The notes under the pieces were generated by a model, which was not told where the DNA came from, searched no databases, and saw only the letters and a program-made list of their open reading frames with translations. DNA of 24,605 nucleotides from a virus. A program made the position numbers and the translations under genes. Of this stretch, positions 1 through 24,605 are shown in pieces (within the stretch, counting starts at the first letter, position 1; every line of letters begins with the position of its first letter). Where the stretch lies: positions 1-24,605 of the IMG/VR virus record IMGVR_UViG_3300020465_000093. One strand, given 5' to 3'.

Positions 1-634
1 TGAATCCCATGTTGCCAGCACAATGGAAGACGTTAGGCTTGATCCTAAAACTGTCTCCGGCTTTATACTGATGGCAAACTTCATTACCTACCAGAGTGTA
101 ATGTCCCCATTGCCAATCTTCTACGAATGTCATTGCCCTAAACACATCATCAACCTGGCAATTATGCTTACGACAAAATGTTCCATAGGTGTCAGCGTGT
201 AATCCTAGTGATGTCATTGGTTCCTTTACAAACACTCTGAGCTGTTTGTGTTTAATATGTCCAAATTTTTGTTCATATGCATCTAGCAACGGTTGATAGA
301 AATCTCCCAGTTCTTTGTCGTGGAACTCATAATAACAACTGTTGTCTAATGTCCAGTTACTTTTAATCCACGTTTCAAATTGTTTTTTAAATTTTTCATC
401 TCTGTTTTCAATTATTTTACTGTTAACCTTTCCATTCTCAAAGTAATAACTAAACCCTTTGCCACTTTTCTTAACTTCCTGTTTTGGACATTGTTTAAGT
501 ACATACTCCTTTAATGCAGTGTAATCAAATTCCAAGTTGCCTAGTGTTGGGCAGTCACTGGTGTTTTTGCTCAATGGCGAATAATGCCATGGAAACAGTT
601 CACCAAATTCAGATTTGATATCAACAGTATTCAT
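1..634 (-). CDS. 2OG-Fe(II) oxygenase-like protein, copy 1 (3' end cut off)
   Basis: The frame opens with ATG at 634 and runs off the left edge after 211 codons, so the C-terminus is missing. A double-stranded beta-helix iron site is visible: H146-A-D148 (in LGLHADTYG) and a distal H204 in a VFHCAGNMG block. The segment EDWQWGH followed by a KAGD turn matches the two genes immediately upstream (717-1433 and 1417-2229), so the three are paralogues. Enzymes of this family use Fe(II), O2 and 2-oxoglutarate to hydroxylate a protein, nucleic acid or small molecule. The substrate cannot be read from sequence. No good Shine-Dalgarno sequence precedes the ATG. The start overlaps the stop of a 28-codon ORF (TAATG), which suggests translational coupling. 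The family call is fairly sure, the activity is not. Confidence 0.75.
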   Translation of the reverse strand, partial: MNTVDIKSEFGELFPWHYSPLSKNTSDCPTLGNLEFDYTALKEYVLKQCPKQEVKKSGKGFSYYFENGKVNSKIIENRDEKFKKQFETWIKSNWTLDNSCYYEFHDKELGDFYQPLLDAYEQKFGHIKHKQLRVFVKEPMTSLGLHADTYGTFCRKHNCQVDDVFRAMTFVEDWQWGHYTLVGNEVCHQYKAGDSFRIKPNVFHCAGNMGF

Positions 635-720
635 TATCTAAGATATATTGTAGTTTCATGTTTGATAGGTTTAGCATATATTTTCCTTATCATAGCAATT
701 AACTTTTTTAGTTTTTTCAT
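634..720 (-). CDS. Small basic 28-residue peptide between two oxygenase genes
   Basis: This is a short ORF with ATG at 720 and TAA at 636-634. Its ATG overlaps the stop of the upstream oxygenase gene (ATGA). Its stop overlaps the start of the next oxygenase gene (TAATG). A GGAG lies about 8 bases before the ATG, inside the end of the upstream gene. The product is lysine-rich (begins MKKLKKLIAMIRK) and resembles a short amphipathic helix. It could be a genuine micro-protein, or only a coupling ORF that carries ribosomes to the next gene, which lacks its own ribosome binding site. I recognise no family. Confidence 0.45.
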   Translation of the reverse strand: MKKLKKLIAMIRKIYAKPIKHETTIYLR

Positions 721-1433
721 TTTATTTCTCCGCTCCAGTGTATTGTTATCTTTGGATTTATTCCAGCATTTGCACTGCCGTGGTAGATGCCTGGCTTTAG
801 GTCCCAAAGGTCACCTGCTCGCCATTGGTTGAAACAATGATTTCCGTAGTGAAAAAAATGTCCAAAGTCCCAGTCTCGGACAAAGACCATGTATCTTCTT
901 AACACGGTGTAATCCGCTTTTGTTTCGCCGGTTCTTCTTATGAAACTGCTGAATGTGTCTGTATGACTCCAAATTGTGTGTCCTGGTGGTTGCACAAATA
1001 GACTCACCCCCATCTTGTCGTCTTTAAGGTTAGGAAACATTTTACGCAGAGGTTCGTAATAGTCGCCAAACTCCTTGTTGGCTATCTTGAAGTACTGGCT
1101 ATTGTTCTTGTTGTGTGTGTTATTCTTGAGTGCCAACAGCGCCTGTTCCTTTATTGGCATGTTGTTGACATTATCATTGGCGTGCATCACTGCATCGTTT
1201 TCTTCGTCATACCACCAATACTTTTGTGGTGTGAGATGTTCATTGCATTTTTTGATAGCCCAATCGCCCAGTTCTTTCCAATCGAAATCTTTGATATTGT
1301 GCATGAAGCATGATTCATCGTCGTGGTCTGTCTTCATTGGATCCCAATGCCACGGATACTGTTCTAAAATTTCTTTTGGTACTGCATGTTTTGGATCTAA
1401 TCTTTGTTCCGATATCTTATGATTCAATTTCAT
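717..1433 (-). CDS. 2OG-Fe(II) oxygenase-like protein, copy 2
   Basis: This 238-residue protein has the iron-binding triad H157-T-D159 (IWSHTDTF) and a distal H218 in GIYHGSANAG. A basic residue follows that could bind the 2-oxoglutarate carboxylate. The RRYMVFVRDWDFGHFF strand and the WRAGD turn align with the equivalent segments of both neighbours, so it belongs to a three-gene tandem family. Its ATG lies inside the end of the upstream copy (17-base overlap), consistent with one polycistronic message. The length is usual for a single-domain phage prolyl- or lysyl-hydroxylase-like enzyme. The substrate is unknown. No signal peptide or membrane segment is present, so it should act in the cytoplasm. 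Confidence 0.8.
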   Translation of the reverse strand: MKLNHKISEQRLDPKHAVPKEILEQYPWHWDPMKTDHDDESCFMHNIKDFDWKELGDWAIKKCNEHLTPQKYWWYDEENDAVMHANDNVNNMPIKEQALLALKNNTHNKNNSQYFKIANKEFGDYYEPLRKMFPNLKDDKMGVSLFVQPPGHTIWSHTDTFSSFIRRTGETKADYTVLRRYMVFVRDWDFGHFFHYGNHCFNQWRAGDLWDLKPGIYHGSANAGINPKITIHWSGEIK

Positions 1434-2229
1434 TGGTCATTGCTCCACTGATACTACAGGTAAGTTTTAATCTTATGCCCATGTTTGCCGAACAGTGTGG
1501 TTGCGGTATAGGCAGATCATATACTTCGCCTTTCTTCCATCTAGGAAAGTAACTGTTTTGAAACTGTAATACATGTCCCCAATGCCAGTCTGTGATCATG
1601 ACCAGGTATCTTTTTATTGGGCCTAGATCACACATCTGTGCGTCTATGTCTGGGTTAAGGTCCTTGTTGTTCCTGCACCAGTTGCCGAGGTTATCATGGT
1701 GCCAAGGGAGTATCTGTCCCGGTAGATAGGCCAACAACCTAATAAGTGCAGTGTCGTAATCAATTCCTATCTTGTCTTCCCAAACTTGTCTCGAGCCTAA
1801 TAATTCTTTTACTCTTTCGTTGCTATCTCCATATAGTCCCCAGTTGTATTCTATCGTGTTTCTTGCATTGTAACCACACTTCATAGGTAGATTCATGGTT
1901 AGTTCACTAACACCGTTGTGATATGGGCGCCTTTCGTAATATTTCTTTTGTACTGTTTCCTTGTTGTTCATCATGAAGTCAATAAAATCTTGTTCATTAA
2001 TGTCTAGTTGTGATAAAGGATTTGCCTCATACTCGGTTGTAAGATCTGAACCTATGTCAATAGCCCACTTTTCGTATTCCTTGTCAGGTCTGTTTTCAAT
2101 AAAATCCCAAAGAGTGACTTCTGGTTGTTTGGCCATCAGACTTGTTTCAACATATATTTTTGGATCAGCCGGTATATCTTTGTAATTCGACATTACCTGG
2201 CTTGGCTTTAGTTTTCTTTTGACTTCCAT
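1417..2229 (-). CDS. 2OG-Fe(II) oxygenase-like protein, copy 3
   Basis: The ATG at 2229 (MEVKRKLK) is chosen over upstream in-frame codons because an AGGAG ribosome binding site sits at 2238-2242. The product is 270 residues. The iron site reads H177-H-D179 (PWHHDN) with a distal H245 in QPHCSANMGI, and R253 follows as a candidate 2-oxoglutarate ligand. The block RYLVMITDWHWGH then W-K-K-G-E matches copies 1 and 2. It is the first gene of the oxygenase operon and has a promoter-like sequence directly upstream. The N-terminal 100 residues are not shared with the other copies and may set substrate choice. The fold call is firm, the function is not known. Confidence 0.8.
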   Translation of the reverse strand: MEVKRKLKPSQVMSNYKDIPADPKIYVETSLMAKQPEVTLWDFIENRPDKEYEKWAIDIGSDLTTEYEANPLSQLDINEQDFIDFMMNNKETVQKKYYERRPYHNGVSELTMNLPMKCGYNARNTIEYNWGLYGDSNERVKELLGSRQVWEDKIGIDYDTALIRLLAYLPGQILPWHHDNLGNWCRNNKDLNPDIDAQMCDLGPIKRYLVMITDWHWGHVLQFQNSYFPRWKKGEVYDLPIPQPHCSANMGIRLKLTCSISGAMTNEIES

Positions 2230-2426
2230 TTTTTTTTCTCCTATTACGTGTAGCATAGCACAGGAGGGCAATAGGAGTCAATATTTTGTTCCTGTACTAC
2301 ACTTTTATGGTATGGAGTTAGCGATAAATCGCACACGGCACGGCCCTTTTCTACGGTCTTCCCTTTCGGTACCAACGGGTCGTTGTTTTTGCCGACGTCA
2401 TCTGGATGATGGCGCTACATTGTTAT
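2230..2426 (-). other. Intergenic leader with hairpin and ATG-less open frame
   Basis: This gap of about 200 bases is richer in G and C than its surroundings. On the minus strand it contains a perfect small hairpin (GCGAT-TT-ATCGC). It also holds a 56-codon open frame (2414 to 2244) that begins directly after an ATG-TAG pair at 2420-2415 and stops just before the ribosome binding site of the gene at 2229. The frame has no ATG; a TTG at 2375 is the only plausible start. It may be a structured 5' leader or a poorly started small gene. Confidence 0.35.
2252..2281 (-). promoter_or_regulatory. Sigma70-type promoter candidate for the oxygenase operon
   Basis: On the minus strand TTGACT (2281-2276) and TATGCT (2257-2252) are separated by 18 bases. 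The predicted transcript would start near 2245, just before the AGGAG of the gene starting at 2229, leaving a leader of about 16 bases. The -10 box is imperfect. Confidence 0.5.
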
Positions 2427-2431
2427 TTATT
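2424..2431 (-). promoter_or_regulatory. Late-promoter-like octamer AATAAATA
   Basis: This matches the NATAAATA late-promoter motif of T4-like phages and overlaps the stop codon of the gene ending at 2427. If it is used, transcription would start near 2418 and give the oxygenase operon a leader of about 190 bases. It is an AT-rich octamer overlapping a TAA stop, so chance occurrence is possible. Confidence 0.35.
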
Positions 2432-2960
2432 TGAGATTGGCTAGTATGGCCGCTTCTTTGGCTTTAGATTTTTCTGCTTTGATCCTATTCTCTTCTTCTA
2501 TCTCTTCGGCTGTCTTGACTTTTTCAGGCTCTAATTTAGTTGGTGCTTCTATAGGCATACCCCCGTTGTCGAACCACCTGCCGTCAGCGGTCACAGTGCA
2601 ACGACTGTAGAAACTTACCTTTTCGTTCATGTTATTTGTATGTGTTATAAGTCTTCTTTTACCGTACAACTTACCTTGATAATATGTTCCATTTGCCTGT
2701 AACAGCCTTTGTCCATTGTTTGGTGATTTGGTAAAGATACTGCCATATATTCTATCGATCATAATATACTCATCACCGTCCTTATCTTTTTTGCGTTTGG
2801 CCTTATCGTATCTTTTCGGAAGTTTGTGAATTGATTCTGGAATTGATGTGTAATACATATTTGTATAGGAATGAAAACGTTTTTCTTCAAACCTATTTGG
2901 TGCAGAACTTGTAATTTTGCCCAGTCCTTCAAGTATTTTTTTGGTTTTTTCGCTTGGCAT
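2427..2960 (-). CDS. Hypothetical protein, 177 residues
   Basis: ATG at 2960 opens a frame whose product I do not recognise. It is strongly charged. A lysine-rich stretch (LPKRYDKAKRKKDKDGDEY) lies near residue 50, a central part is rich in aromatic and glycine residues, and the C-terminal 40 residues of Glu, Lys and Ala are probably a single coiled helix. There is no signal peptide, membrane segment or cysteine cluster. A GGAG lies 13 bases before the ATG, a longer spacing than usual. It sits downstream of the consensus sigma70 promoter at 3105-3132, separated by a leader of about 140 bases, which suggests early expression. The high charge would suit nucleic-acid binding or scaffolding, but that is a guess. 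Confidence 0.7.
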   Translation of the reverse strand: MPSEKTKKILEGLGKITSSAPNRFEEKRFHSYTNMYYTSIPESIHKLPKRYDKAKRKKDKDGDEYIMIDRIYGSIFTKSPNNGQRLLQANGTYYQGKLYGKRRLITHTNNMNEKVSFYSRCTVTADGRWFDNGGMPIEAPTKLEPEKVKTAEEIEEENRIKAEKSKAKEAAILANLK

Positions 2961-3101
2961 AATGGTTTAGCTCTCCACCAGTCCGTTATCGACTCCAACC
3001 TCGCCCGTTCGGGCTATCCATCCATCATCGACATAGAGTGTCTCTAATTTTAGGTCGCAAATGAGAATTGGTACCTTACCAGCTCTGGTGGATTTGCTGT
3101 C
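2961..3101 (-). other. Structured leader of the 177-residue gene, with ATG-less frame
   Basis: The transcript from the promoter at 3105-3132 would begin near 3098. The leader contains an inverted repeat GCAAAT...ATTTGC close to its 5' end, an ACCA-GAGC-TGGT hairpin, and a perfect GCCCG-AA-CGGGC hairpin near 3001-3012. A 44-codon open frame (3101 to 2967) crosses the leader with no ATG, GTG or TTG placed to start it well; the only codon with a spaced AAGG before it is an ATT. This could be cis-regulatory RNA or a small gene with an unusual start. Confidence 0.35.
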
Positions 3102-3104
3102 TTA

Positions 3105-3132
3105 ATTATACACGAAATATTTTATATGTCAA
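3105..3132 (-). promoter_or_regulatory. Consensus sigma70 promoter, minus strand
   Basis: TTGACA (3132-3127), a 16-base spacer and TATAAT (3110-3105) read on the minus strand, a perfect match at both boxes. The -10 context GTGTATAATTAAGA is repeated exactly at the promoter of the gene starting at 6758, suggesting a shared early-promoter class. Confidence 0.8.
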
Positions 3133-3157
3133 CTACAACGCACAATTAAATAATCAC

Positions 3158-3874
3158 ATGCGTTATCATGTAGGAATAGGCTGTAGTTTTGGAGCATCTA
3201 AACACAATGCCCATAAACAGTTGGCAGAAAAAATGGGTGCCACCTTTATAAACCTTAGTGAACCAGGACAGGGAAATTTTAGAATCTACACAGAATTACT
3301 GTATTGGTCAGCAGTTAATCAGGAAAAATTAAGGGACACCACTTTTAGTATTGGTTGGAGCGGTATCTACAGGAACGACGTAATAGAAAAAACTGATACA
3401 GATGATCGCGGGTTCAAATGGACCAGATGGAGAGCAGATAGGGACGACCCCACACATAAAAATTTACCAACCTTGATGGATATTGAATTAGATCAAACCG
3501 TGCGTTTCTTGTCTCACGTTATATCTACACAACATCTTTTAAAAGATCTTAAATGCAAATATGTGATGTACAATGCTGTAGACACACACATCGATAGGTC
3601 AACATTTGATACCAATACAGCACTAACAGTAAAAATTTTAGAAAAACAAATAGACATGACATCATTTTATGAATTCAAAACCTCTCATTCAAAATACATT
3701 GCCACCAATAAGTATTTTCTAAATCCTGCACCGGCATCTGTATTGCAGAAGATAACAAACTGGCCAACGGACGACTCCCAGTATCCTGTGGTTGATGCAC
3801 ACCCTTCTCCGGAAGGTGATAGTAAGTGGGCAGATCTAGTATGGGAACATTCTCAAGACAATCAAATTTTATAA
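3158..3874 (+). CDS. SGNH/GDSL hydrolase-like protein
   Basis: This is one of few plus-strand genes. I chose the ATG at 3158 (MRYHVGIG), because translation upstream of it passes through the minus-strand promoter region and looks non-coding. The 238-residue product starts with a beta strand and a GCSFG turn (residues 8-12), where the Ser fits the block I nucleophile. NLSEPGQGN at 32-40 fits the glycine/asparagine oxyanion block. DAHPSPEG near residue 213 supplies the Asp and His of the usual catalytic pair. This is the SGNH hydrolase layout, a fold that removes acyl or other ester groups from lipids or glycans. No export signal is present. It converges on the next gene with a 13-base overlap. 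The fold is likely, the substrate unknown. Confidence 0.6.
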   Translation: MRYHVGIGCSFGASKHNAHKQLAEKMGATFINLSEPGQGNFRIYTELLYWSAVNQEKLRDTTFSIGWSGIYRNDVIEKTDTDDRGFKWTRWRADRDDPTHKNLPTLMDIELDQTVRFLSHVISTQHLLKDLKCKYVMYNAVDTHIDRSTFDTNTALTVKILEKQIDMTSFYEFKTSHSKYIATNKYFLNPAPASVLQKITNWPTDDSQYPVVDAHPSPEGDSKWADLVWEHSQDNQIL

Positions 3875-4392
3875 CCAAGCATATCAAAATGGTCTTTTAA
3901 GGTGTAATCGTTTAAATTGATAACATTTCCTCGTACATCCTTGATAATTTTGTTGTATCCTGCAAGGTGATACCTGCGGAAAGGGTATTCCCAATTTCCT
4001 GCTTGTTGCCAATCTCCTTCCAATATGTGCTTGTCTTGATCATCTATCTGACACAAAGGCATCTGTAACACCATCTCGGCTGGTATCTTGTCATGTAGAT
4101 ATGCAGTTATAATTTTGTTTTGTGGTATCACATGTTCCAGATGAAGTTTTTGTCTGAGAAGAGATTCTTGAGCCTTATAGTGATATCCCAATGGTGCCAA
4201 TTGTTTTTGCATTGTTCTTATGTAGAGCACTAACGATCCTTTGATATGTTTTTTGGTTGCTTGACTCCAACGGTCCTCGAACAGATCTGCTTTCATCTTA
4301 TCTATGTAATCTGCAAGTTCCTTCAATTCAGGCCTATCTTTGGCCTTGAAGTTTATCTCTGGCAGGTTATTAAGGCTTTGGAAGTCTATCAT
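3862..4392 (-). CDS. Hypothetical protein with HNH-like EHVIP motif
   Basis: ATG at 4392 is preceded by a strong GAGGAG seven bases upstream. The 176-residue product has a helical N-terminal half rich in Lys and Gln. Near residue 90 come HLEHVIPQNK and then MPLCQIDDQDKHIL. The E-H-V-I-P plus P-L-C order is reminiscent of HNH endonucleases, where an acidic-His pair starts the beta-beta-alpha-metal motif. A clear second Cys pair and the final His are not obvious, so the match is weak. It overlaps the upstream 62-residue gene by 23 bases and belongs to the operon that begins with the ParB-like gene. Confidence 0.65.
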   Translation of the reverse strand: MIDFQSLNNLPEINFKAKDRPELKELADYIDKMKADLFEDRWSQATKKHIKGSLVLYIRTMQKQLAPLGYHYKAQESLLRQKLHLEHVIPQNKIITAYLHDKIPAEMVLQMPLCQIDDQDKHILEGDWQQAGNWEYPFRRYHLAGYNKIIKDVRGNVINLNDYTLKDHFDMLGYKI

Positions 4393-4558
4393 TAAACTGC
4401 TCCTCTGTGATCATTTCTAGTTCCACTGCCGCGGCACCATCATCGTAGTGTTCCTGTACATGTCTTTGTACATCCTTCCACGGCAATCCATATCCGTATT
4501 CTTCTGTTTTGTCATTTTTAGTTACAAGACAGATGTAATAGCAAAGTTTACTTGACAT
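4370..4558 (-). CDS. Small hypothetical protein, 62 residues
   Basis: ATG at 4558 lies inside the last codons of the ParB-like gene (11-base overlap), and its end overlaps the next gene, so it is likely translated by coupling. The product (starts MSSKLCYYICLV) is acidic in its second half and has two cysteines near the N-terminus. It looks like a small alpha/beta domain. I recognise no family. The position inside a tight operon is the main support for it being real. Confidence 0.65.
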   Translation of the reverse strand: MSSKLCYYICLVTKNDKTEEYGYGLPWKDVQRHVQEHYDDGAAAVELEMITEEQFNDRLPKP

Positions 4559-5624
4559 ACTTGTTGAAGGCCGTTTGTGCTTCTGACTCTGTTGCTATGT
4601 CGCTATCTTCTAATTTAAGAGTGACGTTCGGCATATAACTAGGTTCAAATGTACCGTCCTCAATAAGATATACTTCTCTTAACATATGTGCCATTGCCAC
4701 AGGTGCGTCCCAACCAACACCGTTTGCGTGTTGCCATTGTTTCTTTGTTGCGGAGTGTATCAGTGTTGCACTAGGACAAACCTTTTTGGCAGTCTCCAGC
4801 ATCTTGGTCATCCAATCGTTAGGCAACCTTTTAAGACGTTTTGCTTCTTGTCCCATCTGATACTGTTTCATTAGTCCTATAAACAAGCCTTGATTGATCT
4901 CTCCACCTTCTTCGTCACCATATACGTTTTTAATTGATAACAATGCATCAGTCAATCCAATAGGACCTGCCATTTTAATTCCTTTGTATGCATAATCAAA
5001 ATGTGAGAAGTAGTGCTTGTTAGGTCCACATTTGCCTGGGCTCTTTCTCACACGTTTTGGTTCTAGGTCTATTTCACAAGAATCAAATACTTGTTGAACT
5101 AGATGAGCAGTCACTACTCTTTCTGTTTCTGTTTCACCCATTTTGTATCTGTGTAGTAGGCATCTGTGTATCTCTTCTGTGCCTGCCCTCAATATACCCG
5201 AATCGTTGACTATCTCGAATGCTTCTGCATCAAAGGCCGGCTCATCTGTTTCTACTATCGTAACTGGTATTTTCTTCCAACCCAGTAATGCTAGGGCCAC
5301 TGCTCTGTGTTGCCCGTCGAATATGTATAGTGTTTCTCCATCTGACCTTTTCACTGCTGACACAGGACAACATACTCTAGGATCGAACTTCTTCATTATG
5401 TTCATTACGTGCCCTGCCCTGACGTCACGTTGTACAGAATAGTTGAATGCGAAGTGTTCTAGTGGATGGTCTTCCACACCTTTGGGTAATAATCTACCTT
5501 TGGCTATTTGGTTTTGTAAATTTACTTTTGATTCTGCTAGTTTGCTTGTCCAGTTTGGAACGTCTTGTGGTGCTTCTTTTTTGACTTCTTCGACCACGTC
5601 GAGAAGCATTTTTACTTTGCTCAT
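4548..5624 (-). CDS. ParB/Srx-fold nuclease-like protein
   Basis: The ATG at 5624 is preferred over an upstream non-ATG start because GGAG lies seven bases before it (AGGAGATTGTATG). The product has 358 residues. Residues about 55-125 form a ParB/sulfiredoxin-type domain: VQRD at 64-67, then YIFDGQHRAVALALLGWKKIPVTIVE, where the DGQHR at 103-107 corresponds to the G-x-x-R nucleotide-binding signature. The remaining 230 residues are not recognised. ParB-fold proteins bind or hydrolyse nucleotides and may nick DNA; in phages several are host-takeover or DNA-modification factors. There is no helix-turn-helix like that of chromosomal ParB, so a partition role is unlikely. A strong promoter (5700-5727) sits upstream. 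Confidence 0.8.
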   Translation of the reverse strand: MSKVKMLLDVVEEVKKEAPQDVPNWTSKLAESKVNLQNQIAKGRLLPKGVEDHPLEHFAFNYSVQRDVRAGHVMNIMKKFDPRVCCPVSAVKRSDGETLYIFDGQHRAVALALLGWKKIPVTIVETDEPAFDAEAFEIVNDSGILRAGTEEIHRCLLHRYKMGETETERVVTAHLVQQVFDSCEIDLEPKRVRKSPGKCGPNKHYFSHFDYAYKGIKMAGPIGLTDALLSIKNVYGDEEGGEINQGLFIGLMKQYQMGQEAKRLKRLPNDWMTKMLETAKKVCPSATLIHSATKKQWQHANGVGWDAPVAMAHMLREVYLIEDGTFEPSYMPNVTLKLEDSDIATESEAQTAFNKYVK

Positions 5625-5699
5625 ACAATCTCCTATAGTTAATGAGTGCAATCCAAAGCAAAAATTCCTACGATAGGATAAACCTTAAATTACCTCTTT

Positions 5700-5727
5700 A
5701 TTATAACAGATTTTTTGATTTAGTCAA
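5700..5727 (-). promoter_or_regulatory. Sigma70-type promoter for the ParB-like operon
   Basis: TTGACT (5727-5722), 16-base spacer, TATAAT (5705-5700) on the minus strand. It sits in the 100-base gap between the 69-residue gene and the ParB-like gene, pointing at the latter. The leader would be about 70 bases. Confidence 0.75.
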
Positions 5728-5728
5728 C

Positions 5729-5938
5729 CTATGTTGATTTAATGTCAACGTACATGCAAGAGTGTGCCTCGCTATGAACGGTATATCCAAACTCTTGGAA
5801 TGTTTTTACCATGCCCTTGGCTTTTTGTTCTGCCTGTATAACGCACTGTTCTTCTGTTGCGTAAAATTTGACCGGTTCTTCCTCAAACATGGTGCAAGGG
5901 TTACCTAATGTACAGATTACTACTAAAACTTTCCACAT
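5729..5938 (-). CDS. Small exported Cys-containing protein, paralogue of 7122-7334
   Basis: This 69-residue protein starts MWKVLVVICTL, a short hydrophobic stretch after one lysine that resembles a signal peptide or N-terminal anchor. Four cysteines follow the pattern of the 70-residue protein encoded 1.2 kb away on the opposite strand: both begin MWK, have Cys at residue 9, an (E/Q)C..QA helix near residue 32, a G-M...F segment and a C-terminal Cys. The pair are diverged duplicates on either side of the tmRNA. Paired cysteines and the leader suggest an envelope or periplasmic location with disulfides. Function is unknown; superinfection exclusion or lysis accessory roles are conceivable but unsupported. 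Confidence 0.7.
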   Translation of the reverse strand: MWKVLVVICTLGNPCTMFEEEPVKFYATEEQCVIQAEQKAKGMVKTFQEFGYTVHSEAHSCMYVDIKST

Positions 5939-5947
5939 ATACTATAA

Positions 5948-6226
5948 TTACCTTGTTTTCCTTTTGCCAAGCAAGTCCCTCACTGCTTCTTTACATGCAT
6001 CATGCCAGTACTTGCCGGAATCTCTCAACTTCTCATTTGCTATTCTAAGTTTTTCCATCTTACGTTCTACGGCCTTGTATTTGCTTTGTTTCAATTCTTT
6101 GCCAATTACTTTTTCTAACTGATTGAGAATGTCATCGATCGCAGGACAGGTTATATCAGGCACCTTGGGAGCCTTTTTCCGGATCTTACTCCAATAATTT
6201 GTTCGTTTCTGTGCTCTGTAAAACAT
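5948..6226 (-). CDS. Hypothetical coiled-coil protein, 92 residues
   Basis: The ATG at 6226 (MFYRAQKR) is preceded by GAGGGGG at a good distance, so it is preferred over the GTG at 6232. After a basic N-terminus comes DITCPAIDDILNQLEKVIG. A long charged helix follows (ERKMEKLRIANEKLRDSGKYWHDACKEA), probably a coiled coil. The C-P-x-I-D plus LR-x-x-NxxLR arrangement is what I recall from short conserved phage hypotheticals, but I cannot name a function. The stop codon lies ten bases before the next gene. Confidence 0.75.
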   Translation of the reverse strand: MFYRAQKRTNYWSKIRKKAPKVPDITCPAIDDILNQLEKVIGKELKQSKYKAVERKMEKLRIANEKLRDSGKYWHDACKEAVRDLLGKRKTR

Positions 6227-6314
6227 CAACACCCCCTCGACAGTAATATTTACTGCCCTGTGGTTGTTTGTGATGTGCTACTATAAGTTCTGTAGGTGTA
6301 TTAATTTTTTGGAT
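6186..6314 (-). other. Open frame in phase with the 24-residue membrane peptide
   Basis: Directly after the TAA that ends the membrane peptide (6317-6315) the same frame stays open for 42 codons until TAA at 6188-6186, with no ATG. The composition looks coding-like (for example VAHHKQPQGSKYYCRGG). It overlaps the start of the 92-residue gene by about 40 bases. It could be a remnant of a single 67-residue gene split by a nonsense mutation, a readthrough extension, or chance. Confidence 0.3.
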
Positions 6315-6389
6315 TTATATGAGTGTGATACAACCGTATAAGAAAACTGATGTGTAGACCAAGATTATAGTCCACATCCACTTGCTCAT
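6315..6389 (-). CDS. 24-residue single-span membrane peptide
   Basis: ATG at 6389 overlaps the stop of the preceding small gene (ATGA). The product is MSKWMW followed by about 16 hydrophobic residues (IILVYTSVFLYGCITLI) and a TAA stop. The FLYGC segment is close to, but not a standard, lipobox. The lack of any charge after residue 3 and the coupling to the gene before it support a real membrane peptide. The frame continues open after the stop (see 6186-6314). Confidence 0.5.
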   Translation of the reverse strand: MSKWMWTIILVYTSVFLYGCITLI

Positions 6390-6547
6390 TTTACTTCTTT
6401 GGTGTGTGCTTTTCCTGATTTTCTACCACGCATATAATATTTTGATGGTTCGTAATCCCATCTCATACCGTGATGTCCCCTGACATCTGCGTACATCATT
6501 CTAAGTTTAACTATTAATCTAACCAACGGGTTGTGATTTATTCTCAC
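6386..6547 (-). CDS. Small basic hypothetical protein, 37-53 residues
   Basis: The frame reads from GTG at 6547 (53 residues) or ATG at 6499 (37 residues) to TGA at 6388-6386. The distal part MMYADVRGHHGMRWDYEPSK then YYMRGRKSG is rich in Arg, His and Tyr and looks coding. No clear ribosome binding site decides the start; the GTG falls eight bases after the stop of the preceding gene. The stop overlaps the ATG of the membrane peptide. High basic charge would suit RNA, DNA or protein-surface binding. No family is recognised. Confidence 0.5.
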   Translation of the reverse strand: MRINHNPLVRLIVKLRMMYADVRGHHGMRWDYEPSKYYMRGRKSGKAHTKEVK

Positions 6548-6554
6548 TTGTCTT

Positions 6555-6758
6555 CTAACGTCCTATCTTTTTCTTTCTACCTAGTGGTATTTTTTGATCT
6601 TTGACGAAAAGCTCTCCACCCTTCGTCATCCATTCGATAGTTATCATCTTGGACTTAGAATTGCCCTGAAATGACTTCACGGCCTTCTTGAAAGACATCG
6701 CCTCGACTTCCTTGGTCTCTGCTCCGTCTGTGATTTTGAATATTCTATTTTTTGGCAT
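6555..6758 (-). CDS. Small basic hypothetical protein, 67 residues
   Basis: ATG at 6758 (MPKNRIFKI) is used rather than the further upstream in-frame codon, which falls inside the promoter. The product is very basic, ends PLGRKKKIGR, and looks like one small beta-rich domain (KITDGAETKEVEA, MITIEWMTKGGELFV). It is the first gene after a consensus promoter at 6766-6793, so probably early and abundant. No family is recognised; size and charge fit a nucleic-acid or host-protein binding factor. Confidence 0.65.
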   Translation of the reverse strand: MPKNRIFKITDGAETKEVEAMSFKKAVKSFQGNSKSKMITIEWMTKGGELFVKDQKIPLGRKKKIGR

Positions 6759-6765
6759 ATTCTTA

Positions 6766-6793
6766 ATTATACACAATATTGACAAAAGGTCAA
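6766..6793 (-). promoter_or_regulatory. Sigma70 promoter, minus strand, back-to-back with the tmRNA promoter
   Basis: TTGACC (6793-6788), 16-base spacer, TATAAT (6771-6766). The -10 context is the same GTGTATAATTAAGA as at 3105. Its -35 box forms an inverted repeat (TTGAC-N5-GTCAA) with the -35 box of the plus-strand promoter at 6779. Confidence 0.75.
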
Positions 6794-6807
6794 CTCTAAG
6801 GTATAAT
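6779..6807 (+). promoter_or_regulatory. Perfect consensus sigma70 promoter of the tmRNA
   Basis: TTGACA (6779-6784), a 17-base spacer and TATAAT (6802-6807) on the plus strand match the consensus at both boxes with the optimal spacing. Transcription would start near 6814, just before the acceptor piece of the tmRNA. Confidence 0.85.
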
Positions 6808-6813
6808 TACTTT

Positions 6814-7113
6814 TGTAAATGTTGATCAAGATGAAATAAACATTTCGGACGTGGGGGCAGTACCCACCACCTCCACCAATATTGGTGGCTTATGTAATCC
6901 CTTCCGGGGGTGAACTAGTTTCGACGGGTGTGTAAAGATCTTGGGAGTTTGCGGTGATGGCACTGACCTAAACAGGCCGTTTTTAAATGCAAACAAAAGA
7001 GCATTAGGTTTTGCTGACCTAACATTATTGTTACCAAGCAAAACTGAATTGAGATTAGCGGCGTAATAACCAATGATTTCAGGGGTCTGGCCCGCCTTGC
7101 AACAGAAAGGGCC
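6814..7113 (+). ncRNA. ssrA: Circularly permuted two-piece tmRNA
   Basis: tmRNA rescues stalled ribosomes by acting first as alanyl-tRNA, then as a message for a degradation tag. Here the order is permuted. The acceptor piece comes first: T-arm GTGGG-GGCAGTA-CCCAC (6851-6867), acceptor strand CACCTCC (6868-6874) and ACCA ending at 6878. After a 27-base spacer the coding piece begins GGGGGTG (6906-6912), which pairs over 7 bp with CACCTCC (one G-U). AACTAGTTTCGACGGG follows, the hallmark tmRNA D-domain. ATCTTG (6938-6943) can pair with CAAGAT (6827-6832) as helix P2. The resume codon is GCA at 6989; the tag starts ANKRALGFAD and ends TELRLAA at 7063, before TAATAA. The stop codons lie in a helix (7023-7034 with 7063-7075), as usual. 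A GGCCC/GGGCC hairpin closes it near 7113. The exact 5' and 3' ends are estimates. Confidence 0.9.
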
Positions 7114-7121
7114 GTAAAATT

Positions 7122-7334
7122 ATGTGGAAATTATTTGCAATAATCTGTGTCCTAGTCAATGGTGAACTCCAATGCACCAACTACGACGACAGTGAAAAAC
7201 AGGTATTCAAGTCATTACAGGAGTGTGATGCCCAGGCCTCATACAGGTTTTACGGAATGGCAGAGATATTTGATGCGTACAATATCCCATATGACCAAAT
7301 GGAAGTTGGTTGTAAACAAGAGGAAGACTCTTAA
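7122..7334 (+). CDS. Small exported Cys-containing protein, paralogue of 5729-5938
   Basis: ATG at 7122 lies nine bases after the last tmRNA hairpin, so the gene is probably read through from the tmRNA promoter. The 70-residue product begins MWKLFAIICVLVNG, a signal-peptide or anchor-like stretch. It then carries cysteines and a LQECDAQAS-x-GMAEIF block matching its opposite-strand paralogue (EEQCVIQAE-x-GMVKTF). The C-terminus is acidic and contains a final GC. An AAGG overlaps the tmRNA hairpin 13 bases upstream, which could link translation to RNA processing. The function is unknown. Its stop codon shares a TTAA with the stop of the converging methyltransferase gene. Confidence 0.7.
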   Translation: MWKLFAIICVLVNGELQCTNYDDSEKQVFKSLQECDAQASYRFYGMAEIFDAYNIPYDQMEVGCKQEEDS

Positions 7335-7897
7335 TCTTTAACAGCATACCAGACACCTTTGCCTGTTACTCGGTGATTTCCACCAAAAGCCTCCGTTACT
7401 GACCTTTCAACTGTTCCCCAGTTATAATCATCTCCCATGGAATACCCACCACTTTTTAACTTGGGTAGATATGCTTCTATCTCATTTTTAACGAAAGGGT
7501 AAGAATGATCAGAATCATGAAATATGAAATCCATGGAGTTGTTGGGTATTTGGTCTATGATTGCCAGCGACCTGCCCTTTATTATGGTTATCCTGTCTCC
7601 CCATTGTCTGGCATTGTCTCTGAAATGCTTCTCATTCTTGTTGTGATCCCATACTTGATTTTCATTTGTGAACTCTTCTATGGTTAATTTCCCGTCTTTC
7701 CATCTGGGTTTCTTGTTGAATTGCCAATCATACTCTGGATTGTCAGGTTGCTCCTCCCACGAGTCAACGCAGTACATTTTCACATCTGTTTCTCGCATCA
7801 TGTAGAACGTGGTAACCCCCACCCAAACACCTAGTTCTAATCCTTGCTTCCAGTTGTTTTGCTTGGCGAATTTGGCTATTACTCTATATCTGTCCAT
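7331..7897 (-). CDS. Class I SAM-dependent methyltransferase (Methyltransf_24-like)
   Basis: The 188-residue product has the Rossmann SAM-binding loop GLELGVWVGVTT (residues 19-30), an acidic strand-2 end YCVDSW (D45), and SMDFIFHDSDHSY (121-133). KLKSGGYSMGDDYN follows, characteristic of the small methyltransferase family 24 seen next to glycosyltransferases. ATG at 7897 has GGAGA seven bases upstream and overlaps the upstream glycosyltransferase gene by 19 bases, so the two are co-translated. It probably methylates a sugar or a glycosylated intermediate; this rests on context. No export signal is present. Confidence 0.8.
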   Translation of the reverse strand: MDRYRVIAKFAKQNNWKQGLELGVWVGVTTFYMMRETDVKMYCVDSWEEQPDNPEYDWQFNKKPRWKDGKLTIEEFTNENQVWDHNKNEKHFRDNARQWGDRITIIKGRSLAIIDQIPNNSMDFIFHDSDHSYPFVKNEIEAYLPKLKSGGYSMGDDYNWGTVERSVTEAFGGNHRVTGKGVWYAVKD

Positions 7898-8586
7898 GTT
7901 GTCTCCACTGTTTTGTTCTTGCCCCTTGTTCCTTTTTCATGATACACCAGGCATTGTGAGTGTTCTAACTTATCTTTTTCTGACTTGACGTTCATATGTC
8001 TAATCCACACATTGTTTTTGAGTTCCGTGTACGGCAACTTACTAAAAAATTGTTTAATAACTTTTTGGTCCACCCCTATCATGTCAGTTTGTTCTATATT
8101 ATCTGTCATTGTTTCAGCGGCCAATAGTGCTTGTTTTTTACGTTTTGGATGAAAATGACAGAACGTGGCCATGAGTCTGTCATTAAATGTGGTAAAGGCC
8201 ATATCTTTAAACAATGTCTGTTTGTGAGCTTCACTTGGTTCTTTCAGTGCATATGCATCTACATCAGCAACTACCACTGATTGTGTGTCAAGGAGTCTGT
8301 GTCCTAATAAGATGAATCTCTGTGCTTGACAATAAGTCTCATAGGAGTACGGCCATTTCAGTATGTTGTCGTCAGTTTGACAGTAGGTGTGTGAAACACC
8401 AAGTCCGTCTAGGCGTTCCAACGACTTCTGTGAAGGGTCGATCACGTGGACATGTATTGGTAATCGCCATTTTTTTGTGAATGTCTTGTAGAATCTTGGG
8501 AAGTATCTATTGAAATATTTCTCATCACACGAGGTCAATATGAATCTCTCATGAGTGGGCCAGTCGCCTATTACATTATTGAACAT
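7879..8586 (-). CDS. Nucleotide-sugar glycosyltransferase-like protein
   Basis: The 235-residue protein begins with a Rossmann-like strand (RFILTSCDEKYFNRYFP). It has YCQAQRFILLGHRLLDTQSVVVADVDAYALKE with a D-V-D at 108-110, the metal/UDP-sugar binding DxD of GT-A folds (GT8-like layout). The ATG overlaps the stop of the 426-residue gene (TAATG), and the 3' end overlaps the methyltransferase. This suggests an operon that glycosylates and methylates a virion component or a host envelope glycan. Donor and acceptor are unknown. The DxD and context give a fair call; the precise family is uncertain. Confidence 0.7.
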   Translation of the reverse strand: MFNNVIGDWPTHERFILTSCDEKYFNRYFPRFYKTFTKKWRLPIHVHVIDPSQKSLERLDGLGVSHTYCQTDDNILKWPYSYETYCQAQRFILLGHRLLDTQSVVVADVDAYALKEPSEAHKQTLFKDMAFTTFNDRLMATFCHFHPKRKKQALLAAETMTDNIEQTDMIGVDQKVIKQFFSKLPYTELKNNVWIRHMNVKSEKDKLEHSQCLVYHEKGTRGKNKTVETTWTDIE

Positions 8587-9866
8587 TAACTAAAGGTATT
8601 TGCTGATTCGTTGAGATCCAATTGCCTTTGTATCTCATTACGATCGTGTTGGTTCATGTTGTCCAAGAGAACCTTGCTTAGGCTACTGATCATCCTGTTT
8701 GCTGTTGTGATACCCAACTGTTCACAGCTCTTGATTATCTGAGTTTCAACTGTGTATCTGTCGAAGTTGGCTGTGTCTATCCTTGTATCACGTTTTGCCT
8801 TGCCCGCCACTGCATCTAGATCAGATGGGTCTGTTACATCAGGGAGTCCGCTTACTGCCAATACCTGCTCGATTATTGAACTCTTGTCAGAGTCTGTGTC
8901 TGTCGTGTATATGGGATTTTGATTTGCCTTCTCAGTCTCATAGTTTGTGAAATAGTTTTGCCAGTTTGTGTCCTGTGCCACTGTGCTCATCAATGTTCTC
9001 AGTGTTTCGTCCTCCGCCAATGACGTGTATGCTTGTTTGTTAGACAGAAATTCAACATACGTCCTGATGCCAGTGATATTGCTGTTCTCCAAGTTGACCT
9101 GTACATTGATTTCTTCTCTGATTGCAACCAAGTCCGTTGTTGGATCACCTGGGATTTCTGATATACGAGTATTTAGGTTGGCCATGTTGCCCGCGGCTGT
9201 GTTGACCCTATTGTCTAAGGTTGTCTGGAAGTCTGTTGAATCATCTCTAATAGTTGTTAGAAAAGTGACCAACTCGTTATTTGAAAATCTCACCGCCGCT
9301 GTGGCAGTGGATAGAGCACTGGTTATCCTTGCATTCGTGTCAATCAATTGCATTATTTCTTTCAATCTTGTGAACACCGGTGCGGTGCTGTCTTCCGTAG
9401 TTGAAAATTTGTTGTTGAGTGTGCCAAAGTGATCGTTCACTCCTCTTGATTTCTCTGATGCAGGTACACCGTAAAGTTCTGGTATAGCGTCCTGTATGCC
9501 TTGCACGTTCTGTAGTATCTCTAGGAAACTGCCCTGGCCTTGTTCTCCTGTTAAGATGCTTGGATCTCCCGGTATTATAGAACCATCTATGATAGTAGCA
9601 GTATGTCTTACAACATCATTAAGGTAACGTCCAATCTGTAAATGTGGCTGTGCGTTGTACAAAGTTTCTAGTGCATCGTTTTTTTGTGTTTGTGATAAAA
9701 CTGTGTTATTGTGTATTGCCTCGTCCACGTCAAATTGAGATTTTATAAACTGGTATCCATCATCTTTATCAACCGCTTTGACATCATCCACGGCGTTCTC
9801 AAGTGCTTGGTTCGAGAAGTTAGGTTCATTCTCTACCAGTGATAATAATCCTTTGTTGACTGTCAT
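8586..9866 (-). CDS. Probable virion structural protein, 426 residues
   Basis: ATG at 9866 follows an AGGA four bases after the PAAR gene stop. The product is rich in Asn, Thr, Asp and Leu, has one cysteine, and shows several long helical segments with IPGDP turns at two places. It has no transmembrane segment. I do not recognise the family. Being sandwiched between a PAAR spike-tip gene and a glycosyltransferase, and sharing the PAAR late promoter, it is likely a baseplate, tail or whisker component. It could be the target of the downstream sugar-modifying enzymes, but that is inference. Confidence 0.65.
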   Translation of the reverse strand: MTVNKGLLSLVENEPNFSNQALENAVDDVKAVDKDDGYQFIKSQFDVDEAIHNNTVLSQTQKNDALETLYNAQPHLQIGRYLNDVVRHTATIIDGSIIPGDPSILTGEQGQGSFLEILQNVQGIQDAIPELYGVPASEKSRGVNDHFGTLNNKFSTTEDSTAPVFTRLKEIMQLIDTNARITSALSTATAAVRFSNNELVTFLTTIRDDSTDFQTTLDNRVNTAAGNMANLNTRISEIPGDPTTDLVAIREEINVQVNLENSNITGIRTYVEFLSNKQAYTSLAEDETLRTLMSTVAQDTNWQNYFTNYETEKANQNPIYTTDTDSDKSSIIEQVLAVSGLPDVTDPSDLDAVAGKAKRDTRIDTANFDRYTVETQIIKSCEQLGITTANRMISSLSKVLLDNMNQHDRNEIQRQLDLNESANTFS

Positions 9867-9869
9867 ATG

Positions 9870-10181
9870 TTATCCTGCGATCACATTAGGTGATCCCATT
9901 ATCATCTTTCCTCTATCAGCAGGGTCACCTTTCCTTGCCACCGGCTTGCCTTCTGCGAATACTGTTCTCGATCCTCTGTGGATCCTTGCAAAATGGCCTG
10001 CACAATAACATCCATCTGGAGTACACACTAATATGGTGTGTGGCAATAATGGATCACCTGGTCTTAGAACTTTTGAACCGTTTGCGAACACTGTTCTTGC
10101 TGTTGCTTTACAACCGATGACTCTGTGACAAGAGTGTCCTGTTGCGGCTAAATCTCTTTTGTCTCTTGCTATCTTTGGCAT
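9870..10181 (-). CDS. PAAR-repeat spike-tip protein (gp5.4-like)
   Basis: The start is set at ATG 10181 (MPKIARDKRDLA). The 103-residue protein matches the PAAR family: an N-terminal P-x-IAR-x-x-D, then GHSCH, a central HTILVCTPDGCYCAGHFAR, and two repeats of the TVFANG / TVFAEGKPVARKGDP type ending with a GSPNVIAG turn. PAAR proteins form the sharp cone that caps the spike of T4-like tails and type VI secretion. His and Cys residues (GHSCH, CYCAGH) probably bind the structural metal. The length is typical of phage PAAR tips. A CATAAATA octamer lies exactly five bases before the ATG. Confidence 0.9.
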   Translation of the reverse strand: MPKIARDKRDLAATGHSCHRVIGCKATARTVFANGSKVLRPGDPLLPHTILVCTPDGCYCAGHFARIHRGSRTVFAEGKPVARKGDPADRGKMIMGSPNVIAG

Positions 10182-10186
10182 GCCAG

Positions 10187-10194
10187 TATTTATG
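10187..10194 (-). promoter_or_regulatory. Late-promoter octamer CATAAATA upstream of the PAAR gene
   Basis: NATAAATA on the minus strand, five bases before the ATG at 10181. With T4 late-promoter geometry, transcription would begin on the A of the start codon. Confidence 0.55.
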
Positions 10195-10214
10195 GATGCC
10201 AAAAACCGATCGTA

Positions 10215-11315
10215 TTATAACTTAAATTTGCTGAATTGTCCTTTTTTGACGTCTTGCTTGATACCACCAACGATGTATGATTCTACTTCAGTCTCCTGCG
10301 GTGCCACCTGCATACCTTTTGAACTTAACCAGTGTTGTGTCCATGGCAATGGATTCTGTGATGCTGACACATCGTATAATGGATCAAAACCAAGTGCTTT
10401 TAATCTTTTGTTTGCGATCCATTCTACATAATTTCCTAACAATTTTTCATTAAGTCCTATTATAGATCCATCCTTGAACAAGTATCTTGCCCAAGCCTTT
10501 TCTTCTTCAACACAGTCTTTAAACATCTGGATGACAGTTTTTTCTGTGCCCTTAATTGCTTTTGTCATTTCAGCATCGTCACCCTTGTGCCATGCTTTCA
10601 AAACGTGTGTTGATAAGTTCAAGTGTGTTGCTTCGTCCCTTGCAATCAACGAAAGTATTTTTGCAGACCCTTCCATAAGTTTCAGTTCACCAAATGCGAA
10701 TGTACAAGCAAACGATACATAAAAACGTAAACCTTCTAATAAATTAACAGTGTTCATTGCAAGGTATAATTGCTTTTTGAGTTCAATCATGTCAACTTTT
10801 TTGCCAACTTGGTAATCTAACGCCATTCTGCCAAACTTATCATATTCTGCTGTCACACTTTTTGCTCTCTTTAAAATTTCTTTGTCATTTAGTATGGTGT
10901 CAAACACCTCCGAAGGATTAGCGTAAACATTTTTCATTATGTGTGTGTAGGATCTCGAGTGAATAGTTTCAAAAAAGTCCCAGGTAACGATACAACCTTC
11001 TAGTTCTGGATTGGAAACATATGGTAGGAACATTAGGCTTGGACCTCTGCCTTGCACACTGTCTAGTAGTGTTTGATACTTGAGGTTACTTGTGAATATG
11101 TGTTTTTGTTCAGGTCTAAAGTTTTGGAAGTCTGCTCTGTCCTTCTGCAGAGATACCTCTTCTGGTCTCCAAAAGTAACCAATCATAGTTTGATTAAGTT
11201 TGTCAAACTGTGGATACTTGAATTCGTCGTATCTCTGTATGCCACCGTCCTCACCAAAGAACATAGGCTGTTTAGTGAAGTCAACTTTCTCCTGGTTAAA
11301 AACTGTTTTCGTCAT
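10215..11315 (-). CDS. nrdB: Class Ia ribonucleotide reductase, small (beta) subunit
   Basis: The 366-residue protein carries the diiron-tyrosyl radical cofactor that starts nucleotide reduction. All cofactor residues are present: D85, E116, H119, the radical Y123 (ETIHSRSYTHI), E194, E228 and H231 (ARDEATH). The FFWRPEEV-like and HIFTSNLKYQTLLDS blocks are close to Escherichia coli NrdB, so this is class Ia. The C-terminus FSKFKL fits the tail that docks on NrdA. The gene lies 15 bases after nrdA in the same direction, giving the order nrdA-nrdB. The product reduces NDPs to dNDPs for phage DNA synthesis. Confidence 0.97.
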   Translation of the reverse strand: MTKTVFNQEKVDFTKQPMFFGEDGGIQRYDEFKYPQFDKLNQTMIGYFWRPEEVSLQKDRADFQNFRPEQKHIFTSNLKYQTLLDSVQGRGPSLMFLPYVSNPELEGCIVTWDFFETIHSRSYTHIMKNVYANPSEVFDTILNDKEILKRAKSVTAEYDKFGRMALDYQVGKKVDMIELKKQLYLAMNTVNLLEGLRFYVSFACTFAFGELKLMEGSAKILSLIARDEATHLNLSTHVLKAWHKGDDAEMTKAIKGTEKTVIQMFKDCVEEEKAWARYLFKDGSIIGLNEKLLGNYVEWIANKRLKALGFDPLYDVSASQNPLPWTQHWLSSKGMQVAPQETEVESYIVGGIKQDVKKGQFSKFKL

Positions 11316-11330
11316 TATAATTCTTTGCTG

Positions 11331-13685
11331 TTAGATTGTACAGGCGTCGCACTCACTGTCGTCTGCGGTTGTACTTACCTGGTCAACTGTATTTTCAGGT
11401 TCAAGGATAACATCCTCTCCGTCGTCTTCTAGTTGTGTGGCAATACCCGCTGGTTGTACATCTTCTTCCTCCCCTTTAAAATCATACGTGTTTTGATAGT
11501 AACTTGTCTTCCATCCATATTTGTATGATACAAGCATGTCCTGTGCCATCTCAGATAGAGGCACTTCATTATTTTCAAATCTCAATGGATTGTAACTCCA
11601 GTTGCCCGATATGGCCTGATCGAAATACTTCTGCATCATTGCCACAACATTGATGTATCCTTCATTGTTTGGCATATCCCACAACAATGTGTAGTCATTT
11701 TTAAGTTTAGGATAACCAGGTGCTATCTGCTTCAATGGTCCTTTTTTACTTTTCTTAATCGATAACAATGCTCTCGGTGGCTCGATTCCGTTAGTCTCGT
11801 TACTAACAACCGAAGAACTTTCCGAAGGCATCTGTGCCGACAATGTGCTGTGTCTTAGTCCATACTTGGCTATGTCTTTTCTAAGACTCTCCCATGCCAT
11901 TCTCTGTTTGTGTGGCACAATTTCGTCGACTTCCTTCTTGTAGTGATCAATTGGCAGTAAACCGTCTGCGTATTTTGTTCTTTCAAATCCTTCGCACTTG
12001 CCTTTTTCTTCCGCTATATCACAACTTGCTCTCAACAAGTAATATTGGAATGCTTCTGAAAGCCTGTCTACCAACTCCCACGCCTTAGGGTCTGAATATT
12101 TCACGCCGTTCTTTGCCAGGTAGTGTGCTAGACCGATATAGCCAATACCGAGACTTCTCCTCTTCTTGGTTGAAACTTCTGCGGCTCTCACCGGATAGTC
12201 TTGATAGTCTATGATTTGTTCTAACGCCCTAACACTTAGGTCACATATATTTTCTAGTTCACTTAGGTCATTAAGTGCACCAACGTTTACTGCGGAAAGA
12301 ATGCAAAGTGCTATCTCACCTTGTTCATCGTGTATGTCTTGTATAGGTGTTGTAGGAAGTGTAATCTCTTGACATAAATTACTCATTGAAACTTTATCTT
12401 TGAAACTTGAGTGAGAGTTACAGTGATCCAAGTTCATGATGTAGATACGTCCTGTCTCTGCTCTTTCTTTTAACAAATCAAAAAATAAATCCTGTGCGGC
12501 AACTTTTTTCTTAGGTATTGTTTTATCCGCTTCGTATTTCAAATAAAGATCATCAAACTCTTCTGTACCGAATGCCTCATAAAGTCCTGGGGCAAGATGT
12601 GGAGAGATAAGAGTAATTTCTTCTTCGTTCATAAATCTTTCATAGAACAATTTAGATATCTGTATCGAGTAGTCCATACGTCTTACTCTGTTGTCTTCTG
12701 TACCTTTGTTGTTTTTCAAAACAAGTATGTCTTCGATCTCTGGGTGCCATATTGGGAAGTGTACGGTTGCGTTTCCACCACGCACACCATTCTGTGTACA
12801 ACATCTAACAGTTGATTCGAATTTTTTTAGGAACGGAATCACTCCAGTGTGTTGGACCTCCCCTCCTCTAATTTTAGAGTTGATGCCTCTGATACGTCCT
12901 GCGTTGATTCCTATACCTGCTCTTCTGGCAACATAAAGTCCAATCGCCATATCGCTAGAAAAGATTGATGGAAGTGTATCGTCACTGTCAACAAGCACAC
13001 AACTTGCAAACTGTCTAATAGGAGTTCTCACACCTGCCATTACTGGGGTTGGTATGTTTATCTTGTGAAGTGATATTGCATCATAATATTTTTTAACGTA
13101 TGACATTCTTGATTTAGTTGGATAGTCAGCAAACAATGTTGCCGAGATCATCATGTACATGTCTTGTGGAGTCTCGTATATCTGTCCTGAACTTCTGTCT
13201 TGAACAAGATATTTGTCACATATCTGTCTAAGACCTGCATAAGTGAATTTGAGATCTCTGTCTCTTCTGATCCATGTGTTAAACTTCTTAATTTCTGTTT
13301 TAGAATATTTGTCAAGTATGCCTTTATCATAGACACCTGACCTAATATTTCTCAAAATTAATTTCAGTAATGGAATGTATTCGTATTGACCGTGTGCTTC
13401 TTTTCTTACATCATAAGAAAGTAGTCTTGCCGCCGCGTATTGATAGTTTGGTGACTCTAAACTTATTAAATCATTTGCAGAACGGACCAAAACATTTTGT
13501 ATATCTTTTGTTGTCATGCCATCATAGAATTGTATGTTGGCATTCATCTCTATCTGTGATGATGAAACTCCTGTAAGTCCTTCGCATGCCTCTTCAACGA
13601 CGAAATGAATCTTGTTAATATCAAGGTCCTCCAGCCTACCATCTCTTTTTTGAACTTTGATCGTACTAGAGTTGGTGTTGGGCAT
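11331..13685 (-). CDS. nrdA: Class Ia ribonucleotide reductase, large (alpha) subunit
   Basis: I place the start at ATG 13685 (MPNTNSSTIKVQKRDGR), 784 residues. An earlier in-frame ATG at 13733 overlaps a late-promoter octamer and adds only a lysine-rich stretch. An N-terminal ATP-cone domain begins at KVQKRDG. Active-site residues sit almost exactly at E. coli numbering: C229 and C461 (redox pair), N436, C438 (thiyl) and E440 in NLCQEI, and Y729-Y730 for radical transfer (SYYQNT). The C-terminal C-D-A-C pair (779/782) regenerates the active site. An intact ATP cone suggests allosteric control by ATP/dATP. No intron or intein is visible. Confidence 0.97.
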   Translation of the reverse strand: MPNTNSSTIKVQKRDGRLEDLDINKIHFVVEEACEGLTGVSSSQIEMNANIQFYDGMTTKDIQNVLVRSANDLISLESPNYQYAAARLLSYDVRKEAHGQYEYIPLLKLILRNIRSGVYDKGILDKYSKTEIKKFNTWIRRDRDLKFTYAGLRQICDKYLVQDRSSGQIYETPQDMYMMISATLFADYPTKSRMSYVKKYYDAISLHKINIPTPVMAGVRTPIRQFASCVLVDSDDTLPSIFSSDMAIGLYVARRAGIGINAGRIRGINSKIRGGEVQHTGVIPFLKKFESTVRCCTQNGVRGGNATVHFPIWHPEIEDILVLKNNKGTEDNRVRRMDYSIQISKLFYERFMNEEEITLISPHLAPGLYEAFGTEEFDDLYLKYEADKTIPKKKVAAQDLFFDLLKERAETGRIYIMNLDHCNSHSSFKDKVSMSNLCQEITLPTTPIQDIHDEQGEIALCILSAVNVGALNDLSELENICDLSVRALEQIIDYQDYPVRAAEVSTKKRRSLGIGYIGLAHYLAKNGVKYSDPKAWELVDRLSEAFQYYLLRASCDIAEEKGKCEGFERTKYADGLLPIDHYKKEVDEIVPHKQRMAWESLRKDIAKYGLRHSTLSAQMPSESSSVVSNETNGIEPPRALLSIKKSKKGPLKQIAPGYPKLKNDYTLLWDMPNNEGYINVVAMMQKYFDQAISGNWSYNPLRFENNEVPLSEMAQDMLVSYKYGWKTSYYQNTYDFKGEEEDVQPAGIATQLEDDGEDVILEPENTVDQVSTTADDSECDACTI

Positions 13686-13732
13686 TAAAATTTTATAATT
13701 TTTGTTTTTGATTTTCGTTTTTATTGTATCCA

Positions 13733-13740
13733 TATTTATC
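13733..13740 (-). promoter_or_regulatory. Late-promoter-like octamer GATAAATA before nrdA
   Basis: Its last A is also the A of the in-frame ATG at 13733, so transcription from it would exclude that codon and favour the start at 13685 with a leader of about 40 bases. nrd genes are usually early or middle, so this may be chance in an AT-rich gap. Confidence 0.35.
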
Positions 13741-13876
13741 TAATTCTGTGTTTATATAATTTTTTAGTCATTTTTGTCGTTGTCGTTTGGTTAAAACTGC
13801 TACGTCGTTTTGCAATTTTATAATGTACTAATATTATGACAAAAAAAGTTTTTTGTCTACTAGATAATAGATTATT
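13741..13876 (-). terminator. AT-rich intergenic region with a hairpin after the tail-fibre gene
   Basis: A 9-bp inverted repeat GACAAAAAA-N2-TTTTTTGTC lies at 13838-13857, about 20 bases after the fibre stop codon. It is symmetric, so it could stop transcription on either strand, but the stem is almost all A-T and weak. An 11-codon ORF (MTKKLYKHRIR) precedes nrdA. I see nothing else here. Confidence 0.35.
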
Positions 13877-15475
13877 TTATGCTAGAATTGTTGTCTGGTA
13901 ATCAATTGTTGCCGCTGTACCTGTGCTGGTAGTTGTGAACTTAAAGGCAACAGTTTCATTTCCTGCCGTGGAATCTTTGTCATCTAGTGCGGCAGTTAAA
14001 GTCACACCAATGTCTGCACCGCTTTCTGTGAAAACATCATCAAACCCTACCGCTGTTGTAGATGCACTGATAGTAAATTCACCTGTCCTATCAAGTGTTC
14101 CCCTGACTATTTTGTATTTGATGAAAATTCCTTTTCCTGCAAGTGCTGGAAATTCATTTATTGTGGTGGCCGTCGATGTGTTGTCGGGTAAAGTCTGTGA
14201 TTTTATATTCTTGGTGGTAACACCTATTCCTTGAACTTCTGGAGCGGCGTTCAAGTTTGAACTACCATCTGATCTTCTTAGGTCTGTTCTTTCAAAGAAG
14301 TCTTGTGATGATGTACATTCGTCGTTGTCAAACTGTATGATCGGAACTTCACTGAATGTGCCTGTTCCTTCAAAATTATTTGCGACGGTCTGTGCATAGA
14401 AGTTGGCGTGTGAAACTATGTGCCTTGGGCCAGCACCATCTGTTGTGCCTGTTTTTGGTGAAACCAATATTGCCTGCTGTCCTATATCACTCCAACTCGA
14501 ACTTGTGAATTGCATGTCTCGTGGGCCGTCGTTTAATCCTGCTGTGCTACCGTCCATCTCTGCACCGATAAGTGCTCCATAATATGCAGTAGAGAAATCA
14601 CAGGCATGAAATCTTACGTTCGTTGCATTGTAACTGATGTCTATCAACCTGGCAAACTTTGTGAACTGGCATTGGTTGAAAGTAACATTTGATGTTGAAT
14701 ATGTTGCGGTGGAATGATTTACTGTAACACCTTTTGATGTTGAAGCATCACTACCACCAGATCCAAACGATCCTTGAAACTTCACGTTGTTAAAATATAC
14801 ACTTGTAGCCCTATCTAAAGATATGCCGCCGTAGGCCACTGTGTTCCTGACAGTCATGCTGGATATTTGTATTTGTGTTGGAGTGGTTGCACCTGAGTTT
14901 CCTATGTCGGCTCCAACGTTTCCATCGTCATCTTGTGTGACCATGACAGCGTTGTTACCTGAATTCTTAATTATGGTCTTGTCTGGACCTTCCCCCACCA
15001 AGTGTGCGTAAGGTGGTATCTTTAATGCCGCACTAATTCTGTAAGTGCCTGCTGGAAAGAAAAGCACTCTTCTTGATCTCGTGTCATCTTTGTCTGATGC
15101 TTTGTAAATTTCATCTATTGCAGTTTGTATCACTGTTCCATCTGCTGTGGAGTCATCGCCTTTTGCACCAAAATCTTTCACTGATACGTACTCGTCTAAT
15201 CTATCTCCTATCGATCTTTGCTGAGCACTTGTCGCCGGAGTTGAATCTCCCAAGTAGCCTTTGTAGGTGTGGCTCAATGCTGATGTGAATGCGGAACTAC
15301 CATCTGTGACAATTTCAGTGTTGCCTACTGCAGGGGCACCGTCGGCCACTGTACCGTTTCCTATGAAAAGTCTTTGTTCGTCAACTACCCAACCCAATTC
15401 TCCCGCGGCTAATTGTGGAAGGTCAGTTCGTTTCCCACGTCTGTGCTGTATTCTTGATATCTGTACTATCGGCAT
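13877..15475 (-). CDS. Tail fibre/spike with pectate-lyase-like beta-helix
   Basis: This is a 532-residue virion protein. Residues 1-45 (ISRIQHRRGKRTDLPQLAAGELGWVVD then QRLFIGNG) match the short N-terminal domain found on phage fibres and tropism determinants, which attaches to the baseplate. VSVKDFGAKGDDSTADGT near residue 97 opens a Pectate_lyase_3-type right-handed beta-helix with repeated N/S/T-rich rungs (TVRNTVAYGGISL, VTFNQCQF, VRFHACDF). The C-terminal 100 residues are beta-rich and Thr-rich, probably a trimerising or receptor-facing head. The protein likely binds or cleaves a host surface polysaccharide. A late-promoter octamer lies seven bases before the ATG. Confidence 0.85.
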   Translation of the reverse strand: MPIVQISRIQHRRGKRTDLPQLAAGELGWVVDEQRLFIGNGTVADGAPAVGNTEIVTDGSSAFTSALSHTYKGYLGDSTPATSAQQRSIGDRLDEYVSVKDFGAKGDDSTADGTVIQTAIDEIYKASDKDDTRSRRVLFFPAGTYRISAALKIPPYAHLVGEGPDKTIIKNSGNNAVMVTQDDDGNVGADIGNSGATTPTQIQISSMTVRNTVAYGGISLDRATSVYFNNVKFQGSFGSGGSDASTSKGVTVNHSTATYSTSNVTFNQCQFTKFARLIDISYNATNVRFHACDFSTAYYGALIGAEMDGSTAGLNDGPRDMQFTSSSWSDIGQQAILVSPKTGTTDGAGPRHIVSHANFYAQTVANNFEGTGTFSEVPIIQFDNDECTSSQDFFERTDLRRSDGSSNLNAAPEVQGIGVTTKNIKSQTLPDNTSTATTINEFPALAGKGIFIKYKIVRGTLDRTGEFTISASTTAVGFDDVFTESGADIGVTLTAALDDKDSTAGNETVAFKFTTTSTGTAATIDYQTTILA

Positions 15476-15482
15476 ATACTGT

Positions 15483-15490
15483 TATTTATT
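15483..15490 (-). promoter_or_regulatory. Late-promoter octamer AATAAATA framed by an inverted repeat
   Basis: The octamer sits seven bases before the fibre ATG (15475) and overlaps the stop of the nuclease gene. TACTGT and ACAGTA arms directly flank it (15477-15482 and 15491-15496), giving a 6-bp palindrome with the promoter motif as its centre. Confidence 0.5.
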
Positions 15491-16199
15491 ACAGTATCAA
15501 CTTGTAGTATTGTTCCAATTTGCCGTACCACTTGCCAACCCAGTGATCGTAGTTTTCTATGTCAAATGTTTGATATTCGTTGTTCTGTGTGCATATAAAG
15601 ATGCGACCTGTCTTGATCTGTGTGTCGTACTGTTTGTTGTGTGCTTCTGCGTATGCCACCAACTGGAGATAGTAGTCCTCTACCCACTCTTTCTTCTTGA
15701 GTCTACGTGCCTGTTTAAAATCCATTATGGCAGGTTCGCCTTTGTACATACCAACCAAGTCTGTTGTGCCTGCATATAGTTCAGGATAGTAAAGTGAAAC
15801 TTCTGATCCCCATACCTCACTTACATTATTCAATCCGTTTTCGATAATGACATTGGCCATACCGTGTGCTTTTTGTTGTATTAGATTCGATCCCGGTGTA
15901 CGGTCCTCGCCCTTTACGTGCTTCTCAAGGCTACGGTGCATCACTGTTCCTATGTTGGCTGATTCTGTTGTTATCTGTTGTGCCTTTTCCACACCCACTC
16001 TCTTACGCCATGCGTGTAGGTGTGTCATATCCTTAGTTGCACTCAGCACTGTGGTAACACTGGGCACTGCTCTTCCGTCGGGAGTTTCGTAATGTCTTTT
16101 TTTATTTTTAGTTACTTTGGATAATTCGTTATAAGGATACTTCTGTACGTAGTTGATGCCTTTGCTCAGGAGAACATCTTTTGGAATTTTCATAGACAT
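15489..16199 (-). CDS. PD-(D/E)XK nuclease superfamily protein (exonuclease-like)
   Basis: The 236-residue product has the layout of the Cas4/RecB-like PD-(D/E)XK fold: VPSVTTVLSATKD at about 45, IGTVMHRSLEKH with H88, E133, GTTD (D147), IMDFKQA (D160 and K162) and the trailing YYLQLVAYA with Q179. These residues bind Mg2+ and cut DNA. There is no cysteine cluster of Cas4 type. Such nucleases occur in T4-like marine phages and serve DNA recombination or host DNA breakdown. A second ATG at 16193 is equally possible as start; neither has a strong ribosome binding site. The gene ends two codons inside the fibre promoter region. Confidence 0.85.
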   Translation of the reverse strand: MSMKIPKDVLLSKGINYVQKYPYNELSKVTKNKKRHYETPDGRAVPSVTTVLSATKDMTHLHAWRKRVGVEKAQQITTESANIGTVMHRSLEKHVKGEDRTPGSNLIQQKAHGMANVIIENGLNNVSEVWGSEVSLYYPELYAGTTDLVGMYKGEPAIMDFKQARRLKKKEWVEDYYLQLVAYAEAHNKQYDTQIKTGRIFICTQNNEYQTFDIENYDHWVGKWYGKLEQYYKLIL

Positions 16200-16207
16200 A
16201 TTGTATA

Positions 16208-17494
16208 TTATTTCAACGAATTTGTCAAAGTCTCTTCTAGGTATGGTAATAATTTACGCCACGTATTGCCTTTCCTATGTTTATCTTGTGTGTCGTTGTA
16301 TTTTATAAAAGATTGTTGTAGATCTAATTCTGTGTTTGCATCAAGTTGGTCCGTTCGTAAGTTTTCTATCTGTGTGTTATAGAAGGATGAAATGCTTTTA
16401 TATTGTGCGAAGTAATCCACACTCTTCTCCAACTTGTCTGCCACCATCAATCTATATTTCCTTGGTGCTGTGTCGTAATTACAGATACGAGGATACCAAA
16501 CCTGCGCCATCCAAGAGACATCAACTTTATCTCCCCATGCACCGTCTGAAAAATCTATGAACCATTTGAGCATTTCGTCTAGTTGATGTATGTTCAACAG
16601 TTGTATGGCTGGACTGAATGTTATCGATCCGTTACCACAATCGTCCAACATCTTTTTGTAGTATTGTAAATTTTCTTTTACTTTGTTGAAGTTGCTAGGA
16701 TATCTAATATATTCTGTTGTGTCACCTATACCATCGAGGCTGGCCCATATCTTCCATTTCTTCATTTCAGGTAACCATTGTGTCATTTTTGGATTGGTGT
16801 TTGTGAGATTTGTAACAATAGTAATATCTTTGTCTTTGAGAGTTTTGTTCTTGTAGCAATAATCTAATAGTTCATAGAACTCAGGTATTACTGTTGGCTC
16901 ACCACCTATTATTGTTAATAGTGTAATGTGTTTACTAACAAACTCAATAAGTCTTTTTTTAGTTTTTTCATTCTGAAACCAAGTGTACTGCACTGACAGG
17001 TTGTTTGTCCAGTTATTGACATTTCCACTTTGTTTGTAAACCCACCTAAGAAAGTCTTTGTCTTTCTCTCCAATCTGTAGTATCTCTTTGCCAATTTGAT
17101 TGGAGTAGTCCTGGCCACACATCTTGCATTTCAAATTACAAACGTTCCCAAAGTGTAACTCCATTGAGTACGGCATGGTGTCAACAGACCCATCAGCATT
17201 TATCTTTTTGAAATTGTTGTCTTTATTATTTTCTCTCCGCATGGATTTGTATCCACGTGTCTCTTGCTCTACACATTTGGTGCAGGCCTCAAGCACCTCA
17301 CCGTTTACCATTTTAAGCCTTGCATTTTTCATATAGTCGCTGTTCCATGCCTTCTGCAATGAATCATTATTCATGTGTATTCTGTTGCCTTTTTTGTCTG
17401 TGGCGTTCTCCATGGTGGCACAGCAAAGTCTTATTGATCCAGACATATGTACATACTGGTGTTCGAAGGGAAAAGAACAATAAGTTTTAGGCAT
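16208..17494 (-). CDS. Radical SAM protein with N-terminal cysteine-rich (SPASM/twitch-like) region
   Basis: The start is ATG 17494 (MPKTYCSFPF), chosen for the GGAG seven bases upstream. The gene overlaps the preceding radical SAM gene by eight bases. In the 428-residue product CNLKCKMC (C119, C123, C126) binds the radical SAM 4Fe-4S cluster, GNVCN precedes it, and IGGEPTVIPEF (about 196-206) is the GGE SAM-binding motif. Before the barrel there are extra cysteines (C6, C24-C25, C71 and C74) that look like an auxiliary cluster placed N-terminally, as in twitch-type phage proteins. A substrate cannot be assigned. Pairing with another radical SAM enzyme suggests a peptide, tRNA or cofactor modification route. 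Confidence 0.85.
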   Translation of the reverse strand: MPKTYCSFPFEHQYVHMSGSIRLCCATMENATDKKGNRIHMNNDSLQKAWNSDYMKNARLKMVNGEVLEACTKCVEQETRGYKSMRRENNKDNNFKKINADGSVDTMPYSMELHFGNVCNLKCKMCGQDYSNQIGKEILQIGEKDKDFLRWVYKQSGNVNNWTNNLSVQYTWFQNEKTKKRLIEFVSKHITLLTIIGGEPTVIPEFYELLDYCYKNKTLKDKDITIVTNLTNTNPKMTQWLPEMKKWKIWASLDGIGDTTEYIRYPSNFNKVKENLQYYKKMLDDCGNGSITFSPAIQLLNIHQLDEMLKWFIDFSDGAWGDKVDVSWMAQVWYPRICNYDTAPRKYRLMVADKLEKSVDYFAQYKSISSFYNTQIENLRTDQLDANTELDLQQSFIKYNDTQDKHRKGNTWRKLLPYLEETLTNSLK

Positions 17495-18491
17495 TGGCAA
17501 CTCCACATGTATGGTAACAAGTCTGTAAACGATATGCATCTTGTTCGCCTTGTATGCCTCTTGCCAACTCCCTGAAGAAGTCTCCGTCCAGTATATCTTC
17601 GAGGATGGTGTGGTTTATGTTTATTTTTTTATAATCATCTATTAGGTTTTTTGCTTCATGTATTTTTAGATCTCCCAACCAACAGCACGGGCTCACTTCA
17701 CCGTTGGCGGCAAGGTATATCTCACTTTTGTTTTGATGAAATGAATTACATCTAATTTTTCTTGTTTTAAAAGTGTCATGTATCTTTGCTTTCTGAGTGT
17801 CAGCATGACCTGATGCAGTTGTTTCTCGTTCAACTTTCTCTAGTTCATAGTCGCCAATTTGTAGAGATTTCCTTTGTATCCATTTGCCATCACTATTGAA
17901 GTCATCCCACCTTGTTGTCTCTTTTTTTTTGAACCGTTTGAATCCTAGTTTCTTAGCCAGTTCTTCTGCTTCTTCTATCTGGTGTTGGTTATGTTTGAAA
18001 ACGAGAAAGTCCCAGTCCGCTTCGCCTCCCGCTCCTATGAATGCTTGAACATTTTGTATAACCTTATCAAACTTGACGTTACGTCTATAAAGATGATTGG
18101 TGTCTGCAAGTCCATCTATTGCGAATACCACGTGTGTGTCGGTTTTAGCCAACGCCCTCCAAAATTCTGTGTTCCTAAGTCCTCCATTGGTGTTCAGAGA
18201 TGTTGATAGGGTGCCTGAACTTTTCACGAAATCATATATTTCAACACACTCAGGATTCATGGCGCCATCTCCTAGCACACCACACGAATAAAACTTTTTA
18301 AGGTTGGAAAGTATCCTACTGCCTATTCTGTCTCTTATGATTTTCAGAGTGGTGTGAGAATTGTTTGTGATATCTTTTATCAGATTCAAATCAAAATCAA
18401 ACCTAGGACACATCGGACATGCAGAGTTGCAGTAATTTGACAACTCGGCATTTATTGTGTCCAGATTGTCAGTGTTAATAAAAGTTTTCAC
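17487..18491 (-). CDS. Radical SAM/SPASM protein
   Basis: The frame starts with GTG at 18491 (no nearby ATG) and has no clear ribosome binding site. The 334-residue protein has CNSACPMC (C21, C25, C28) at the barrel start. A C-terminal SPASM-like set follows: C248, C269-C270 in GEVSPCCWLGD, and C325 and C329 in TCYHTCG. The SPASM region holds auxiliary Fe-S clusters that bind peptide substrates in RiPP maturases and sulfatase activators. No precursor peptide gene is obvious next to it. The start overlaps nothing, and a 35-base gap separates it from the preceding gene. Confidence 0.85.
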   Translation of the reverse strand: MKTFINTDNLDTINAELSNYCNSACPMCPRFDFDLNLIKDITNNSHTTLKIIRDRIGSRILSNLKKFYSCGVLGDGAMNPECVEIYDFVKSSGTLSTSLNTNGGLRNTEFWRALAKTDTHVVFAIDGLADTNHLYRRNVKFDKVIQNVQAFIGAGGEADWDFLVFKHNQHQIEEAEELAKKLGFKRFKKKETTRWDDFNSDGKWIQRKSLQIGDYELEKVERETTASGHADTQKAKIHDTFKTRKIRCNSFHQNKSEIYLAANGEVSPCCWLGDLKIHEAKNLIDDYKKININHTILEDILDGDFFRELARGIQGEQDAYRLQTCYHTCGVANA

Positions 18492-18526
18492 ACTAATAAT
18501 TATCTGCTTATATTATGGAACGATTG

Positions 18527-18883
18527 CTATTTCCTACGATTCATTGCTGACTTGGCCATTTTCTTTACCACGTCTGTGCTACCTTGATTGTCGAAGTCCA
18601 TCTCAGGATCTTTCTCTGCCTCGGCGTCTGTTTTTACTACTATCTTCTCATTATCGAAATCTGCAACCACATTCTTAAGGTCACCGTCTTGGTCATAGAT
18701 CCTCTTGAACACATCGTAGTTGAATGCTGGATACCCTGTGTTGCTCATAATCTGTTTCACAGCGTCCATGCTAATATCTGTTGGTTTGTCCTTTTCGTCA
18801 GCGTCGCCTTTCATGTTCAACAGGATGTTGATCAATGCTGACTCTAGGTCTGTATCGCTTTTGTTGAATTCGAAAAATCTCAC
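18527..18883 (-). CDS. Hypothetical protein, 118 residues
   Basis: This starts with GTG at 18883 (RFFEFNKSDTDLESALINIL), four bases after the stop of the upstream gene. The product is acidic and helical, with no cysteine. A middle segment DVFKRIYDQDGDLKNVV and a final KKMAKSAMNRRK give it a basic tail. I recall the RFFEF N-terminus from hypothetical proteins of marine T4-like phages, but no function. Pairing with the acidic protein upstream suggests they work together in particle assembly. Confidence 0.65.
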   Translation of the reverse strand: MRFFEFNKSDTDLESALINILLNMKGDADEKDKPTDISMDAVKQIMSNTGYPAFNYDVFKRIYDQDGDLKNVVADFDNEKIVVKTDAEAEKDPEMDFDNQGSTDVVKKMAKSAMNRRK

Positions 18884-18887
18884 AGGA

Positions 18888-19751
18888 CTACTTCCCTGCT
18901 AGTTTGCCGTATAATCTGTTTGAAGTTTCAAAAACTTCTTTTGATTCTCTTTGCTCTCTGCCTTCTGGTTCTGTGCCACCTGCTTCGGCATCAGAGGCTC
19001 CAAACTCATCTGTCTCTTCACCACCTTCTGAGTCCAGTGAGTCTAGATCTGTGTCCATGTCCATCGTGTCATCGGCGCCCATAGGTTCTGAAGCAACTTC
19101 TTCTCCGGTCAATATTCTTACACCGTTGTCTAGTTCTTGCCTAGTTGTCGTTAAAGTCGCCTCCGCCTGTTCAATCGCTGGCTGGATCTTTTGTAGGAAT
19201 GCGTCTGACTTGTCCGCTCCCATCTCGTCTCTGATTCTGTCTGCTAGTTCTAGCATGCCTTCTGTCTTCATTGATGCTAGATCTTCCAAGAATGATGTAA
19301 CCTTGTCCATCATGTCCTTGGCCGCTAAAATTAATTCTGATTGTTCTTCAACACCTTCAGTCTGTAACATTTTGCTTACCTGTTTCTTCTCATCCGGTGA
19401 TAAAACTTGACCTTTATCAAGTTTGGACTTTGCACTAATTGCCGTTGATCCTGCCTTAACTTCTGGATCAGTTGACATACTGCCGCCATACTCTCCAAGT
19501 TTTCTTTCAGCAATCGCTTGGTTTATGATGTCTAACATCATCTGGTTCTTCTGATAACTATCATCTTTTAATTCTTGTCCGAAGTGTGTGTTCTGTGTTA
19601 TCTCGTGTATCTTTGTTCTCACGTGATTAGCATAGTCCTGCAGTTCCATCTCGTTAAACTGTGAAAGATCCATGGTCATATTGAATCTAGATTCAAATTC
19701 TTTCAGTAAAGATTCAGTTGTAATTGGTTTTGTAAGGTCTAAGCTCTTCAT
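18888..19751 (-). CDS. Acidic helical protein, possible assembly/scaffold role
   Basis: The 287-residue protein is predominantly helical with a Met-rich first half (MTMDLSQFNEMELQDYANHV). It ends in a strongly acidic, low-complexity region (about 225-270; MDMDTDLDSLDSEGGEETDE and following). It has no cysteine or membrane segment. Composition and late promoter are consistent with a scaffold-like or virion-associated protein of a T4-like phage, but I recognise no specific homologue. The AATAAATA octamer lies eight bases before the ATG, so the message would have almost no leader. Confidence 0.65.
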   Translation of the reverse strand: MKSLDLTKPITTESLLKEFESRFNMTMDLSQFNEMELQDYANHVRTKIHEITQNTHFGQELKDDSYQKNQMMLDIINQAIAERKLGEYGGSMSTDPEVKAGSTAISAKSKLDKGQVLSPDEKKQVSKMLQTEGVEEQSELILAAKDMMDKVTSFLEDLASMKTEGMLELADRIRDEMGADKSDAFLQKIQPAIEQAEATLTTTRQELDNGVRILTGEEVASEPMGADDTMDMDTDLDSLDSEGGEETDEFGASDAEAGGTEPEGREQRESKEVFETSNRLYGKLAGK

Positions 19752-19759
19752 ACTGTGTT

Positions 19760-19767
19760 TATTTATT
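19760..19767 (-). promoter_or_regulatory. Late-promoter octamer AATAAATA before the acidic protein gene
   Basis: Minus-strand NATAAATA eight bases upstream of the ATG at 19751, in the gap after the gene ending at 19770. Confidence 0.5.
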
Positions 19768-19769
19768 AT

Positions 19770-20273
19770 CTATCCTCCGAACGTGTCATTAAAGATCTGC
19801 TGGATATTGCCCTTGCACTCGTCCGCTAGGCGGTTAGCGACATCTAATCTGTCCCAATACACGTCCTCTGACAGTTGGTCTTTGTCTTTCTGTGCCTCCT
19901 TTATCATGCGTTTGGCATTTGTAATGTCAAACAGTTGTGAAGCGTGTTTGGCATCCAACTCTAATATGTTGTTGGGTATGTTCTTGCCATCTGCCAGGTA
20001 GTGTGCTACCAATATAGCAGTCTGTTTAAGATTAATATCCTCGTGAAGTATTTTGGCTTCCATCATGTCCGCTATCACATAGACGTATCTAGTGCCCGTC
20101 CATTTTTTCGGTACGATCGCTATGTTGCCTATAAGGATACCTTTTGAAAACTGTTTAGGTAGGTGTCGGAATGGTCTACGTGCCTGTTCCTTGTGTGCCA
20201 GGGCCGCAAGTTTGCCCTTTAGCCCGTAGGCCTCGATCTGTTTTACCAGTTCCGATTTATTTTTTACTGTCAT
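19770..20273 (-). CDS. Hypothetical protein, 167 residues
   Basis: ATG at 20273 (MTVKNKSELVKQIEAYGL) is used; the codon nine bases further upstream is TTG. The product has a basic N-terminal helix, a central beta segment (GILIGNIAIVPKKWTGTRYVYVIADMMEA) and a helical C-terminal half. I do not recognise it. It overlaps the preceding 77-residue gene by 17 bases, so both are probably co-translated. Confidence 0.7.
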   Translation of the reverse strand: MTVKNKSELVKQIEAYGLKGKLAALAHKEQARRPFRHLPKQFSKGILIGNIAIVPKKWTGTRYVYVIADMMEAKILHEDINLKQTAILVAHYLADGKNIPNNILELDAKHASQLFDITNAKRMIKEAQKDKDQLSEDVYWDRLDVANRLADECKGNIQQIFNDTFGG

Positions 20274-20490
20274 GTGCAACAAACTTTATCTTCCTATTTA
20301 AAGCATATTGCATGTGGGTGTCAAGTTTCTTACGCACAAACACTGCTTTGTCCGCCAACTTTTTGGCTCTGTCGGCATCTTCTAGTGACAGTTGGTCACT
20401 TCTAAATGATCCTGTTGCATGGGCCTTTATGAATTCAACGTCTTTGTCTGTGACATAGACTTTGGCCTTAGGTGCTATTTGTATAAACAT
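20257..20490 (-). CDS. Small hypothetical protein, 77 residues
   Basis: ATG at 20490; lysine- and alanine-rich. It begins with a beta-like stretch (MFIQIAPKAKVYVTDKDVEF) followed by helices. There is no cysteine or membrane segment. It lies 12 bases downstream of the coiled-coil membrane protein gene and overlaps the 167-residue gene. The function is unknown; the composition would fit a small DNA- or protein-binding domain. Confidence 0.65.
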   Translation of the reverse strand: MFIQIAPKAKVYVTDKDVEFIKAHATGSFRSDQLSLEDADRAKKLADKAVFVRKKLDTHMQYALNRKIKFVAHDSKK

Positions 20491-20502
20491 GTATTGGTAA
20501 TT

Positions 20503-20808
20503 TTAGCCTGGCATCTTCATCAGGATCACTACCACCGTTGATAGTAAGCCTGCGACTACTGTGCCTGCTGTGGCTATGATTGTCTTCTGACTGCTTTTGT
20601 GACTCAATTGTTGGTCCTCATTCATCTTTTGTAGACGGATTTCGATCGCACTTAATCTGTCGTGTAATCCTTTGTATCTCTCTGAACACAGGTCCACGTG
20701 TGCTTCTAGGTTCTGTTTTTCTAATTCTGTTGTACTCATATATCTTTGTAAATCTCTTTTGAGGATTTGTACCTCCGTTAATAGAGCCTGAAGATGAGCC
20801 TGTTGCAT
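20503..20808 (-). CDS. Coiled-coil protein with C-terminal membrane anchor
   Basis: The 101-residue product begins with heptad-like leucines (HLQALLTEVQILKRDLQRY). It continues as a coiled coil through ERYKGLHDRLSAIEIRLQKM and ends in one transmembrane helix (IIATAGTVVAGLLSTVVVIL) plus MKMPG. A later ATG at 20739 is possible. Such tail-anchored coiled coils occur among phage holin- or spanin-like and membrane-associated proteins; no specific assignment is possible. A different frame (20618-20878) is open across the same bases but lacks these features. Confidence 0.65.
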   Translation of the reverse strand: MQQAHLQALLTEVQILKRDLQRYMSTTELEKQNLEAHVDLCSERYKGLHDRLSAIEIRLQKMNEDQQLSHKSSQKTIIATAGTVVAGLLSTVVVILMKMPG

Positions 20809-20855
20809 TGCCTAGTTGTGCCTTAGTAGTTTTAAGTTTGTGCCTTAATGTAGCA

Positions 20856-21371
20856 TTATTTATCGATAGGGCCAGCATACGAAAAGTACGTGTTTATAAC
20901 TCCGCCTGCAAGTGCTCCAATGACTTTTTGTCTGTCTGTGCCTTGCAATTCTTTTGTTATAAATGTTTGCACGGGGAAGTGTGCGGTGTTGTGACAGTTT
21001 GCCATGATCGGTACAAGACTGAAATCATCCAATAGATTAGCAGTTGGGTCATTCATGTCGCCATACACCCCTGACTGTTCTGTGAAGAACTGAAAGTTCC
21101 AAATTTTGTGTTGGCCTTCGTAGTAAGAACCAAATCCGTAATTGCCTAGATTATGGAGATCGACCTCATACGGGGGGTTCTCCCAGGTTATGTTTCCCCT
21201 CATTTGTAGCAGTTGTAACATGGTTGAGAAATTGCTGTTCTGGTCACGTGCGACTGCCAATGTTTTCTTGTCGTGTACAGTGTGTCCTGCCAGAGTGTCA
21301 AAAGGAAACTGCTTTTTAAGATTGCCGTTGTCTGTGATATCTACCAACGTGTGAATTCTGTACTCATGCAT
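20856..21371 (-). CDS. Conserved-type phage hypothetical protein, 171 residues
   Basis: ATG at 21371 (MHEYRIHTLVDITDNG). The product carries the YRIHTLVDIT start, a FSTMLQLLQMRGNITWENPP block, YGFGSYYEGQHKIWNFQF and DDFSLVPIMANC, and ends with a Gly/Ala-rich segment. I recall this pattern from hypothetical proteins of T4-like marine phages, but no function is known to me. A second ATG (21367-21365) follows at once. It starts immediately after the ParB-like gene, with no gap. Confidence 0.7.
   Translation of the reverse strand: MHEYRIHTLVDITDNGNLKKQFPFDTLAGHTVHDKKTLAVARDQNSNFSTMLQLLQMRGNITWENPPYEVDLHNLGNYGFGSYYEGQHKIWNFQFFTEQSGVYGDMNDPTANLLDDFSLVPIMANCHNTAHFPVQTFITKELQGTDRQKVIGALAGGVINTYFSYAGPIDK
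20857..20864 (-). promoter_or_regulatory. Late-promoter-like octamer GATAAATA
   Basis: It covers the stop codon of the gene ending at 20856 on the minus strand. The leader to the ATG at 20808 would be about 43 bases. Confidence 0.4.
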
Positions 21372-21372
21372 T

Positions 21373-21771
21373 TTATTCTTTTGGTTTTGCTATGGCCACA
21401 ATTTTGTGTAGTTCAGGTTCGATCACGCAGTCTATATGGGTGTAACCCAATTCCTTGGCCAGTTGGTATCGTTGCCTGCCTTTCCACACTACCAAGACCT
21501 GTCCGTCTTTCTCTGGTGCTTCTTCCGGAAGTGTAGGACTGCCCCTCTTATAGTAATCGAGATGTATGTCCTGCCAGTATTCCTGTGTCATTGGCCAGAG
21601 AATTAAAGGAAAATCCATCTCTCCATTGGCCATGCTTTCCTCCAGTTCATCACGCTCGGGTATCTCCTCGTAGATGCTGGCCGGTACTATCTCATCCATG
21701 GCCATGGTCTTAACTTCATATTTTTTTGCATGGTCAAACATGTAGGAATCTTTTGCTTTAAGATGTTTCAT
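21373..21771 (-). CDS. Small ParB/Srx-fold protein
   Basis: The 132-residue protein ends with VLVVWKGRQRYQLAKELGYTHIDCVIE. The G-R-Q-R (98-101) followed by a helix and a GY-x-x-I-x-x-VI strand is the nucleotide-binding half of the ParB/sulfiredoxin fold. KTMAMDEIVPASIYE near residue 21 would be the first strand and loop. It is much shorter than the 358-residue ParB-like protein encoded at 4548-5624 and not closely similar, so the window has two separate members. A leading His-Lys stretch shows no other domain. It may be a nucleotide-binding regulator or a ParB-type nuclease. Confidence 0.65.
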   Translation of the reverse strand: MKHLKAKDSYMFDHAKKYEVKTMAMDEIVPASIYEEIPERDELEESMANGEMDFPLILWPMTQEYWQDIHLDYYKRGSPTLPEEAPEKDGQVLVVWKGRQRYQLAKELGYTHIDCVIEPELHKIVAIAKPKE

Positions 21772-21776
21772 ACGGA

Positions 21777-21784
21777 TATTTAAG
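21777..21784 (-). promoter_or_regulatory. Variant late-promoter octamer CTTAAATA
   Basis: One mismatch from NATAAATA, exactly five bases before the ATG at 21771, the same spacing as for the genes starting at 10181 and 24116. It directly follows the terminator at 21789-21824. Confidence 0.4.
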
Positions 21785-21788
21785 TCGT

Positions 21789-21824
21789 AAAAAAAGGGCG
21801 AACCTAAAAATAGATCCGCCCTTT
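21789..21824 (-). terminator. Strong intrinsic terminator
   Basis: On the minus strand AAAGGGCG...CGCCCTTT forms an 8-bp stem (21793-21800 with 21817-21824), extended by four more pairs to 12 bp around an 8-base loop and followed by a T-run (21795-21789). It lies 18 bases after the stop of the gene ending at 21843 and is the best rho-independent terminator in the window. Confidence 0.85.
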
Positions 21825-21842
21825 GGTAAAAAGTTAAAACTA

Positions 21843-22268
21843 TTATGCGCCAACGGCAGTAGCAGATAAGCCTCTGCTTTGTGCTGTTGCGGCACTGATA
21901 GTTTGTGTAACTTTATCTGGCGTCAATGCGTCCAATCCTTGGATTGCTGTTTGTATTGCCGCGATAGTTGTTGTAGAACTTATATCGTCTAATGCATCTG
22001 TTCTGACCATAAAAGTCATTTCAGTGCCAGAGTTGGCAAGTATACCTCTACCAAGAATGTTTACTCCTTGGTTTTGGATTGCCTCTTCCGCTAGTCTAAT
22101 ACCGCCTGTTGCCGCAGATGCTCTCGGATCTGTGATTTCAGCCGCCATAGTTCCGCCAACAAAGTCGACAGATATAAAAGTGATTCCTACACCTTCCGCT
22201 TCGAAAAGCGAGTTTGGTGAAACAAAGTTTCCAGGTCCACCTGCTGGTAATGTAGTGTCGTAAGCCAT
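21843..22268 (-). CDS. Probable virion protein, 141 residues
   Basis: ATG at 22268 is preceded by AGGAGATAATCACA, a strong ribosome binding site. The product (MAYDTTLPAGGPGNFVSPNS) is rich in Ala, Thr, Gly and Ile, has no cysteine, and looks beta-rich with a helical middle (GIRLAEEAIQNQGVN). No function is recognised. It is the second gene of a two-gene unit that begins with a consensus late promoter and ends with a strong terminator, the layout of an abundant structural protein. Confidence 0.7.
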   Translation of the reverse strand: MAYDTTLPAGGPGNFVSPNSLFEAEGVGITFISVDFVGGTMAAEITDPRASAATGGIRLAEEAIQNQGVNILGRGILANSGTEMTFMVRTDALDDISSTTTIAAIQTAIQGLDALTPDKVTQTISAATAQSRGLSATAVGA

Positions 22269-22295
22269 TGTGATTATCTCCTATAATGGTTATGA

Positions 22296-22733
22296 TTAGA
22301 TGTTAGCCACAACTGCAACTGTAGTTCCACTTATGTCTACTGCCGCCGTCTCTGCTGGATCAGTTGACTCTGAAGTCGAACTTGCTCTGCATCTGACTGT
22401 GCCCATAGCTCTTAAGAAAACTTGCATGTTTGCCGCCGCCGCTGTTTGAGGTGATGCTGGAGTTCCAGTTCCTGTGTCTGCCCAAGAATCTGCTCTCTCA
22501 ACGATCACAGTGATCACACCATTAGTGGTAGTAACTCTGTAATGCTTTAACGTACCCCTTGTTTGGATTCCTTGAAGTACTCTATCAACGATTCCATCTT
22601 TGTGCGTGTTTCCATCGATATCAAGTGCATTGCCTGAACCGTCTTTGACTGTTACTGTGAACAGTTCAATTGCGACGTCACCGTGACTTGTAGTATCTGC
22701 TGTAAAAACCGCATTGTTATTTGATCTTGCCAT
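22296..22733 (-). CDS. Probable abundant virion protein, 145 residues
   Basis: ATG at 22733 follows AAGGAGGATTAAAA, an ideal ribosome binding site. The product (MARSNNNAVFTADTTSHGDV) is Thr/Ala/Val/Asp-rich and appears to be all beta (VAIELFTVTVKDGSG, TNGVITVIVERAD), with a C-terminal TTVAVVANI. No membrane segment is present, and the single Cys is at about residue 115. It resembles small head- or tail-decoration proteins in size and composition but I cannot name a homologue. The promoter, leader hairpin and ribosome binding site argue for high late expression. Confidence 0.7.
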   Translation of the reverse strand: MARSNNNAVFTADTTSHGDVAIELFTVTVKDGSGNALDIDGNTHKDGIVDRVLQGIQTRGTLKHYRVTTTNGVITVIVERADSWADTGTGTPASPQTAAAANMQVFLRAMGTVRCRASSTSESTDPAETAAVDISGTTVAVVANI

Positions 22734-22769
22734 TTTTAATCCTCCTTTTTTTCTGATTTAAATGACGTT

Positions 22770-22786
22770 GATTCCGCTCAGGAATC
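22770..22786 (-). promoter_or_regulatory. 5' leader hairpin of the abundant virion unit
   Basis: GATTCC-N5-GGAATC, 6-bp stem, starting about five bases after the predicted transcription start near 22791. No U-run follows, so it is a leader stem-loop rather than a terminator. A 5'-end hairpin can protect a message from decay. Confidence 0.5.
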
Positions 22787-22796
22787 AAGTTGCAAG

Positions 22797-22804
22797 TATT
22801 TATA
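22797..22804 (-). promoter_or_regulatory. Consensus T4-type late promoter TATAAATA
   Basis: Exact TATAAATA on the minus strand, giving a predicted leader of about 58 bases to the ATG at 22733. Confidence 0.7.
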
Positions 22805-22835
22805 GGTTAATTTGGTAAATTATGCTGTAATATTA

Positions 22836-23432
22836 CTATTTTAGCCAGATTTCATCACTTTTAGTGCGGTTTATAAATTTGTAGCCTAATCCTTTCAATA
22901 TAGACTCACATTTTGTAACAACACCTGACCTCTTGTCTCTTTTCATTTCTATGTTGATCACAGGGTTGTTCCTGCTTAATGTTTCCTTCGCACCATTCAA
23001 CAATGGTACTTCAAATCCATCCACATCTATTTTCACGAAGTCAACGTTGGTCAATCCAAAACTGTCCAGTGTCCTGCAATCTATGTTTCCGTCTGCGTTT
23101 TGTAATTGCGTTGAGTTGAAGTCTTGTTTCGCTTTGTGTTCTTTGTCCGAAAGACCATAAGGCCAAAGTATTACATTTGCTTCTGTGATATTTTTTACAA
23201 AACATTCTCTGAAGTTAGGATTAGGTTCGAAACAAACAACACTTTCGAACTTCTTAGACAACGGTCTGGTCCACTGCCCGATGTTGCTACCAATGTCCAG
23301 GCAAACACGCCATTTGTTAACGTGATTCAACGCACTGTTTCTCTGTGCTTGTTGTCCACCACCGGCATCTTTTAGGTATGTGGGTTGAGTGTGCTGTCCG
23401 TACAGTACCCAAAAACTATTTTGATTATCCAT
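22836..23432 (-). CDS. FkbM-family methyltransferase
   Basis: The 198-residue protein has the FkbM-type SAM site: CLDIGSNIGQWTRPL (DIGSNIG at 46-52), FEPNP (E69) and RTLDSFG, then VDFVKIDVDGFEVPLLNGA (131-148), the KIDV-x-G-x-E hallmark of the family. NPVINIEMKRD and a closing GYKFI-x-R complete the fold. FkbM enzymes O-methylate sugars, fatty acids or polyketides. In phages they usually sit near glycan-modifying genes. Its start overlaps the 43-residue Cys-rich gene by eight bases. No export signal is present. Confidence 0.88.
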   Translation of the reverse strand: MDNQNSFWVLYGQHTQPTYLKDAGGGQQAQRNSALNHVNKWRVCLDIGSNIGQWTRPLSKKFESVVCFEPNPNFRECFVKNITEANVILWPYGLSDKEHKAKQDFNSTQLQNADGNIDCRTLDSFGLTNVDFVKIDVDGFEVPLLNGAKETLSRNNPVINIEMKRDKRSGVVTKCESILKGLGYKFINRTKSDEIWLK

Positions 23433-23556
23433 CTACTGCGAATCTTTGTAAGCACTCATGACAGTCACAGGTATCACAGTTTTGGCAGTTACTACACTCT
23501 TTGTTGCAGTGGGGTCTGCAGGCACATCTGTGACATTTGCTTTTTGCTTTTTTCAT
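23425..23556 (-). CDS. 43-residue metallothionein-like Cys-rich peptide
   Basis: ATG at 23556 overlaps the stop of the upstream gene (TAATG), and AAGGAG lies eight bases before it. The peptide begins MKKAKSK and has 10 cysteines and three histidines between residues 8 and 35, spaced C-x2-C-x-C-x3-C-x3-C-x2-C-x2-C-x2-C-x-C-x2-C. It closes with LQRFAVDG. Such density with no hydrophobic core implies folding around metal (Zn or Cu), as in metallothioneins or small zinc-binding peptides. Its own ribosome binding site and overlap with both neighbours strongly support expression. Metal binding is inferred from composition. Alternatives are a redox relay or a metal-dependent host-protein binder. Confidence 0.75.
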   Translation of the reverse strand: MKKAKSKCHRCACRPHCNKECSNCQNCDTCDCHECLQRFAVDG

Positions 23557-24116
23557 TACAACTCCTTAAATTTTTTCAGTATGTCGGTGTTGGGCAGTTT
23601 GGATTGTAGTTGCTGTTGGAGTCTGTGTAAAGTCTGCATCTTCAGTTTGGAATTCAAGTTGTTATAGTTGGCCACTGCTCTTCTTATGTTCCTGAGGTTG
23701 GCATCTTGTATGTTCAGTGCCCGTTCAAGTTGTGTTAGATTACGATAATGGTCTTCCCAACTCCTTAGGTATCTTCTCAATGCCATCACAGGGACCGGCT
23801 GTCTCTGTCTCATGGCCTGTGCTTGATTCTTGTTCTTGAGCTTCTTGGTAATTTCTGGATCACCCGACACTATGGCCAACATGTTGGAGAGATCATTGTT
23901 GATCATCCTGACCTGGTCGAATGTGCCTTTGGCCATGGTCTGGTCGGCGTATGCTTTCACGAATCCTAACGTGTCCTTGTGCTGACTCATCAGTGCCAGT
24001 GCTAGGAGACTTAGGTATATTCTCTCTGTGACTTCTGGGAAAGTAAATCTCTGCAAGTCACTATGTCGTCTTATTACTTTACCCTCAGATACATACTTTA
24101 AAAATGGTGTTAACAT
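23556..24116 (-). CDS. Hypothetical helical protein, 186 residues
   Basis: ATG at 24116 (MLTPFLKYVSEGKVIRRHSD). The product is almost entirely helical, Arg/Gln/Leu-rich (RNLTQLERALNIQDANLRNI, KLKMQTLHRLQQQLQSKL) with a Met-rich middle, no cysteine and no membrane segment. It probably forms a coiled-coil bundle. I do not recognise it; virion assembly or tail is a guess from its late promoter. No Shine-Dalgarno precedes the ATG, which lies five bases after a TATAAATA octamer, so its message may be leaderless. Confidence 0.7.
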   Translation of the reverse strand: MLTPFLKYVSEGKVIRRHSDLQRFTFPEVTERIYLSLLALALMSQHKDTLGFVKAYADQTMAKGTFDQVRMINNDLSNMLAIVSGDPEITKKLKNKNQAQAMRQRQPVPVMALRRYLRSWEDHYRNLTQLERALNIQDANLRNIRRAVANYNNLNSKLKMQTLHRLQQQLQSKLPNTDILKKFKEL

Positions 24117-24121
24117 ACAGG

Positions 24122-24129
24122 TATTTATA
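24122..24129 (-). promoter_or_regulatory. Consensus T4-type late promoter TATAAATA
   Basis: Exact match on the minus strand, five bases before the ATG at 24116. T4 geometry predicts a transcription start at the A of the ATG. It lies in the 20-base gap between divergent genes. Confidence 0.65.
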
Positions 24130-24136
24130 GGAACAT

Positions 24137-24605
24137 ATGCAACGAAATTTTATTCTAACAGACATAATGAAGACTGGAAATCATGTTCAATTTGAGAAGT
24201 TTATAAATTTAAACACACTGCATGATCAAACATTTGATATGACTGGGGAGTACTACACGTTACACAATTATGACTTAGATACGTATGATAGAAGATTTGC
24301 AATGATTGATTCAAGAACCTCAAATCACAGAATTAAAGATAGCAATGAGTTTCATAATGAATTACGTAAACGATGTGAATTATTACACAGTCAAGGATTT
24401 GTTTTTATCAAGGCCAACCCATGGGAATCACTGGAAAATGTCAACAAGACTAAACAGTATCCAGAGATAGATATAAAACATATAAAATGGACAGGTGGAG
24501 TCAGTTGGTTCTGGTTCTATATGTACGACAAACACAAAGATAAAAAATTTAATTTTAATCATTCAAAGAAAAAATATGATTTTTTATATCTAAACAAGAT
24601 GCCTA
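24137..24605 (+). CDS. Plus-strand hypothetical protein, possibly glycosyltransferase-like (3' end cut off)
   Basis: ATG at 24137 with ATAGGA a few bases upstream starts a frame that stays open to the right edge (156 codons). The product begins MQRNFILTDIMKTGNHV, has FVFIKANPWESLENV, IKWTGGVSWFWFYMY and a lysine-rich turn. It then shows YDFLYLNKMP, which resembles the YDFLFLN-x-x-P-R signature I recall from phage exostosin- or glycosyltransferase-type hypotheticals. The missing C-terminus prevents a firm call. It diverges from the 186-residue gene and has no visible plus-strand late promoter. Confidence 0.6.
   Translation, partial: MQRNFILTDIMKTGNHVQFEKFINLNTLHDQTFDMTGEYYTLHNYDLDTYDRRFAMIDSRTSNHRIKDSNEFHNELRKRCELLHSQGFVFIKANPWESLENVNKTKQYPEIDIKHIKWTGGVSWFWFYMYDKHKDKKFNFNHSKKKYDFLYLNKMP

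Follow-up and report, generated by a model that had tools for sequence, protein, structure and literature searches.

The window (i.e., the whole stretch of DNA analyzed here, an IMG/VR virus record of 24,605 bases) carries a permuted two-piece tmRNA gene at positions 6775-7116 (+), detected by covariance-model matches to the Rfam families RF04321 (tmRNA_permuted; 116.1 bits, cut-off 47, E value 2e-22) and RF01849 (alpha_tmRNA; 109.8 bits, cut-off 50, E value 2e-29). ARAGORN likewise called a permuted tmRNA, at 6783-7157. The tmRNA gene and its neighboring features are as follows.

6555-6758 (-): 67-aa protein with a basic tail, divergently transcribed; a conserved neighbor of class-A tmRNAs (defined below)
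6766-6793 (-): divergent promoter, TTGACC-16-TATAAT, 11 of 12 consensus positions; dyad TTGAC-N5-GTCAA in common with the tmRNA promoter
6779-6807 (+): sigma-70-type promoter, TTGACA-17-TATAAT, 12 of 12 consensus positions; ends just before the tmRNA gene
6815-6878 (+): acceptor piece, with the P2 5' strands, a T-arm with loop GGCAGTA, the 3' acceptor strand CACCTCC, and ACCA
6879-6905 (+): intervening sequence, expected to be removed
6906-7116 (+): coding piece, with the 5' acceptor strand GGGGGTG, TTCGACGG, the P2 3' strands, the tag, and the conserved CCTTGCAACAGAA
6989-7069 (+): tag reading frame, ANKRALGFADLTLLLPSKTELRLAA (ARAGORN), with a coding signature in relatives
7122-7334 (+): open reading frame for a 70-aa protein, directly after the tmRNA on the same strand, with homologs in relatives
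10215-11315 (-): NrdB, which served for tag-independent recruitment of relatives

An earlier note on this DNA had read positions 6814-7113 as a circularly permuted two-piece tmRNA of alphaproteobacterial type encoded by a phage and had named covariance models as the check. The Rfam and ARAGORN matches bear out this reading, both models scoring far over their cut-offs, and every sequence element that it named (T-arm, CACCTCC, ACCA, acceptor stem, and tag frame) was located in the window. Its end is close to the model end at 7116, whereas its start misses the promoter. The T-stem GTGGG/CCCAC lies at 6851-6855/6863-6867 and encloses the loop GGCAGTA (6856-6862), which is near the alphaproteobacterial consensus GGCgGUA of the Rfam alignment; the 3' acceptor strand (6868-6874) and ACCA (6875-6878) follow. 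The 5' acceptor strand occupies 6906-6912, and TTCGACGG begins at 6920. The acceptor half is thus upstream of the coding half, with the intervening sequence between them, which is the permuted layout. All seven pairs of the acceptor stem form, including G3-U70 (alanine identity), and A73 and CCA are present; a G-U at acceptor pair 3 was found in 96 of the 97 phage permuted tmRNAs extracted. The tag codons (GCA to GCG) span 6989-7063, and the stops TAATAA occupy 7064-7069. Removal of the intervening sequence would be expected from known permuted tmRNAs. In the predicted precursor (fold of 19 sequences), this sequence can pair with both acceptor strands, forming hairpins that hide CCA and the 5' strand, and the alternative precursor fold was found in most class-A relatives.

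The structure named in the earlier note (28 pairs) was examined in an alignment of 19 related phage sequences. Pairing was kept in 96.1% of cells, compared with 73% in shuffles, and fell to 36 to 48% when the partner strand was slid (48% for a one-base slide). Changes on both sides occurred in 19 of the 28 pairs, with 111 double-change cells versus 36 in shuffles, and covariation was detected in all five helices of the tRNA-like domain plus P2, including the helices that join the two pieces. The earlier note had also raised the risk of a chimera joining host DNA to phage DNA. This was ruled out because the same gene order (NrdA, NrdB, PAAR, tail protein, tmRNA, 67-aa protein, p94, and p367) recurs in many independent contigs; these come from different samples, and the orientation of the tmRNA varies among them.

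TTGAC precedes the tmRNA in all 78 long-tag relatives examined. Divergent from the promoter dyad, the 67-aa protein has an invariant GR and a basic KKK tail, and 41 homologs occur among the fetched loci. Its AlphaFold model has a beta-beta-alpha-beta-beta fold (pLDDT, 87) for which no PDB match was found, the best viral match being an uncharacterized protein; it could be an RNA-binding or adaptor partner. Homologs of the 70-aa protein also adjoin class-B tmRNAs, and the proteins at 7122-7334 (+) and 5729-5938 (-) are both small and have similar N termini (MWK...IC). The glutamine riboswitch that follows the tmRNA of phage Melnitz was not found in the window with Rfam.

The earlier note missed the unusual tag, which we rank as the most interesting part of the locus. 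In relatives recruited without reference to the tag (by an acceptor pattern or by NrdB homology), tags are 22 to 25 residues long and fall into two main classes. Class A, which includes the window, follows A[NK]x[KR]-ALGFADLTV-linker-LRLAA; the window tag has 25 residues, starting with ANKRALGF and ending with LRLAA before TAATAA. Class B reads ANAFKPEVTVP[VM]S[VIT]FAD[AQ]ELVAA, of which ARAGORN sometimes gives the last 8 residues only, and a few contigs carry a class C tag (ANKRFVSEVKIPSNFVVGRELLAA). The LAA or VAA ends are kept across these three long-tag classes. Codon changes were mapped on a tree built from the flanks; because the tag search patterns fix many core positions, this analysis was limited to loci recruited by the acceptor pattern or NrdB. 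Core codons 5 to 13 of class A showed 20 synonymous changes versus 1 nonsynonymous change (binomial P = 6e-11 against the neutral expectation), linker codons 14 to 18 showed 3 synonymous versus 20 nonsynonymous changes, and the RLAA codons changed only synonymously. As read from these sequences, the class-A core peptide is under strong purifying selection at the amino acid level, and the adjacent linker appears free to drift. Two trivial accounts of the conservation were rejected, namely, a search artifact, since the codon signal holds in tag-independent loci, and the end of a longer open reading frame, since every sequence tested has an in-frame upstream stop and there is no conserved start, an in-frame start codon being missing in about half of the sequences tested.

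The same data bear on two readings in which the peptide itself would be immaterial. One is that the tag region is kept for an RNA hairpin in the coding piece. RNAalifold does predict hairpins across the tag, but the pairs are mostly invariant or changed on one side, with very few double changes; in addition, variation is concentrated at third codon positions, strongly so in the tag only (the flanks have no comparable bias), and the second positions of the core are invariant. We therefore regard this reading as very improbable. The other is a decoy, in which the phage tmRNA would titrate host SmpB or compete with host tmRNA, as proposed for the tRNA-like RNA of mycobacteriophage DS6A. A phage RNA consisting of the tRNA-like domain alone does inhibit tmRNA (PMC4131195, PMC11915505); a pure decoy would have no need of a reading frame, yet the tag is conserved at the codon level, and this reading is the least credible of those considered here.

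The tags of cellular genomes look different. In a class-wide sample of alphaproteobacteria, 70 of the 76 readable tags had 10 to 15 residues, mostly with an ANDN start; SAR11 tags mostly have 9 residues, and those of the order of metagenome-assembled genome (MAG) MED657 have 10. The window tag falls outside this host type (9 to 15 residues, ANDN-like start). Tag length alone is not unique, as the remaining 6 of the 76 sampled tags have 21 to 32 residues, with unrelated sequences. These long-tag alphaproteobacterial genomes (L340, L356, L362, L363, L365, and L379) include tags such as ANSNVANGNSVGATGGFAAFAPANGNFAAVAA, with repeated ANGN-like units. Four other viral contigs (L011, L012, L048, and L017) have permuted tmRNAs with 29-residue tags of unrelated sequence (e.g., AKKSTTFASILPVKVERVSLVQEALAASA). 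The class-A motif was found in cellular genomes only in three stretches, all in MAG contigs of phage character: one (L231) has the full phage gene order, one (L229) carries phage-type genes, and one (L230) has the same base count (46,675) as an IMG/VR viral contig. No tblastn match to the tag was found in named phages, with a 22-aa query of low power. Patterns resembling LGFADL or FKPEV, looked for in open reading frames of >60 aa from the fetched loci, matched only the tags themselves.

In a rapidly built tree of the tRNA-like domain, of modest resolution (124 rows, 153 columns), every class-A and class-B sequence fell within a split made up solely of phages; SAR11, the MED657 order, other alphaproteobacteria, and some other phages grouped with one another. 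The long-tag phage tmRNAs lie outside all the sampled cellular alphaproteobacteria, and any capture must therefore be old. The captured host system of the earlier note suggests a recent event; recent capture, including from SAR11, is unsupported by the tree. The sequence tree thus argues for the long-tag tmRNA being an old phage gene. Three loci (L066, L069, and L115) have tRNA-like domains ~50% identical, and tags 88 to 100% identical, to their best match of the other type, from which it appears that the tRNA-like body was swapped and the tag retained. Additional partial matches to tmRNA occur in many SAR11 genomes, frequently within a few kilobases of the real gene (G068:C7, G043:C7, G066:C8, and L240 900-925), and resemble scars of elements integrating at tmRNA genes.

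Several known tmRNAs invite comparison. The tmRNA database lists 79 sequences from bacteriophages (PMC11915505), and 53 two-piece forms were reported among 133 unique tmRNA structures from 402 tmRNA-bearing phages in the study that described the permuted tmRNA of Methylophilales phage Melnitz (Buchholz 2022, PMC9004378). Like the window, Melnitz is marine and has a single-copy permuted ssrA of alphaproteobacterial type with T-loop GGCAGTA and an upstream promoter; unlike the window, it has an ordinary tag (ANDNYVPVDYALAA), the glutamine riboswitch, and a T4-like genome with gp23. Pelagibacter phages HTVC008M and Mosig share with the window a permuted alpha-type tmRNA and related NrdA and NrdB; they differ from class A in their ordinary tags of 9 to 10 residues, and neither ClpX nor ClpA was found in their complete genomes. 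The tmRNA of SAR11 hosts is also permuted and belongs to RF01849, but it has 9-residue tags (e.g., ANDKFALAA), an intervening sequence of 11 to 13 bases, and a separate branch in the tree. Since Melnitz has been published and HTVC008M and Mosig carry one each, a bare permuted phage tmRNA is not new; the long tag of the phage clade, unlike the bare tmRNA, appears new.

The earlier note had called the genome T4-like. This holds for the ribonucleotide reductase, which is near those of T4-like pelagiphages and cyanophages (window NrdA is nearest to Pelagibacter phage Mosig and cyanophages, at ~69%), but not for other markers. In G001, a 172-kb class-A relative, DNA polymerase, ClpX, and ClpA are nearest to those of jumbo phages of alphaproteobacteria; Phosso and Atu_ph07 rank first or close to first. 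A virion-type protein of the window matches Phosso only. No gp23 (PF07068) was recognized in clade contigs of 64 to 172 kb, which are possibly incomplete, whereas three isolates score 484 to 508 bits. The Sinorhizobium jumbo phages Phosso and AP-J-162, although from a soil-bacterium host, resemble class A in being alphaproteobacterial jumbo phages with tmRNA and ClpX, and the Phosso tmRNA lies two genes from a PAAR gene, the window tmRNA likewise being near PAAR. From the polymerase, ClpX, and ClpA affinities, the Phosso-only match, the PAAR proximity, and the lack of a detected gp23, we infer through its relatives that the window is probably part of the genome of a marine jumbo-type phage and not of a standard T4-like one. 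The permuted tmRNA of Phosso is unannotated (L574, 348934-351365) and missed by ARAGORN; its intervening sequence is long (roughly 400 bases), and reading by hand gives an ordinary tag, ANDNVSTKVALAA. The MAG bins give an indirect indication of the host: a "Rickettsiales" MAG contains two class-A contigs, and a Pelagibacter MAG contains one. G001 (L491-L499) also encodes SufB, a TonB-dependent receptor, a CHASE2-cyclase, and a purine permease.

Eleven class-A contigs extend far enough on the p367 side, and each of them encodes ClpX, 13 to 22 kb from the tmRNA. The G001 protein matches PF06689 (zf-C4_ClpX) and scores 500 bits (cut-off 371) with TIGR00382 (NCBIfam). All 11 aligned proteins have intact Walker motifs, pore-1 GYVG, RKH, and the ClpP-binding [LIVM]GF loop (observed as [IM]GF). 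The phage ClpX also has the residues with which ClpX is known to grip ssrA tags (pore-1 GYVG, pore-2, and RKH; PMC7652416). Class-A ClpX proteins are 66 to 94% identical to one another among the comparisons listed and ~46 to 51% identical to ClpX of one SAR11 genome and of the MED657 MAG. As the window reaches only ~6.8 kb from the tmRNA on the p367 side, ClpX in its own phage is inferred from these relatives and is probable. ClpA was found in one class-A genome and one class-B genome; the latter, the single large class-B contig (148 kb), has ClpA with no ClpX found. SmpB was not found in 10 phage records and is present in both MAGs that hold such phage contigs. No SspB homolog was found in the phages or SAR11 genomes tested. 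ClpP was dropped as a partner gene, occurring in 1 of 28 class-A contigs and being widespread in other marine viral contigs. ClpX and ClpA have been reported in jumbo phages (PMC7824862), and AP-J-162 has a tmRNA plus ClpX (PMC11242549); in the open-access literature, no paper came up that connects the tag of a phage tmRNA with an unfoldase encoded by a phage.

The gene, its promoter, the conserved fold, the selection on tag codons, and, in relatives, an intact ClpX linked to the tmRNA together suggest the following course of events, to which we assign a probability of roughly 0.6. The tmRNA would be expressed early in infection from its promoter in a marine jumbo-type alphaproteobacterial phage; host RNases would process the transcript into two paired pieces; and host AlaRS would charge it with alanine through G3-U70. 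Together with host SmpB, the phage tmRNA would free ribosomes stalled during infection and append the long tag peculiar to the phage, which ends in the ClpX signal LAA, and the phage's own ClpX would then unfold the tagged fragments for degradation by host ClpP. If the gene is expressed, ribosome rescue is very likely, and rescue could outweigh proteolysis in its value to the phage. A further step, in which phage ClpX would prefer the phage tag, so that stalled products are recycled under phage control in a private pathway, is a tentative proposal that we consider rather doubtful. The main argument for caution on a ClpX preference for the class-A core is Phosso, which combines ClpX and ClpA with a permuted tmRNA whose tag is of the ordinary ANDN type; a phage ClpX therefore needs no special tag. 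The LAA end should be readable by host ClpX too.

Phosso and the retained LAA or VAA ends of classes A, B, and C also favor a plainer reading, in which the tmRNA supplies extra rescue capacity, as phage tRNAs do for translation, the products go to host ClpXP via LAA, and the long core is a minor quirk of the lineage. The isolated pelagimyophages, with their ordinary tags and no ClpX, fit this reading as well. However, the core is under strong purifying selection beside a free linker and persists through replacement of the tRNA-like domain, and an inconsequential quirk would not be so tightly held; we consider this reading unlikely, if still worth weighing. The extended tag might instead direct products to another protease or adaptor (Lon, ClpAP, or a phage adaptor such as the 67-aa protein) or evade host SspB. 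Mesoplasma florum offers a precedent, with a long ssrA tag whose extra recognition region is read by Lon. Class-A tags also do not begin with ANDN, as alphaproteobacterial tags typically do, ClpA occurs in one class-A genome and one class-B genome, and the 67-aa protein is a conserved neighbor. However, the Mesoplasma tag lacks the LAA end, whereas the window tag keeps a ClpX-type end, which points to ClpX; the failure to detect SspB and the absence of a recognizable PDB fold match for the 67-aa protein also count against such redirection, which we judge improbable.

To our knowledge, there is no consensus on what phage tmRNAs do, years after they were first described. Selection in this clade holds the tag fixed rather than the tRNA-like body, and the phage tmRNA tag and the ClpX of relatives suggest a virus-owned tag-and-destroy pathway. 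The association of a phage ClpX with a tag that is restricted to phages and conserved at the codon level would give phage tmRNAs a concrete role, as part of a viral route for protein tagging and degradation. If true, this would be a natural case of a tag and an unfoldase evolving away from the host pair, and the tag might be of use as an orthogonal degron.
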